DNA of 64,000 bases from Propionicimonas paludicola (GTDB lineage Bacteria > Actinomycetota > Actinomycetes > Propionibacteriales > Propionibacteriaceae), in assembly GCF_002563675.1 (NCBI RefSeq), contig NZ_PDJC01000001.1:1550001-1614000 (forward strand). Direction: 5' to 3'. Every line of letters starts with the position of its first letter. Within the stretch, counting starts at the first letter, position 1. The position numbers were made by a program, and so were the translations under genes. Shown one piece after another: positions 1-64,000 of this stretch. The notes beneath the pieces were generated by a model that did no database searches, was not told where the DNA came from, and saw only the letters and a list, made by a program, of their open reading frames with translations.

Positions 1-1472
1 GCGGCCGGTCGCTGAAGCAGCTGCTCAAGCAGCGGATGGTGGCCAACGGCGACCAGGTCGATCCGCTCCCCGTGGAGTGGTCGTTGGCCTTCCTGATCGA
101 AATCCTGCCCGCCTTCGGCTACCTGCACTCACTGAACCTTCTCTACTGCGACTTCAAGCCTGACAACGTGATTCAGGTCGGCGACTCGCTGAAGCTGATC
201 GACCTGGGCGGCGTCCGACATGCCGGCGACGAGGACTCGGCCATCTACGGGACGGTCGGCTTCCAGGCGCCGGAGGTGGCCACCCTCGGCCCGTCCATCG
301 CCTCCGACATCTACACGGTCGGACGCACCTTGATGGTGCTGTCGGCCGACGTCCCCGGCTACCGCAGCCAGTACGAAACCACCCTGCCGCCGGCCGAGGA
401 GCTGCCCGCCTTCGCCGAGCACGACTCGCTGTACCGGCTGCTGCTCAAGTGCTGTGCGCCCGACCCCAACGACCGATTCACCTCGGCAGAGGAACTGCGC
501 CAGCAGATGCTGGGGGTGCTCCGCGAGGTGGTCGCCAGCCGGACCTCCGCGGTGGCCACCACGTCGGCCCCATCGGCGCTGTTCGATCCGCCGACGGTCT
601 CCAGCGAGCGGTCCGGACAACTCCCCCGGCTGCGCCTGGACCCTGCCGATCTGAACGCCGACTGGCTGCACCGGATCGCCGACGAGGCGCCCGCCCAGCG
701 GCTGAAGGCGCTGAGCAGCCCGCCGTCGCAGTCCCCGGCCGTGGTCGTGGCCCGCGGCCAAGCCGCCCTGGAGACCGGAGACCTGCGCCTGCTGGACCGC
801 TGCGTGCAGCGGCTGCTCGATGAGGACCCCTGGGAGTGGCGGGCGGTCTGGCTGGCCGGTCTCGGCGCGCTGGCGGCCAAGGACTACCGCAACGCGCAAA
901 GCGCCTTCAATGCCGTCTACGGACAGCTGCCCGGAGAACTGGCACCGAAGCTGGCCCTGGCCCTTGCCTGCGAGCTGGGCGGTGAGTTCGATCTGGCCGA
1001 GAGCCTCTACCAGACCTGCGCGGCCACCGATCAGGCCTACCTGACTCCGGCCGCATTCGGATTGTCCCGGCTGCGTTCCAACCGTGGCGATCTGGCCGGT
1101 TCCTTGCAGGCGTTGTCCCTGGTCCCGAGCACCTCGCGCGGCTACCCGGAGTCGCTGCGGCTGCGCGCCGGACGCATGGTCAGCCTGGCCGCCGATCCGG
1201 ACGGGATCAACCAAGCGCTGGTGGCCGTCGAGCGGGCACCACTGGAACTCGTCGAGAACCGTGGCTACCGCGCCACCCTGCTCGAGCGAGCCGCCCGGCT
1301 GGCCGATCAGCGCGGTCCGCTGACCATTTCCGGCAAGAAGGTCGAGGCGGCCGAACTACGCGCCAAGCTCGCCGACACCTACCGGGAACTGGCCCGGCTC
1401 ACCGACGACCCGGGGATCCGGGCCGGCTGGGTGGACCTGGCCAACTCGCTACGACCCTGGAGCCTGCTGTGA
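1..1472 (+). CDS. pknG: PknG-like serine/threonine protein kinase with TPR tail (5' end outside window)
   Basis: Partial: the frame is open from base 3, so the true start lies upstream; the first visible ATG (36) is internal. The visible part is the kinase C-lobe followed by a helical region. The catalytic loop reads YCDFKPDN (about 144-167), without the usual His-Arg before Asp as in PknG kinases, then LIDLGGV for the DFG motif and GFQAPE for the APE motif. From about codon 200 onward the sequence is alanine/leucine-rich and repetitive, consistent with the TPR domain of PknG. The N-terminal rubredoxin-like part, if present, is not visible. Its stop overlaps the GTG of the phosphatase gene by 4 nt (GTGA), so kinase and phosphatase are translationally coupled. 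Known PknG proteins signal nitrogen and redox status; the substrate here is unknown. Confidence 0.88.
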
Positions 1473-2596
1473 CCACCGCCGATTGGCCGCTGTTGCCGAC
1501 CTGCCCGACGTGTGGGGCGCCGGTCAGTGCGTCCGCCTCGTTCTGTGAAGCCTGCGGCGGAGAGCTGACTCCGACCGAGCCGGCGCCGGCCGCGAGCCTG
1601 CCCGCCGAGCCGTTCTCGGGCCAGACCCAGCGGCTGGGCAGCCGAGCCAGCCAGGCCACCGAATGCATCTCCTGCGGCGGCCCGGTCGGCGCCGACGGCT
1701 ACTGCCAGCTGTGTGGCACCAAGGCGCCCAGCGCCCGCGATCACTACCGCCAATCCCCTGCCGACTGGGTGGCCGGCGTCTGCGACCGCGGCCAGACCCA
1801 TCCGCGCAACGAAGACGCCATGGCGCTATGGGCGCAGGCCGACCATGCGGTGCTGGTGGTCTGCGACGGGGTGTCCACCAGCACTGACTCCGATGTCGCT
1901 GCCCAGGCCGGCGCCGAGGCGGCCCGCGATCTGCTGGTCGAGCGGCTCGGCTCCATCGAGACCGGCTCCGCCGACGCCGTACAGGCGGCCCTGACCGAGG
2001 CTGCCGCGGCCGCCAATGCCGCCGTGGTGGCCAACACCGCCGAGGACTCCACCAATGCCGCCTCGGCCACATTCGCGGCCGCCGTCGTGGCCGGCGGGAG
2101 CGTCCACTACGCCAACCTGGGCGACTCCCGGGTGTACCTGCTCAGCGAGAGCGAGCGTCGCCTGCTCAGCGTGGACGATTCGCTGGCCCAGGCCTTCATC
2201 GAGGGTGGCATGCCGCGCGAGGAGGCCGAGGCCATGCCCCGAGCCCACGCGATCACCAAGTGGTTGGGCCGCGACGCCACCGACATCGTGCCGCGGGTCG
2301 GCTCGCTGGCCATCGATCAGCCCGGCTGGCTGGTGGTCTGCTCCGACGGCCTGTGGAACTACGCCTCCAACCCCGACAAGCTCACCGAACAGCTCACCGC
2401 CACCGGCGCGGACGACCCGGCCACGGTCGCGGCGAAGCTCGTCGAATGGGCCAACGGGCAGGGCGGACGAGACAACATCACCGTCGCACTGGCCCGGCTT
2501 CACGCGCCGGGCGACCAACCCCCGCCGTCGCATAGTCTGGACTCGGCTGATGCCGCAGCCAGCACCACAGAACAGGAGCATGCCGAGCATGGCTGA
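1469..2596 (+). CDS. PP2C-family serine/threonine phosphatase with two N-terminal zinc ribbons
   Basis: 375 aa. Two CxxC...CxxC zinc ribbons come first (Cys12/15/26/29 and Cys66/69/79/82), then a PPM/PP2C catalytic domain from about residue 100. Metal-binding and core motifs are present: HPRNEDA (111-117), VCDGVS (131-136), NLGDSRVY, CSDGLW and GGRDNIT. It should remove phosphate from Ser/Thr targets of the upstream kinase in the cytoplasm; no membrane segment is seen, unlike PstP. The GTG start overlaps the kinase stop by 4 nt, and its end overlaps the VWA gene by 8 nt, so this is a tightly packed operon. The zinc ribbons recur in the FHA protein two genes on, suggesting shared partner recognition (inference). 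Confidence 0.9.
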   Translation: MTTADWPLLPTCPTCGAPVSASASFCEACGGELTPTEPAPAASLPAEPFSGQTQRLGSRASQATECISCGGPVGADGYCQLCGTKAPSARDHYRQSPADWVAGVCDRGQTHPRNEDAMALWAQADHAVLVVCDGVSTSTDSDVAAQAGAEAARDLLVERLGSIETGSADAVQAALTEAAAAANAAVVANTAEDSTNAASATFAAAVVAGGSVHYANLGDSRVYLLSESERRLLSVDDSLAQAFIEGGMPREEAEAMPRAHAITKWLGRDATDIVPRVGSLAIDQPGWLVVCSDGLWNYASNPDKLTEQLTATGADDPATVAAKLVEWANGQGGRDNITVALARLHAPGDQPPPSHSLDSADAAASTTEQEHAEHG

Positions 2597-3869
2597 GTTC
2601 ACCTCTGCCGTCTTCCAGAACGAGTTCCTGCCCGACGGGGGCACGGACGTCAACGCGATCGTCACCATCCGCTGCACCGGCGCCGGCGAAGCCGGACGCA
2701 CCGGACGCGGCGACGCCGGCGAGATCGTCGTGGTGGACACCTCCGGTTCGATGGGCGTCACCAACATGCAGGCCGCCAAGCAGGCCGCCATGGTCGCGCT
2801 GGACAACATCCTCGACGGCACCTACTTCGCCGTGGTGGCCGGCAACCACAAGGCGTACCTGGCCTACCCGATCGTCCAGACCGGCGCCGGGATGGTGCGA
2901 ATGGATGCCAACACCCGGGCCGAGGCCAAGCGGGCCATCAGCTTCTTCCGGGCTGAGGGTGGCACTGCCATGGGCACCTGGCTGAACCTGTGCCGAGCGC
3001 TGTTCGACTCGATCGGCAACCTGGGCAACAAGCACGTGATCCTGCTCACCGACGGTGAGAACCACAACGAGACCCCGACTCAGCTGGATCAGGCAATTCG
3101 CGCCTCGGTCGGCCAGTTCCAAGTAGATGCCCGCGGCATCGGCGTCGACTGGAAGGTCGCCGAGATCCGCAAGATCGCCCAGGCCCTGCTGGGCAGCGTC
3201 GACATCATCGGCGACCCGAGCCGGCTGAGCGCCGAGTTCGCCTCGCTGATGCGCAACTCGATGGCCCGGGGTGTGGCCAACGCCGATCTGCGGGTCTGGA
3301 TCCCGCAGGGTGCCCAGGTCATGTTCATCCGTCAGGTCTCGCCGTCGGTGGAGGATCTGACCCACCGCGGCGTCCCGGTCAACCAGCTCACCATGAGCTA
3401 CCCGACCGGCGCCTGGGCCGACGAGGAGCGCGACTACCACATCGCCGTCCGGCTGGCCGCCAAGACGGTCGGCCAGGAGCAGCTGGCTGCCCGGGTTCAG
3501 CTGGCGGTCGGTGCCGAGTTGCTCACTCAGGGCCTGGTCAAGGCCAAGTGGTCGGCCGACACCAACCTCACCGCCCAGATCAACCCGGAGGTCGCCCACT
3601 ACACCGGGCAGGCCGAGCTGGCCCAGGTGATCCAGGAGGGCCTGGCCGCCAAGGCCGCCGGGGACGAGGCCACGGCCACCACCAAGCTGGGCCGGGCCGT
3701 CCAGCTGGCCACCGAGACCGGAAATGCCGAGGCAACGGCGAAACTGCGCAAGGTGGTAGACATCTCCGACGCCAGGACGGGTACCGTTCGGTTGAGGAAG
3801 GCAGTCGACAAGGCCGACGAGATGGCCCTGGACACCGCCTCCACGAAGACGACGCGAATCAGAGGCTGA
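2589..3869 (+). CDS. von Willebrand factor A (VWA) domain protein of the kinase/phosphatase operon
   Basis: 426 aa. The frame is open far upstream, but ATG 2589 is chosen because GGAG at 2575-2578 sits 10 nt before it and MAEF is a natural N-terminus; ATG 2580 is too close to that SD. The VWA domain has an intact MIDAS motif DTSGS (Asp50-Ser54), GGTAMGTWL and LLTDGE. The C-terminal third is helical, lysine/alanine-rich and ends basic. There is no signal peptide or TM segment, so it is probably cytoplasmic. VWA domains of this type act as metal-dependent scaffolds; placed between a PP2C phosphatase and an FHA protein, and behind a kinase, it resembles the TerY-type VWA of TerY-P triads. The function is inferred from context only. 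Confidence 0.85.
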   Translation: MAEFTSAVFQNEFLPDGGTDVNAIVTIRCTGAGEAGRTGRGDAGEIVVVDTSGSMGVTNMQAAKQAAMVALDNILDGTYFAVVAGNHKAYLAYPIVQTGAGMVRMDANTRAEAKRAISFFRAEGGTAMGTWLNLCRALFDSIGNLGNKHVILLTDGENHNETPTQLDQAIRASVGQFQVDARGIGVDWKVAEIRKIAQALLGSVDIIGDPSRLSAEFASLMRNSMARGVANADLRVWIPQGAQVMFIRQVSPSVEDLTHRGVPVNQLTMSYPTGAWADEERDYHIAVRLAAKTVGQEQLAARVQLAVGAELLTQGLVKAKWSADTNLTAQINPEVAHYTGQAELAQVIQEGLAAKAAGDEATATTKLGRAVQLATETGNAEATAKLRKVVDISDARTGTVRLRKAVDKADEMALDTASTKTTRIRG

Positions 3870-3870
3870 G

Positions 3871-4710
3871 ATGGCAACTTGTCCTGCAGGGCATCCGAGC
3901 AACCAGGCCGACTTCTGCGATGTCTGCGGACTTCCGATCGGCGGTGAGCCGGTCGCGGTCGCGACCGATGCCGCCGACCAGCCGGCCGAGACGCTGAGCT
4001 GCCCGAACTGCTCCACTGCGAATGTGGCCGATGCACTGTTCTGCGAGAACTGCGGCTACGACTTCACCACCGGCACGCTGCCGGCCAGCCCGGACGCCGA
4101 GGTGGTGACCCCGCCGGCACCGGCCGAGGCCGAGACCGATCAAGCTGCTGCCCCGTCCCCGAGCGAGGCCGACGCCGCCGCCCCGTCCCCGAGCGAGGCG
4201 GAGCCCACGCCCGCGGCGCCGGTCGCGGAGGCGTCCACCCCGGTGAGCGCCACGCCGTCGCCGACCACGGCCCCGACGGTCCTGAAGCGTCCGCCGGTGG
4301 AGTGGATCGCCGAGCTATGGATCGACCCGGACTGGTATGCCGCCCAGGGCTCCACTGACCCGCTGCCGTCGCCCGGCCTGCCGGACATCGTCCCGCTGAT
4401 CAAGCCCAGTTCGCTGATCGGACGGGTCTCGCACAGCCGGGGCATCTTCCCGGACGTCGACTGCGAACTCGACACCGGCTGCAGCCGTCGGCACGCCATG
4501 CTGACCACCGACGGCACCCGCTGGTGGGTGGAGGATCTGAACTCGGCCAACGGCACTTTCGTGGGTGCGGCGGCCGGTCCGCTGCCGGCCATGCCGATCC
4601 CCCAGGGGCGGGTGGAACTGGCCGCTGGCCAGCGGATCTACCTGGGCGCCTGGACCCGGATCGTGATTCGCAAGGCCACCCCGGACGAGCAGGAAGCCTT
4701 CGCCGGCTGA
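3871..4710 (+). CDS. FHA-domain protein with double zinc ribbon
   Basis: 279 aa, starting 1 nt after the VWA stop. The N-terminus holds two zinc-ribbon-like motifs (Cys4/His8/Cys16/Cys19 and Cys44/47/58/61). A low-complexity Pro/Ala/Ser/Glu linker (about 70-135) follows. The C-terminal FHA domain (about 180-270) carries the phosphothreonine-binding signature: LIGR, CSRRHA and LNSANGTFVG. It is probably the phospho-reader of the operon, binding a target phosphorylated by the PknG-like kinase, by analogy with the PknG substrate GarA, although it is much longer than GarA and the zinc ribbons are extra. The linker contains a 30-bp tandem duplication. Confidence 0.88.
   Translation: MATCPAGHPSNQADFCDVCGLPIGGEPVAVATDAADQPAETLSCPNCSTANVADALFCENCGYDFTTGTLPASPDAEVVTPPAPAEAETDQAAAPSPSEADAAAPSPSEAEPTPAAPVAEASTPVSATPSPTTAPTVLKRPPVEWIAELWIDPDWYAAQGSTDPLPSPGLPDIVPLIKPSSLIGRVSHSRGIFPDVDCELDTGCSRRHAMLTTDGTRWWVEDLNSANGTFVGAAAGPLPAMPIPQGRVELAAGQRIYLGAWTRIVIRKATPDEQEAFAG
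4140..4199 (+). repeat. 30-bp tandem repeat in the FHA-protein linker
   Basis: Two adjacent 30-bp units (4140-4169 and 4170-4199) share an identical 20-base core, giving the peptide APSPSEA twice. It is in frame, so gain or loss of a unit would change linker length by 10 residues without a frameshift. Confidence 0.8.
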
Positions 4711-4752
4711 GTCGTCCCGGCAACCCGGAATAGCCGATCGTCGGCAGCGGTT

Positions 4753-4774
4753 CTCCTTGGTGACTACCAAGGAG
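4753..4774 (+). promoter_or_regulatory. Perfect hairpin enclosing the Shine-Dalgarno of the peroxidase gene
   Basis: Arms CTCCTTGGT (4753-4761) and ACCAAGGAG (4766-4774) are exact reverse complements around the loop GACT. The right arm contains AAGGAG, the only SD of the gene starting at 4781. As RNA this would hide the ribosome binding site; as DNA it is also a good operator palindrome. The sequence alone does not decide which. Confidence 0.75.
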
Positions 4775-4780
4775 CTGTAG

Positions 4781-5257
4781 ATGACGACGTTGAAGGATTT
4801 CCAGGCCACCCTGATCACCGGGGTGGACAAGGATCTGGCCGATTACCAGGGTCAGGTGGTGCTTGTGGTGAACACCGCCTCCAAGTGCGGCTTCGCACCC
4901 CAGTTCGACGGCCTGGAGAAGCTCTATGAGGAGTACCAGGATCAGGGCCTGGTCGTCCTGGGCTTCCCGAGCGATCAGTTCGCCAAGCAGGAGTTCGAGG
5001 ACGACGCCGAGACCGCCGAGTTCTGCAAGCTGAACTTCGGGGTCACCTTCCCGATGTTCTCCAAGGTCGACGTCAACGGCGCCCAGGCTCACCCGCTGTT
5101 CGCCTGGCTGCGCAGCGAAACCGGTGGCTTCCTGGGCGATGCGATCAAGTGGAACTTCACCAAGTTCCTGATCAACCGGGACGGCGAAGTCGTCCACCGC
5201 TACGCCCCGACCGTCGAGCCGGCCGCCATCGAAGGCGATCTCAGGGCGCTGCTCTGA
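4781..5257 (+). CDS. Glutathione-peroxidase-family thiol peroxidase
   Basis: 158 aa, normal length for the cytoplasmic bacterial family. The peroxidatic Cys36 lies in NTASKCGF. The second motif reads FPSDQF, with the catalytic Gln67 kept but Ser64 in place of the usual Cys. A resolving cysteine candidate, Cys82 (EFCKLNFG), aligns with the resolving Cys of thioredoxin-type peroxidases, and the catalytic Trp/Asn motif (KWNFTKF) is present. It should reduce peroxides using thioredoxin or a similar thiol; glutathione is unlikely in a mycothiol organism. The ATG has SD AAGGAG 6 nt upstream, buried in a perfect hairpin, hinting at translational or operator control. Confidence 0.93.
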   Translation: MTTLKDFQATLITGVDKDLADYQGQVVLVVNTASKCGFAPQFDGLEKLYEEYQDQGLVVLGFPSDQFAKQEFEDDAETAEFCKLNFGVTFPMFSKVDVNGAQAHPLFAWLRSETGGFLGDAIKWNFTKFLINRDGEVVHRYAPTVEPAAIEGDLRALL

Positions 5258-5340
5258 TCCGGTTGCGCTGAGGGCGTAAGCGGCTCGGAAGGCGCCAACC
5301 CCGGTGGTAGCTTGGCGACGGCATCCAGCAAGGAGGAACG

Positions 5341-5565
5341 GTGGAGATCAAGATCGGCATTCGACAGGTGGCCCGCGAGCTGACCGTGGAGACCGACGCG
5401 TCGGCGGCTGACGTCGAGGCCGACCTCAAGGCAGCCCTCACCGAGGGGACGGTGCTCGCCCTCTCCGATGAGAAGGGACGCCGCATCCTGGTGCCTGCCG
5501 CCCAGATCGCCTACCTCGATCTCGGCCAGGAGAAGGCCCGTCCGGTCGGCTTCGGCTCGCTATAA
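5341..5565 (+). CDS. DUF3107 family small protein
   Basis: 74 aa, matching the length and pattern of the actinobacterial DUF3107 family (begins MEIKIGIRQVARELT and ends with a conserved tail after the AYLDLG motif). The GTG start is supported by AAGGAGG about 5 nt upstream. It is small, acidic and probably cytoplasmic, with an alpha/beta fold suggested by alternating hydrophobic stretches. Family function is not known; in actinobacteria it is often found next to a DEAD-box helicase, as here. No catalytic motif is visible. Confidence 0.88.
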   Translation: MEIKIGIRQVARELTVETDASAADVEADLKAALTEGTVLALSDEKGRRILVPAAQIAYLDLGQEKARPVGFGSL

Positions 5566-5662
5566 GCCGGAACCGCTAGACTGTGCGTGCCGCACCCTAA
5601 AGTGCGTGCCTGCCTAGAGCGGCCCGAGCGCGCCGCCGGCGGTCCGCAAACCTGCGCCCACC

Positions 5663-5695
5663 ATGGCCGCAGTGACAGATAAGGCACGACCCTGA
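5663..5695 (+). CDS. Possible 10-codon upstream ORF overlapping the helicase start
   Basis: ATG at 5663 opens MAAVTDKARP and stops with TGA at 5693-5695, which overlaps the proposed CTG start of the helicase (CTGA). It could couple translation into the helicase, or mark a sequence error near 5690 that separated a normal start from the gene. No clear SD precedes it. It is listed because it affects interpretation of the helicase start. Confidence 0.3.
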   Translation: MAAVTDKARP

Positions 5696-7239
5696 CCGAC
5701 ATCACCGAAACCGACCTGCCTGCCCCGGCAGCCCTGCCCAGCTTCGCTGAGCTGGGCGTGATCCCCGAGATCGTCGAGGCGCTGGGCACGCTGGGCATCG
5801 AAACCCCGTTCCCGATCCAGGCGCTGGCGATCCCGATTGCCATCACCGGCACCGACATGATCGGCCAGGCCCGCACGGGCACCGGCAAGACCTTCGCCTT
5901 CGGGATCAGCCTGCTGCAGCGGATCACCGTCCCCACCGACCCCGGCTATGACGAGCTGGCCGTCCCCGGCGCCCCGCAGGCGCTGGTGATGTGCCCGACC
6001 CGCGAGCTGGCCCTTCAGGTGACCCGCGACCTCGAGGTGGCCGCGACCGTCCGCAAGGCCCGAGTGCTCACCGTCTACGGCGGTGTCGGCTACGACACGC
6101 AGCTGGACGCGCTCGCCGAAGGTGTGGACGTGGTGGTCGGCACCCCCGGACGCCTGCTCGACCTGGCCAACAAGCGCAGCCTGAACCTGTCCCAGGTGAA
6201 GGTGCTGGTGCTGGACGAGGCTGACGAGATGCTCGACCTTGGCTTCCTGCCCGATGTTGAGCGGCTGATCAGCAAGACCCCGAAGACCCGGCAGACCCTG
6301 CTGTTCTCCGCGACCATGCCGGCCGCCATCGTGGCCCTGGCTCGGATGCACCTGAACCAGCCGGTGAACGTCCGCGCCGAGACCCACGATGCGCAGCTGA
6401 CCGTCCCGGACACCACCCAGTTCATCTACCAGGCCCATGACCTGGACAAGCCGGAGATCGTCGGCCGGATCCTTCAGTCCCCGCACTGCACCCGCACCAT
6501 GATCTTCACCCGCACCAAGCGGGCCGCGCAGCGCCTGTCCGATGAACTGATGGATCGCGGCTTCCACGCCACTTCGATCCACGGCGACCTCAACCAGGTG
6601 GCCCGCGAGAAGGCGCTGAAGAAGTTCCGTGAGGGCAAGGTCTCGGTGCTGGTCGCCACCGACGTGGCCGCCCGCGGCATCGACATCACCGACGTCAGCC
6701 ACGTGATCAACTACGAATGCCCCGACTCGGAGATGACCTACGTCCACCGGATCGGACGCACCGGCCGGGCCGGCGCCAAGGGCATCGCGGTCACCCTGGT
6801 CGACTGGGCTGACGTGACTCGCTGGAAGATGATCAATCGCATTCTCGAGCTGGACTTCACCGAGCCGCCGGAGACCTACTCGACCTCTGCGCACCTGTTC
6901 GCCGACTTGGATATCCCAGCCGGCACTCGCGGCCGGCTGGCTGAGCCGATCGAGCGCGAGCACCGCGAGCTTCGTCCGAGCAAGGACGCCCACAAGCACC
7001 ACAAGGACAAGGACCGGGACAAGGGCACCGAGGTGGCCCGCGCCGAGCGTCCGCCCCGGGATCGCTCCCGGCGGCGGCTGCGCAACGGTGAGCCCGTGGA
7101 CGGCACCGCGACCACTACCGTCGAGGCCACCGCGACCGCGTCCGAAGGAAGCCCGGCCGAAGGCTCCGATCGTCCGCGTCGTCGGCGTCGGCGCGGCCGT
7201 TCCGGCGGCGGCGCTGCTGCTCCGGTCAGCGAGAGCTGA
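5692..7239 (+). CDS. DEAD-box ATP-dependent RNA helicase
   Basis: 515 aa if started at CTG 5692. The Q motif needs the Phe in SFAELGV, about 17 residues before GIETPFPIQ; that Phe lies upstream of the first in-frame GTG (5758), so the protein must start earlier. The frame is closed by TAA at 5680, and the only plausible start between is CTG 5692 with AAGG (5681-5684) 7 nt before it. Motifs: ARTGTGKT (Walker A), PTREL, TPGR, DEAD, SAT, ARGID and HRIGRTGRAG. A basic Arg-rich tail (final 80 residues) is typical of RhlE/CsdA-like actinobacterial helicases acting on rRNA or mRNA structure. Its end overlaps the convergent membrane-protein gene by 14 nt. Confidence 0.92.
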   Translation: MTDITETDLPAPAALPSFAELGVIPEIVEALGTLGIETPFPIQALAIPIAITGTDMIGQARTGTGKTFAFGISLLQRITVPTDPGYDELAVPGAPQALVMCPTRELALQVTRDLEVAATVRKARVLTVYGGVGYDTQLDALAEGVDVVVGTPGRLLDLANKRSLNLSQVKVLVLDEADEMLDLGFLPDVERLISKTPKTRQTLLFSATMPAAIVALARMHLNQPVNVRAETHDAQLTVPDTTQFIYQAHDLDKPEIVGRILQSPHCTRTMIFTRTKRAAQRLSDELMDRGFHATSIHGDLNQVAREKALKKFREGKVSVLVATDVAARGIDITDVSHVINYECPDSEMTYVHRIGRTGRAGAKGIAVTLVDWADVTRWKMINRILELDFTEPPETYSTSAHLFADLDIPAGTRGRLAEPIEREHRELRPSKDAHKHHKDKDRDKGTEVARAERPPRDRSRRRLRNGEPVDGTATTTVEATATASEGSPAEGSDRPRRRRRRGRSGGGAAAPVSES

Positions 7240-8083
7240 CCCACCAGGAGTCACGGAGTTCGACGGTTCGGCCGGCACCTCCGCGCAGGCATCCCGCAAT
7301 CAGTGTGGCCTCGGCCAGCCCGAGCACGCTGAAGACGATGCTGAATGCGCCAATCTGGGGTCCGGCCACCGGATCGGCGCCAAGCCCTGCGTGCAGCGCG
7401 AACGGGATCACCGCCAGCATCGCGACCGACAGCATGCCCAAGAGCACCAGCAGCGGCACCGAGATCAGCTGTGCGCTGGATCGGCCTCGCCAGCACTGCC
7501 ATGCTGCGGCCAGAGCCCACGGGATCAGCCAGACCAGATCTAGCACCCAGGTGGGGTTCGGAAGCCCGGACAGGTGAAGGTTGGCCGGCCGGGCCAGACC
7601 GAGCACGCCGGGGACGATCTCGCTGAGCCACAGCCCGGCGATGCCGACCCCGCCCACCGCAAGGAAGACCGCCGTGGGCCGGCTCGGGAACCGAGGCAAG
7701 ACTGACTCGTCGGTCAGTTCGACCCGGATCAGGCCGTCCAGCAGCCCGAAGCCGGCGAGGCCGACGACCGCGAGGTACACCAGGAAGACCGGGGTGAAGA
7801 CGGCTCCGATGGCCAGGTGCAACGCGCAGTAGGCCAGCCAACCCAGCATTCCCAGCTGCACCAAGTGCCCCCGCCAGGAGCCGGCGGCCGATCGTCGGGA
7901 GCTGAGGATCAGGATGACCGCTGCGACCAGGTTTACGGCATCCTGCGCCCGCCAGGTCTGGCGTTGCAGCTCGGTGACCCCGGGGTAGGCGTCCGGGGCA
8001 ACAAGCCCGTACCCGGCCGCTGTCGCCACCAGCAGAGGCAGGAGGACGCCGAGAGCCAGGAACCTGCGTCTGGTGGCCGACAT
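7226..8083 (-). CDS. Multi-pass membrane protein, unknown function
   Basis: 285 aa. The start at ATG 8083 (MSATRRRF) is chosen because the longer open frame upstream is out of character and overlaps the gene at 8095-8589. About eight hydrophobic segments are visible, beginning with a positively charged N-terminus (TRRR), so N-in topology is likely. No catalytic or transporter motif is recognised. It follows the small membrane protein by 11 nt and is last in the TetR-MFS operon, so it is probably induced with the efflux pump. Its 3' end overlaps the helicase tail-to-tail by 14 nt. Confidence 0.75.
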   Translation of the reverse strand: MSATRRRFLALGVLLPLLVATAAGYGLVAPDAYPGVTELQRQTWRAQDAVNLVAAVILILSSRRSAAGSWRGHLVQLGMLGWLAYCALHLAIGAVFTPVFLVYLAVVGLAGFGLLDGLIRVELTDESVLPRFPSRPTAVFLAVGGVGIAGLWLSEIVPGVLGLARPANLHLSGLPNPTWVLDLVWLIPWALAAAWQCWRGRSSAQLISVPLLVLLGMLSVAMLAVIPFALHAGLGADPVAGPQIGAFSIVFSVLGLAEATLIAGCLRGGAGRTVELRDSWWVSSR

Positions 8084-8094
8084 ATCGTCCGCCG

Positions 8095-8589
8095 TCAGGC
8101 CGCGAACTGCGAGCGGCGCAGCCTGGCCCGCCACCACAAGGCCAGTCCGATCTCCACCACACCGAAGCCGGCGATCACGGGCTGCAGGAAGAAGTAGATC
8201 TGCAGCACGGCGAGTTGCAGGATGATCCAGATCAGCAGGTTGGCACCGGCCAGTAGGCCGGCCAACACGCCCAGTCCGGGTCGCCGCGGCAGGAAGAGTT
8301 GAGGCACCGCGGCCAGCAGCTGCGGCACCGCGACCAGACCGATCAGGATCCAGCCCGGGCCGACCCAGGTATCGAACGGCGTCCGAGCCAACCAGGCGGT
8401 GGGCAGCTTCCAGGTGTCGGTGATCAGCCCGACTCCCCCGCTGATCGCTTGGTAGGCCACGAAGACTTCGATCACGGCCAAGGCCCAGGTCTGCCATCGA
8501 CGCCCGGAGGCCGCAACTGGTACCGACACTGGGGTCAACCTCTCTCGATCGGCATCGTCGCCAGGCCTGAGCCTAATGATTGCGGGCAT
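8095..8589 (-). CDS. Small multi-pass membrane protein, unknown function
   Basis: 164 aa. A charged N-terminal stretch of about 30 residues precedes four hydrophobic segments (starting near WALAVIEVFVAYQA, WILIGLVAVPQLL, LGVLAGLLAGANLL and IYFFLQPVIAG). The tail is Arg-rich. No family is recognised with certainty. It begins 3 nt after the MFS gene stop, so it is in the same transcript, and the other membrane protein follows after 11 nt. Context suggests an accessory membrane function under TetR control. Confidence 0.72.
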   Translation of the reverse strand: MPAIIRLRPGDDADRERLTPVSVPVAASGRRWQTWALAVIEVFVAYQAISGGVGLITDTWKLPTAWLARTPFDTWVGPGWILIGLVAVPQLLAAVPQLFLPRRPGLGVLAGLLAGANLLIWIILQLAVLQIYFFLQPVIAGFGVVEIGLALWWRARLRRSQFAA

Positions 8590-8592
8590 CGC

Positions 8593-9876
8593 TCACGCCG
8601 AATGAGCAACTTCTGGCTGAGTCGAGGGCGCATCGGGCTCGTCGATGGGCGTGAAGTCCCACATGGCCCGGTGCCGCAGCGCGATCACCGCCGGAACCGC
8701 CAGGCAGATGGCCGCTCCGCAGAACAACCAGGTCACCGAGAAGTGCAGCACCCAACCGGCCAGCATCTGGGAGATCGGGCCCAGCCCGTACATCGACAGC
8801 ATCAGCACCGACATCACCCGGCCCAGGAAGGGCTTGGGCGTCATCTGCTGCAGCAAGGTGATCACGTTGATCGACAAGAAGCCGTTCCCGATCCCGCCGA
8901 TCACCATCAGCGCCACGGCCACCCAGGTGTTGTCCACGAAGCCGATGGCGGCATAGATGACCCCGAGGAACGGAAAGATGGCGAAGCCGATCCAGCCCAG
9001 TTGCCGGGAGCTCGGACGCCAGGAGCCGGCCCCGGCCATCCCGATCAGGTTGCCGGCCGCATAGCCGGACAGCACCGCCCCGAAGGCCGCAGCACCTTCA
9101 GTCAGCCGCTCGGCGGCCAGCACCGGCAGGCCGACGAACACCGGCCCGGTGAGCATCAGGTTGGCCAGCGCGATCACGATCACCAGGGTGCGGATCGTGG
9201 TGTCCCGCCAGACGAAGCTGAGGCCGTCGGCGATGTCACGCAGTGGATGCCGGTCCGAGCCGAAACCGGCGACCGGACGCATCAGGCCCAGGGTGATCAC
9301 TCCGAACGCGAAGCTGGCCGCGTCCACTGCGAAAGCGAAGGCGATCCCGGTCATCCCGGCCGGCGTCCCGGCCACATCGTGGGCAAGCAGCGCGATGATC
9401 GAGCCGGCCAGCGCCGGGCCGACGAACTGCGCGGCCTGGTCGGCGATCATCATCAGCGAGTTACCGCCGGCCAGCTGCCGCTCCCCCACGACGCGCGGCA
9501 AGGTGGCCTCTGCGGCCGGCAGGAAGAAGCCCGAGATCAGCCCGAAGCCGAGGGCCAGGGCGTAGATCATCCACAGCTGGACCGTGCCGGTGGCCACCGC
9601 GATCGCGATCCCGGCGGCGATGCCGAACCGGAGGACGTCCGAGCCGATCATCAACAGCCGTGGTGAGACCCGGTCGGCGATGGCGCCGCCGAACAGCATC
9701 ACTAGTGCCCGTGGAATGCCGGCCAGAGCCATCACCAGGCCGAGCTGGAGCGGGTCTCCGGTCAAGGCCAGGACCAGCCACGGCAGGGCAATCAGATGGA
9801 ACTGGTCGCCGAGGTGACTGACCGCTTGGCCCATCCAGAGCAGTCGAAATTCCCGATTCTTCAGTGTTGTGAGCAT
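8593..9876 (-). CDS. MFS transporter (EntS/MFS_3-like efflux family)
   Basis: 427 aa, about 12 TM segments, the usual MFS size. The N-terminus (LKNREFRLLWMGQAVSHLGDQ) and motif A-like loop GGAIADRVSPR between TM2 and TM3 are typical of MFS_3/EntS-type exporters. It is the second gene of a TetR-led operon (31 nt after tetR), so it probably exports a toxic compound or siderophore-like ligand sensed by the TetR protein. The substrate cannot be read from sequence. Confidence 0.9.
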   Translation of the reverse strand: MLTTLKNREFRLLWMGQAVSHLGDQFHLIALPWLVLALTGDPLQLGLVMALAGIPRALVMLFGGAIADRVSPRLLMIGSDVLRFGIAAGIAIAVATGTVQLWMIYALALGFGLISGFFLPAAEATLPRVVGERQLAGGNSLMMIADQAAQFVGPALAGSIIALLAHDVAGTPAGMTGIAFAFAVDAASFAFGVITLGLMRPVAGFGSDRHPLRDIADGLSFVWRDTTIRTLVIVIALANLMLTGPVFVGLPVLAAERLTEGAAAFGAVLSGYAAGNLIGMAGAGSWRPSSRQLGWIGFAIFPFLGVIYAAIGFVDNTWVAVALMVIGGIGNGFLSINVITLLQQMTPKPFLGRVMSVLMLSMYGLGPISQMLAGWVLHFSVTWLFCGAAICLAVPAVIALRHRAMWDFTPIDEPDAPSTQPEVAHSA

Positions 9877-9907
9877 GGTTCTCCCCCGAAATGGCGAAAT
9901 GTGAAAG

Positions 9908-10570
9908 TCAGGCGGTGAGCGTCCCGGCCCGCTGAGAAGCCAGCAGTCCGGTGATCAGCGCACGCAGGGTGGCCGCGAACTCGGCCTCCGAGCCGAGGTA
10001 GTCTCCTTCGGCGAATAGGCGGTGCAGGTGCGGGAAGGTCTCGGCCGACAGGTCGGGGAGCCCTCCATCATCAGCGCCTTCAGCGGCGCGCTCGTCGTGG
10101 AGGGCGTGAATGGTGGTCAGGCCGATCACGCTCTGCCCAATGGCATCCAGGGCCAACAGCGCTTCGATGGCCGAAAAGCCGGCCTCGAACAAGATGCCGA
10201 CCATGATCTCGACCCCGGCCAGCTGAGCTGGGGTACGCATGGAGCGTCCAGCCACCAGCGGCAAGGCACGCGGGTGGACCAAGAGGATGCGCCGTAGCTC
10301 GGTCGCGGCCGCCATCAGCCGATCCTCGATGCTGGCGGACGGGTCGTCGGCGCTGAGATCCAGGTCCGACATGATCTTGTCGACGATCAGGCTGTGCAGG
10401 GCGTCCTTGCTGGGCAGGTGGTAGTACAGCGTGCTGGCGTCGACCCCGAGCCGGGTGCCCAGGGTGCGCATGCTGTGACCGTCCAGGCCGGTCTCGTCGA
10501 TCAGCTCGAGGGCGGCGGTGACGATCTGCTCGCTGGTCAGCGTCTGCCGTCCGGCCTTGCGTGGGCTCAT
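9908..10570 (-). CDS. TetR family transcriptional repressor (TetR_C-type)
   Basis: 220 aa. The N-terminal helix-turn-helix covers about residues 10-60 (LTSEQIVTAALELIDETG, then MRTLGTRLGVDASTLYYHLPSK), with the YYH variant of the recognition helix found in the TetR/TetR_C class. The C-terminal ligand/dimer domain is helical. The SD AAGGAG lies about 8 nt before the ATG. It is first in the operon that includes the MFS pump, and its own promoter contains two perfect 13-bp palindromes, indicating autorepression and co-regulation of the pump. Confidence 0.93.
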   Translation of the reverse strand: MSPRKAGRQTLTSEQIVTAALELIDETGLDGHSMRTLGTRLGVDASTLYYHLPSKDALHSLIVDKIMSDLDLSADDPSASIEDRLMAAATELRRILLVHPRALPLVAGRSMRTPAQLAGVEIMVGILFEAGFSAIEALLALDAIGQSVIGLTTIHALHDERAAEGADDGGLPDLSAETFPHLHRLFAEGDYLGSEAEFAATLRALITGLLASQRAGTLTA

Positions 10571-10583
10571 CAGAGCACTCCTT

Positions 10584-10626
10584 CCAACAGTGTTGGATAC
10601 TAATCCAACACTGTTGGGTAATGCAA
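10584..10626 (-). promoter_or_regulatory. tetR-MFS promoter with two TetR operators
   Basis: Minus strand: -35 TTGCAT (10626-10621), 18-bp spacer, -10 TAGTAT (10602-10597). Perfect palindrome CCAACACTGTTGG (10605-10617) fills the spacer and CCAACAGTGTTGG (10584-10596) covers the likely start site. Their centres are 21 bp apart, two helical turns, and the two are mirror images in a larger inverted repeat. This is classical repressor geometry. Confidence 0.85.
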
Positions 10627-10641
10627 CCTCAACCGCCGCTT

Positions 10642-10872
10642 CACTACCCGTCGGCCCACTTCGCTACCGCTCTGCGGGTAGCGAAGTACACGAACCGGTA
10701 GCGAAGCGCGTCGAGCGGTAGCGAGGTACCGGGGAGCCCGGTCCCAGCGGCCAGAGGATCGGCGGACGCCGCACTACCCGTCCCTACGCCGCGCTACCGG
10801 TCCCTCGATGGCGCTACCCGTGCAACGGTAGCTTCGCGACGAAGCGGTAGCACGGCCAGCCGAACCGGTAGC
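10642..10872. repeat. Cluster of short GGTAG/CTACC repeats in the tetR-trpS intergenic region
   Basis: This 354-bp gap has no credible gene. About eleven copies of GGTAGC or its complement GCTACC/CTACC occur on both strands, e.g. 10644, 10663, 10677, 10697, 10717, 10774, 10793, 10813, 10827, 10846 and 10867. Several are extended to GGTAGCGAAG. Spacing is irregular (about 20 bp modal). Opposite orientations allow many alternative hairpins. The function is unknown. Confidence 0.7.
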
Positions 10873-10924
10873 ACCGCGCTCGAGACCGGCCGAGCCACCC
10901 GAATGGGACGGACGAACCAGCGCG

Positions 10925-12052
10925 TCAGTAGACCATGTTCATGGCCTGGCGCACCTCGTCGAGGGTGGCGTTTCCGACCTCGTTGGCGTGCGCATTGCCG
11001 GTCCGGAGCACGTCCATCAGGTAGCCGGGATCGGCGGCCAGCTCGACCCGGCGCGCCCGGATCGGAGCGAAGAACTCGTTCACCGCATCGGTGACGACCT
11101 TCTTCAGGGTGCCGCCACCGCCGTCGCCGATCTCCTCAGCGATGGCCACCGGATCACCTCCGGTGCACAGCGAGGCCAGCATCAGCAGGTTGGAGACCTC
11201 GGGACGGTTGGTCGGATCGTAGGTGATGTGTCGATCGGAGTCGGTGACTGCCTTCTTGATCAGCTTGGCCGTGGTGTCGGCGTCCATCCCGATCTCGATC
11301 ACATTGCCCTTGGACTTGCTCATCTTGGTGCCGTCCAGGCCGAGCACCGTGGACGCCTTGGAGAGCAGCGCCTCGGCCTGCGGGAACACCGGACGGGTCA
11401 GATCCACGCGTCCATAACGCTCGTCAAAGCGGCGGGCCACCACCCGGGTCTGCTCGAGGTGCGGCAGCTGGTCCTTGCCGACCGGCACCAGGTTGGCCTT
11501 GCAGAACAGGATGTCGGCGGCCTGGTGCACCGGGTAGGTGAGCAGCAGGCCGGACATCGGACGATCGCCGGTGGCCTCCAACTCGGCCTTCACCGTGGGG
11601 TTACGGCGCAGTTCGGCGTCGGTGACCACCGAGAGGAACGGCAGCAGCAGCTGGTTGAGCGCCGGCACGGCCGAGTGGGCGTAGATGGTCGTGCGCGCCG
11701 GGTCCAGGCCGATGGCCAGGTAGTCGGCCATCATGCTCAGCACCCGGTCGTGGATCGGGCCGGTGCCATCGCGGTCGGTGATCACCTGGTAGTCGGCGAT
11801 CAGGATGAAAGTCTCAACCCCGGCGTTCTGGATGCGCACCCGGTTGGCCAGCGACCCGAAGTAGTGGCCGATGTGCAGGTTCCCGGTGGGACGGTCGCCG
11901 GTCATCACCCGGAAGCCGGACGGATCCTTGGCGATCTGCTCCTCGATCTCGATGCTGCGCGCCTCGGTGCGTCGCAACGACGCGTCCGAGGTCGACTGGG
12001 CGAGATCCTCGCCGGAATCGTCGCTCGCCATCGTGGCCGGGTGATCGGACAT
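10925..12052 (-). CDS. trpS: Tryptophanyl-tRNA synthetase
   Basis: 375 aa. Class I aaRS signatures are clear: GNLHIGHYFGSL (HIGH) and KMSKSKGN (KMSKS), with GDRPTG before the first as in TrpRS. It charges tRNA-Trp with tryptophan in the cytoplasm. The start at ATG 12052 (MSDHPATM) has AGGAG 6 nt upstream; a longer in-frame extension to 12124 would run through the attenuator and is rejected. An N-terminal extension of about 45 residues before the catalytic core is low-complexity. The gene is preceded by a Trp-rich leader peptide and competing hairpins, so expression is probably controlled by tryptophanyl-tRNA supply. Confidence 0.96.
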   Translation of the reverse strand: MSDHPATMASDDSGEDLAQSTSDASLRRTEARSIEIEEQIAKDPSGFRVMTGDRPTGNLHIGHYFGSLANRVRIQNAGVETFILIADYQVITDRDGTGPIHDRVLSMMADYLAIGLDPARTTIYAHSAVPALNQLLLPFLSVVTDAELRRNPTVKAELEATGDRPMSGLLLTYPVHQAADILFCKANLVPVGKDQLPHLEQTRVVARRFDERYGRVDLTRPVFPQAEALLSKASTVLGLDGTKMSKSKGNVIEIGMDADTTAKLIKKAVTDSDRHITYDPTNRPEVSNLLMLASLCTGGDPVAIAEEIGDGGGGTLKKVVTDAVNEFFAPIRARRVELAADPGYLMDVLRTGNAHANEVGNATLDEVRQAMNMVY

Positions 12053-12093
12053 TGACTCTCCTAGGTTGACGCAGCCCGGTTCAGGCATGCGAA

Positions 12094-12155
12094 ACGGCCG
12101 CCTGTTTCCGACGGCCGTGGGCATGGATCAAGCGGTTCGGGCCGTCGTTACGGCC
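12094..12155 (-). promoter_or_regulatory. trpS attenuator: competing 1:2, 2:3 and 3:4 hairpins
   Basis: On the minus strand: segment 1 GGCCGT (12155-12150) pairs with ACGGCC (12145-12140); segment 2 CGACGGCC (12147-12140) can instead pair over 8 bp with segment 3 GGCCGTCG (12116-12109); segment 3 ACGGCCG (12118-12112) pairs with segment 4 CGGCCGT (12100-12094), followed by a short U run. Segment 1 overlaps the last codons of the leader peptide, just after two Trp codons. This is the architecture of ribosome-mediated attenuation. Confidence 0.8.
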
Positions 12156-12180
12156 GCCACCAGCAGATCCTCGTTTGCAT
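12148..12180 (-). CDS. trpL: Tryptophan-rich leader peptide of trpS (MQTRICWWRP)
   Basis: A 10-codon ORF, ATG 12180 to TAA 12148-12150, with tandem UGG codons at positions 7 and 8, followed directly by segment 1 of the attenuator. Two adjacent Trp codons in ten are very unlikely by chance and are the hallmark of trp leader peptides. No SD is seen, but TAGATT lies 6 nt before the ATG, so the message is probably leaderless. When charged tRNA-Trp is scarce, a ribosome stalled at the Trp codons would cover segment 1 and favour the 2:3 antiterminator. Confidence 0.8.
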   Translation of the reverse strand: MQTRICWWRP

Positions 12181-12186
12181 GGCGTC

Positions 12187-12192
12187 AATCTA
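12187..12192 (-). promoter_or_regulatory. -10 element (TAGATT) of the trpS leader transcript
   Basis: TAGATT ends 6 nt before the leader ATG (12180), which places transcription start at or next to the A of ATG, the usual leaderless arrangement in actinobacteria. No convincing -35 hexamer is seen. Confidence 0.55.
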
Positions 12193-12226
12193 TCACCGCA
12201 CGCTCCGCGCCCGCCGTGCAGCGCCG

Positions 12227-13075
12227 CTAGGCCACCCCGCCGCGCTCGTCGATCCGGCGCTGGATTTCGGCCAGCACCCCCGGGGCGGTCAGGTTGCAGC
12301 CGAGCTCGTGATCCATCTTGCCCAGGCCGTGATAGTCCGACGAGCCGGTGGCCAGCAGCCCCAGCGATCCGGCCAATGCCCGCAACTCGGTTCGGGTGTC
12401 ATCGTCATGGTCCTGATGGTCGACCTCCAGCCCGTCCAACAGCCCGGAGCCGGCCAGCTCGGCCAGCACCGCGGCATCGAGCAGTTCGCGGCTCTGCCGT
12501 CCCCAGGGATGGGCGATCACCGCCGCTCCCCCGGCTTCCCGGATGAGCTGCAGTGCGCGCCGCAGCGGCACCCCGTAGCGCGGCACGAAGATCGGACGAT
12601 CGTCGGCCAGCCAGCCGTCGAAGGCCTCCCGACGATCAGCCACGTAGCCCAGTTCGACCATGGCGTCGGCCAGATGCGGACGCCCGACCGACGGGCTCTC
12701 CCCTACATGCCGGGCCAGCACCTCGGCCGGCACCGGCATGCCGACCGCGGCCAGCCGTTCCAGCATCTGCGGGATCCGGCCGGTGCGCCCGGCCCGGACC
12801 AGCTCCAGTTCGGCCAGCAGCCCCGGATGATCCGGACGCGGCCCGTAGCCGAGCAGGTGGACGCTCTGGCCGTCCAACTCGGCGGAGATCTCGACTCCGC
12901 GGAGCAGCTCCACCCCGGTCGTGGTCGCTGCCTGAGCGGCCTCGTCCAGCCCGTCGAAGGTGTCGTGGTCGCACAGCGCGATCGCCGACAGTCCGGCCGC
13001 GGCGGCGTTCACCAGCAACTCGGTGGGCGAATCGGTGCCGTCGGACACCGAACTGTGCGTGTGCAGATCGATCAT
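12227..13075 (-). CDS. PHP-domain phosphoesterase (YciV/RNase AM-like)
   Basis: 282 aa. The start is set at ATG 13075 so the protein begins MIDLHTHSSVSDG, the first metal-binding motif of PHP domains. Further motifs are LCDHDT, VEISAE, IAHPWG and SSDYHG near the C-terminus, all typical of the TrpH/YciV group, which hydrolyses 3',5'-nucleoside bisphosphates or short RNA 5' ends. It follows the glutamate dehydrogenase gene by 29 nt on the same strand, so co-transcription is likely, although no metabolic link is obvious. It lies just upstream of the separately promoted trpS leader. Confidence 0.88.
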   Translation of the reverse strand: MIDLHTHSSVSDGTDSPTELLVNAAAAGLSAIALCDHDTFDGLDEAAQAATTTGVELLRGVEISAELDGQSVHLLGYGPRPDHPGLLAELELVRAGRTGRIPQMLERLAAVGMPVPAEVLARHVGESPSVGRPHLADAMVELGYVADRREAFDGWLADDRPIFVPRYGVPLRRALQLIREAGGAAVIAHPWGRQSRELLDAAVLAELAGSGLLDGLEVDHQDHDDDTRTELRALAGSLGLLATGSSDYHGLGKMDHELGCNLTAPGVLAEIQRRIDERGGVA

Positions 13076-13104
13076 CACCGGACCATCCTGACAGCCAGGC
13101 CCGC

Positions 13105-16100
13105 TCAGCGGCATTCAGCCAGCAGTGAGCGCACCTGGCCGAGGCCGACGTTCATCTTGGCCACATCGGGAGTGCCCTCGGCAACCTGGCGGATCATGGC
13201 GATCCGGGCGGACGCCTGCGGCGTCTCGCTCAGCCAGGCCGACAGCGCCTGCTCAGCCGCTGTTCCCGGCGTGACCCGGGAGGCCAGTTGCTCGGTGAGG
13301 TCGGCGTGCGCGGCCAGCAGCTCGTCGCGGAGCGCAGCCCGGGCCATGGCGTCCCAACGGACCTGCCGGGGCAGTTCGTCCACTCCACCGAACAGCAGAT
13401 CCAGACCGAGCGCACCGGAAATCGCGTAGTGCAGCTCGGCGATCTCCAGCGGATCACGGCCCAGCCGATGCCCGACCTGGACGATGCTGAGCAGCGTATG
13501 CGCTTGTCCGGCCGCACCCAGTGGCCGAGCCAGCTCCTCGGGGACGCCGGCGGCCAGCCAGGCCGACGCCTTGCGGGCGGCCGCCTCCTGGTCGGCACCG
13601 GTCAGCAACTCGGGCAGCCTGGGTCGCAGCGCGGCCACCGCCGGGCCGTACTCCTCGATGGCCGAGACGATGTCGAGTGAGCCACGGCTGCGGTGCAGCA
13701 GCCACCGGGTGGCCCGCTCGACCATCCGCAGCAGCACCACCCGCAGCTCGGTGCCCAGCTCGGCGGTCAGCCCGTTCAGCCGACGGAGCCGGACCTCGTC
13801 CAGCCCCACGTTGAAGATCGCCCGCGAGGCCAGCTGAGCCCGGATGATGTCGGCCACCTCGGCCCCGGTCTCGGTGGACAGCCGGTGATAGGCCGTGATG
13901 CCTTGGGAGTTCACGAAGCGGTTCACCGCCACCGTGGTGATGATCTGCCGAGCCAGCCGATGCGAGGGCATCACCGCGGCGTAGCGCTGCCGCAACGGCT
14001 CCGGGAAGTACTGGACCAGCCGGTCGGCCAAGTAGGGATCATCGGGCAGATCGGAGGCCAGCACCCAGCGTTTGAGCGCGATCTTGGTGTAGGACAGCAG
14101 CACGGCCAGCTCCGGACGGGTCAGCCCACTGCCGGCGGCGATCCGGGCGGCCATCTCGGCCGAGCCGGGCAGCCCCTCGAGGTGCCGATCCAGCAGCCCG
14201 TCGGCCTCCAGGACCCGCATCCACTCCTCGTGCTGGCCGGCCAGCCGGAACCGGCGATACATGGCATTGGCCAGGGCCAGGTTCTGGTCGAAGTTGTGCG
14301 ACAGCACCAGGGCAGCCACTTCGTCGGTCATCGAGGCGAGCAGTTCCTGCCGCTCCGGCCCACTCAGCGGGGACGGCGCGCTGGACAGCAGGATCTTGAT
14401 GTTGACCTCGTGATCGGAGGTGTCGACCCCGGCCGAGTTGTCGATGAAGTCGGTGTTGATCCGACCGCCGGCCTGGGCGTACTCGATCCGTCCAGCCTGG
14501 GTGAAGCCGAGGTTTCCGCCTTCGGCCACGCACCGGGCGCGCAGCTCACGTCCGTCCACCCGGAGCGCGTCGTTGGCCTTGTCACCGACCTGCGCGGAGG
14601 TCTCGGTGGACGCCTTCACGAAGGTGCCCACCCCACCGTTGAAGAGCAGGTCGACCGGCGCTCGCAAGATTGAGGCGACCAACTCGTTGGGAGTGAGCTG
14701 GACGACCTGCTCGTCCAGGCCGAGCACCCGGCGGATCTCCGGGCCGATCGGCACCGACTTGGCGTCACGGCGGAAGACCCCACCACCGGCCGAGATGCCC
14801 TGGTGGTCGGCCCAGGTCGAGCCGGGCAGCGCGAACAGCCGCCGGCGCTCGGCGAAGGAGGCCGCCGGATCGGGGTCCGGGTCGATGAAGATGTGGACGT
14901 GGTTGAACGCGGCGACCAGCCTCAGCCGATCCGAGGCCAGCATCCCGTTGCCGAAGACGTCCCCGGCCATGTCACCGATCCCCACGCAGGTGAACTCGTC
15001 GCGGGCCGGATCCAGACCCATCTCGGCGAAGTGTCGCTTCACCGACTCCCAGGCGCCGCGGGCGGTGATCCCCATCACCTTGTGGTCGTAGCCGGCCGAG
15101 CCGCCGGAGGCGAAGGCGTCCCCCAGCCAGAAGCCGCGCTCGGCCGAGATCTCGTTGGCGTAGTCGGAGAAGGTGGCCGTGCCCTTGTCGGCGGCCACCA
15201 CCAGGTAGGGATCCTCGCCGTCGTAGCAGAGCACCCCGGGCGGAGCGATCACCTGCTGGTCGACGATGTTGTCGGTCACGCTGAGCAGCGCCGCCACGAA
15301 CAGTCGGTAGCAAGCCACCCCCTCGGCCAGCCAGGCCGCCCGATCCCGTGGATCCGGCAGCCGCTGCGGGACGAAGCCGCCCTTGGCGCCGACCGGGACG
15401 ATCACAGTGTTCTTCACCAACTGGGCCTTGACCAGGCCGAGCACCTCGGTTCGGAAGTCCTCGGGACGATCGGACCAGCGCAACCCACCCCGGGCCACCG
15501 GCCCGAACCGCAGATGGACGCCGTGTACCCGCGGTGAGTAGACGAAGACCTCATACTCCGGACGCGGGGCCGGCAGCAGCTCCAGTTCGGCCGGCAGCAG
15601 CTTCAGGGCGATGGTCGGTGAGTCGGTGAACGCATTGGTCCGGACGCTGGCATGGATCACTGCAGCGAAGGCGCGCAGAATCCGGTCGTGGTCGAGGCTG
15701 GCCACTGCGTCCAGCTGACCGGTCAGCTGGGCCTCCAGGCCGGCCAGGGTCTCGGCCCGGGAGCCGTCCGCTCCGCTCCAGTTCGGGTCGAACTTGGTGG
15801 CGAAGATCTCGGCCAGGCCGGCGGCCAGGGACGGGTTCGCGACCAAGGCTGCGGCCAGGTAGGGCTGGCTGAACGAGAGTCCGGCCTGCTGCAGGTAGCG
15901 GGAGACCGCGCGCAGCCAGGACACCTGCCGCCAACTCAGCCCAGCCAGGATCACCAGCTGGTTCAGCTGATCGGCCTCACACAGATCGGTCCAGGACGCC
16001 ACGAAGGCCTCGGCGAACCGGGCCCGGGTGTCGGCGGTCCACTCCCCGGCCAGCCGCAGGCCGAAGGCGTAGACCCGGACCGGGGTGCCCCGCAGATCCC

Positions 16101-17802
16101 ACTCGTAGGGCCGCTCGTCCACGACGTCCGACCCAAGCGCGGTCAGATGCGGCATCACCTTGATCAGCGGCAGCTCCTCCAGGCTGAGCACGGTCAGCCG
16201 TAGGTCGGCCGGATCGTCGGCGTCGGCCGGGTCGGCGATGGTGACCCGCAGGCTGTCGGTCTCGGTGAGCTGGTTGGCCAACTCCAGATGGGCCAGCGCC
16301 ACCGCCGGCGGGTGATCGGCCTCGTAGACCTCACCGAACTCGACGCCGCGCTGCTCGCTCGGCAGGGACGCCGCCAGCCGGCTGAACTCGTCGTCCCAGC
16401 TGGTGGTGACCCGGGAGACCAACCCCTCGATCCGGGCCGCGTCCAGGGTGGCGGACGCCTGGGCGCCGAGCCGCACCACGAAGAAGAGCCTGGTCAGCAC
16501 CGACTCGCTGACCAAAGTGGCGTACTCCAGCTCCACCCCGCCCAGCTCGGCCAGCAGGATCTCCTGGATCCGCAGCCGGGTCTCGGTGTTGAACCGGTCG
16601 CGGGGCAGGAAGACCAGAGCGGTGACGAAGCCGCCGTGACGGCTGCGGCGCAGGAAGACCCGAGTCCGGCGCCGCCCGCGCAGGGCGGCCACCGCGGCGA
16701 TGGTCTGGGACAGTTCGTCCACTCCGGCTTCGAAGAGCTCGTCGCGCGGGTAGTCGGCGATCACCTGGCGAGTGGCGTTCCAGCCGTACGAGTTCGGCTC
16801 GAAGCCGCAGCCGGCCAGCAGTCGGCGGCTCTTCGCGGCCAGCACCGGGATGCTGGCCACCGACTCGGTGTAGGCCGCGGCCCCGAGCAGGCCCAGGAAG
16901 CGATGCTCCCCGTGCAGCGTTCCGTCGGCGGCGAACTGGCGCACCACCAGTTGGGTCAGGTAGGCCGGGCGATAGACCGGCGAGCGACGCTGATCCCGGA
17001 ACAGCACCAGGACGTCCTGCTCCCCCGCCTCCGGAGCGGCCACCGGGTCCAACCCCACCTCGCCGCGCAACAGCCCCAGCCCGCTGCCGGCCACCGGGCT
17101 CAGCGTCGATCCGGACGAGGCGAACGCGGCATAGCCCAGGAAGACGAAGTGCTCTCCGGCCAGCCAGTCCAGCAACTCCACGGCCTCGCCGGCGTCCGGA
17201 CGCTGCTGGCCGGCCTTCAGCTCGGTGATGGCATCCCGGCAGCGAGTCAGCATCGGCTGCCAGTCGTCCACCACCACGGCGACCGTGGCCAGCGCCCGCT
17301 CCAGCCCGGCGGTCAGCTGCGGCCCGAGTTCAGCGGCACTGCTGCCCAGCGGCGGGTACACCTCCAAGGCGATCCAGGACTCGACCTGGCCGGTGCCCAC
17401 CTCGATCAGCTCACCCTCGGCGGTGCGCCGAACTTGGGGTTGCGGGTGATACAGCTGGCGCAGGCTCCAGTCCTGGCTGGTCAGCTCGAGGACCGCGGTG
17501 TCCACCAGGAACGGGCGGTCGTCGGTGACGATCAGCACCACGCTGGAGCCGTGCGCATCCCAGGTGTCCGGGGTGAACACCTCCACCAGGTGCTGGCCGG
17601 GTCGGCGGTGCCGGCCGGCGGCCAGTTGGGCCTGGGCGAGCGCGGCCAGTTCGACCGGGTCGATCTCGGGGAGGTCCGGCTCGGGTACCGGGGCCAGGTA
17701 GGCCGCCAGCAACCCCCGCAGCTGAGGGGACGCCTCGGCGCCCGCGGCCGACAACAACTGGTCTCGCAACCCGGCAGTCGAACCAGGATCCACAGTGGGC
17801 AC
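13105..17802 (-). CDS. gdh: NAD-specific glutamate dehydrogenase, giant class
   Basis: 1565 aa, in the range of the 180-kDa GDH class first known from Streptomyces. The N-terminal half is a regulatory region with ACT-like segments; the catalytic dehydrogenase core lies at roughly residues 700-1150, with the substrate-side region [51 protein letters not shown] (catalytic Lys) and the nucleotide-binding region [15 protein letters not shown] helical C-terminal domain follows. It oxidatively deaminates glutamate to 2-oxoglutarate with NAD, linking amino-acid catabolism to the TCA cycle. The GTG start has GGAG about 6 nt upstream. The divergent DUF2505 gene shares its short promoter region. Confidence 0.95.
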   Translation of the reverse strand: [1565 protein letters not shown]

Positions 17803-17851
17803 ACCTGCTCCTTCGCAGCGACTTGGCTTGTTTCAGCCTATCCAGGCAACA

Positions 17852-18331
17852 ATGAACCTCATGCTGATCCACGCCACCAATAACTTCGCAGCTGAAGTAC
17901 CCACGGTCTTCGCCATGCTCCTCGACCCGGTGTTCCTGCGGGCGACCTGCCTGGCCGCCGAGCCGTTGGATCACGCGGTGAGTGTGGACGGGCTGCACAC
18001 CTCCAGCACCCGAGTGTTGCCCACGCCGTCGGTGGCGGCCCGGTTCACCGGCCCGACAATCAGCGTCACCGACGAGATCGTCTGGGCCGAGGAGGACGGC
18101 CCGACCCGGACCGGGACCGCCCGGGTACGGGTGGACGGGCTTCCGGCCGAACTGCTGGGCACCGTGACCCTGGTCCCCGGCGGACGCGGCAGCGTGCTCA
18201 CCTACGACGGCAACTTCGAGATTAAGATCCCGGTGCTCGGCCCGAGCCTGGCCAAGCAGGCCGCCCCGGTGCTGTTGCAGGCACTCGAGCTCCAGCAGCA
18301 GGTCGGCGACCAGTTCCTGGCCCGGGGCTAG
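17852..18331 (+). CDS. DUF2505 family protein (SRPBCC-like)
   Basis: 159 aa. Pattern and length fit DUF2505, an actinobacterial family with a START/SRPBCC-like ligand-binding fold (HATNNFAAEVPTVFAMLLDP at the N-terminus and a long C-terminal helix). The start could be ATG 17852 or ATG 17861; 17852 is taken. It is divergent from gdh. Its TAG stop and the stop of the convergent EamA gene share the tetranucleotide CTAG, so the two genes overlap by 4 nt. Function unknown. Confidence 0.8.
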   Translation: MNLMLIHATNNFAAEVPTVFAMLLDPVFLRATCLAAEPLDHAVSVDGLHTSSTRVLPTPSVAARFTGPTISVTDEIVWAEEDGPTRTGTARVRVDGLPAELLGTVTLVPGGRGSVLTYDGNFEIKIPVLGPSLAKQAAPVLLQALELQQQVGDQFLARG

Positions 18332-19191
18332 GCCTCGGCGCGGGGCGCGGACGTCCGGCGGCCGACCAAGATTCCGATCAGGACCAGCACGATCCCGGAC
18401 AGCTGCACCCAGCCCAGCTGCTCGCCGGCGAACATCGTCCCGAGCAGGACTCCGGTGACCGGGTTGAGCAGGCCGACGATGCCCACGGTGCCGGCAGCCA
18501 GCTTGGTGAGCCCGTAGAACCAGCAGACCGAGGCCAATGCCGTGGCCACCAGCGAGATGTAGGCGAAGCCGGCCACCGCGGTTCCGCTGAGGGCCGGCGG
18601 TGCTCCCTCGAAGATGATCGCCGCCACCACCAGCATCAGGCCGCCGGCCATGGCCTGCCAGGCCGTGGTGGCCAGCACCGGCATCCCGGCGCCCCACTTC
18701 TTGTTCAGCACTGCGCCCACCGACGACAACACCAGCGCCGTCAGTGAGGTCAGCACTCCGGGCAGGGTGATCCCGGCCCCACCGGTGCCGACCACCAGCA
18801 GCACTCCGGCGATGCCCAGCCCCGCACCGGCGGCCATCCCGGTGCTCGGGCGTTCACCGAGCAGCGCCCAGCCGAAGCCGCCCATCACCACCGGGGCCAA
18901 GGCCATCAGCGAGGAGGCGATCGAGCCGGGCAGCCACAGCGCCGTCAGGTACAGCAGAGCGAAGAAGCCCCCGAAGTTGAGCACGCCGAGCACCAGCGAG
19001 CGCCACCACCACGAGCCCTTGGGCAGCTGGCGGGCCAAGGCCATGAGCACGAGCCCGGCAGGCAGCGCGCGGATCGCGCCTCCCCACAGCGGATCCTCGG
19101 CCGGCAAGAAGTGCCGAGTCACGAAGTAGGTCGAACCCCAGGCGATCGGCGCGATCGCGGTCAGCGCCAACCAGCGCCATTTAGCTTCCAT
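18328..19191 (-). CDS. EamA/DMT-superfamily metabolite exporter
   Basis: 287 aa with ten predicted TM segments in two EamA halves (first half begins WLALTAIAPIAWGSTYFVTR; second starts near LTSLTALVLSSVGAVLNKKWG). The GSTY motif and the G-x-x-LLNPVTGVLLG stretch in TM9 are typical of YedA/RhaT-like exporters of amino acids or metabolites. Start ATG 19191. It is divergent from a MarR gene across only 39 bp that carries facing -10 elements and an inverted repeat, so MarR control is likely. The transported compound is unknown. Confidence 0.9.
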   Translation of the reverse strand: MEAKWRWLALTAIAPIAWGSTYFVTRHFLPAEDPLWGGAIRALPAGLVLMALARQLPKGSWWWRSLVLGVLNFGGFFALLYLTALWLPGSIASSLMALAPVVMGGFGWALLGERPSTGMAAGAGLGIAGVLLVVGTGGAGITLPGVLTSLTALVLSSVGAVLNKKWGAGMPVLATTAWQAMAGGLMLVVAAIIFEGAPPALSGTAVAGFAYISLVATALASVCWFYGLTKLAAGTVGIVGLLNPVTGVLLGTMFAGEQLGWVQLSGIVLVLIGILVGRRTSAPRAEA

Positions 19192-19230
19192 GGAAGTAAT
19201 AATGTCTTACCGGGAAGGTATTATTCCCAC
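19192..19230. promoter_or_regulatory. Back-to-back leaderless promoters with imperfect palindrome
   Basis: Plus strand TATTAT (19219-19224) sits 6 nt before the marR ATG; minus strand CATTAT sits 7 nt before the eamA ATG. GGAAGTAATA on the left and TATTATTCC on the right form an inverted repeat with a one-base insertion. A MarR dimer here would cover both promoters. Confidence 0.6.
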
Positions 19231-19740
19231 ATGACCACGCCAGACCATGTTGCTCGGATCCTCGGCCAGTGGCAACGCGAGCGCCCCGACCTCGATGTCA
19301 GCCCGGCCGCCGTGATCGGACGACTGCACCGACTCGGCGATCGGCTGCGGGTGGACATCATCGAGGTCTACCGACGCCACGGCCTGACCGAGGGTGAGTT
19401 CGACGTACTGGCCGCCCTGCGCCGCCAGGGCTCCCCCTACGAGTTGGCCCCCGGCGAACTGGCTCAACACACGATGGTCACCACCGGAGCCATCAGCAAG
19501 CGCCTGGACCGCCTCGAAGAGGCCGGACTGGTGGTGCGCCGCGGGAACGCCGCGGACGGTCGGGGCCGGATCGTCCGGATGACCGAAGCCGGGCAGCGAG
19601 TCTTCGACCAGGCCTTCACCGAGCACATGCAGAACGAGCGCCGGCTGATCGCACCGCTCACCAGCGACGAGCGGGCCGAACTGGAGCGGCTGCTCACCGC
19701 TTGGCTGAACCGGCTCGAGCAGCCCGGCTCAGCCCAGTAG
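19231..19740 (+). CDS. MarR family transcriptional regulator
   Basis: 169 aa. The winged helix-turn-helix core runs from about residue 40 to 125: EGEFDVLAALRRQGSPYELAPGELAQHTMVTTGAISKRLDRLEEAGLVVRR, then the wing GNAADGRGRIVRMTEAG. ATG 19231 is preceded by TATTAT at 6 nt and no SD, so a leaderless mRNA is expected. Divergent to an EamA exporter and likely its repressor. Its last 12 nt overlap the convergent HEAT-repeat gene. Confidence 0.92.
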   Translation: MTTPDHVARILGQWQRERPDLDVSPAAVIGRLHRLGDRLRVDIIEVYRRHGLTEGEFDVLAALRRQGSPYELAPGELAQHTMVTTGAISKRLDRLEEAGLVVRRGNAADGRGRIVRMTEAGQRVFDQAFTEHMQNERRLIAPLTSDERAELERLLTAWLNRLEQPGSAQ

Positions 19741-20433
19741 TCGAGCCAGCCGCTGCTTGCCACGGTTGCTCTTGATCACCCAGGCCAGATCCGGATCGGT
19801 GGCATCGAGTCCGAGGAAGAGCGGCAGCCCCGCCTCCGGCGTGCCGGCCACCGCGACCGACCAGCAGTAGCCGAGTCCCTGCCGCAGCGTCCGAACCTCC
19901 TCGCTGCGACGATCGGCCGCCGAGAATGCTTGGAGCGTGGCCGTGGCCCGAGCACAGGCGTCCAGCGCTGCGGCCGCAGTCAACGGATCGGCCAGCAACC
20001 GCGGCTCACAGACCGCCGCGATCCCGGCCCGCGCCACCAAGGGGTCGGACGAGGCCGCCCACCCGGCCACCAGGGCCCGGAACTGTGGTTGATCGGCATC
20101 GCCGACCCGCTGCGCGGCGATCGCCACCGCCTCCCGCACTCGCCAACGCGGGTCGGCCGCTCGGACGGTGAGCAGGTCGACCAGCTCCTGGTCCCCGGGA
20201 CGCTCCTGCAGCAACCGACCCACGGTGACCACACCGGCACAGGCCAGGAACTCGTCGGGATCATCGGCCAGCCGCCGGGCCACCGGCTCGGGCAGGACGT
20301 CGCCGGCCGCGTCCAGCAGGGTCAGGTTGCCGCGCGGTCCAGGCAGGTTGCTGTTGGCACTCAGGTAGCCGGCCAGCCCGTCGTCCGCGAGCGCGGCCAG
20401 CGCCTGGCGGTACTCGGCTCGGGAGAGGTTCAC
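19729..20433 (-). CDS. HEAT-repeat-like helical protein
   Basis: 234 aa, no Cys-rich or catalytic motif. The sequence is built of short amphipathic helices with HEAT-like phrases (RAADPRWRVREAVAIAAQRV; LVARAGIAAVCEPRLL), matching actinobacterial HEAT-repeat proteins of unknown role. The tail is basic (KSNRGKQRLARLLG). It is the third gene of a MarR-CMD-HEAT operon; its ATG overlaps the CMD stop by 4 nt, so it is translationally coupled. Probably a protein-binding scaffold (inference). Confidence 0.75.
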   Translation of the reverse strand: MNLSRAEYRQALAALADDGLAGYLSANSNLPGPRGNLTLLDAAGDVLPEPVARRLADDPDEFLACAGVVTVGRLLQERPGDQELVDLLTVRAADPRWRVREAVAIAAQRVGDADQPQFRALVAGWAASSDPLVARAGIAAVCEPRLLADPLTAAAALDACARATATLQAFSAADRRSEEVRTLRQGLGYCWSVAVAGTPEAGLPLFLGLDATDPDLAWVIKSNRGKQRLARLLG

Positions 20434-20744
20434 TGGGAAGCTGCGTCATAGGCGGCCAGTGCGGCCGGCAGCGACGAGATCACCCGCTGCCCCACGGCCG
20501 GCAGCCCGACCAGGATGGCCGAGATCACCTCGTCACGGCTCGCGCCGGCTCGGCGCGCCGATCCGACATGGAACGGGATGCCCGACTCCATGCCCGCGGC
20601 GGCAAGCACGGCCAGATAGGCCAACTCTTCGGTCTTGGCATCCAGAGACGTTGCCGCAGCCAGCTGGCCAACCATGGCCATCCAGGGCTGCTGGAACTGC
20701 GGTGCCTCGTGAGCAAAGGCATTGAAAGCCGCCGAAACGGTCAT
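20430..20744 (-). CDS. Carboxymuconolactone decarboxylase (AhpD-like) fold protein lacking cysteines
   Basis: 104 aa, the single-domain length of the CMD family, with the core pattern TEELAYLAVLAAAGME, then FHVGSARRAGASRDEVISAI. In AhpD-type members the peroxidatic CxxC precedes the conserved His; here the region reads ESGIPFHV and the whole protein has no Cys, so alkylhydroperoxidase activity is not expected. The His is kept. It overlaps the MarR gene (ATGA) and the HEAT gene (ATGA), in an operon led by the regulator. Possibly a small-molecule decarboxylase or isomerase-type member. Confidence 0.85.
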   Translation of the reverse strand: MTVSAAFNAFAHEAPQFQQPWMAMVGQLAAATSLDAKTEELAYLAVLAAAGMESGIPFHVGSARRAGASRDEVISAILVGLPAVGQRVISSLPAALAAYDAASQ

Positions 20745-21196
20745 CGTCGAATCCTTCCGTTGGGTGCGTAATCAGTGAGCCCGAAGGCCTCGACGGCCAA
20801 CTCGAAGCCCTCAGTGAGGCTGGCGAGGACCTCCGGGTCGAGTAGCTCCTGCCGAAGTCGGACCGGACCGGCCAGCGGCGCCTCGGCGATCATCCGCTCG
20901 CCGGCCGTCGTCAGCTGGACCACCCGACGACGCTGGTCGTCGGGGTCCGGAGACACCGCAACCAGGCCCTTGTCGGCCAATCGGGCGATCAGCTGGCCCA
21001 GGCTGGCCGGATGCAGCGACAGTCGGGTCCGCAGATCGGCCAGGGTGGTCGTCCCGCCGAACTCGGCGACCAGCCGCAGCATCCCCAGCTGAGCTCCGGT
21101 CAGCCCATGGACGGCCATCAGGTCGGCGTTGAACGCCGCGAACGCCGCGTCCAGGCGAAGCCAGGCCCGGATCGCTGCCTCGACAGGGGTATCCAC
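20741..21196 (-). CDS. MarR family transcriptional regulator
   Basis: 151 aa from GTG 21196, chosen because the minus-strand -10 CATAAT (21208-21203) ends 6 nt before it (leaderless) and the protein then begins with a normal MarR N-terminal helix (DTPVEAAIRAW). The open frame continues upstream but with Cys-rich noncoding-like sequence. The winged HTH includes TGAQLGMLRLVAEFGGTTTLADLRTRL and DPDDQRRRVVQLTTAG. It heads the CMD-HEAT operon and is divergent to the phenol-lyase-like gene, so it may sense an aromatic compound (inference). Confidence 0.9.
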   Translation of the reverse strand: MDTPVEAAIRAWLRLDAAFAAFNADLMAVHGLTGAQLGMLRLVAEFGGTTTLADLRTRLSLHPASLGQLIARLADKGLVAVSPDPDDQRRRVVQLTTAGERMIAEAPLAGPVRLRQELLDPEVLASLTEGFELAVEAFGLTDYAPNGRIRR

Positions 21197-21306
21197 GGCT
21201 TTATTATGGCACCCATAGCATCTCGCTGCACGTGCTCCGCGGCAGCAACGATCGCCTTGCCAATAGCCTGTTTCCCGGCAAGATTTCAACACTAAAGGAA
21301 CATTCA
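21197..21306. promoter_or_regulatory. Divergent promoter region between MarR and the beta-eliminating lyase
   Basis: Contains the leaderless MarR -10 CATAAT (minus, 21208-21203) and the SD AAAGGA (21294-21299) of the lyase gene. No Trp-codon leader peptide of the TnaC kind is present. No clear palindrome was found. Confidence 0.5.
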
Positions 21307-22755
21307 ATGGCGAAAGTTACCTTCTTCAGCGGTCAGCAGCTGCCGCTCGAAATGCACAAGGTCCGGATCATCCAGAAGCTCAACCTGCTCCCGATCGAGG
21401 AGCGCCGCCGCGCCATCAGCGAGGCCGGCTACAACACCTTCCTGCTGAACAACTCCGACGTCTTCTTGGACATGCTCACCGACTCGGGTGTGAACGCCAT
21501 GAGCGATCAGCAGCAGGCAGCCATGCTGATTGCCGACGACGCCTATGCCGGTTCGGCGACCTACACGCGGCTGTACAACAAGCTGGTCGAGATCTTCGGG
21601 ATGACCTACTTCCTGCCGGCCCATCAGGGCCGCGCAGCAGAGCACATCCTGTCCCGCAGCCTGGTCAAGCCGGGAACCTACGTCCCGATGAACTACCACT
21701 TCACCACCTCCAAGGCGCACGTCACCGCGATGGGCGGTGAGGTGCTGGAGCTGATCACTCCGGCCGGCCTCGAAGTGACCAGCACCAACCGGTTCAAGGG
21801 CAACTTCGACGTCGCCGCACTCGAGCGGCTGATCGCCGACAAGGGCGCCGACGCCATCGCCTACGTCCGGGTCGAGGCGGGCACGAACCTGATCGGTGGC
21901 CAACCGCTGAGCCTGGCCAACTTCCGCCAGACCACCGAGGTCTGCCACAAGCACGGCATCCTGGCCGTGCTGGACGCCTCCCTGCTGGCCGACAACCTGC
22001 ATTTCATCAAGACCGCCGAACCCGGTTGCGAGGACCTGTCGATCCCCGAGATCACCAAGGCCATCGCCGACTGCTTCGACATCATCTACTTCTCAGCCCG
22101 CAAGCTCGGCTTCGGCCGCGGCGGCGGCATCTGCATCCGCGACGAGTCGCTCTACCGGCAGATGCGTGGCCTGGTGCCGATGTTCGAGGGCTTCCTCACC
22201 TACGGCGGCATGTCGGTGCGGGAGATGGAGGCGATCACCGTCGGCCTGGACGAGACCATGGACGAGGACATGATCAACCAGGGTCCGCAGTTCATCGAGC
22301 ACATGGTCTCCGAGCTGGACGCCCGCGGGATCCCGGTGATCACCCCGGCCGGTGGGCTGGGCGCTCACCTGGACGCCAAGCGGTTCCTCCCGCACATCCC
22401 GCAGCCGCACTACCCGGCCGGCGCCCTGGCCTCGGCTCTCTACATCGCCTCCGGCGTGCGCGGCATGGAGCGCGGCACCCTGAGCGAGCAGCGGGACGCG
22501 GACGGGGTGGAGCCGCTGGCCAACATGGAACTGGTCCGGCTCGCCCTGCCCCGCCGGGTGTTCACGCTCAGTCAGGTGAACTACGCGATCGACCGGATCG
22601 CTTGGCTGTTCAGCCATCGCGATCTGATCGGCGGGCTGCAGTTCGTCGAGGAGCCGGAGATCCTGCGCTTCTTCTACGGACGCCTGGAGCCGATCGGCGA
22701 CTGGGTGGACCAGCTGGTGGCCCGGTTCCGGGACGAGCTGGGCGAAAGCCTGTAG
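21307..22755 (+). CDS. PLP-dependent beta-eliminating lyase, tyrosine phenol-lyase-like
   Basis: 482 aa, a full-length tryptophanase/tyrosine phenol-lyase family member. ATG 21307 has AAAGGA 7 nt upstream; an open extension to 21232 is not supported. Family marks: DDAYAGSATY (78-87), PAHQGRAAEH, PLP-ring-binding Asp223 in VLDAS, and Schiff-base Lys266 in FSARKLGFGRGGG. Two residues that separate phenol-lyase from tryptophanase favour phenol-lyase: Thr133 after Phe132 (tryptophanase has Asp) and Arg389 in MERG (tryptophanase has Val/Ile). It would split L-tyrosine to phenol, pyruvate and ammonia. The KLGFGRGG stretch after Lys266 differs from both reference groups (KKD), so the substrate is not certain. 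Confidence 0.85.
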   Translation: MAKVTFFSGQQLPLEMHKVRIIQKLNLLPIEERRRAISEAGYNTFLLNNSDVFLDMLTDSGVNAMSDQQQAAMLIADDAYAGSATYTRLYNKLVEIFGMTYFLPAHQGRAAEHILSRSLVKPGTYVPMNYHFTTSKAHVTAMGGEVLELITPAGLEVTSTNRFKGNFDVAALERLIADKGADAIAYVRVEAGTNLIGGQPLSLANFRQTTEVCHKHGILAVLDASLLADNLHFIKTAEPGCEDLSIPEITKAIADCFDIIYFSARKLGFGRGGGICIRDESLYRQMRGLVPMFEGFLTYGGMSVREMEAITVGLDETMDEDMINQGPQFIEHMVSELDARGIPVITPAGGLGAHLDAKRFLPHIPQPHYPAGALASALYIASGVRGMERGTLSEQRDADGVEPLANMELVRLALPRRVFTLSQVNYAIDRIAWLFSHRDLIGGLQFVEEPEILRFFYGRLEPIGDWVDQLVARFRDELGESL

Positions 22756-22765
22756 CTGTCACTCC

Positions 22766-22807
22766 CCGCTGAGTGGGTCTGGATCGCCGATCAGACCCAC
22801 TCAGCGG
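22766..22807. terminator. Bidirectional intrinsic terminator, 16-bp perfect stem
   Basis: CCGCTGAGTGGGTCTG (22766-22781) is the exact reverse complement of 22792-22807, with a 10-nt loop, followed on the plus strand by TTCTT. It separates the convergent lyase and EEP genes; its right arm includes the EEP stop codon and last codons. Confidence 0.88.
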
Positions 22808-23898
22808 TTCTTGGCATCAGCCTCGAACAAGACCTTGGCCACCACCGGTGAGTGATCGGAGGCGACGATGCCGGTCCACACCGGCACCCGCTGGCCCCGG
22901 ATCTTCCGCCACTCGACTCCGGGCCCCGACAGCACGCCCCAGCTGTCCACAGTGGCCCCGGTCGGCACCCAGACATAGTCGATATGCCCACCCCGGGCCA
23001 CGACTTTGGGCACGCTGACCCCGTCCACCGTGTCGCCCATCTGGTTGAGGGAACGGGCACCGGGCACGTCGGACGTGTCCGCCCGCGCCACCGTGGCCGC
23101 ATCGACCAGGCCGGCCGCGGCGAGCTTGGTCAGGTGATCCCGGTACACCGGACGCTTCTCACCGCTGCGGGCGTTGAAGTCGCCGACCATGACCAGCGGC
23201 TCCCGGTAGCCCGGATCGAGTCGGGCGATCAGATCGACCAACTCGGTGATGGCGGCCGACCGCACCTTGGCGAAGGTCGGCGTCTGCTTGGGGTGCGCGT
23301 GGACGTTCAGGAACCAGAGGGTGCGGCCGTCCGCCTTGTCGCGCAGGTGTACCCAGTCGGCGTATCGGTCGAAGACCGGACCGAGAGCCCCGCGGCTGGA
23401 GATCTGCTGGGCGCCGTTCTCCAGCACCTCGAAGCGGTCGGTGTTGACCGCGATGGCGTGCTCCCCCGGTCCGTGCAGCCAGCGGTAACCCGGCAATGCC
23501 GTCTCGATCCGTCCGGTCACCGGGGCGTCGGCCGGATACTCCTGAAAGCCGACCACATCGGGAGCGGCGTGAGTGATCTTCTCCACGATCAGCGGGGCCC
23601 GGACCACGGGATCCAGTTCGACCGGATCGATCTTGGGATACCAGTTCGACGGGGCCAGCCCGCCCAGGATGTTGTACGACATCACCGTGACGGTCAGCGG
23701 CACCCCCGGCGTCGGCGGCACCGCCAGGTGCGACGCCTCCGACGTCGGTGCGGGGACGGCTGGCGGACCGGGTGGCACCTGAGCGCAGCCGACTGCCAAC
23801 GCCGCCCACAGCACCGCTAGGGCAGCCCAGCGCCGACGACGGCCGACGACCCGGCCAGCCGGTCTGGTCTCAGCGCGGTTCGGTCTCAGCAGGCGCAT
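22801..23898 (-). CDS. Endonuclease/exonuclease/phosphatase family lipoprotein
   Basis: 365 aa from ATG 23898, which has GAGGTGG just upstream; ATG 23913 is an alternative. The N-terminus is a signal peptide with a twin-Arg-rich basic region (GRRRRW), a hydrophobic core and a lipobox-like LAVGC, so it is probably a lipoprotein on the outer face of the membrane. The EEP (DNase I-like) domain follows: VMSYNILGG, DVVGFQEY (metal Glu), NVHAHPK, VGDFNAR and SDHSPV. It may be an extracellular nuclease or phosphodiesterase. The start lies inside the last codons of the stomatin gene, so the two are translationally linked. Confidence 0.85.
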   Translation of the reverse strand: MRLLRPNRAETRPAGRVVGRRRRWAALAVLWAALAVGCAQVPPGPPAVPAPTSEASHLAVPPTPGVPLTVTVMSYNILGGLAPSNWYPKIDPVELDPVVRAPLIVEKITHAAPDVVGFQEYPADAPVTGRIETALPGYRWLHGPGEHAIAVNTDRFEVLENGAQQISSRGALGPVFDRYADWVHLRDKADGRTLWFLNVHAHPKQTPTFAKVRSAAITELVDLIARLDPGYREPLVMVGDFNARSGEKRPVYRDHLTKLAAAGLVDAATVARADTSDVPGARSLNQMGDTVDGVSVPKVVARGGHIDYVWVPTGATVDSWGVLSGPGVEWRKIRGQRVPVWTGIVASDHSPVVAKVLFEADAKNR

Positions 23899-25039
23899 CC
23901 GCCACCTCGGCATCCGGCGCCTCAGGAACTTGCCCCACGGTCAGTTCATTCGCCCTCTCGGTGGCCAGGCGGGCCGCCCGGCGGCCCTCCAGTGCCTCAG
24001 CCTCGGCGATCGCCTGCTGCACCGAGGCGGCCGAACTGGCCTCGTCCAGCTTCTTCTGCGCTTCGATCTCGGCGAACACGTCGACCGGATGCGGAGCGGT
24101 GAACTCGCCGGACTCGTCCTCGTCCTCGCCGCCCTTGCCCAACGCGGCTCCGGCCATGGTGCCCAAGCCCTTCAGTGCGTCGTTGAGCTCGCTGGGGATG
24201 ATCCAGACCTTGTTCGACTCGCCTTGGGCCAGGTTCGGCAGCATCCGCAGGTACTGGTAGGCCAGCAGCGACTGACTCGGCTTGCCCGCGTGGATCGCGG
24301 AGAAGGTGGTGGTGATGGCCTGCGCCTCACCTTCGGCGCGCAGCATTGCCGCCTGACGATCGGCCTGAGCCCGCAGGACCGCGGCCTCTCGGTCGCCCTG
24401 CGCCCGCAGGATGGACGCCTCCCGGTCGCCGGAGGCCGACAGGATCTGCGACTGCCGCTGGCCTTCCGCGGTGAGGATGGCGGCCCGCTTGTCGCGCTCG
24501 GCGCGGGCGCCCTTCTCCATGGCGTCGCGAATCGTGGCCGGCGGCTCGATCGAGCGCAGCTCGACCCGGTTGACCTTGATCCCCCACTTGCCGGTGGCCT
24601 CGTCCAACACCGCCCGCAGCTTCTGGTTGATCTCCTCGCGACTGGTCAAGGTCTGCTCGAGGTCGAGTCCGCCGATGATGTTGCGCAGCGTGGTCATGGT
24701 CAGCTGTTCGATGGCCTGAATGTAGTTCTGCGCCTCGTACGCCGCCCGCACCGGGTCGATCACCTGGAAGTAGATCACCGAGTCGATGCTCACCATCAGG
24801 TTGTCCTCGGTGATCACGCCCTGCGGTGGGAACGGGACGACGGCCTCGCGCATGTCCAGCGTGTAGCGGACGGTGTCGATCACCGGAACCAGCAGATGCG
24901 GGCCGGGCTCCAGTGTGCGGCGGAACTTGCCGAGCCGCTCCACCACGCCGACCTGCTGCTGGCGGACCACCCGGACAGCACGCACCAGGATCGCCACCAC
25001 CATGACTGCAATCACTACCGCGATTACCGTGTACAGCAT
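23870..25039 (-). CDS. SPFH/band 7 (stomatin/paraslipin-like) membrane protein
   Basis: 389 aa. One N-terminal TM helix (about 3-20), then the SPFH domain (VRQQQVGVVERLGKFRRTLEPG, VVPFPPQGVITEDN, RNIIGGLDLEQTLTSR) and a long coiled coil with repeated GDREA/ILRAQ/AEG units (about 185-240), typical of QmcA/paraslipins that oligomerise in membrane microdomains. The acidic C-terminal tail is unique to this group. It follows nfeD by 29 nt, the classical NfeD-stomatin operon; the partner NfeD usually provides an OB-fold domain. The downstream lipoprotein gene overlaps its end. Confidence 0.93.
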   Translation of the reverse strand: MLYTVIAVVIAVMVVAILVRAVRVVRQQQVGVVERLGKFRRTLEPGPHLLVPVIDTVRYTLDMREAVVPFPPQGVITEDNLMVSIDSVIYFQVIDPVRAAYEAQNYIQAIEQLTMTTLRNIIGGLDLEQTLTSREEINQKLRAVLDEATGKWGIKVNRVELRSIEPPATIRDAMEKGARAERDKRAAILTAEGQRQSQILSASGDREASILRAQGDREAAVLRAQADRQAAMLRAEGEAQAITTTFSAIHAGKPSQSLLAYQYLRMLPNLAQGESNKVWIIPSELNDALKGLGTMAGAALGKGGEDEDESGEFTAPHPVDVFAEIEAQKKLDEASSAASVQQAIAEAEALEGRRAARLATERANELTVGQVPEAPDAEVADAPAETEPR

Positions 25040-25068
25040 CTTCTTCTCCTCAGTCGTCCGAAACGGGG

Positions 25069-25530
25069 TCAGGGCAAGGCCAGATTGCGGGGGTAGACAA
25101 CGGCGACCGCGCCATCGATCTGATAGACCTCGACCTCGGTGCCCGCCGCGATGGTGCCCTCAACGCTGCGGGCAGTCCAGCTCTCGCCCGCCACTTTCAC
25201 TTCGCCGCCGGCGGCGGGGGAAATCTCGGTTACGGCCACACCGGTGGAACCAATCATCTTGTCCAAGCTCGAGCGGTACCCGGGCAACTCCCGGATCCGC
25301 CGCAACAACGTCGGACGCAGCAGGCCGAGCATCGCTACCGCGACGACCACGGCCACCAGGATCTGCAGCCAGAAGGCTCCGGGAAAGACGACGGCGGTCA
25401 GTCCGCCGGCCAACGCACCACTGGCCAGCATCAGCAGGGTGAAGTCGAGAGTCAGCAACTCGGTGACGCCGAGCGCCACGGCGAGCACCAGCCACCCGAG
25501 CCACGCATTCGCTGCCAGCCATTCCGCCAT
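25069..25530 (-). CDS. NfeD-family membrane protein
   Basis: 153 aa. ATG 25530 is preferred (AGGAGG about 9 nt upstream); an in-frame TTG 25536 is too close to that SD. Three to four TM segments occupy residues 8-75, then a soluble OB-fold domain (GSTGVAVTEISPAAGGEVKVAGESWTARS), the short NfeD form without the protease domain. It works with the stomatin-type protein encoded 29 nt downstream in membrane quality control or microdomain organisation (family knowledge). Confidence 0.92.
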   Translation of the reverse strand: MAEWLAANAWLGWLVLAVALGVTELLTLDFTLLMLASGALAGGLTAVVFPGAFWLQILVAVVVAVAMLGLLRPTLLRRIRELPGYRSSLDKMIGSTGVAVTEISPAAGGEVKVAGESWTARSVEGTIAAGTEVEVYQIDGAVAVVYPRNLALP

Positions 25531-25581
25531 TGGCAAGACCTCCTGCTGCCATCCTGCCAGGCCACGGCTGGGACGGAAGGG

Positions 25582-26367
25582 CTAGCCGCGGATTACCCTG
25601 GCCGCCCAGCGGCCATTTTGTTGACTCACCGCGAGCGGAAGTTCGAAAGTCTGGCTGAGCAGGTCGGCGGTGAGGACCGCCTCGATGGGTCCGGCAGCCA
25701 CCACTCGTCCGCCCTTGAGCAGGAGTGCATGGCTGACCCCCTCAGGGATCTCCTCGACGTGATGGGTGACCAGCACGGTGGTGGGCGCGAACTCGTCCAG
25801 GCAGAGATCGCTCAGCGTGGCCACCAGGGACTCCCGACCGGTCAGGTCCAGACCGGCGGCCGGCTCGTCGAGCAGCAGGAGCTCCGGATCGGTCATCAAT
25901 GCCCGGGCGATCTGGACCCGCTTGCGCTCCCCCTCGCTGAGGGTGCCGAAGGTGCGATCGGCCAGGTGATCGACGCGCAGCTGCTGCATCAACTCCTGGG
26001 CCCGGGCGTGATCGAGGTCGTCGTAGTTCTCCCGCCAGCGGCCCATCACCGCGTACGCTGCCGAGACCACTACGTCGGCCACCCGCTCCGAGCGCGGAAT
26101 CCGATCAGCCAGGGCCGCCGAGGCCACTCCGATCCGCGGACGCAACTCGAACACGTCCACCGCGCCGAGCCGCTCGCCGAGGATCCGTGCGGTGCCCTTG
26201 GTCGGGTGCGATTGGGCGCCGAGAACCTGCAACATCGTGGTCTTGCCGGCGCCGTTCGGGCCGATCACCACCCAGCGCTGCCCCTCCTCGATCGTCCAGT
26301 CCACGCTGTCGAGCAGGGTGGCACCGGAACGGACGATGGAGACGGCCTCCAGCTGGGCAACAGTCAT
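25582..26367 (-). CDS. Stand-alone ABC transporter ATP-binding protein
   Basis: 261 aa, single nucleotide-binding domain: Walker A GPNGAGKT (about 37-44), signature LSEGERKR, Walker B LLLLDEPAAGLD and switch His in VTHH. No permease gene is next to it on either side, so its partner is encoded elsewhere or it belongs to the YlmA/ModF-like group of soluble ATPases. It follows fabI by 19 nt on the same strand and is probably co-transcribed with fabG-fabI. Confidence 0.9.
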   Translation of the reverse strand: MTVAQLEAVSIVRSGATLLDSVDWTIEEGQRWVVIGPNGAGKTTMLQVLGAQSHPTKGTARILGERLGAVDVFELRPRIGVASAALADRIPRSERVADVVVSAAYAVMGRWRENYDDLDHARAQELMQQLRVDHLADRTFGTLSEGERKRVQIARALMTDPELLLLDEPAAGLDLTGRESLVATLSDLCLDEFAPTTVLVTHHVEEIPEGVSHALLLKGGRVVAAGPIEAVLTADLLSQTFELPLAVSQQNGRWAARVIRG

Positions 26368-26386
26368 ATGTTCAACCTACCCAGGC

Positions 26387-27157
26387 TCAGGCGCCGGTCG
26401 AGTGCAGGCCACCGTCGACATGCACCATTTCGCCGGTGGTCGCGGGGAACCAGTCGCTGAGCAGCGCAATCACTGCCTTGGCAGTCGGGGTCAGGTCCTT
26501 GGGATCCCAGCCCAGCGGGGCTCGCTTGGCCCAGATCTCGTTGAACTCCTCGGCACCCGGGATCGCCTTCTTGGCGATGGTCTCCAGCGGTCCGGCCGCC
26601 ACCAGATTGCTGCGGATGCCCTCCGGGCCCAAGTAGCGGGCCAGGTAGCGGGACGCGCTCTCCAGCGCAGCCTTGGACACGCCCATCCAGTCGTAGGTTG
26701 GCCAGGAGACCCGGGCGTCGAAGGTGAGTCCCACCACCGACGAACCCGGACGCATCAGCGGCTTGCAGGCCATGGCCAGGCTGACCAGGGAGTAGGCCGA
26801 GGTGTGCACCGAGATGCTCACGTCCGGGAACTCGGTACCGAGGAAGGCTCCGCCGAGCGCGCGCTCGGGGTTGGCATAGGCGATCGAGTGGACGACGCCG
26901 TCCAGGTGATCGAAATGCTCACCCAGCCGCTCGGCCAGGCTGGCCAGGTGGCTGTCGTCGGTGACGTCCAGTTCGAGCAGCGGCGGCACCGGATCGAGCC
27001 GCTTCAGCACCCGTCCGGTCAGGCTGAGCGCCCGTCCGAAGTTGGAGACCACCACATTGGCGCCCTCGGCCTGGGCCAGTTCGACCACCCGGTAGCCGAT
27101 CGAGGTGTTCATGGTCACCCCAGCGACCAGCAGGTTCTTGCCTTCCAAAATCCCCAT
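26387..27157 (-). CDS. fabI: Enoyl-[acyl-carrier-protein] reductase (NADH), InhA/FabI type
   Basis: 256 aa. SDR fold with the FabI/InhA-type N-terminus (LLVAGVTMNTSIGYRVVELA), HSIAYA, and the catalytic pair in YDWMGVSKAALE (Tyr-x6-Lys). The C-terminal VHVDGGLHSTGA is close to InhA. It performs the last reductive step of type II fatty-acid elongation. It lies 15 nt downstream of fabG, matching the fabG-inhA arrangement of mycobacteria and other actinobacteria, although mycolic-acid genes are not seen here. Confidence 0.95.
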   Translation of the reverse strand: MGILEGKNLLVAGVTMNTSIGYRVVELAQAEGANVVVSNFGRALSLTGRVLKRLDPVPPLLELDVTDDSHLASLAERLGEHFDHLDGVVHSIAYANPERALGGAFLGTEFPDVSISVHTSAYSLVSLAMACKPLMRPGSSVVGLTFDARVSWPTYDWMGVSKAALESASRYLARYLGPEGIRSNLVAAGPLETIAKKAIPGAEEFNEIWAKRAPLGWDPKDLTPTAKAVIALLSDWFPATTGEMVHVDGGLHSTGA

Positions 27158-27172
27158 TGCCTCAGGCTCCTC

Positions 27173-27895
27173 TCAATGCCCCATACCCAGGCCGCCATCG
27201 ACCGGGATCACTGCTCCGCTGATGTAGCCGGCCTGCTGGCCGGCCAAGAAGGCGATCGCCGCCGCCACCTCGTCCGCGCCGCCCAGGCGTCCGGCCGGGA
27301 TCGAGGCCTGGTACTTGGCGATCACTTCGGCCGGCAGGTCGGCGGTCATGTCGGTCTCGATGAACCCGGGGGCAACCACATTGGCGGTGATGCCGCGTCC
27401 GCCGACCTCCCGGGTCAGCGACCGGGCCACCCCGATCAGTGCCGACTTGGTGGCGGCGTAGTTCACCTGGCCGGCCGAACCGTACAGTCCGACCACCGAG
27501 CCGGTGAAGATGATCCGGCCCCAGCGAGCCCGGAGCATCGACTTCACCGCGCGCCGCGCGCAGCGGAACGCGCCACCCAGGTTCACCTGCAGGACGTTGT
27601 CGAAGTCGGCGTCGCTCATCCGCAGGATCAAGGTGTCCTTGGTGATCCCGGCGTTGGCCACCAGGATCTCCGCCGGGCCGTGGGCCTGCTCCACCTGGGC
27701 GAAGGCGGCGTCGATCTGGTCGGCATCGGACACGTCACACGCGATCCCGAGCGCACCCTCGGGGGCTTTCCCGCTGGGGCCGAGTGCGGCGACCTTGTGA
27801 CCCTCGGCCAGGAACCGCTCGACGACCGCCTTGCCGATTCCCCGGCTGCCGCCGGTCACCACCACGCTGCGCTGGATGAAACTGGACTCGCTCAC
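27173..27895 (-). CDS. fabG: 3-oxoacyl-[acyl-carrier-protein] reductase
   Basis: 240 aa from GTG 27895, supported by a minus-strand TAGCCT (27908-27903) 7 nt before it (leaderless). The frame is open for another 213 nt upstream but without coding character. SDR marks: TGGSRGIG, NAGITKD, catalytic Ser in TGSVVG, YAATK (Tyr/Lys pair) and PVDGGLGMGH. It reduces 3-oxoacyl-ACP with NADPH, the step before dehydration, and is followed by fabI in the same operon. Confidence 0.94.
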   Translation of the reverse strand: MSESSFIQRSVVVTGGSRGIGKAVVERFLAEGHKVAALGPSGKAPEGALGIACDVSDADQIDAAFAQVEQAHGPAEILVANAGITKDTLILRMSDADFDNVLQVNLGGAFRCARRAVKSMLRARWGRIIFTGSVVGLYGSAGQVNYAATKSALIGVARSLTREVGGRGITANVVAPGFIETDMTADLPAEVIAKYQASIPAGRLGGADEVAAAIAFLAGQQAGYISGAVIPVDGGLGMGH

Positions 27896-28126
27896 TCGCC
27901 GAAGGCTATCGGATCGCCTCCCCGACGGCAGCGGACGCACACTCCGGGCGCGCCCCGTGAGCACCCGGCCAGCCGGACGGGCGGCGCAGACCTCCCAGCC
28001 CGCCGACTTGTCCGATGCGCTTGAATGGAAGCATCCAACCGGCACCCCGCCTCGCCGGAGCGGAGCAGGTGTGACTCGATCGACGTCAACAGCGATGTCG
28101 TGAGGCACCCGTCACGGGAGGAAAAA
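27896..28126. promoter_or_regulatory. Divergent promoter region fabG / META lipoprotein
   Basis: 231 bp. Minus-strand TAGCCT (27908-27903) fits a leaderless fabG promoter. On the plus strand GGGAGGA (28117-28123) is the SD of the lipoprotein gene. No palindrome or hairpin stood out in the rest. Confidence 0.5.
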
Positions 28127-28891
28127 GTGAGTAGAGCCTGGTCACTGTTGGTGCTGGCCGCCCTGCTGAGCGCCTGCGCCCCACCGATCGCCGCCCAGCC
28201 GTCGCCGAAGTTGGCCGACACCTCCTGGGTGGTCACTGAGTTGTCCGGGAAGCCGACATTGCCCGCAGCGGTTCCGACGATCCAGTTCAGCGCAGACCAA
28301 GTCTCGGGATTCAGTTCCTGCAACCGGTTCAGCGGAAGCTATCGACAGTCCGGCAGCACGCTCAGCTTCAGCCAGCTGGCCATGACCGCTATGGCTTGCA
28401 TGGATGCCGGAGTGATGGAGCAGGAGTCGGCCTTCAGCGCCGCCCTGGCCAAGGTGGCCTCGGTGCGCTCGGCGGGCTCCGGCCTGGAGCTGGTTGACTC
28501 CTCCGGCGCGGTGCTGGCCAAGCTGCAGAGCCCATCGCCGGCTGCGCCGGATCGTCCGCTGGAGAAGACCACCTGGCAGCTCGACTCGATCACGGTCGGC
28601 CAGACTGCCAGTTCCGTTGTGGCCGGCAGCACGGTGACCCTGACCTTCGCCGATGGCCACCTGACCGGGAAGGCGTGCAACAGCTTCCGGGCCTCCGCTG
28701 AGATCAGCGGCTCCAGCCTGAAGATCGGACCGGTGATGAGCACCAAGATGGCCTGCCGCGAGCCCGGCGTGTCCGAGCAGGAAAGTCGGCTGTTCCAGCT
28801 GCTGCCCACGATGACCGGTTTCGCGGTGAAGAGTGATCGGCTCACCCTGACCGCGGCGGACGGCTCCGCGCTCGAGTTCGTGGCCAAGTAG
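28127..28891 (+). CDS. Lipoprotein with two META (HslJ-like) domains
   Basis: 254 aa from GTG 28127 (SD GGGAGGA). Signal peptide with lipobox LLSAC (Cys about 16). Two META domains follow in tandem: the first with WVVTELSGKP, NRFSGSY and ACMDAGVMEQE, the second with WQLDSITVG, CNSFRASAEI and ACREPGVSEQE. META/HslJ domains occur in surface or periplasmic proteins linked to stress and antibiotic tolerance; the exact ligand is unknown. The methyltransferase gene starts 7 nt after its stop. Confidence 0.9.
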   Translation: MSRAWSLLVLAALLSACAPPIAAQPSPKLADTSWVVTELSGKPTLPAAVPTIQFSADQVSGFSSCNRFSGSYRQSGSTLSFSQLAMTAMACMDAGVMEQESAFSAALAKVASVRSAGSGLELVDSSGAVLAKLQSPSPAAPDRPLEKTTWQLDSITVGQTASSVVAGSTVTLTFADGHLTGKACNSFRASAEISGSSLKIGPVMSTKMACREPGVSEQESRLFQLLPTMTGFAVKSDRLTLTAADGSALEFVAK

Positions 28892-28898
28892 CCCTCGG

Positions 28899-29720
28899 AT
28901 GCCACCCACCCCCGGCCTGCGCCGCGCCCTGGCGCTCCTGTCCTGCCCGAACTGCGCGGGCAGCTTGGAGCTCGACGACAACAGCGTCCGCTGCCCGCAG
29001 GGACACCTCTTCGATGTGGCGCGGCAGGGCTACCTGAACCTGCTCGGCGGACCGCAGCCGGCCAATGCCGACACCCCGGCCATGCTGGCGGCCCGCGACC
29101 GCGTCCACAGCACTGGGGTGTTCGCGCCGCTGCGCGAACTGCTGGCCCGAATCTGCGCGGGGCGTCGGACGATCCTCGAGGTCGGTTCGGGAACCGGCGC
29201 CTACCTGCAGTCCGCGCTCGGTGAGTCGCCGAGCGCGGTCGGGATCGCCATGGACATCTCGACGGCGGCCGCCCGATCGGCGGCCAAGCTCGACTCCCGG
29301 ATCGCAGCCGTGGTGGCGGACGTCTGGCAGCAGTTCCCGATCGCCGACGCCAGTCTGGACACGGTGCTGGCCGTCTTCGCGCCGCGCAACTTCGCCGAGT
29401 TCGCCCGGGTGCTCAAGCCGTCCGGGCAGTTGGTGGTGGTCACCCCGGAGCCGGAGCACCTGATCGAACTGCGCTCCACCCACCAACTGCTGGGCCTGCA
29501 TCCGCAGAAGGCCGCCTCGGTGGCCGCGCACGCCAAGGAGAACTTCGAGCTGGTGGATCGGCTGCGGCATCGCTCGACCTGGAACGGGGACGCTGCCCTG
29601 GTGGCCGACCTGATCGCCATGGGGCCCAATGCCTTCCATGAGCTTCCCGAAGCCGTCGAACCGAGCAGCCTGACCGTCTCGGTGACCGTCCAGGTCTTCG
29701 GACGCAGCCTCGCCGACTGA
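28899..29720 (+). CDS. RlmA-family 23S rRNA (guanine-N1)-methyltransferase
   Basis: 273 aa. N-terminal zinc finger with CPNC (about 16-19) and CPQGH (about 33-37), then the family phrase FDVARQGYLNLL, followed by a SAM-dependent methyltransferase domain with ILEVGSGTGAYL, MDIS and VLAVFAPRNFAEFARVLKPSGQLVVVTPEPEHL. This matches RlmA/TlrB enzymes that methylate G745 or G748 of 23S rRNA; TlrB-type members give macrolide (tylosin) resistance. The two types cannot be separated here. It lies 7 nt after the META lipoprotein gene. Confidence 0.88.
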   Translation: MPPTPGLRRALALLSCPNCAGSLELDDNSVRCPQGHLFDVARQGYLNLLGGPQPANADTPAMLAARDRVHSTGVFAPLRELLARICAGRRTILEVGSGTGAYLQSALGESPSAVGIAMDISTAAARSAAKLDSRIAAVVADVWQQFPIADASLDTVLAVFAPRNFAEFARVLKPSGQLVVVTPEPEHLIELRSTHQLLGLHPQKAASVAAHAKENFELVDRLRHRSTWNGDAALVADLIAMGPNAFHELPEAVEPSSLTVSVTVQVFGRSLAD

Positions 29721-29762
29721 TTCCGGTATCGCCTGGGCACGCACCTGCGCAGACGCGTCCCC

Positions 29763-29786
29763 GACATCGGCCGGCAGGCCAATGTC
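29763..29786. terminator. Imperfect hairpin between convergent rlmA-like and ABC-F genes
   Basis: GACAT/ATGTC (29763-29767, 29782-29786) and inner GGCC/GGCC arms with one mismatch and a 4-nt loop. No U-tract on either side, so it is a weak terminator candidate. Confidence 0.4.
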
Positions 29787-29795
29787 GAGATGATC

Positions 29796-31403
29796 TCAGG
29801 CCAGGGAGACGAGTTCGGCGTAGTCAGGGTTCCAGAGGTCTTCGACGCCCTCGGGCAGCACCAGCACCCGGTCTGGCTCGAGGGCGTGCACCGCACCCTC
29901 GTCGTGGGTGACCAGCACCACAGCACCGTCGTAGTCCCGCAGGGCGTTGAGCACCTCGGCTCGGGACGCCGGGTCCAGGTTGTTGGTCGGCTCGTCCAGA
30001 AGCAGGACGTTGGCCGCCGACACCACCAGCATGGCCAACGCCAGCCGGGTCTTCTCGCCACCGGACAGCACCCGGGCCGGCTTCTCGACATCGTCGCCGG
30101 TGAACAGGAACGAACCGAGCACCTTACGCATCTCGGTCTCGTTGAGCTCCGGCGAGGCGGTCATCATGTTCTCCAGCACGCTGCGCGAGACGTCCAAGGT
30201 CTCGTGCTCCTGGGCGTAGTAGCCCAGCCGCAGGCCATGACCGGGAACCACTTCACCGGTATCGGGCGTCTCGATGCCGCCCAGAATCCGCAACAGCGTG
30301 GTCTTGCCGGCACCGTTCAGCCCCAGCACCACGACCTTGGAGCCACGATCGATGGCCAGGTCGACGGCGGTGAAGACCTCCAGCGAGCCGTAGGTCTTGC
30401 TGAGTTCACTGGCAGTGAGCGGGGTCTTGCCGCACGGGGCCGGCTTCGGCAGCCGGATCCGGGCCACTCGGTCGCTGGCGCGCTGCTCGTCCAGCCCGGA
30501 GAGCAGCCGCTCGGCGCGCTTGGCCATGTTCTGGGCAGCGACCGCCTTAGTGGCCTTGGCGCGCATCTTGTCGGCCTGGGCCAGCAGCGCCTCCGCCTTG
30601 CGCTCGGCGTTGGCCCGCTCGCGCTTGCGCCGCTTCTCGTCGGTCTCCCGCTGCAGCAGGTAGCGCTTCCAGTCCATGGCGTACTGGTCCAGCTCGCCGC
30701 GGTTGGCGTCCAGGTGGAAGACCTTGTTCACGGTGGCCTCGAGCAGGCCCACGTCGTGGGAGATCACCAGCAGCCCACCGTGGTAGCCCTGCAGGAAGCT
30801 GCGCAGCCAGACGATCGAGTCGGCGTCCAAGTGGTTGGTCGGCTCGTCCAGAAGCAGCGTGTCGGCGCCGGAGAACAGGATCCGGGCCAGTTCGACTCGA
30901 CGGCGCTGACCACCGGACAGCGTGCGCAGCGGCTGGCCGAGCACCCGGTCCGGCAACCCGAGGTTCGCCGCGATCCGGGCCGCCTCAGCCTCGGCCGGGT
31001 AGCCGCCGGCCGCAGCCAGCTCACTCTCGGCGCGGGCGTAGGAGGCCATCGCCTTGTCCTGCTCGTCGCCTTCGGTGGTGGCCATGGCCATCGAGTAGGA
31101 CGACAGCCGACGCAGAATGTGGTCGAGGCCGCGCGCGCTGAGGATGCGGTCCTTGGCGAGCTGATCCAGGTCGCCGGTGCGGGGGTCCTGCGGCAGGTAG
31201 CCGATCTGACCGGTCCGGTTCACCGAGCCCGCTGCCGGGAGCGACTCTCCGGAGAGGATCCGGGTCAAAGTGGTCTTGCCGGCGCCGTTTCGTCCGACCA
31301 GGCCGACCTTGTCGCCCGGGGCGATCTGGAAGGAGGTTGCCGAGAGAAGTAGCTGAGCTCCCGCCCGCACCTCGACCTCTTTCACCACCAACACATCCGC
31401 CAT
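29796..31403 (-). CDS. ABC-F family ATPase (ribosome-associated)
   Basis: 535 aa, soluble, two ABC domains joined by a charged linker and no TM segments, the ABC-F plan. First domain: GRNGAGKTTL and LSGGQRRRVELARIL with LLLDEPTNHLD. The linker (about 235-300) is Lys/Arg-rich (LQRETDEKRRKRERANAE). Second domain: GLNGAGKTTL, LSGGEKTRLALAML and LLLDEPTNNLD. ABC-F proteins bind the ribosomal E site and modulate elongation or protect from antibiotics; this one resembles actinobacterial housekeeping members. It is convergent to the rRNA methyltransferase gene. Confidence 0.92.
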   Translation of the reverse strand: MADVLVVKEVEVRAGAQLLLSATSFQIAPGDKVGLVGRNGAGKTTLTRILSGESLPAAGSVNRTGQIGYLPQDPRTGDLDQLAKDRILSARGLDHILRRLSSYSMAMATTEGDEQDKAMASYARAESELAAAGGYPAEAEAARIAANLGLPDRVLGQPLRTLSGGQRRRVELARILFSGADTLLLDEPTNHLDADSIVWLRSFLQGYHGGLLVISHDVGLLEATVNKVFHLDANRGELDQYAMDWKRYLLQRETDEKRRKRERANAERKAEALLAQADKMRAKATKAVAAQNMAKRAERLLSGLDEQRASDRVARIRLPKPAPCGKTPLTASELSKTYGSLEVFTAVDLAIDRGSKVVVLGLNGAGKTTLLRILGGIETPDTGEVVPGHGLRLGYYAQEHETLDVSRSVLENMMTASPELNETEMRKVLGSFLFTGDDVEKPARVLSGGEKTRLALAMLVVSAANVLLLDEPTNNLDPASRAEVLNALRDYDGAVVLVTHDEGAVHALEPDRVLVLPEGVEDLWNPDYAELVSLA

Positions 31404-31505
31404 TGTCCCTGAACCCGGTAGGGGCGACCAAACCGGGCCACTCCGGCGGAGAATGCCGCCACTCCACTCACGGCCCTATGCTGGCGCCGAAGGAGGCAGT
31501 CCGAG

Positions 31506-32432
31506 GTGAACTACCGCAGTCTTCAGGCGCCCAGTTCGGTGGTGATGGTGCGTCCACACCGTTTCGCCGTGAACCCGGAAACCGGAGCCGACAACGCCTT
31601 TCAGGCAACGTCGGTCGAGCAGGACGAGGCGCTGGCCGCCTCGGCCCTGGCCGAGTTCGACGCGGCGGTGACCGCACTCACCAGCGCCGGCGTGACCGTC
31701 CATGTCTTCGAGGACTTCGGCGAGCGGGATACCCCGGACTCGGTGTTCCCGAACAACTGGTTCTCCACCCACCACGGCGGCCGGGTGGCCATCTACCCGA
31801 TGTTCGCCGTGAACCGGCGCCGGGAGCGCCGCACCGACGTGATCGAGCTACTCAAGGCCGAGTATCGGGTGCAGGAGGTGATCGACTACTCCGGGCTCGA
31901 GTACGACAACCTGTTCCTGGAGGGCACCGGCGCCATGGTGTTCGACAACGCCGAGCGGGTCGCCTACGTGGCCGCCTCGCATCGGGCCGATCCGGTGATC
32001 CTGGAGCGGTTCTGTACGGCCTTCGGCTATGAGCCCATGGTCTTCCCCACCGCGGACGCGGCCGGTCGGCCGATCTACCACACCAACGTGCTGATGTCGG
32101 TGGCCACCGACTACGCCCTGATCTGCCTGGACGCCATCGCCGATGTCAGGCGCCGCGACGAGGTTGCGCAGCGCCTGGCCGAGAGCGGACGGACAGTACT
32201 GCAGATCAGCTTCGACCAAGTGAATCAGTTCGTGGGCAATGCCATCGAGCTCACCGGGACCGACGGACGACTGCTGGTGCTCTCGGCGCGAGCCGAGGCC
32301 GCCCTTACACCGGCTCAGCGTGAGGTGATCACGGCGTCCTCGCGGCTGCTGCCGCTGTCGATTCCGACAATCGAGCTGGCCGGCGGCTCAGCCCGCTGCA
32401 TGATCGCCGGAGTCCACCTCTCCCCCCGCTGA
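31506..32432 (+). CDS. ctlX: Amidinotransferase-superfamily protein, CtlX-like citrulline/arginine hydrolase
   Basis: 308 aa from GTG 31506 with AAGGAGG 10 nt upstream. Guanidino-group-modifying fold: MVRPHRFAVNPET, DSVFPNNWFSTH (substrate Asp), FLEGTGA, YHTNVLMS (catalytic His) and GGSARCMIAGVHL (nucleophile Cys). These match the CtlX group, proposed to act in citrulline breakdown. The substrate is inferred from family. It is divergent to the ABC-F gene; its 3' 45 nt overlap the convergent ribbon-helix-helix gene. Confidence 0.9.
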   Translation: MNYRSLQAPSSVVMVRPHRFAVNPETGADNAFQATSVEQDEALAASALAEFDAAVTALTSAGVTVHVFEDFGERDTPDSVFPNNWFSTHHGGRVAIYPMFAVNRRRERRTDVIELLKAEYRVQEVIDYSGLEYDNLFLEGTGAMVFDNAERVAYVAASHRADPVILERFCTAFGYEPMVFPTADAAGRPIYHTNVLMSVATDYALICLDAIADVRRRDEVAQRLAESGRTVLQISFDQVNQFVGNAIELTGTDGRLLVLSARAEAALTPAQREVITASSRLLPLSIPTIELAGGSARCMIAGVHLSPR

Positions 32433-32672
32433 GCCGTCCTCGGTCACCGTCGGACGACCCGGCGGACGTCCGCGCCTGGGTAGCGGGCCCGCCTCGCGCG
32501 GGCTGCGTCCGGCTTTGGCCAAGGATTGCCGCAGCAGCAACTCGATATGGGCGTTCAGCGACCGCAGATCCGCGGCCGCCCACTGGGCCAAGGCCTCGTG
32601 AACCGCGGGATCGAGGCGGAGCAGGATGGGCTTGCGGGCCCGGCCCTGCTCCGCTGACGATTGCTCGCTCAT
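32388..32672 (-). CDS. Ribbon-helix-helix (Arc-like) DNA-binding protein
   Basis: 94 aa. The central segment KPILLRLDPAVHEALAQWA then LRSLNAHIELLLRQSL is a typical ribbon-helix-helix fold of the Arc/MetJ type; the tail is Pro/Gly/Arg-rich and disordered. It starts 4 nt after the SPFH gene stop, so it is the second gene of that transcript. It probably dimerises and may autoregulate through the palindromes upstream of the SPFH gene (33673-33694). No toxin gene accompanies it. The end overlaps ctlX by 45 nt on the opposite strand. Confidence 0.8.
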   Translation of the reverse strand: MSEQSSAEQGRARKPILLRLDPAVHEALAQWAAADLRSLNAHIELLLRQSLAKAGRSPREAGPLPRRGRPPGRPTVTEDGSAGGEVDSGDHAAG

Positions 32673-32676
32673 CGGA

Positions 32677-33648
32677 TCAGGTGTAGAGCGACCCGGTGTT
32701 CACCACAGGTGTGGCTTGGCTGGAACTGCACAACACGACCAGCAGGTTCGAGACCATGGCAGCCTTGCGCTCCTCGTCCATGGTGACGATGTCGTCGGTC
32801 TCCAGCTGCCGCAGAGCGCCCTGGACCATGCTCACCGCACCCTCGACGATCTTCTCCCGCGCCGCGATCACCGCAGCCGCCTGCTGGCGCTGCAGCATGG
32901 CGTGGGCGATCTCCGGAGCGTAGGCGAGGCTGGAGATCCGGGCCTCGACAACCTCCAGGCCGGCGATCGAGATCCGCTCGGCGACCTCCTGGGCCAGTTC
33001 CTTGGCGACCAGGTCGGTCGAGCCGCGCAGCGACTCCTCGCCGGGTCCGGCGTTGTCGTAGGGGTGGCTGCTGGCCACGTGCCGCAGCGCTGACTCGGAC
33101 TGCACCCGGACGAAGTCGTCGTACTTCTCGACGGCGAAGGTGGCCTTGGCGGTGTCGGCCACCTGCCAGACGATGATGGCGGCGATGTTCACCGGGTTGC
33201 CGTCGGCGTCGTTGACCTTGAGCTCATTGGTCTCGAAGTTGCGGACCTTGACCGAGACCTTGCGTCCGATCACCAGCGGACGGGTCAGCTGCAGGCCGGG
33301 CTTGCGCAGCGTGCCGATGTAGCGGCCGAAGAACTGCAGCACCCGAGTGTCGCCGGGGCTGACTACGGTCAGCGCGGACGCCGCCAGGCTGCCCAACACG
33401 ATCAGCGCGGCACCGAGGAAGCCGAAGCCGGCACCACCCTTGCCGGCGTCGTCGAGGATGGCCGCCTGAATGATGGCCAGCACTCCCAGCACCAGCAGAC
33501 CAATGACCACCAGCAGGGCCACAGCGCCATTGGCGCTCCACGCCGCGCGTTCGGCCACGTCCACCCGCGCACCGTCATGCCCTACCGGAACCCCGGCCGG
33601 CTCGCCGCCCGCAGAGGCCTGATCGTCAAACCGAGTCTCTTCAGACAT
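32677..33648 (-). CDS. SPFH-domain membrane protein (slipin-like)
   Basis: 323 aa. A cytoplasmic N-terminal stretch of about 40 residues precedes two TM helices (about 42-65 and 74-96), then an SPFH domain: [63 protein letters not shown] and a helical end with [28 protein letters not shown] precedes the ATG. It forms an operon with the ribbon-helix-helix gene, a pairing seen in other actinobacteria. It differs from the NfeD-linked stomatin at 23870 by having two TM helices and a shorter coiled coil. Function unknown, probably membrane-domain organisation. Confidence 0.88.
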
Positions 33649-33672
33649 CGGACCACTCCTTCATGAGAAAAC

Positions 33673-33694
33673 TGATATCTAAGTGATATCACTT
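33673..33694 (-). promoter_or_regulatory. Palindromic operator upstream of the SPFH-RHH operon
   Basis: AAGTGATATCACTT (33681-33694) is a perfect 14-bp palindrome; TGATATC also occurs at 33673-33679, one helical turn (11 bp) from the copy at 33684-33690. It lies 25-46 bp before the SPFH start, in a likely promoter. A candidate site for the co-encoded ribbon-helix-helix protein. Confidence 0.65.
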
Positions 33695-34130
33695 TTTAGT
33701 GGAGCTATCAACGCGATCAGCCCCGACCTCCCCCAACAGACCGCAAGCTGTGAGTTACCCGGCGATGTCGCCGCTCAACTCACAGCCTGTGAGGGTCTGC
33801 GGCGACGTCCGAGGTGTGTGCACCACAAGAGATCGCCTGACCATGAGCAGGCGACGGGATTTGCGCTCTCGATGCCCGGATCTGGGTTCAGTGGCCTCGC
33901 TCAGAACGTCGACCCTGCAGATCCGATCATGGCGCGGCACCGCCGACTCGCTCGCCGGCCCGCGGCCCGAGCCGTTCAACGTCACGTAGCGGCATACCGC
34001 AACGCAAGCGCACTGACGTGCCGCGAACTGCACCGATCACGCCGCTGCGGCGTGCGCCGAGAACACAGTTGGAGCCACGTCCGCGGGCGCCGTCATGGTC
34101 TCGAACACCGCCTGCGCCGGAGGCGAGTCC
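33695..34130. other. 436-bp intergenic stretch with nested hairpin, no credible gene
   Basis: GCTGTGAGTT (33747-33756) pairs exactly with AACTCACAGC (33777-33786), enclosing GGCGA/TCGCC; this may end the SUF operon transcript. CTGTGAG recurs at 33787-33793 with further similarity. The remainder (33800-34130) has open frames but no SD, start or recognisable protein; it looks noncoding or a decayed remnant. Confidence 0.5.
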
Positions 34131-34505
34131 TTACAGGTTGTAGCCGATCGAACGCAGCTGCTCGCGGCCATCCTCGGTGATCATCTCCAGGCTCCACGGC
34201 GGCAGCCAGACCCAGTTGATCGTGACCGAGTTCACCAGGCCGTCCAGAGCCAGCTGAGTGTTGTACTCCAGCTGGTCGGTCAGCGGGCAGGTCGGTGAGG
34301 TCAGGGTCATGTCGATGGTGGTGTTTGCCTCATCGTCGATGGTCACCCCGTAGACCAGGCCAAGGTCAACGACGTTCACCATCAGCTCCGGGTCGACGAC
34401 GTCCTTCATGGCCTCGAGGATGTCGTCCTCACTGGGCCGCGCGCTCAGCACGGAGTCGGGAAAACTGTCCTGCACCAGATCGGACGGACGGACGGACTCA
34501 GTCAT
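34131..34505 (-). CDS. sufT: SufT-like metal-sulfur cluster assembly factor (DUF59/MIP18)
   Basis: 124 aa from ATG 34505 (MTESVRPSD), 2 nt after the sufU stop. DUF59 marks: DPELMVNVVDLGLVYGV and TSPTCPLTDQLEY (the conserved Cys). It assists maturation of Fe-S proteins and closes the SUF operon. A longer frame upstream is rejected because it overlaps sufU and lacks family similarity. Confidence 0.93.
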   Translation of the reverse strand: MTESVRPSDLVQDSFPDSVLSARPSEDDILEAMKDVVDPELMVNVVDLGLVYGVTIDDEANTTIDMTLTSPTCPLTDQLEYNTQLALDGLVNSVTINWVWLPPWSLEMITEDGREQLRSIGYNL

Positions 34506-34507
34506 CT

Positions 34508-34966
34508 TCACTCCTGCCCTTGGCGGCCGCCGGCCGCCTGGATCGCCGCGTCCTTGAATGCGGACCAGCCCAACAACGCACACTTCACCCGAGCCGGGAA
34601 CTTGGCCACTCCGACGAAGGCGATTCCGTCTTCCAGCCGATCCTCATCGGGTTCGATCTCACCTCGGGAGTGCATCATCTCGGTGAACTCCTGCTGGAGG
34701 CTCATGGCCTCGGCCACCGACTTGCCGATCACCAGGTCGGACATCACCGAAGTGGACGCCTGCGAGATTGAACAGCCGACCGCCTCGTAGGAGACGTCGG
34801 TGATCCGGTCGCCGTCCAGAGCCAGCCGGAGCAGAATCTCGTCGCCGCAGGTCGGGTTCACGTGGGTCACCTGCGCCTGATAGGGGTCGCGCAGTCCACT
34901 GTGATGCTTGGCCTTGTAGTGATCGAGGATGATCTCGGCGTACATGGCCTCGACCTCGTTGCTCAT
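34508..34966 (-). CDS. sufU: SUF scaffold / sulfur acceptor SufU
   Basis: 152 aa. The three metal-binding cysteines are present: PTCGDE (Cys40), VGCSISQAS (about 65) and RVKCALLGW (about 128), with the SufU-type insertion before the last one. In Gram-positive bacteria SufU accepts sulfur from SufS, usually via zinc. Its ATG overlaps the sufS stop by 4 nt. SD is within sufS. Confidence 0.95.
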   Translation of the reverse strand: MSNEVEAMYAEIILDHYKAKHHSGLRDPYQAQVTHVNPTCGDEILLRLALDGDRITDVSYEAVGCSISQASTSVMSDLVIGKSVAEAMSLQQEFTEMMHSRGEIEPDEDRLEDGIAFVGVAKFPARVKCALLGWSAFKDAAIQAAGGRQGQE

Positions 34967-36261
34967 CGCTTTCCTCCGAAGAAGTCGCGGACGTAGGCCA
35001 GCCCCTCGGCGAGGGCGTCGATCTCGGTGGTGGTCGTGTACAGATACAGCGACGCCCGGGTGGACGCGGTGATCCCCAGCCGTTCGTGCAGCGGACGCGC
35101 ACAGTGGTGGCCGCCACGCACGGCGATCCCCCGCGCATCCAGGAACTGCATCACGTCATGCGGATGGATCTGCTCACCGTCATCGGTGGCCAGGGTGAAC
35201 GAGATCGCTCCGCCCCGCTCATGGGCATCGCTGGGCCCGAGCAGCCGGACGCCGGGCTCGGCACCCAGCCGAGCCAGCGCATAGGCGGTCAGATGCTCCT
35301 CGTGGGCGGCGATGGCGTCCATCCCGACGGAAGTGAGGTAATCGACAGCAGCCGACAGTCCGACAGCCTCGGCGATCGGCTGCGTGCCGGCCTCGAAGCG
35401 GTGCGGCGGACGGGCGTAGGTGGACCCGGTCATCCGGACCACCTCGATCATCTCGCCACCGCCGAGGAACGGCGGCAGGGTCTCGAGCAGCTCGTAGCGT
35501 CCCCAGATCGCCCCGATCCCGGTGGGGCCGAGCATCTTGTGGCCGGTGAACGCCATCAGGTCGGCTCCCAGCTCGGCGACCGAGGTCGGCCGCTGCGGGA
35601 CGCCCTGAGCGCCGTCCACCACCATCACCGCACCGACCCGATGGGCCTGATCGGCGATCTGCCGGATCGGGTTCACCGTGCCCAGCACGTTGGAGACCCA
35701 GGCGATCGAAACGATCTTGGTGCGCTCGTTGATCAGGTTCTCGGCCTCGGCCTTGGCCAGATCGAGCCGGCCGTCGTCGGTGATATCGAACCAGCGCAGC
35801 ACGGCCCCGGTGCGCTGCGCGAGCATTTGCCAGGGGACGATGTTGGAGTGGTGCTCCAGCACCGAGATGACGATCTCGTCGCCGGGCTTCAGCGAAGCGC
35901 CCAGCGTGTGCGCGGCCAGGTTCAGCGCCTCGGACGCGTTCTTGGTGAAGGCCACCTCCTCGGGCCGAGCCGCGCCGATGAAGCCGGCCAGCTTCGTCCG
36001 GGACGCCTCGAAGGCCTCGGTGGCCTCGGCACCCAGGGTGTGCATGGCCCGGGACACGTTGGCGTTGTGCTCGGCCAAATGCTCGCTGACCGCCTCGATC
36101 ACCGAGCGCGGCTTCTGGGACGTGTTCGCCGAGTCCAGGTAGACCAGCGGCTGCCCGCCGACCTCCCGGGACAGGATCGGGAAGTCGGCGCGCAGGGCAG
36201 CGACGTCGTAGCCGTTGCCGAGAGGCTCGGCAACGGCTGTGGTCAGCTGCGACTCAGGCAT
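34963..36261 (-). CDS. sufS: SufS-type cysteine desulfurase
   Basis: 432 aa. Class V PLP aminotransferase fold: PLP Lys in AFTGHKMLGPTG, VDGAQGVPQ (His-to-Gln-type region), NIVPWQM after LEHHS, and the reactive Cys in RGGHHCARP near residue 380. It removes sulfur from cysteine and hands it to SufU. Start overlaps sufC by 8 nt. The extended N-terminus of about 20 residues is not conserved. Confidence 0.95.
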   Translation of the reverse strand: MPESQLTTAVAEPLGNGYDVAALRADFPILSREVGGQPLVYLDSANTSQKPRSVIEAVSEHLAEHNANVSRAMHTLGAEATEAFEASRTKLAGFIGAARPEEVAFTKNASEALNLAAHTLGASLKPGDEIVISVLEHHSNIVPWQMLAQRTGAVLRWFDITDDGRLDLAKAEAENLINERTKIVSIAWVSNVLGTVNPIRQIADQAHRVGAVMVVDGAQGVPQRPTSVAELGADLMAFTGHKMLGPTGIGAIWGRYELLETLPPFLGGGEMIEVVRMTGSTYARPPHRFEAGTQPIAEAVGLSAAVDYLTSVGMDAIAAHEEHLTAYALARLGAEPGVRLLGPSDAHERGGAISFTLATDDGEQIHPHDVMQFLDARGIAVRGGHHCARPLHERLGITASTRASLYLYTTTTEIDALAEGLAYVRDFFGGKR

Positions 36262-37021
36262 CGACCTTGGCGGCCTGAACGAACTTGTCGTATCCGGAGA
36301 TCTCGAGCTGGTCGGCCAGCTCGGCGCCGCCCTCTTCGACGATCCGCCCGTCCACGAAGACGTGAACGAAGTCCGGCTTGATGTAGTTCAGGATCCGCGT
36401 GTAGTGGGTGATCAGCAGCACGCCGCGATCGCCGGCCTCGGTGAACCGGTTGACGCCCTCGCTGACGATCCGCAGCGCGTCGATGTCCAGGCCGGAGTCG
36501 GTCTCGTCCAGGATCGCGAACTTCGGCGCCAGCAGCTCGAGCTGGGCGATCTCGTTGCGCTTCTTCTCGCCACCGGAGAAGCCCTCGTTCAGCGAACGAG
36601 CGGCGAAGGTGCCGTCCAGGCCGACCTTCTCCAGGGCGGCGTTGACGTCCTTGACCCAGGTGCGCACCTTCGGAGCCTCACCCGACAGCGCGGTCTTGGC
36701 GGTGCGCAGGAAGTTGGCCACCGAGACGCCGGGCACCTCGATCGGGTACTGCATGGCCAGGAACAGCCCGGCCTTGGCCCGCTGATCGACGCTGAGCTCG
36801 GTGAGCTCCACGCCGTCCAGGGTCACCGAGCCGGACGTGATGGTGTACTTCGGGTGGCCGGCGATCGAGTAGGCCAGGGTGGACTTGCCGGAGCCGTTCG
36901 GACCCATGATCGCGTGCACTTCACCGGTGGCGACAGTGAGGTTGACCCCCTTGAGGATCTCCTTGGGGCCGCTCTCGGTCTCGACCTCCACGTGGAGGTT
37001 GCTGATGACCAGTTCTGACAT
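36254..37021 (-). CDS. sufC: Fe-S assembly ATPase SufC
   Basis: 255 aa. ABC-type ATPase: Walker A GPNGSGKSTL, signature FSGGEKKRNEI, Walker B FAILDETDSGLDID and switch LLITHYTRIL, all in the SufC form. It binds SufB-SufD and drives the scaffold's conformational change. It abuts the Rieske gene directly and overlaps sufS by 8 nt. Confidence 0.96.
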   Translation of the reverse strand: MSELVISNLHVEVETESGPKEILKGVNLTVATGEVHAIMGPNGSGKSTLAYSIAGHPKYTITSGSVTLDGVELTELSVDQRAKAGLFLAMQYPIEVPGVSVANFLRTAKTALSGEAPKVRTWVKDVNAALEKVGLDGTFAARSLNEGFSGGEKKRNEIAQLELLAPKFAILDETDSGLDIDALRIVSEGVNRFTEAGDRGVLLITHYTRILNYIKPDFVHVFVDGRIVEEGGAELADQLEISGYDKFVQAAKVDA

Positions 37022-37357
37022 TCACTGCTCCTGAGTCTGAATGGGATTATCGGGGTCGATGAGGATCTGGTCGCCGTCCACCCGCACCGGGTAGACCGCG
37101 ACGGGCTGGGTGGCCGGAAGCTCCAGCGGCCAGCCGGTACGAAGGTCGAAACGCGAGCCGTGCATGTAGCACTCCAGGGTGCAGCCCTCGACGTCACCGT
37201 CGCTGAGCGGTACCTCGGCGTGCGAGCACACGTCCTGGATGGCGAACACGCCTTCGCTGGTGTTCACCACCGCATAGGGCCAGGCCCGGTCGAGCTCGAC
37301 CGAGATGGCCTTGCCAACCGGCACGTCGGCCAGCGCACACGCGCGGACGAAGCTCAC
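37022..37357 (-). CDS. Rieske [2Fe-2S] ferredoxin-like protein of the SUF operon
   Basis: 111 aa. A Rieske cluster motif is complete: CSH (about 43-45) and CYMH (about 62-65), spaced by 16 residues, followed by GSRFDLRTG. Such small ferredoxin subunits are standard between sufD and sufC in actinobacterial SUF operons and may supply electrons for cluster assembly. It is abutted by sufC with no gap and overlaps sufD by 4 nt. Confidence 0.93.
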   Translation of the reverse strand: MSFVRACALADVPVGKAISVELDRAWPYAVVNTSEGVFAIQDVCSHAEVPLSDGDVEGCTLECYMHGSRFDLRTGWPLELPATQPVAVYPVRVDGDQILIDPDNPIQTQEQ

Positions 37358-38535
37358 GAGGTCACCGCCTCCGGGGTGCCGACCACCAGCTCTAGTTCCT
37401 TCTCGACGGCGGCCAGGAGCCGCTGCTCGACCTCAGGAACGCCGACCCGGCGGATGATGTCGACGAAGAAGCCGTGGACGACCAGGCGGCGCGCCTCGTC
37501 CTCGGGGATGCCCCGGGAGCGCAGGTAGAACAGCTGCTCGTCGTCGAAGCGTCCGGTGGTCGAGGAGTGCCCGGCGCCTTCGATCTGGCCCGTCTCGATC
37601 TCCAGGTTCGGCACCGAATCGGCACGGCAGCCGTCGGTCAGCACCAGGTTCTTGTTGCTCTCGTAGGTGTTGATCCCCTCAGCCACCTTGCGGATCAGCA
37701 CATCGCCGACCCAGACCGAGTGGGCGTCCTGGCCTTGCAGGGCGCCGCGGTAATCCACCTTGCTACGGGTGCTGGGCTGGTTGTGGTCGACGAACATCCG
37801 GTGCTCGATGTGCTGGCCGGCGTCGACGAAGTACAGGCCGAACTGCTCCAACTCGCCGCCGGGGCCGTCGTACTCGGCGGTCTCGACCAGGCGAACCAGA
37901 TCGCCACCGAGGCTGGCGGCCACGGTGCGCACTCGGGCGTCCCGGCCGATCCGCATCCCGATGTGACCCAGGTGGACGGTGTCGGCGGCCCAGTCCTGCA
38001 GGCCCACGAAGTTCAGGTTGGCGCCGTCGCCGACCAGCAGCGAGACGCTGGACACGTAGCGCACCGAGCCGGTGTGCCGCAGCACGATGGTGGCACCGGC
38101 ATTGGCGCCGATCCGGAAGATCACCTGCCCATAGACGGTGGCTGTCGGATCGTCACCGCTCAGCTCGATCACCAGCGGCTCGTCCAGCTCGACGCCGGGC
38201 GCCACGTCGAACAGCACCGCCCCCCCGGCCTGGGCCACGGCCAGAGCGGACGGACGGTCCACCGGCGCCGGGACGCCGAGCGCGATGGCGGCCGCGGTGT
38301 CCAGCTCGCTGCGGGTCACTCCGGCCGGAGAGTTGGCACTCCAGTTCAGGTGCGCCTGGCTCGGCAGCCCGTCCAGCAGGCCGTGCAGTCGGCGCAGCGG
38401 GGTGAACCGCCACACCTCCTCGCGTCCGTTCGGCACCGGATGATCGGCCAGGTCGAAGGACGCCACCGGATGCAGGTGGGAGGCCACCGTCTCTACGGCT
38501 TCGGCCACGTTGGGAACAGCAGTCGTCACAGTCAT
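37354..38535 (-). CDS. sufD: Fe-S scaffold component SufD
   Basis: 393 aa. Right-handed beta-helix core of the SufB/D family, with EVWRFTPLRRL at the N-terminus, SVSLLVGDGANLNF in the middle, and the conserved C-terminal region GALQGQDAHSVWVGDVLI, TYESNKNLVLTDGCRADSVPNLEIE, and RSRGIPEDEARRLVVHGFF. It pairs with SufB to form the scaffold complex. It follows sufB by 25 nt and overlaps the Rieske gene by 4 nt. Confidence 0.95.
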   Translation of the reverse strand: MTVTTAVPNVAEAVETVASHLHPVASFDLADHPVPNGREEVWRFTPLRRLHGLLDGLPSQAHLNWSANSPAGVTRSELDTAAAIALGVPAPVDRPSALAVAQAGGAVLFDVAPGVELDEPLVIELSGDDPTATVYGQVIFRIGANAGATIVLRHTGSVRYVSSVSLLVGDGANLNFVGLQDWAADTVHLGHIGMRIGRDARVRTVAASLGGDLVRLVETAEYDGPGGELEQFGLYFVDAGQHIEHRMFVDHNQPSTRSKVDYRGALQGQDAHSVWVGDVLIRKVAEGINTYESNKNLVLTDGCRADSVPNLEIETGQIEGAGHSSTTGRFDDEQLFYLRSRGIPEDEARRLVVHGFFVDIIRRVGVPEVEQRLLAAVEKELELVVGTPEAVTS

Positions 38536-38560
38536 CTTTCTTGATCCACCGTCCGCGGGC

Positions 38561-40003
38561 TCAGCCCACGGCCCCTTCCATCTGGAGTTCGATCAACCGG
38601 TTGAGCTCGAGTGCGTACTCCATGGGCAGCTCGCGGGCGATCGGCTCGACGAAGCCGCGCACGATCATGGCCATCGCCTCGTCCTCGCCCATTCCGCGGC
38701 TCATCAGGTAGAACAGCTGATCGTCGCTCACCTTGGAGACGGTGGCCTCGTGGGCCATCGAGACATCGTCCTCGCGGACGTCCACATAGGGATAGGTGTC
38801 GGAGCGGGAGATGGTGTCCACCAGCAGCGCGTCGCACTTCACCGAGGACGCCGAGTGGTGCGCACCCTCCTGGACCTGAACCAGGCCGCGGTAGGAGGAG
38901 CGTCCACCCGAGCGGGCCACCGACTTGGAGATGATCGAGCTCGACGTGTACGGCGCCGCGTGCACCATCTTCGAGCCGGCGTCCTGGTGCTGGCCCTCGC
39001 CGGCGAAGGCGATCGACAGCGTCTCACCGCGGGAGTGTTCGCCCAGCAGGTAGACGGCCGGGTACTTCATGGTCACCTTGGAGCCGATGTTGCCGTCGAT
39101 CCACTCCATGGTGGCTCCGGCCTCACAGGTGGCCCGCTTGGTGACCAGGTTGTACACATTGGTCGACCAGTTCTGGATGGTCGTGTACCGAACCCGGGCG
39201 TTCTTCTTCACGATGATCTCGACCACCGCGGAGTGCAGCGAGTCCGAGGAGTAGATCGGCGCCGTGCAGCCTTCGACGTAATGGACGTAGCTGCCCTCGT
39301 CGGCGATGATCAGGGTCCGCTCGAACTGGCCCATGTTCTCGGTGTTGATCCGGAAGTATGCCTGCAGCGGGATGCTGACGTGGACGCCCTTGGGCACGTA
39401 GATGAACGAGCCGCCCGACCAGACCGCAGAGTTCAGCGCGGCGAACTTGTTGTCGCCCACCGGAATCACCGAAGCGAAGTACTCCTCGAACAGCTCGGGG
39501 TACTCCTTCAGGCCAGTGTCGGTGTCCAGGAAGATGACGCCCTGACGCTCCAGCTCCTCGTTGATCTTGTGGTAGACCACCTCGGACTCGTACTGGGCGG
39601 CCACCCCGGCCACCAGCCGCATCTTCTCGGCCTCGGGAATGCCGAGCCGGTCGTAGGTGCGCTTGATGTCGTCGGGCAGGTCGTCCCAGGACTGGGCCTG
39701 CTTCTCGGTGGAGCGGACGAAGTACTTGATGTTGTCGAAGTCGATCCCGGACAGGTCGGCACCCCAGGTCGGCATCGGCTTGCGCTCGTAGAGCTTCAGC
39801 GACTTCAGCCGGGTGTTCAGCATCCACTCCGGCTCGTTCTTCAGCGCCGAGATGTTGCGGACCACGTCCTCGTTCAGGCCGCGCTTGGCATGGCTGCCGG
39901 CCGAGTCGGAGTCACGCCAGCCGTACTGGTAGCTGCCCAGCGCCGACAGATGCTCGTCCTGGGTTTGGCCGAGTCCCGGGGCCGTGGGAGTTGCAGAGGT
40001 CAT
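38561..40003 (-). CDS. sufB: Fe-S scaffold component SufB
   Basis: 480 aa from ATG 40003 ([10 protein letters not shown]); an open extension to 40069 lies inside sufR and is rejected. SufB marks: [40 protein letters not shown]-type segment and [20 protein letters not shown] with catalytic-like Cys, then [16 protein letters not shown]. No intein. It overlaps the sufR stop by 4 nt. Confidence 0.96.
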
Positions 40004-40719
40004 GACTGCGAGCCTTTCTTGCGAGCGGAATCCGCTGACACCACCGGATGCGGCACGTGGGTGGTACACACCCCGTCGCCGTGAGCGATGGTGGCCAGCC
40101 GCTGGACGTGTGAATCGAGCAACCGGGCAAAGGTCCGGGTCTCCGCCTCACACAGTTGCGGGAACTCGGCCGCCACGTGAGCGACCGGGCAGTGGTACTG
40201 ACACAGCTGAACGCCGGACGGAACCGGTTGCAGCGAAGCGACGAAACCTTCGGCGGTCAACGCTTCCACCAACGCCTCAGCAGAGTCGCCGTATTCCGCA
40301 CGCAGTTCGGCGAACCGGGCTTCGACGGCGTCGGTCTGGCGGTTGGCGAACTCGTCCACGGCACTGGGACCGACCACTTCGGTCAAGTAGGTCAGCGCGC
40401 TGATCGCCAGATGGTCGTAGGCCTGGTAGAACTCGCCACGGCCGGCGTCGGTGAGCGCGAAGACCTTGGCCGGACGGCCCCGTCCGCGGTGACCGTAGAC
40501 CCGCTGCTGGCGACTGATCACCTGGCCGGTGCTCAGCAGCACCGTGAGATGCCGGCGCACGGCGGGGGCGGTCAAGCCCAACCGGTGGGCAAGATCATTG
40601 GCAGTGGAAGGCCCGTGCTGCAAGATGGAACGGGCCACGCGGGAGCGAGTCGAGGCGTCGTCTGCGTGTTGCGCCTCAGTGATCGCCTCTTCGGCGTCCA
40701 GCGTCGGCTCAGTTTTCAC
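40000..40719 (-). CDS. sufR: SufR-type Fe-S sensing transcriptional regulator
   Basis: 239 aa. ArsR/DeoR-like winged HTH near residues 28-90 ([27 protein letters not shown], then [16 protein letters not shown]), and a C-terminal cysteine cluster LCQYHC, QLCEAE and GVCTTH that holds a [4Fe-4S] cluster in SufR. It represses the suf operon when clusters are sufficient and is the operon's first gene. GTG 40719 is taken as start; no SD is visible, and the start may be leaderless. Confidence 0.93.
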
Positions 40720-40934
40720 AACACCATTCTTACCTTATTCACTGGCCGGACTCCAAGCCGGGTGACCAACACCTGGCCACAGCACATTTGCTCTGGCGGT
40801 CTGTACCACATCCACCAAATGGCCAGGTATGGGAAGAAGTGAGGTGGGCCGTAGAGTTCGCTCGGTGCTTCCGGTCGGGTCAACGGTGACCGGGCATCGC
40901 GCAACATAGGTACATAGCTAAAAGGAATCCACCA
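40720..40934. promoter_or_regulatory. Divergent promoter region sufR / hppA
   Basis: 215 bp. GGTCA-ACGG-TGACC (40878-40891) is an inverted repeat 44 nt before hppA. AAAGGA (40921-40926) is the SD of hppA. No clear SufR operator palindrome was recognised near sufR. Confidence 0.45.
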
Positions 40935-43451
<2,517 letters not shown>

Positions 43452-43476
43452 GTGGCCTAGCTGCTCACGAAATGCA

Positions 43477-43513
43477 GCTGGTGGCCCGGTCCCTTCGGGG
43501 TCGGGCCACCAGC
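43477..43513 (+). terminator. Rho-independent terminator after hppA
   Basis: 12-bp perfect stem GCTGGTGGCCCG (43477-43488) / CGGGCCACCAGC (43502-43513), inner CCC-TTCG-GGG, then CGTTTCT. Starts 25 nt after the hppA stop. Confidence 0.88.
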
Positions 43514-43585
43514 CGTTTCTGGGCCATCCGAGTGGCACGGGCAACAACCCGATGTGACACTCGGCGCGACCACTGGATTTGCGTC

Positions 43586-43591
43586 TAGGCT
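43586..43591 (+). promoter_or_regulatory. -10 element (TAGGCT) of the pgl leader ORF
   Basis: TAGGCT ends 7 nt before ATG 43599, the leaderless spacing seen repeatedly in this window. No clear -35. Confidence 0.5.
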
Positions 43592-43598
43592 GGTCGCT

Positions 43599-43658
43599 AT
43601 GGCATTTCTGAGGTCCTACGATCCGCTGGAATCGATCCGGCTGGGAAGAACCCGATGA
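43599..43658 (+). CDS. 19-codon leaderless micro-ORF overlapping pgl start
   Basis: ATG 43599 opens MAFLRSYDPLESIRLGRTR and stops at TGA 43656-43658, which overlaps the pgl ATG (ATGA). There is no SD; TAGGCT sits 7 nt upstream, so the transcript probably begins at this ATG. Translation would deliver ribosomes straight onto the pgl start. It is too short to classify, but the sequence is not repetitive and the overlap geometry suggests a real coupled leader rather than chance. Confidence 0.55.
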   Translation: MAFLRSYDPLESIRLGRTR

Positions 43659-44389
43659 GCGAACCCTGCCAGCTGATCCGCTACTGCAATCAGCCGGAGC
43701 TGGCCCGACGCGCCGCCGCCCGGCTGTTGGCCTCTCTGATCGAACTCCAGGCCGATGGGCGGGTGGCCCAGTTGTGCCTCACCGGCGGCAGAGCCGCCCT
43801 GGCCACCTACGCCGAGCTCGGCGAGCTCGTCCCCGGCTCCGCCCTGGATCCGTCCCGGCTGGAGCTGTGGTGGGGCGATGAGCGGTTCGTCCCGACCGAC
43901 GGCACCGATCGCAATGCCGGCCCCACGCTGGCCCTGCTGGCCCGGCACTTCCTGGTGGATCCGGCCCGCACCCATCCGATGCCCAGCGCGGACGGTCAGG
44001 TCGACGCGGCCGCGTCCGCAGCCACCTACGCCAAGGAACTGGGTGAGACCCGGTTCGACCTGTGCATCCTCGGCGTCGGTGTGGACGGAGAGGTGGCCGC
44101 CATCTTCCCCGGGCATCCCTCTGCAGAGCCCAGCACCCAGTCGGTGATCGGGGTCACCGACGCCCCCAAGGGGCCGCCAGAACGGATCAGCTTGACCATA
44201 GAGACGATCAACCGGTCTCGAGAGGTCTGGCTCCTGGCCAGTGGCCAGGAGAAGGCAGAAGTGGTCTCCAGGGCCGTCGCAGGGGACTCAGCGCTTCCTG
44301 CCGGACGGGTCAGCGGACGTCGCCGCACGCTGTGGCTGGTCGACGAGGCTGCAGCGGCCAAGCTCCCCTACTACGAGTGCTCGGCCTAG
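43655..44389 (+). CDS. pgl: 6-phosphogluconolactonase
   Basis: 244 aa. Family motifs: CLTGGRAALATY, LWWGDERFVPTDGTDRNAG, HPMPS and FDLCILGVGVDGEVAAIFPGHP. It hydrolyses 6-phosphogluconolactone in the oxidative pentose-phosphate pathway. ATG 43655 overlaps the stop of the 19-codon ORF. zwf and opcA, often adjacent in actinobacteria, are absent here. The end is 10 nt from the convergent rbpA gene. Confidence 0.93.
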   Translation: MSEPCQLIRYCNQPELARRAAARLLASLIELQADGRVAQLCLTGGRAALATYAELGELVPGSALDPSRLELWWGDERFVPTDGTDRNAGPTLALLARHFLVDPARTHPMPSADGQVDAAASAATYAKELGETRFDLCILGVGVDGEVAAIFPGHPSAEPSTQSVIGVTDAPKGPPERISLTIETINRSREVWLLASGQEKAEVVSRAVAGDSALPAGRVSGRRRTLWLVDEAAAAKLPYYECSA

Positions 44390-44399
44390 CTGCTGCCGA

Positions 44400-44756
44400 T
44401 CAGTAGATGACTTCGCCGGCTGCCCGACGGGCGCGCAGCGAATCCAGGGCTTCCGCAAGGATGGCCACGGCCTCGGCGTCGCTACGACGCTCCTTCACAT
44501 AGGCCAAGTGGGTCTTGTACGGCTGAATCTTGGGCGGGGGCGGCGGGTTCTCCGAATCGAGATTGGCCGGAAGCCCACACCGCGGGCAGTCCCAGGTGTC
44601 GGGAACGACGGCGTCGGCCGCGAAGGCCGGCCTGGTCTCATGCGCGTTCGCGCAGAAATAGGAGACGTAAAGCCTCGGCGCTGCGTCCCCGCGTTCGGCC
44701 TCGCCCATTGGGCCGGCCCCAACCCGGCTACCCCGGATCGCGCTACCACCAACCAC
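44400..44756 (-). CDS. rbpA: RNA polymerase-binding protein RbpA
   Basis: 118 aa. N-terminal IRGSRVGAGPMGE matches the RbpA tail that contacts the promoter, the zinc-ribbon/beta-barrel core contains YFCANAH and WDCPRCGLPA, and the C-terminal sigma-interaction domain has KTHLAYVKERRSDAEAVAILAEAL. It stabilises open complexes of actinobacterial RNA polymerase with the principal sigma factor. Diagnostic for Actinobacteria. It follows secG by 27 nt on the same strand. Confidence 0.95.
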   Translation of the reverse strand: MVGGSAIRGSRVGAGPMGEAERGDAAPRLYVSYFCANAHETRPAFAADAVVPDTWDCPRCGLPANLDSENPPPPPKIQPYKTHLAYVKERRSDAEAVAILAEALDSLRARRAAGEVIY

Positions 44757-44783
44757 TCACATGCTCCTTGCTAGAACAAGGTC

Positions 44784-45089
44784 TCAGGAAAGAGCCCCAA
44801 AACTGCCGAAGAACCGGTACAGGACGAGCAGCCCGATGACGCTGGCAACCCAGATCACGCCGATAATCACCGTGAGTCGATCGAGATTCCGCTCGGCGAC
44901 CGAGGTGCCTCCCATGCCGGTGGACATGCCACCGCCGAACAGATCGGACATCCCGCCGCCACGGCTCTTGTGCAGCAAGATGAACAAGGCCAAAACGATG
45001 CTGGTCAGGATCAAAACGATCGACAGCGTCAGGATGGGCCAAGTCATCTGCCCGGTCGACGGCTCGAGCGGGATGGAGAGTGCAATCAC
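44784..45089 (-). CDS. secG: Preprotein translocase subunit SecG
   Basis: 101 aa. Two TM helices (about 17-38 and 74-93) around the family loop LLHKSRGGGMSDLFGGG. It is a SecYEG subunit. A Gly-rich/Met-rich loop (GGGMSTGMGGTSVAERNLDR) separates the helices. It sits between tpiA and rbpA, the classical tpi-secG order; its own leader is about 230 nt from tpiA. Confidence 0.94.
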   Translation of the reverse strand: MIALSIPLEPSTGQMTWPILTLSIVLILTSIVLALFILLHKSRGGGMSDLFGGGMSTGMGGTSVAERNLDRLTVIIGVIWVASVIGLLVLYRFFGSFGALS

Positions 45090-45181
45090 GGGTGGAATCT
45101 TAACTCACCAGCACCCGAGGTAACTAAACGGCGCAGCCTTCGGTCAGGTCGACACCCCCAGTCGGCCCCGGAATTGCCACT

Positions 45182-45292
45182 GCTCCCCCGGCTCGGCTTT
45201 CACCGAGACCGAAGGAGCAGCAGCGACGTCCAGTTCCCAACGGGTCACACCGGCGGGAGTAGATCGGCCCGCGCGATCCGCGCGAGCGGATC
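45182..45292 (-). promoter_or_regulatory. Hairpins in the tpiA-secG intergenic region
   Basis: 232-bp gap (45090-45321) without a gene. GATCCGC-GCGA-GCGGATC (45275-45292) is a perfect 7-bp stem about 30 nt after tpiA, possibly its terminator though no U-tract follows. GCTCC/GGAGC (45182-45186, 45214-45218) with inner CTCGG/CCGAG forms a second structure in the secG leader. Confidence 0.45.
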
Positions 45293-45321
45293 AAGCGGAG
45301 TCGATCTTGACGAGGTCAGCG

Positions 45322-46104
45322 TCAGCTGGCCGAATAAAACATGATGATCTTGGCGAACTCGTCGGCATTCAGGCTCGCACCGCCGACCAGAGCGCCGTCC
45401 ACATCGGGCTGGGCCATGATCTCGACCACGTTGTTGGCCTTGACCGAGCCGCCGTACTGGATCCGGACGGCCTCGGCCGTCGGAGCGCCGAAGGCCTCAG
45501 CCACGTAGCCGCGGATCGCGCCACAGACCTCCTGAGCGTCCTCCGGGGTCGCCACCTCGCCGGTGCCGATCGCCCAGACCGGCTCGTAGGCGATCACCGA
45601 GGCCGCCACCTGCTCGGCGGTCAGCGGAGCCAGGCACTCCTTCACCTGAGACAGCACGTGCGAGACGTGAGTGCCGGCTTTGCGGATCTCCAGCACCTCA
45701 CCACAGCAGATGATCGGGGTCATCCCGGCCGCGAAGACCACCTTGGCCTTCTCGCCGATCAGGGCATCGGTCTCACCGTGGTACTCACGACGCTCGGAGT
45801 GGCCGACGACCACGTAGGCGCACTTGAGCTTGGCCAGCATGTCGGCCGAGACCTCGCCGGTGTAGGCACCGGAGGCATGCACGGACACGTCCTGGGCGCC
45901 CCACTTCAGCGGCAGGTTGTCGCCCTCGATCACGGTCTGCACCGAGCGCAGATCGGTGAACGGGACGATCACCGCAGCCTCGGACTTGGCCGGGTCGTAG
46001 TGGAAATCCTTCAGGGTGAAAGCGAGCTTCTCCACCAGGCCAGTGGCCTCGACGTGGTTCAGGTTCATCTTCCAGTTACCGGCCATCAGCGGCAGGCGTG
46101 CCAT
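45322..46104 (-). CDS. tpiA: Triosephosphate isomerase
   Basis: 260 aa from ATG 46104 ([14 protein letters not shown]), 1 nt after the pgk stop. The TIM barrel motifs are intact: NWKMN, catalytic His in VVGHSERRE, catalytic Glu in [12 protein letters not shown] and the phosphate loop [10 protein letters not shown]. It interconverts DHAP and glyceraldehyde-3-phosphate. Third gene of the gap-pgk-tpi cluster. Confidence 0.97.
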
Positions 46105-46105
46105 A

Positions 46106-47314
46106 TCAGTTACCTTCCTCAAGAACAGCGATTCCGGGCAGGACCTTGCCCTCCAAGTACTCCAGCGACGCACCGCCACCGGTCGAGATGTGGCCGAAGG
46201 CCTCGTCGGCGAAGCCGAGGTTGCGCACGGCCGCGGCAGAGTCGCCGCCACCGACCACGGAGAAGCCGGACGACGACGCCAGGGCCTTCGCCACAGCTTC
46301 GGTGCCGCTGGCCAGGGCTGGGATCTCCGCAACGCCCATCGGGCCGTTCCAGAAGATCGTGGAGGCTCCCAGGATGGCCTCGGCGAACAGCGCCTCGGTC
46401 TTCGGGCCGATGTCGGCACCCTCCTGGTCGGCCGGGATCTGATCCGACGGCACGATGGTGACCTCGCTGGAGGTGCGGTTGCCGAAGTCGAGCTCGGCGA
46501 CCACGCGGGTGTCGACCGGCAGCAGGATCTTCTTGCCGGCCGCGGCAGCCTGCTCCAGGTATCCGGCGCAGACGTCGATCTTCTCCGGATCCAGCAGCGA
46601 GATACCGACCTCATAGCCCTTGGCCTTGAGGAAGGTGTAGGCCATGCCGCCACCGATGATCAGGGTGTCGGCGACCTTGAGCAGGTTGTCGATCACGGCG
46701 AGCTTGTCGGCCACCTTGGCGCCGCCGAGCACGACCACGTACGGGCTGGCCGGGTGCTCGGTGAGCCGCTTGAGAACCTCGACCTCCTTGGCCACCAGGT
46801 AGCCGGCGCCGTTCGGGAGCAGCTTGGCGACGTCGTAGACCGACGCCTGCTTGCGGTGGACGACACCGAAGCCGTCGGACACGAACACGTCGCCGAGAGC
46901 GGCGTACTTGGCCGCGAGCTCCTCGCGCTCGGCGTCCACCTTGGACTCCTCGGCGGGCTCGTAGCGGACGTTCTCCAGCAGCGCGATCTCGCCGTCGGCC
47001 AGGGCCGCCACGGTCGCCTGCGCGCTCTCGCCAACCACGTCGGTGGCCAGCTTCACCTCTGCGCCGAGCAGTTCACCCAGCCGCTTGGCCACCGGGGCCA
47101 GCGAGTACTTGGGGTTGGCTTCGCCCTTCGGACGGCCCAGGTGCGCCATCACGACCACCTTGGCACCGCCGCTGAGCAGCTTCGTCAGGGTGGGCAATGC
47201 GGCCTTGATCCGACCGTCATCGGTAATCGTCTGCCCATCGAGCGGGACGTTGAAATCGCAGCGGATCAGAACCCGCTTGCCCCTCAGATCTCCGAGGTCA
47301 TCAACTGACTTCAC
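46106..47314 (-). CDS. pgk: Phosphoglycerate kinase
   Basis: 402 aa from GTG 47314. Motifs: [44 protein letters not shown] and the C-terminal GGGDSAAAV. It makes ATP in glycolysis. It lies 90 nt downstream of gapA, with a strong hairpin between, and is followed 1 nt later by tpiA. Confidence 0.97.
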
Positions 47315-47346
47315 TGGTCAGCCTTTCTGTTTCAGTGTGGGCACAC

Positions 47347-47384
47347 ATCGGGCCGACCCGCGCAGATACGCGAGCCGGCCCGAT
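47347..47384 (-). terminator. gapA-pgk intergenic stem-loop
   Basis: ATCGGGCCG (47347-47355) and CGGCCCGAT (47376-47384) pair exactly, with inner CGCG/CGCG. No U-tract, so it may be a partial terminator or an RNA-processing/stability element that sets different gapA and pgk levels. Confidence 0.6.
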
Positions 47385-47403
47385 CGTGTTGGGTTGTCGT
47401 CGG

Positions 47404-48468
<1,065 letters not shown>

Positions 48469-48522
48469 TCATAGCGTATCCGTTCACGGGTGCGCTAGCC
48501 CACTCGGCAGAATCGGCGGACT

Positions 48523-49509
48523 TCAGTCCCGCTCGTCGAGGAGGTCGGGGCTGAGCCCCGCCTCGGTGTTCGGAATGCCCAGTTCGGCCGCCCGCTTGTC
48601 GGCGGTCGCCAGCAGTCGCCGAATTCGTCCGGCCACGGCGTCCTTGGTCAGCGGCGGGTTGTGCAGCTGACCCAGCTCCTCAAGGCTGGCTTGGCGGTGC
48701 TCGAGGCGGAGCTTGCCGGCATCCAGCAGATGCTCGGGGATGTCATCACCGAGAATTTCCATGGCTCGCTTCACCCGCGCACCGGCGGCCACCGCAGCCC
48801 GGGCCGAGCGACGCAGGTTGGCATCGTCGAAGTTCGCCAGCCGGTTCGCCGAGGCGCGCACTTCACGACGCATCCGGCGGTCCTCCCAAGCCAGCACCGA
48901 CTCATGGGCGCCCAGTCTGGTCAGCATGGCGGCGATGGCGTCTCCGTCACGGATCACCACCCGATCCACTCCCCGCACCTCGCGGGCCTTGGCGCTGATC
49001 CCGAGTCTGCGGGCCGCACCGACCAGGGCCAGGGCGGCCTCCGATCCCGGACAGGTCACCTCCAGAGCCATCGATCGGCCCGGCTCGGTCAGCGAGCCGT
49101 GCGCCAGGAAGGCACCCCGCCAGGCGGCCACCGACACCTCGATACTGCCGGACACAACCTGAACCGGCAGGCCGCGGACCGGACGTCCCCTGGTGTCGAT
49201 CAGACCGGTTTGGCGGGCCAAGGACTCACCGTCGCGAATCAGCCGAACCACGTAGCGGGTGCCGCGACGCAGTCCGCTGCCGGTGATCACCACGAACTCC
49301 GAGCTGAAGCCGAACAGATCGGCGATGGCGGTCCGCAGCCGGCGCGCGGCGGCACCGGTGTCCAGCTCGGCCTCCACCACGATCCGACCACCGGCGATAT
49401 GCAGGCCGTTGGCAAATCGGAGCAGGGCGGCCACCTCAGCCTTGCGCAGCTCGGGCTTGGCCACTTCAAGGGTGGCCAACTCGGACTTGACCTGCTGCGT
49501 CATTGCCAT
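48523..49509 (-). CDS. whiA: Sporulation/cell-division regulator WhiA
   Basis: 328 aa. N-terminal DUF199/WhiA homing-endonuclease-like fold ([21 protein letters not shown]-type region) and the C-terminal HTH with [44 protein letters not shown]. In Streptomyces it acts with WhiB; in non-sporulating relatives it affects cell division and metabolism. ATG 49509 or 49503. Part of the conserved uvrC-rapZ-yvcK-whiA block. Confidence 0.95.
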
Positions 49510-49557
49510 CGTGAAGATGTCCGCCTTTCGCGACCGTGTCAGAAGTAGTTGCCTAGC

Positions 49558-50508
49558 CTACAGACCCATGATCCCGGCGTAGGCAGAAGCTAACAGGAAC
49601 GGGTCGTGACGGGGCGAGCCGTCCCTCATCTGCACCGGCGTGACCACCAGTTCGGCACCCAGCGAGGCCGCGAAGCAGGCCAGATGGGGGTCGTTGGCGA
49701 AGCTCGGATCGGCCAGCACCACGTCCCAGCGCAGCCGCGGGGCATGCTCGGCCAGCACCTCGATGTGCCGCGCGGCCGTGTAGCTGGGCGTCTCGTCCTC
49801 GGTGGGCACCAGGTTCATGGTCAGCACCCGCTTGGCCTTGGTCTGCTGCATGGCCTCGACCAACTGCGGGACCAGGACATGCGGGATCACCGAGGAGTAC
49901 CACGAGCCCGGACCCAGAATCAGGTAGTCGGCCTCGGCGATCGCGGCGACGGCCTCAGGCACCGCCGGCGGATCGGACGGACGGAGCCGGACTGCGGCGA
50001 TGTCTCCCCTGGCCAGGGCCACCGCCTCTTGGCCCACCACCAGGCTGACTTCGTCCGGGCGGCTGGGGTCGGCACCGATCACGTCGGCCTCGATCACCAG
50101 GGGCACCGCGGCCATCGGCAATACTCGTCCCTCGACGTGCAGCATCGAGGCCACCATGTCCAGGCCGGCCACCGGATCGTCCAGCTGCTGCCAGAGCCCG
50201 GCGATCAGCAGGTTGCCGATGGCATGCCCGCCGAGGGTTCCGTTGCCGGGGAAGCGCGCCTGAAGGACCTCCGCCCAGGCCCGTCCGACCTGGTCATCGC
50301 CGCACAGGGCGGCCAACGCCATTCGCAGGTCGCCGGGCGGCAGGATCGGGAACTCCGCGCGGAGCCGTCCGGACGAGCCGCCGTCGTCGGCCACCGTGAC
50401 GATGGCGGTGAGGCGATGGGTCAGCTGGCGCAACGCGCTGAGACTGACCGACAGCCCGTGCCCACCGCCGAGAGCCACCACCGCAGGGGTGGGCGCGAAG
50501 CCGGTCAC
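49558..50508 (-). CDS. yvcK: YvcK/CofD-family gluconeogenesis factor
   Basis: 316 aa. UDP-sugar-binding CofD-like fold: VVALGGGHGLSVSLSALRQL, TVADDGGSSGRLR, LPPGDLRMALAAL, and GPGSWYSSVIPHVLVPQLVEA. In Bacillus and mycobacteria the homologue (YvcK/CuvA) binds UDP-GlcNAc and regulates central carbon and cell-wall metabolism. Its ATG overlaps the rapZ stop by 4 nt. Confidence 0.94.
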   Translation of the reverse strand: MTGFAPTPAVVALGGGHGLSVSLSALRQLTHRLTAIVTVADDGGSSGRLRAEFPILPPGDLRMALAALCGDDQVGRAWAEVLQARFPGNGTLGGHAIGNLLIAGLWQQLDDPVAGLDMVASMLHVEGRVLPMAAVPLVIEADVIGADPSRPDEVSLVVGQEAVALARGDIAAVRLRPSDPPAVPEAVAAIAEADYLILGPGSWYSSVIPHVLVPQLVEAMQQTKAKRVLTMNLVPTEDETPSYTAARHIEVLAEHAPRLRWDVVLADPSFANDPHLACFAASLGAELVVTPVQMRDGSPRHDPFLLASAYAGIMGL

Positions 50509-51374
50509 TCCAGCCCCAGATCACGATGGATCGTCTGGACCGACAGATCCCGCTCACGGAGCCGGCGGGCCGCCTCCTCCACCATGGCGGTCGAGCGATG
50601 CTTGCCTCCGGTGCAGCCGATCGCCACCATGGCCTGCCGCTTGCCCTCGCGCAGGTAGCCCGGCCGGACCAGATCGATCACCCCGAGCAGATGCTCCAGG
50701 AACGGCTCGGCATCGGGCTGGCCGAGCACATAGGCGGAGACCGGCTGGGACAGCCCGGTCTGCGGGCGCAGCGACGGCACCCAATGCGGGTTCGGCAGGA
50801 ACCGGACGTCGAAGACCATGTCGGCATCGATCGGCAACCCGTTCTTGAAGCCGAACGACATCAGCAACAGTTGGAGACCGGGCTCGACATCGCCGGAGAA
50901 GGCTCCGCTCACGCGTCCGGAGAGCTCGTGGACGTTCAGGCTGCTGGTGTCGATCACCAGATCGGCGCTCGCACGCAGACCGGCCAGCATGGCCCGCTCG
51001 CGGCGAATCCCGTCCAGCAGCCGACCGGTGCCCTGCAGCGGCAGCGGGCGACGAGCGCCCTCCTGGCGCCGGACGATGGACTCGTCGTTGGCGTCCAGGA
51101 AGAGGATCTGCGGGACGATGCCGGCCCGGCCGAGCTCGGCGAAGGCGGCCGGGATGGCTTCGAACTCCGAGCGCGAGCGGACGTCCAGCACCACCGCCAC
51201 CCGGCGGAAGTCGCGATCCCGGGAGATCTCGAGCAGCTCCGGCAGCAGGCTCGGTGGAAGGTTGTCGACCACCAGCCAGCCGAGGTCTTCCAATGTGTGA
51301 CCTGCCGTCCGACGACCGGCACCGGACAAGCCGGTGATGACCAGGAGACGGACGGGTACGGCGGAGGCGTCCAT
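50505..51374 (-). CDS. rapZ: RapZ-family nucleotide-binding protein
   Basis: 289 aa. P-loop GLSGAGRRT (Lys replaced by Arg, common in actinobacterial members), VVDNLPPSLLPEL, DVRSRSEF, and the C-terminal GCTGGKHRSTAMVE. E. coli RapZ directs decay of the GlmZ RNA; the actinobacterial role is not established. It lies between uvrC (18 nt) and yvcK. Confidence 0.94.
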   Translation of the reverse strand: MDASAVPVRLLVITGLSGAGRRTAGHTLEDLGWLVVDNLPPSLLPELLEISRDRDFRRVAVVLDVRSRSEFEAIPAAFAELGRAGIVPQILFLDANDESIVRRQEGARRPLPLQGTGRLLDGIRRERAMLAGLRASADLVIDTSSLNVHELSGRVSGAFSGDVEPGLQLLLMSFGFKNGLPIDADMVFDVRFLPNPHWVPSLRPQTGLSQPVSAYVLGQPDAEPFLEHLLGVIDLVRPGYLREGKRQAMVAIGCTGGKHRSTAMVEEAARRLRERDLSVQTIHRDLGLE

Positions 51375-51392
51375 GCCTCCATTATCGAGGAG

Positions 51393-53336
51393 TCAGGACT
51401 CGATGATCTCGCCGGTGGTCACATTCACTGCGGGCAGTTTTTCGCTGCTGGCCAATGCCTCGACGATGGCGGACGCGGTGCGCTCGCCGATACCGGGCAC
51501 CTGGGCCAAGTCCTCGACGCTGGCCGCGCGCAGCTTCTTCAGCGATCCGAAGTACTTCAGCAGCGCCTTGCGGCGCACCTCGCCCAGCCCGGGGACCTCG
51601 TCCAGCAGGGACTCGACCATGGCCGCGCTGCGTCGGCCGCGATGGTGAGTGATGGCGAACCGGTGCGCTTCGTCGCGGACCCGCTGCAGCAGGTAGAGAC
51701 CCTCGCTGGCCCGGGGCAGGATCAGCGGGTACTCCTGATCGGGCAGCCAGACCTCCTCCATCCGCTTGGCCAGGCCGCACAGCGCGATGTCGGTGAGGCC
51801 GAGTTCGGCCAGCGCCCGTTGCGCTGCCGCCACCTGTGGCGCACCGCCGTCCACCACGACCAGCGCCGGGGCGTAGGCGAACTTCTTCGGCTCGCCCGTG
51901 GTCGGGTCGATCAGCAGCGGCCCGTCCGTGGCGGACGCCTCCGCGCGCTCGGCCAGCAACCGGCTGAACCGGCGGGTGAGCACCTCATGCATGGCGCCCA
52001 CGTCGTTGCTGCCTTCGACGGTCCGGATCACGAAGCGGCGGTACTCGCTCTTGCGGGCCAGGCCGTCCTCGAAGACCACCATCGAGGCCACTACCTGGGT
52101 GCCCTGGATATGTGAGATGTCATAGCACTCGATCCGCAGCGGGGCGGTGGGCAGTTGCAGTGCCTCCTGCAGCTCTTCGAGCGCGCGGCTCCGGGTGGAG
52201 AGGTCACCAGCCCGACGCAGCTTGTGCATGGCCAGCGAGTCGGCCGCATTGCGGGTTGCGGTCTCCAGGAGGGCCGCCTTGTCGCCGCGCTGCGGCACAT
52301 GCAAGCGGACCCGTCCGCCGCGCTGCTCGGCCAGCAGCTCCTCCAGGGTCTCCGCAGTCGCGGGCAAGGCCGGCAACAGCACCTCCGGCGGCGGCTCGTC
52401 ACCCTCGGCGTAGAGCTGGAGCAGGAACTGCTCGAGCAGCTCGCCGGTGTCGGCGTCGTCGTTGCGCTCGGCCACCCAGCCGCGCTCGCTGCGGATCCGT
52501 CCATCGCGCACCCGGAAGACCTGGACGGCCACCTCCAGCGGATCCTCGACCAATGCCACCAGATCGGCATCGGTGCCGTCGCCGAGGACCACGGCGTTCC
52601 GGTCGGTAGCCTGCCGGAGCGCTGCCAGCTGATCGCGCAGTACGGCAGCCCGCTCGTACTCCTGATTGGTGGCCGCCATCCGCATCTCGGCCTCGATCCG
52701 CCGGAACAGCACATTGGTGCGCCCGGCCAGGAAGTCGCAGACCCCCTCGACGAGCTCGCGATGCGCGCTCTCCGAGATGCGATCGACGCAGGGCGCCGCG
52801 CACTTGCCGATGTAGCCCATCAGGCACGGACGCCCTGACGACCGAGCGCTGTTGAAGACGCCGTTGGTGCACGAGCGCATCGGGAAGGCGCGCAGCAGCG
52901 AGTCGATGGTGTCCCGGATCGCCCATGCCTGGGCGTAGGGGCCGAAGTAGCGGTTGCCCTTGCGCTTGGCGCCCCGACCGACGAAGACCCGCGGGAACTG
53001 CTCGGCCCAGGTGATCGCCACCCACGGATAGGACTTGTCGTCGCGGTACTTGATGTTGAACCGCGGGTCGTACTGCTTGATCCAGGTGTACTCCAGCTGC
53101 AGGGCTTCCAGCTCGTTGCGGACCAGCGTCCACTCGACCTTGGAAGCGGTGCGCACCATGGTCTGGGTGCGGAAGTGCAGAGCGGCCGGATCGGCGAAGT
53201 AGGAGTTCAACCGCTGGCGCAGGTTGATCGCCTTGCCGACGTAGATCACCACGCCGTCGGGGTCACTGAACCGATAGACGCCGGGATCGGTCGGAATGGT
53301 GCCCGGCTTGGGGCGGTAGCTTGCGGGATCAGCCAT
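51393..53336 (-). CDS. uvrC: Excinuclease ABC subunit C
   Basis: 647 aa. GIY-YIG nuclease ([19 protein letters not shown]), UVR domain ([27 protein letters not shown]), RNase H-like domain ([26 protein letters not shown]), and two C-terminal helix-hairpin-helix motifs ([13 protein letters not shown]-type and [16 protein letters not shown]). It cuts DNA on both sides of lesions with UvrAB. First gene of the uvrC-rapZ-yvcK-whiA block. Confidence 0.97.
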
Positions 53337-53388
53337 AGGACATCACGAAAGAGCGTAGGCCATGGCACCGACAGTCGGCCGATGTGAA

Positions 53389-53427
53389 GGTGGGGACGTG
53401 CCCAGGCCGTTTGGTCACGTCCCCACC
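53389..53427 (-). terminator. Terminator hairpin between bgl operon and uvrC
   Basis: GGTGGGGACGTG (53389-53400) pairs exactly with CACGTCCCCACC (53416-53427) around a 15-nt loop. On the minus strand it follows the GH1 stop by 16 nt and ends in CTTCAC, so it probably ends the sugar operon. Confidence 0.78.
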
Positions 53428-53442
53428 GCTCGAGGGGCGGGC

Positions 53443-54774
53443 CTACTCCAGCCCGTTGGCGCGAGTCACTCGCGCATACCAGGACGCCGAGTCCTTCGGA
53501 ATGCGCTCCTGAGTCGCGTAGTCGACGTAGTAGAGGCCGAAGCGGTGGCCGTAGCCCCAGGCCCATTCGAAGTTGTCCATGAACGACCACGGGAAGAAGC
53601 CGACCAGGTTCACTCCCCTGGCGATGGCGTCCGCCGCGGCCCGGACGTGGCCGTCGTAGAAGTCGATCCGCTCCTGGTCGTGGATCCGACGTTCCGGATC
53701 GACGTAGTCGTGCAGGGCGATCCCGGTCTCGGTGATCATCAGCGGAAGGTCGGTGTACTCGCTGACTCGATCGAGAACCTCACCCAAGCCTTCGGGATGG
53801 ACGCCGATTCCGCTGATGGTCGGGTTCGGATCGGGCAACCGCCGCCAGCCGCGCGGATTGGCCGGATCGGCCTCCACCAGGTGCCGCTCGTAGTAGTTGA
53901 CCCCGAGGAAGTCCATAGGCGCAGCGATCACGTCCAGGTCACCGGGTTGGACGAAGCCGAAGTCGGTGATGCCGCGGTAGAACTCCTCGGCATCGGCCGG
54001 GTAGCCCCTGCCGAGCACCGGATCGAGGAACATCCGGTTCTCATAGAGATCCAGCCGGCGGTAGGCGGCCAGGTCCTCCGGAGCCGACGATGCCGGGTGC
54101 GGCGACGTCAGGTTCAAGGTCACGCCGACCTTCCCGGGCACCCCGGTCGCCCGGATGGCACTGGTGGCAAGCCCGTGGCCGAGCAGCAGGTGGTGCAGGA
54201 CCTGGACGGCGGTGGCCTCATCGACGATGCCCGGCGCGTGGCGTCCCTCGACATAGCCGACGAAGGCGCTGCAGTACGGCTCGTTGAGCGTGATCCACGA
54301 CTCCACCCGGTCGCCGAGTCGGGTGGCGACTCTCGCCGAGTAGTCGGCGAACTTCTCAGCAGTGGCCCGATCGGCCCACCCGCCGGTCTCCTGCAACGCC
54401 TGCGGGAGATCCCAGTGGTAGAGGGTGACCATCGGGGTGATGCCACGCTCGAGCAGGCTGTCCACGAGGCGTTCGTAGAAGTCGAGCCCGGCCGGGTTCA
54501 CCCGTCCGGTGCCCTCGGGGAAGATCCGCGACCAGGCCACCGAGAACCGGTAGGCGCCGACGCCGAGCTCTTCGAGCAGGTCCAAGTCGCTGGGCCAGCG
54601 GTGGTAGTGATCGCAGGCGATGTCGCCGTTGTCGCCGCGGCCCACGGCTCCCGGATGCCGACAGAACTCGTCCCAGATACTCGGGCCGCGCCCGTCCTCG
54701 GTGACCGCGCCCTCGATCTGATAGGCGGCGGTGGCAGCTCCCCAGACGAAGCCCTGGGGGAAACGAATGCTCAT
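53443..54774 (-). CDS. GH1 family beta-glucosidase
   Basis: 443 aa from ATG 54774 (SD AGGAG); a longer frame upstream overlaps the permease and is rejected. GH1 marks: FPQGFVWGAATAAYQIEGA, acid/base Glu in TLNEP, FLGVNYY and a nucleophile Glu in ITETG (the Asn of the usual TENG is Thr). No signal peptide, so cytoplasmic: it hydrolyses beta-glucosides or related disaccharides after transport. It is the last gene of the sugar ABC operon, consistent with use of an imported beta-linked sugar. Confidence 0.92.
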   Translation of the reverse strand: MSIRFPQGFVWGAATAAYQIEGAVTEDGRGPSIWDEFCRHPGAVGRGDNGDIACDHYHRWPSDLDLLEELGVGAYRFSVAWSRIFPEGTGRVNPAGLDFYERLVDSLLERGITPMVTLYHWDLPQALQETGGWADRATAEKFADYSARVATRLGDRVESWITLNEPYCSAFVGYVEGRHAPGIVDEATAVQVLHHLLLGHGLATSAIRATGVPGKVGVTLNLTSPHPASSAPEDLAAYRRLDLYENRMFLDPVLGRGYPADAEEFYRGITDFGFVQPGDLDVIAAPMDFLGVNYYERHLVEADPANPRGWRRLPDPNPTISGIGVHPEGLGEVLDRVSEYTDLPLMITETGIALHDYVDPERRIHDQERIDFYDGHVRAAADAIARGVNLVGFFPWSFMDNFEWAWGYGHRFGLYYVDYATQERIPKDSASWYARVTRANGLE

Positions 54775-54791
54775 TGGTCTATCTCCTGATT

Positions 54792-55946
54792 TCACTCTGC
54801 GGCACCGCGGGCCAGCCGGCGGCGGCGCCCGACGGCGTCCACGGCCACCGCGGTGACCAGGATCACGCCGGTGGCGATGTTCTTGATGGCGGCGGGTTGC
54901 CCGAGCAGATCCAGTCCGTTCTGGACGCTGCCGACCACCAGGGCACCCAGAAGCGCCTGGTAGATCCGTCCGCGTCCGCCGAAGAGGCTGGTTCCACCGA
55001 TCACGGCGGCAGCGATGGCATTGAGCTGGAGCGTCCCGCCGCCCAGCGAGTTGGAGGCGGAGAACTGGCGCGACGCCTCGATGATGCCGGCCAGAGCCGC
55101 GATCATCGAGATCACCACGAACACCGTGATGGTCCGCCTCCGCACCTGAATCCCGGCCCGTCGAGCCGCCTCCCGGTTGCCACCGATCGCATAGATGTGC
55201 CGCCCGAAGGCAGTGGTCTCCATGACCACCGAGCAGCCCACCAGCAACGTCAGCACCAGGACGAACACCCACGGGATGCCGAAGTAGGAGTTCAGCACCG
55301 CACAGACCGCCAGTACGGCCACGCCGGCCAGGCCGGCACCGAGCAGGTCGGCGGACAGGGCCGGGACCGCCAGGCCGAACCGCTCGCGACGGCGACGACG
55401 GACAAGTCGAGCGGCGAAGATCGCGGCTACTCCGAGCAGGGCGATCAGCCAGCCGAGCAGGGTCGGGACGTAGGTGGAGGCGATCCCCCGGATCACCACG
55501 TCGCGGATCGGGATCTGACCCTGATCGCCCACCAGCTGAAGCTGGACGCCTTGCCAGACCAGCAGTCCGGCCAGCGTGACGATGAAGGACGGGATGCCGA
55601 AGGCCGTGATGATCGAGCCGTGGATGAAGCCGATTAGGCCACCGGCGGCCAGTGCGGCCCCGATCGCCACCCACCAGGGCAGGCCCTGGCTGATCAGCAG
55701 CGCCAGCAGGCCGGCGCTGACCCCGGCGATGGCTCCGACCGACAGGTCGATCTCGCCGAGCACCAGGACGACCACCATGCCGATCGCCAAGGTGCCCAGC
55801 ACCGCGATCTGGAGCAGCAGGTTCGACAGGTTCCGCGGGGAAAGGAAGTTCGGATTGAGGAGCTGGAACAGCACCCACACCAGGGCCAGGCCGACCAGAA
55901 CCAGCCGGGTGCCGGCGCTCTTGCCGAGCAGCAGGGACTTGGTCAT
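54792..55946 (-). CDS. Sugar ABC transporter permease (XylH/RbsC family)
   Basis: 384 aa with about 10-11 TM segments. Family phrases: GMVVVLVLGEIDLSVG, GIPSFIVTLAGLLVWQG, YAIGGNREAARRAGI and IGGTSLFGGRGR. It is the membrane unit of a CUT2-type sugar importer with the ATPase and binding protein upstream. It overlaps the ATPase gene by 4 nt. Confidence 0.94.
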   Translation of the reverse strand: MTKSLLLGKSAGTRLVLVGLALVWVLFQLLNPNFLSPRNLSNLLLQIAVLGTLAIGMVVVLVLGEIDLSVGAIAGVSAGLLALLISQGLPWWVAIGAALAAGGLIGFIHGSIITAFGIPSFIVTLAGLLVWQGVQLQLVGDQGQIPIRDVVIRGIASTYVPTLLGWLIALLGVAAIFAARLVRRRRRERFGLAVPALSADLLGAGLAGVAVLAVCAVLNSYFGIPWVFVLVLTLLVGCSVVMETTAFGRHIYAIGGNREAARRAGIQVRRRTITVFVVISMIAALAGIIEASRQFSASNSLGGGTLQLNAIAAAVIGGTSLFGGRGRIYQALLGALVVGSVQNGLDLLGQPAAIKNIATGVILVTAVAVDAVGRRRRLARGAAE

Positions 55947-56731
55947 CGCCCCTCCCCTACGGTGTCGGCGCCGGTGATGGCGGCCACCACGGCTTCCGGG
56001 CTGGACTCGCTCGGAACGAACTCGCCGGCATTGCGACCCAGCCGCAGCACCACGATCCGGTCGGCAAGAGCGAAGACGTCGGCCAGGTTGTGGGACACCA
56101 CGACGATGGCCAGTCCCTTGTCGCGCAACGATCTGATCAGGTCATAGACCATGGCCGTCTGAGTGACTCCGAGAGCGGCGGTCGGCTCGTCCAGGAGGAC
56201 TACCCGGCTGCCCCACAGGGCCGCCCGGCTGACCGCCACGGCCTGCCGCTGGCCACCGGACAGCGCCGAGACCAGGACGTCGAAGCCAGGCAGTCGCGCA
56301 CCCAGTTCGCTGATCACCTGCGCCGAGCGGGCCTCCATGGCCTCGCCGTCGAGCAGCGCCGAGCGGTTCCGGCGCAGTTCTCGTCCCAGGTAGAGGTTGG
56401 CGGACACGTCCAGGTTGTCGCACAGGGCGAGGTCTTGGTAGACGGTCTCGATGCCGTGCTCGGTGGCGTCGCGTGGCGAGGTCAGCTGGATCGGCTGCCC
56501 GTCGAGGAGGAGCTCACCGGCATCAATCCGGTGGACGCCGGCGATGGCCTTGATCAAGGTGGACTTGCCGGCGCCGTTGTCGCCGACCAGAGCGGTGACT
56601 TCGCCGGCCTTGGCGGTGACATTCACCCCGGACAAGGCACTCACCTGCCCATAGCGCTTCTCGATCCCGCGCAGCTGGAGGGTCGGGGCCGCCGCGATGG
56701 ACGGCCCCGACTCGAATACTCGTGCGCTCAC
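55943..56731 (-). CDS. Sugar ABC transporter ATP-binding protein, single-domain (XylG/FrcA-like)
   Basis: 262 aa from GTG 56731, overlapping the binding-protein stop (GTGA). One nucleotide-binding domain: Walker A GDNGAGKSTL, signature LSGGQRQAVAV and Walker B VVLLDEPTAALG. CUT2 ATPases usually have two fused domains; the single-domain form is the FrcA or Streptomyces-XylG type. It powers the adjacent permease. Confidence 0.92.
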   Translation of the reverse strand: MSARVFESGPSIAAAPTLQLRGIEKRYGQVSALSGVNVTAKAGEVTALVGDNGAGKSTLIKAIAGVHRIDAGELLLDGQPIQLTSPRDATEHGIETVYQDLALCDNLDVSANLYLGRELRRNRSALLDGEAMEARSAQVISELGARLPGFDVLVSALSGGQRQAVAVSRAALWGSRVVLLDEPTAALGVTQTAMVYDLIRSLRDKGLAIVVVSHNLADVFALADRIVVLRLGRNAGEFVPSESSPEAVVAAITGADTVGEGR

Positions 56732-57840
56732 TGCTTCGGGCACTTCTCGGCCGCAGCACCGACGCAAATCGTCTTCCAGGTGGTGAAGCCGTCAGCGATC
56801 ACCGTGTCGGCGATGTTCTTCGCCGTCACCACCACCGGATCCAGCAGCATGGCCGGGATGTCCCCGGTGCCGTTGTTGACCTTCTGGGTGGCCAGGGACG
56901 TCACGGTTGCCTGGTCTCCCTTGGCCAGGGCCACGGCGATCTTGGCGGCAGCCTCGGCCTCGGCCTTGATCGGCTTGTAGACCGTCATGGCCTGGTCGCC
57001 GGCGACGATGCTGGTCAGACCGGCGTCGGTGGCGTCCTGGCCGGTGACCAGAACCTTGCCGTTCAGCCCGCGTGCGGTGAGTGCGACGATCGCCGCGTTA
57101 CCCAGGCCGTCATTGGGGGTCAGAATGGCCTGCACGTCGTCCTTCAGCTTGGTCAAAGCCTGCTCGACCGAACGCTGGCCGGCCGCCGGGTCGAAGCCCG
57201 GGGTGTCGGACTCATAGGCCAGCTTCAGATCGCCGGAGGCGAAGGCCGGGTCGAGCACCTTGTGCGCGCCCTTCTTGAAGGCCAGGCCCGGGGCCGAGGT
57301 GATGTCGCCGTTGATCATGGCCACCTTCGAACCCTTGGGCAGGTTGTCCAGCAGGTACTGACCCTGCAGCTCGCCGACCTTCTCGTTCTGGAACGAGATG
57401 TAGGCGTCCGGAACCGCACCCTCGATCTGGCCGTCGTAGGCGACCACACTCGCGCCGGCCGCCTTGGCCTTGGCCACCATGGCCGCCCCGGACTCTGCCG
57501 TGAACGGGCTGGTCACCAGGACCTTCGCACCATTGGTGAGCGCAGCCTCGGCCTGCTGGAGCTGGACGGCTGCGTCGCCCTGCGCATTGTTGGCGATGAC
57601 CTCGATGGACGGGTCGAGCGCCTTGACGGCCTCGATGAAGAACGGCTTGTCCTTCGACTCGAAGCGGTCGGCGCAGGTGGAACACGGCATCAGGAAGGCG
57701 ATCTTGATCGCCTGCGCCGGAGCCGAGCTCGAACTGGCGGGAGCGGAGCCGGACGAGGCCGGGGTGGACGGTGCGGAACAGGCCGACATCGACAAGGCGG
57801 CCAAGGCCATACCCGCCACGAGAGGAATGAGACGCTTCAT
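56728..57840 (-). CDS. Sugar-binding lipoprotein (XylF-like, periplasmic-binding fold type I)
   Basis: 370 aa. Signal peptide with lipobox LSMSAC (Cys21), a Ser/Ala/Pro linker, then a type I binding fold: IKIAFLMPCSTCADRFE, YDGQI, GDITSAPG, ILTPNDGLGNAAIV and VTGQDATDAG, typical of the XylF/ChvE group that binds xylose or related aldoses. It delivers sugar to the ABC importer encoded downstream. Confidence 0.93.
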   Translation of the reverse strand: MKRLIPLVAGMALAALSMSACSAPSTPASSGSAPASSSSAPAQAIKIAFLMPCSTCADRFESKDKPFFIEAVKALDPSIEVIANNAQGDAAVQLQQAEAALTNGAKVLVTSPFTAESGAAMVAKAKAAGASVVAYDGQIEGAVPDAYISFQNEKVGELQGQYLLDNLPKGSKVAMINGDITSAPGLAFKKGAHKVLDPAFASGDLKLAYESDTPGFDPAAGQRSVEQALTKLKDDVQAILTPNDGLGNAAIVALTARGLNGKVLVTGQDATDAGLTSIVAGDQAMTVYKPIKAEAEAAAKIAVALAKGDQATVTSLATQKVNNGTGDIPAMLLDPVVVTAKNIADTVIADGFTTWKTICVGAAAEKCPKQ

Positions 57841-57860
57841 TACGTTTCCTTCTTTCGGAG

Positions 57861-59075
57861 CTAGCTAGAGGTGAGCGGATGTGACAACCCGAACTCGATG
57901 TAGCGCTCGATCGGCAGGATCGCCGCGCCGAGCGCGGGACCCCGACTTCCCAGAAGCGATCGCTCCACCACGGCCTGACGCCCGGGTTGAGGGAGGGAAT
58001 GCCGGAGCGTCGCTTCCCGCACGTCCCCAAGGAACCGCAGTGCGATCATCTGGCCGAGCCAGCCGCCCAGGATGATCTTCTGCGGGTTATAGAGGTTCAC
58101 CAGGCCGGACAGCGCCAGACCCAGGTGATCAATCAGTTCTGTGACAACGGTGACGGCGGCCTCATCACCGGCATCGAAAGCGGCCAGCAAGGAGGCGACA
58201 CCCTCCGGCTCCCGGCCCTTCCATACCTCCGCCTGGCCCGGCCAGGCGTGGAGCACCCCGGATGCGCCGAGCACTGTCTCGACGCAACCCCGGGATCCGC
58301 AGCGGCACGGCCGCCCGGAAAGATCGATCTTTGTGTGGCCCCACTCGCCGGCCGAGGAGGTGGCACCGCGGTAGAGCCGTCCATTGGTGATCACGCCGGC
58401 ACCGACGCCGTCGCCGATCAGCACCAGGATGGCGTGCTCAACTCCGCGGGCTTCGCCACACCAGGCCTCGGCCAAGGTCGTGGTCTTTGCGCCGTTGTCG
58501 ACGAAGACCGGCAGCCCGAGTTCGGCCGACAGCCCGGACAGGGACACGTCCCGCCAGCCGATCAGCTCGGCATGGATCAGCGAGTCCCCCTCGGGGACGG
58601 CTGGCTCCTCCACCATGCCGGGCACCCCGATGCCCAGCCCCAGGACCCGGTTGCCGGTCTCGGACAAGGTTCCGATCAGCTCACGCACCTGGTTGGCGAT
58701 CACCGTGGTCGCGGTGGCCAGATCCAGCTGGCGCTCCGGGAAGGTGTAGGACCGGGAGTCGAGCTGCTGCAGGGTGAAGTCGAACAAGGCGGTGGTCAAC
58801 TCATGCTCGGAGATATCGCAGCCGAGCACATAGGCCGACTCCGGACGCGGTTCGAGAAGGGTGCGCGGGCGCCCACCGGCCGAACTCCGGAAGCCGGTCT
58901 CGGCGATGGTTCCTTCGGCGAGCAGCTCCCCCACCACGCTGGTCACCGTGGCCGGCGACAGCCCGGTCATCGCACCGAGATCGATGCGTGAGGTCGGGTG
59001 GTTCAGCCGAAGGTGGCGCAGCACGAGGGCCCGATTGGCTCGTCGGACATCCTGGGTGGAGATCTTGTTGGGCAC
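57861..59075 (-). CDS. ROK-family transcriptional regulator (NagC/XylR type)
   Basis: 404 aa from GTG 59075. N-terminal winged HTH (VRRANRALVLRHLRLNHPTSRIDLGAMTGLSPATVTSVVGELL) fused to a ROK sugar-kinase-like domain with GLGIGVPGMV, SAGEWGH and zinc motif CRCGSRGC. The kinase ATP-site residues are not obviously catalytic. It heads the sugar operon (20 nt before the binding-protein gene) and its promoter contains an inverted repeat, so it is an autoregulated sugar-responsive repressor. Confidence 0.93.
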   Translation of the reverse strand: MPNKISTQDVRRANRALVLRHLRLNHPTSRIDLGAMTGLSPATVTSVVGELLAEGTIAETGFRSSAGGRPRTLLEPRPESAYVLGCDISEHELTTALFDFTLQQLDSRSYTFPERQLDLATATTVIANQVRELIGTLSETGNRVLGLGIGVPGMVEEPAVPEGDSLIHAELIGWRDVSLSGLSAELGLPVFVDNGAKTTTLAEAWCGEARGVEHAILVLIGDGVGAGVITNGRLYRGATSSAGEWGHTKIDLSGRPCRCGSRGCVETVLGASGVLHAWPGQAEVWKGREPEGVASLLAAFDAGDEAAVTVVTELIDHLGLALSGLVNLYNPQKIILGGWLGQMIALRFLGDVREATLRHSLPQPGRQAVVERSLLGSRGPALGAAILPIERYIEFGLSHPLTSS

Positions 59076-59079
59076 CGTT

Positions 59080-59128
59080 GCTCCTAACTTCGAGTCTTAT
59101 TTTAGGAGCCGAAAGAAAGGTCTGGCAA
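59080..59128 (-). promoter_or_regulatory. ROK-operon promoter with inverted-repeat operator
   Basis: Minus strand: -35 TTGCCA (59128-59123), 18-bp spacer, -10 TAAAAT (59104-59099). GCTCCTAA (59080-59087) and TTAGGAGC (59102-59109) are exact reverse complements 14 bp apart; one arm overlaps the -10, the other contains the SD AGGAG. ROK binding would block both initiation and, as RNA, ribosome access. Confidence 0.8.
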
Positions 59129-59179
59129 GAGCCACAACACCTGTTATCGGACTGTGACCAGGGTTCTCCCCTGCCCCAC

Positions 59180-62062
59180 TCAGGCCGGCAGAGCCTCCTG
59201 AGAAGCCGACTGGCTGGCCGCCAGGACCTCCTTGAGGAAGGCACCGGTGTACGAGTCCGGGTTCTCGGCCACCTCCTCCGGGGTTCCCTCCGCCAGCACC
59301 AGGCCGCCGCGGCTGCCGCCTTCGGGACCGAGGTCGATGAGCCAGTCGGCGGCCTTGATCACGTCCAGGTTGTGCTCGATCACCACCACGGTGTTGCCCT
59401 TGTCGACCAGCGACTGCAGCACTTCGAGCAGCTTGCGGATGTCCTCGAAGTGCAGGCCTGTGGTCGGCTCGTCCAGCACGTAGAAGGTGCGTCCGGTCGA
59501 CCGGCGCTGCAGTTCGGCGGCCAGCTTGACTCGTTGCGCCTCACCGCCGGACAGCGTGGTGGCCGGCTGGCCGAGCCGGACGTAACCCAGGCCGACGTCG
59601 ACCAGGGTGCGCAGATGCCGGGCGATCGACTGGATCGGCGCGAAGAACTCCACGGCCTCCTCGATCGGCATGTTCAGCACCTCGGAGATGGTCTTGCCCT
59701 TGTAGTGGACCTCGAGGGTCTCCCGGTTGTAGCGGGCGCCGTGACAGACCTCGCAGGGCACGTAGACGTCCGGCAGGAAGTTCATCTCGATCTTGATGGT
59801 GCCGTCGCCCGAGCAGTTCTCGCAGCGTCCGCCCTTCACATTGAAGGAGAACCGGCCTGGCTGGTAGCCGCGGACCTTGGCCTCCGGGGTCTCGGCGAAA
59901 AGTTTGCGGATGTTGTCGAAGACCCCGGTGTAGGTGGCCGGGTTGGACCGCGGCGTCCGGCCGATCGGCGACTGATCGACGTGGATGCTCTTGTCGATGT
60001 GCTCGACCCCGGTGATCGTCCGGTGCCGTCCGGGGACCGCACGCGCGTTGTAGAGCTTCTTGGCCAGCGACGTGTACAGGATGCTGTTCACCAGGGACGA
60101 CTTGCCGGAGCCGGACACCCCGGTGACGGCGACCAGCTTCCCGAGCGGGAAGTCGACGGTCACGTTGCGCAGGTTGTGCTCGGTGGCGCCATGGACGGTG
60201 ATGGCGTTGCCGTTGCCCGGGCGCCTGGTCTTCGGCATCGGGATCCGACGCCGTCCGGCCAGGTAGGCACCGGTCAGCGAGGTCGGGTGGGCCAGCAACT
60301 CCTCCACCGAACCGGAGACGACCACCTCACCGCCGTGCTCACCGGCCCCGGGGCCGACGTCGACCACCCAGTCCGCGGCCTTGATGGTGTCCTCGTCATG
60401 CTCGACCACAATCAACGTGTTGCCCAGCGACTTCAGCCGCAGCAGCGTCTCAATCAGCCGATGGTTGTCCCGTTGGTGCAGCCCGATCGACGGCTCGTCC
60501 AGGACGTACAGGACGCCGACCAGCCCGGAGCCGATCTGGGTGGCCAGCCGGATCCGCTGGGCCTCGCCTCCGGACAGGCTGCCGGCCGGACGCGCCAGGC
60601 TGAGGTAATCCAGGCCCACGTCGAGCAGGAAGCGCAGCCGCTCGTTGATCTCCTTGACCACCCGCTCGGCGATCTTCGCCTCACGCTCGGTGAGCTCGAG
60701 GCTGCGCATGAACACGGCCACCTCGGCGATGCTCAGGTTCGAGATCTCGGCAATGTTCCGCCCGCCGATAGTGACGGCAAGCGAGGACGGCTTGAGCCTG
60801 GCCCCATTACACGACTGACACGGCACTTCGCGCATGTACCCGGCGAACCGCTCGCGCGCGTTGTCCGACTCGGCCTCGGCGTGCCGACGCCGAATGTAGG
60901 GCAGCGCCCCTTCGAACTTGGCCCGATAGCTGTGGTCGCGGCCGTGTCGCGTCCGGCTGTGCACCGTGACGTGGCCGGGCACACCGAGCAACATGATCTG
61001 CTGAACCCGGGACGGCAGGTGCTCCCAGGGGGTGTCCAGGCTGAACCCCTCCTGCTCGGCCAGCGCTGCGAAGATGTTCTGGAAGAAGCCGGCCACATAC
61101 GGGGTGCTCCACACGGCGACCGCATTCTCGGCCAGGCTCTTGGTGGGATCGGGCACCACCAGCTCCGGATCGACCTCCATCCGAGTGCCGATGCCCGAGC
61201 ACTCCGGGCAGGCGCCCCACGGCCCGTTGAAGGAGAACTGGCGCGGTTCCAGCTCCTCGATCGAGATGTCGTGCTCGTTGGGGCAGGCCAGATGCTCGGA
61301 GTAGCGGCGCTCCCGCTGCGGATCGTCCTCGGGGCGATCGACGAAGTCGACGGTGACCACGCCGCCGGCCAGGCCGAGGGCGGTCTCCACCGAGTCGGTG
61401 AGCCGCTGCTTGATCCCGGGCTTGGCCGCGAGTCGATCGACGATCACGTCGATGCTGTGCTTCTTCTGCTTGTCCAGGGTCGGTGGCGAGACCAGTTGGT
61501 GCAGCTCTCCGTCCACCCGGACCCGAGCCAGGCCCTGGCTGGCCAGCTGCCGGAACAGGTCGACGTACTCGCCCTTGCGTCCGCGGACGACCGGAGCCAG
61601 CACCTGGAACCGGGTCCCCTCGGGCAGGGTCAGCAGCCGATCGACGATCTGCTGCGGCGACTGCTTGGAGATCGGCTCGCCACATTCGGGGCAGTGCGCC
61701 CGTCCGGCGCGGGCGAACAGCAGTCGCAGATAGTCGTGAATCTCGGTGATGGTCCCCACGGTCGACCGTGGATTGCGGCTGGTCGACTTCTGGTCGATCG
61801 AGACCGCCGGCGACAAGCCTTCGATGAAGTCGACGTCAGGCTTGTCCATCTGACCGAGGAACTGCCGGGCGTAGGCGGACAGGCTCTCCACATAGCGCCG
61901 CTGACCTTCGGCGAAGATGGTGTCGAAGGCCAGACTCGACTTCCCCGAGCCGGACAGTCCGGTGAAGACGATCAGGGAATCCCTGGGTAGTTCGAGGTTG
62001 ATGTTGCGCAGATTGTGCTCGCGCGCTCCACGCACGATCAGCCGATCATTCACGCCGAGCAT
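59180..62062 (-). CDS. uvrA: Excinuclease ABC subunit A
   Basis: 960 aa. Two ABC ATPase modules with [14 protein letters not shown] and [14 protein letters not shown], signatures [16 protein letters not shown] and [16 protein letters not shown], Walker [14 protein letters not shown] and [13 protein letters not shown], and zinc modules ([15 protein letters not shown] with CEVCHG). It scans DNA for lesions with UvrB. ATG 62062. No SOS box (GAAC-N4-GTTC) is visible upstream. Confidence 0.97.
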
Positions 62063-62142
62063 GTTAAGCCGAGCCTCTGACAGTTACCACCGGGGATGAG
62101 CAGGCTGGCCGCCGGCCGCCAACGGCCATAGGGTGAACTGCC

Positions 62143-62850
62143 ATGAGCAGCTGTACCGATCAACCGCCCGCGGAAGTGCATCGCTGGCTCGCCGACGCCA
62201 CCCAGCGGCTGCTCGGACACACCATTGGGATCAGCGAAACCGAGTGGCACCAGCCGACCGCACTGCCGGGCTGGACGCGCGCCCATCTGGCCACCCATCT
62301 GGCCCGCAATGCGGACTATCTGACCAATGCGCTCAGCGCAGTGGAGTCGGGTGAGCCTCAGCCGGGGCGTCCCACAGCCGCCGACGAGCGGCGGGTGCTC
62401 GAGGAGGGTGCGGACCGCTCGGGCTTGGAGCTGCAGATAGACCTGGACACCAGCGCCGGGGCGCTGCAGCGAGCCATCGACGCGGTTGCCGACTGGAGCA
62501 CCGGCACGATCGCCCTGCACGGCCAGATCTGCCCATTGGATCGGTTGCCGCTGGCTCGGCTGAACGAGCTGGAGATGCATCACTACGACCTGGATCCGCA
62601 CCGCGACCTCACCGCCGTGGACAGCGAGGAGGCCGGCTGGCTGCTGCGCTGGGTGATCGAGCGCCGGCAGCAGCACCCCCTGCCGTCGGTTCGACTTGTC
62701 GGAGAAGGCGTGGAGTGGGAACTCGGCACCGGTGAACCGCGTCTCGAGGTCCGCGGCACCGACATCGAGCTGTGGCTCTGGCTGTCCGGACGGGGCCGCA
62801 CCGACCACGTCGAAGGCACTGACGACCTCGTGCTGCCCCTGCTCAGCTGA
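62143..62850 (+). CDS. Maleylpyruvate isomerase family mycothiol-dependent protein
   Basis: 235 aa. DinB/MDMPI fold with the N-terminal motif LPGWTRAHLATHLARNADYL (His metal ligand), and NELEMHHYDL (His-x2 metal site), then a short C-terminal domain. Such proteins use mycothiol, supporting an actinobacterial host. Substrate unknown. It is divergent to uvrA and ends 1 nt before the terC stop on the opposite strand. Confidence 0.88.
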   Translation: MSSCTDQPPAEVHRWLADATQRLLGHTIGISETEWHQPTALPGWTRAHLATHLARNADYLTNALSAVESGEPQPGRPTAADERRVLEEGADRSGLELQIDLDTSAGALQRAIDAVADWSTGTIALHGQICPLDRLPLARLNELEMHHYDLDPHRDLTAVDSEEAGWLLRWVIERRQQHPLPSVRLVGEGVEWELGTGEPRLEVRGTDIELWLWLSGRGRTDHVEGTDDLVLPLLS

Positions 62851-62851
62851 G

Positions 62852-63829
62852 CTACTCGGCCTGCTGCCGAGCGTCCCGGCCGGACTTGATCAGGCTGGCC
62901 ACGGTGGTGACCGCCAGCGTCGCGATGATCACCGTGAGCGAGGCCCAGATCGGGATCTCGGCGCTGAAGCCCCAGCGCTCGTCCAGGTGGTACTCGTGCA
63001 GGGCGTGCAGCACCAGCTTCACCCCGATGAACGCCAGCACCACCGACAGGCCCACCGACAGGTAGACCAGCCGCTGCAGGAGGCCGCCGATCAGGAAGTA
63101 GAGCTGCCGCAGGCCCATCAGGGCGAACACATTGGCCGTGAAGACCAGGTAGGCCTCCTGGGTGAGCCCGTAGATGGCCGGAATCGAGTCGAGAGCGAAC
63201 AGCAGATCGGTGCTGCCGAGGGCGACCACCACGAAGAGCATCGGAGTGATCAGCCGCTTGCCGGCCTCGCGGACGGTCAGCTTGGTGCCCCGGAAGCCGT
63301 CGGTGGAGGGGAACGCCCGGCGCACCCAACGCATCATGGCGTTCTCGGTGACCTCGTCGTCTTCGTCGTGTTGCCGATAGTCGAGGTAGAGCTTGATGGC
63401 GGTGTAGATCAGGAAGGCGCCGAACACGAAGAACACCCAGCTGAACCGCTCAATGGCCGCGGCGCCGAGGGCGATGAAGATGCCACGGAAGATCAGTGCC
63501 AGCACGATGCCGACCATCAGGGCGTACTGCTGGAGTTCACGCGGCACCCGCAGGTTGGCCATGATCAGCACGAAGATGAACAGGTTGTCCACGCTGAGGC
63601 TGTACTCGGTCAGCCAGCCGGCGAAGAACTCCCCGGCGAACCGCGGCCCACTGAAGTACCAGACCCCCAGGCCGAAGGCCACGGCGAGCGCAGAGAACAC
63701 GCCGATGGCGATCCCCGCTTCCTTCATCGATGGCTCGTGCGGACGGCGCCCGATCACCACCACGTCGGCGATCAACACCGCCGCCATCACCACGATCGTG
63801 ATCAGCCACGCCTCGGGGCTCACATGCAT
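62852..63829 (-). CDS. TerC-family integral membrane protein (Alx-like)
   Basis: 325 aa with about nine TM segments. Family marks: YSLSVDNLFIFVLIMANLRVP, GIVLALIFRGIFIALGA, ALDSIPAIYGLTQEAYLVFTANVFALMGLRQLYFL. TerC/Alx proteins handle manganese efflux or membrane metal homeostasis. A basic loop follows the acidic QHDEDDEVTE. No yybP-ykoY riboswitch signature is visible upstream. It lies between uvrB and the MDMPI gene. Confidence 0.93.
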   Translation of the reverse strand: MHVSPEAWLITIVVMAAVLIADVVVIGRRPHEPSMKEAGIAIGVFSALAVAFGLGVWYFSGPRFAGEFFAGWLTEYSLSVDNLFIFVLIMANLRVPRELQQYALMVGIVLALIFRGIFIALGAAAIERFSWVFFVFGAFLIYTAIKLYLDYRQHDEDDEVTENAMMRWVRRAFPSTDGFRGTKLTVREAGKRLITPMLFVVVALGSTDLLFALDSIPAIYGLTQEAYLVFTANVFALMGLRQLYFLIGGLLQRLVYLSVGLSVVLAFIGVKLVLHALHEYHLDERWGFSAEIPIWASLTVIIATLAVTTVASLIKSGRDARQQAE

Positions 63830-63880
63830 TCCGGCGTCTCCCAGCTAGTGCAAGCCGGACGGCCCGCACTGCACCCAACT

Positions 63881-63899
63881 ATCCCGTGTCCCGCGGGAT
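63881..63899 (-). terminator. Weak hairpin between uvrB and terC
   Basis: ATCCCG (63881-63886) pairs with CGGGAT (63894-63899) around a 7-nt loop, 16 nt after the uvrB stop. No U-tract. Confidence 0.35.
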
Positions 63900-63914
63900 C
63901 TGGGCAAAAGCGCC

Positions 63915-64000
63915 TCAGCGGGTCGCCTCCAGCATCTGGCGCAGGGTCTTCTTCAGGTCGGCGATCTCATCGCGCAGCCGCGCGGCCAACTCGAACTGCA
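63915..64000 (-). CDS. uvrB: Excinuclease ABC subunit B, C-terminal end only
   Basis: Partial: the gene enters from beyond the right edge and stops at 63915-63917. The 27 visible residues (QFELAARLRDEIADLKKTLR, then QMLEATR) match the C-terminal UVR domain of UvrB, which contacts UvrC. It supports a uvrA-uvrB neighbourhood with uvrC about 10 kb away. Confidence 0.85.
   Translation of the reverse strand, partial: QFELAARLRDEIADLKKTLRQMLEATR

Follow-up and report, generated by a model that had tools for sequence, protein, structure and literature searches.

A probable Trp-codon, ribosome-mediated attenuator before the sole tryptophanyl-tRNA synthetase gene of Propionicimonas paludicola

How might a tryptophanyl-tRNA synthetase (TrpRS) gene be controlled when a short reading frame with two adjacent Trp codons lies directly before it? 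The question is raised by trpS on the minus strand of the 64,000-nucleotide stretch of Propionicimonas paludicola DNA analysed here (the window), for which an earlier note, made from the letters alone, had proposed a leader peptide and an attenuator. Read along the minus strand, the sequence gives a PHP-domain gene, a -10-like box, the leader open reading frame (ORF), segments 2, 3 and 4, a Shine-Dalgarno sequence and trpS. The trpS gene (10925-12052, minus strand, 375 aa) was identified by TIGR00233 at 223 bits against a cut-off of 176.75, and among the two PF00579 proteins of the genome it is the one that is a TrpRS by TIGR00233, the sole TrpRS found in the genome. The leader ORF (12148-12180, minus strand; ATG at 12180, stop TAA at 12150-12148) reads ATG CAA ACG AGG ATC TGC TGG TGG CGG CCG TAA and encodes MQTRICWWRP*; its ten codons, paired UGG codons and coordinates had been described correctly, and its stop lies 95 nt from the trpS ATG. 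The amino acid of the two control codons (12157-12162), Trp, is the one served by the downstream gene. The box TAGATT (12187-12192) was seen 6 nt before the leader ATG, a position that fits a leaderless leader transcript. The upstream neighbour, a PHP-domain phosphoesterase gene (12227-13114, minus strand), has 3',5'-nucleoside bisphosphate phosphatase and RNase RNM as its best NCBIfam families, both below their cut-offs. Its E. coli relative also stands beside a trp leader, which may be coincidence. Between trpS and a DEAD-box helicase match (5857-7023), MFS-transporter-like and TetR-like regulator ORFs were recognized by eye (8593-10570, minus strand); since the helicase lies nearer to trpS in genomes G500 and G513, this ORF pair may be an insertion. 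The trpE gene of the same genome follows hisI (named by eye), and no UGG leader was noticed in 1 kb inspected by eye.

Three helices can form in the leader RNA. Segment 1 (GGCCGU, 12150-12155), supported by the fold and the covariation tests, begins directly after the Trp codons at 12162-12157, as had been claimed, and pairs with segment 2 (CGACGGCC, 12140-12147) in an exact 6-bp helix, GGCCGU/ACGGCC. The alternative partner of segment 2 is segment 3 (12109-12118), whose positions 12116-12109 (GGCCGUCG) complete an exact 8-bp antiterminator helix, CGACGGCC/GGCCGUCG, and whose positions 12118-12110 (ACGGCCGUC) pair with segment 4 (12094-12102; GGCGGCCGU, then UUCGCAUG) in a 9-bp putative terminator hairpin, ACGGCCGUC/GGCGGCCGU. 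Because segment 2 is common to 1:2 and 2:3, and segment 3 to 2:3 and 3:4, the helices are mutually exclusive. Exact complementarity had been assigned to all three hairpins; it holds for 1:2 and 2:3, but 3:4 includes one U-G pair. The U-run past the last 3:4 stem base is as short as had been stated, UU and then C, and the Shine-Dalgarno sequence of trpS (AGGAGA, 12057-12062) lies 31 nt past the terminator stem, outside it. Folding, which the earlier note had proposed as a check, gave -62.4 kcal/mol for the full leader (z -3.5; 1/200 shuffles as good) and -42.0 from leader to terminator (z -3.0; 0/200 shuffles as good). The folds also contained an outer stem absent from the first description, in which GGAUC (12166-12170) pairs with GAUCC in the spacer between segments 2 and 3 (12125-12129), extending the 1:2 hairpin with the UGG codons inside. 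A search of the window with Rfam at gathering thresholds returned zero matches, hence neither a T-box nor a Trp_leader match, the latter presumably being an enterobacterial family; a T-box riboswitch or other known RNA family is ruled out for the window at these thresholds, in agreement with the absence of a T-box signature noted previously. A genome search for the post-terminator motif GGCNNTTTYGCRTG gave 2 matches versus 1 for its reversed control, and the motif is thus not a general feature of the genome.

The E. coli trp operon leader combines a UGG pair with four segments and follows the same logic as the element described here, but it serves a biosynthetic operon and has its own Shine-Dalgarno sequence and a long U-run, whereas the window element precedes a synthetase gene, may be leaderless and has a short U-run. 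From the leader, its UGG pair, the promoter-like box, the three exclusive helices and their covariation, we infer ribosome stalling, termination and a response to Trp-tRNA in the following form. Transcription would start at or adjoining the leader ATG, as the -10 box suggests. When Trp-tRNA is plentiful, the ribosome would clear both UGG codons, reach the stop and cover segment 2, leaving segment 3 for segment 4; with 3:4 formed, RNA polymerase would halt before trpS. If charged Trp-tRNA ran short, the ribosome would stall on UGG and, since segment 1 starts right after these codons, would cover segment 1 and free segment 2 for segment 3, so that the terminator would be blocked by 2:3 and trpS would be transcribed. 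If the leader were untranslated, 1:2 would form together with the outer stem, which joins the first leader codons to the 2-3 spacer, and 3:4 would terminate. At equilibrium with segment 1 masked, 3:4 still formed in 16/17 folds, which would require 2:3 to take effect while the RNA is being made. Termination is the least supported step of this mechanism, as the 3:4 stem is strong but the U-run short; intrinsic termination may therefore be weak or depend on helper factors.

At least 110 loci hold a relative of the window TrpRS, one of the searches being limited to its best 80, and upstream sequence was lacking for 2/110. Among these 110, a leader with TGGTGG was found at 20 loci (18 distinct genes), and three Micropruina loci carried a version with one Trp codon. 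The one-Trp form is seen in Micropruina glycogenica (L036), and Propioniciclava flava (L040) also has the leader. Conservation of the Trp codons and stems, by which the earlier note had wished its reading to be judged, extends to several families and comes with compensatory changes, but it is patchy near home: the leader was present in 7/23 readable trpS upstream regions of the same genus and absent from 16/23. The same-genus loci without it are L006-L008, L010-L012, L014-L022 and L026; in several of them, by eye, a TANNNT-like box less than about 50 nt from the trpS start leaves no room for an attenuator. In an alignment of 17 leaders (A1), whose rows were picked for TGGTGG and in which the UGG pair is accordingly invariant, 96.7% of 150 cells of the 3:4 helix were paired, with 7 double-change cells, and 0/500 shuffles were as high on either measure. 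Covariation in 2:3 was not beyond that of shuffles in A1 (191/500), where this helix varied little, and 1:2 showed little covariation, its register shifting between clades. As 17 leaders were insufficient for 2:3 and 1:2, the set was enlarged to 61 compiled actinobacterial leaders, all likewise picked for TGGTGG; 38 precede a TrpRS at least 55% identical to that of the window and 23 one that is less than 40% identical.

On the 61 leaders, pairing was seen in 91.6% of the 427 cells of helix 2:3, along with 20 double-change cells (0/500 shuffles as high on either), one of its pairs being G-C in 35/61 and A-U in 20/61. For 3:4 the figures were 98.2% of 547 cells and 35 double-change cells, and its shuffles rose to at most 92.1% and 12. 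Duplexes formed with a leader's own partner beat exchanged ones for 1:2, 2:3 and 3:4 (0/5000 permutations each), and the own partner was better than the mean of the others in 53/61, 50/61 and 57/61 leaders, respectively; since the leaders were picked for TGGTGG and are related, all these permutation counts are inflated. The mutually exclusive helices are thus kept by compensatory change across the 61 leaders. For the outer stem, the duplex energies of each leader's own 5' part with its own spacer summed to -843.3 kcal/mol, and 5000 exchanged pairings averaged -697.0 and went no lower than -780.0 kcal/mol, in a loose test that includes the UGG codons and is inflated by relatedness. By the same comparison 44/61 leaders were better than the median of exchanged ones and 17/61 were not, and the letters vary by clade (GGAUC/GAUCC in the window, GGGUC/GACCC in L003 and L004, CAGGUG/CACCUG in L049). 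A [TC]ANNNT box stands 5-8 nt before a leader start codon in 61/61 leaders, at 6 or 7 nt in 60 of them, against a background of 0.05 per random position and a mean of 1.9 candidate starts per leader; such placement would be expected of a leaderless leader transcript. Sixty leaders had between 1 and 6 T within 8 nt counted from the last base of the stem. The stop codon followed the first counted Trp codon by 4-5 codons in 41 leaders, by eight in 18 and by seven in one (60 leaders, L038 left out). It falls within the 1:2 loop in the window and past segment 2 in the eight-codon form, for example in L023; either position should keep segment 2 from segment 3 as long as translation is unstalled. Longer leaders such as MTTAPANATSWWRRWVRH were seen by eye before trpS in four genomes of genus g15 (L226-L229, about 2.3-2.6 Mb), and no Trp pair was seen by eye in its fifth genome (L230).

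A covariance model (R1), trained on the 17 leaders and restricted to sequence and the 3:4 helix, was used to search 394 class genomes and 197 family genomes. At the window site its score was 81.6 bits with E 4.4e-16, and elsewhere in that genome E was 0.0026 at best; because the window sequence is in the training set, the independent evidence consists of matches in genomes outside the set. The downstream gene was read for the best 30 matches of each run. In the class, a TrpRS gene lies directly downstream on the same strand in 26 of the best 30, one being the window's own (hence 25/29 without it), trpE follows in two, and two are near neither gene (L141 and L144). In the family, TrpRS is directly downstream in 30/30, of which 14 are training sequences and 16, by contig and place, are not. 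The two trpE cases (L142 and L143, in G389 and G274 of family f20) are WW leaders before trpE, not trpS, in genomes with one TrpRS match each. At E 0.01, R1 matched in 133/394 class genomes and 87/197 family genomes, and most of the weak matches were judged to be chance. The loci L104 and L089 scored low (18.0 and 13.9 bits), and L221, labelled leader-bearing by the UGG rule, had no R1 match at E 1.

These observations bear differently on the possible explanations. That a short ORF with two UGG codons arose by chance in GC-rich intergenic DNA is exceedingly improbable: weak R1 matches near E 0.01 are common, and the leader is missing from most readable same-genus loci, but the same architecture stands directly before TrpRS genes across families, in 25/29 of the best class matches, with compensatory changes in its helices. 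For the leader family as a whole, chance origin is rejected on the grounds of this conservation and these changes. Maintenance of the ORF for another role, such as reinitiation that aids trpS translation with the UGG codons and hairpins incidental, is also very unlikely; reinitiation at leader genes is proposed in the available text of PMC4833913, the peak in Actinobacteria lying at 10-11 bp, but the gap between stop and ATG is 95 nt here, and the UGG pair and the co-varying exclusive helices would be left unexplained.

More weight, though still on the unlikely side, falls to a Trp leader that regulates without an intrinsic terminator, by way of a 3:4 pause, a Rho-assisted site or an action on trpS translation. 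The short U-run and the widely differing U content among relatives would agree with this, but no other helix is as well paired or co-varies as much as 3:4, and 3:4 ends 31 nt before the Shine-Dalgarno sequence and leaves it uncovered, which counts against a purely translational switch. We therefore consider it very probable that transcription of trpS is controlled by a classical ribosome-mediated attenuator with Trp codons, a reading that the earlier note had proposed and that leader conservation and covariation support at the level of sequence.

The setting of the attenuator differs between the family and the rest of the class. Among the 30 best leader-bearing family genomes, a single TrpRS match was found in 27 and two matches in three (G497, G476 and G584). 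Outside the family, the 27 class genomes behind the best matches before TrpRS or trpE were inspected: in 25 there are at least two TIGR00233 matches, some of those in G182 and G156 being fragments, and the two with trpE leaders have one. In 23 of the 25 multi-copy genomes the leader is on the lower-scoring TrpRS copy; G419 and G411 have it on the higher-scoring of two. When the top-scoring copies were fetched (L176-L198), an R1 match at E 0.1 or better was found in 0/23 loci. Thus, the leader appears to control the sole TrpRS in the window genome and mostly an extra copy in the class genomes checked, which was less expected. Four loci fetched as second copies regardless of what lies upstream (L210, L214, L216 and L220) all carry a leader with the UGG pair, and for three of these leaders R1 gave E <0.001. 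In genus g36, which we take to be Streptomyces because its leaders read MTTRTCTQLWWAA and alike, resembling S. lividans trpL2, the leader is on the extra TrpRS, 34-36% identical to that of the window in 8/9 loci and 59% in the ninth. From 122 TrpRS, of which 57 have a leader and 65 do not, a quick tree separated a window type (74 rows, 39 of them leader-bearing), an extra-copy type (16 rows, all with leader, 12 of them chosen through their leader and the other four being L210, L214, L216 and L220) and a housekeeping type (25 rows, one with leader, from G500), besides the stray rows L025, L095, L099, L108, L118, L200 and L201. The 17 leader-state changes on this tree are descriptive only, since sampling was non-random, L025 was wrongly extracted and has a very long branch, and L118 forms a second long branch.

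The one housekeeping-type case concerns a conserved neighbourhood. The order GDH-PHP-leader-TrpRS (GDH named by eye) is common to the window, G513, G448 and G500, the leader of G448 being of the one-Trp version. The TrpRS of G513 is 74.6% identical to that of the window, and that of G500, which shares the genus code of G513, shows 31.7% identity and belongs to the housekeeping type (locus L206, G500:C5:80400-88000, 3446-4576; comparison loci L207 and L240). The G500 leader, MHERLRWWRP*, scores 67.6 bits with R1 and is close to the leaders of its congeners. In G538, the TrpRS is 87% identical to that of G500 and the GDH-PHP-TrpRS order is kept, and no leader was found at this locus; an assembly error in G500 is unlikely in view of G538. 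These sequences are most simply read as an in-place replacement of the TrpRS gene, G500 having retained the leader and G538 having lost it. The UGG-pair attenuator precedes deeply separate TrpRS lineages, namely the window type, the extra-copy type and, once, the housekeeping type.

Regulation of this kind is known from Actinobacteria. By its title, a study by Vecchione and Sello from 2010 (J Bacteriol 192:3565) is said to describe ribosome-mediated transcriptional attenuation of trpRS1, an auxiliary, antibiotic-resistant TrpRS gene, reportedly in S. coelicolor, and the work of Korolev et al. from 2015 on Trp-dependent attenuation in Actinobacteria, again by title, may already list some of these leaders. 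The trpRS1 product is, from that title, an auxiliary and antibiotic-resistant enzyme, whereas the window encodes a sole TrpRS. The earlier note had stressed that a synthetase gene rather than a biosynthetic operon is controlled; the identity of trpS holds by TIGR00233, but such control was already known in Actinobacteria from the available portions of PMC1262725 and PMC8079986. Attenuators were predicted before trpS in some Streptomyces, and S. avermitilis trpS2 is named (PMC1262725, available text), a predicted attenuator before a TrpRS gene as in the window; the trp attenuators there share complementary GGCC-type triples, as does the element described here. That candidate was reported for Streptomyces, and no Propionibacteriaceae trpS appears in the available text of PMC1262725. 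In S. lividans, trpL2 before trpS (SLIV_21112/SLIV_21110) is described in the available part of PMC8079986 as leaderless and without a uridine-enriched stretch, and like the window element it combines a short Trp leader with hairpins after it; its leader, MMTRTCTQLWRAA, has one Trp, and that of the window element two. In the accessible passages, TrpRS1 is indolmycin-resistant (PMC9437257), as is SGR_3809, one of two TrpRS genes of S. griseus (PMC6804068). A literature search that covered mostly freely accessible journals revealed neither a trpS attenuator reported for Propionibacteriaceae nor a TrpRS gene exchanged beneath its leader, which is weak evidence of novelty. As this kind of attenuator is known from Streptomyces, the window case is no new mechanism; its added interest comes from its place before a sole TrpRS, from the pattern across the class and from the G500 exchange.

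The findings indicate that a regulatory device known from Streptomyces also occurs in several families of Actinobacteria and, in a genus of Propionibacteriaceae, stands before the sole TrpRS gene. The window element has no Rfam family match at threshold, and the leader alignments are good enough for searching. We tentatively suggest, with somewhat more doubt than confidence, that the attenuator is a unit that may outlive its gene, and that in Propionibacteriaceae an inducible accessory TrpRS may have become the only TrpRS and brought its attenuator along, which many species would later have dropped. Such a takeover would place an essential gene under the control of the scarcity of its own product. 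The patchy presence of the leader and the one TrpRS exchange provide natural comparisons for asking why an essential synthetase is attenuated in some cells and not in others.
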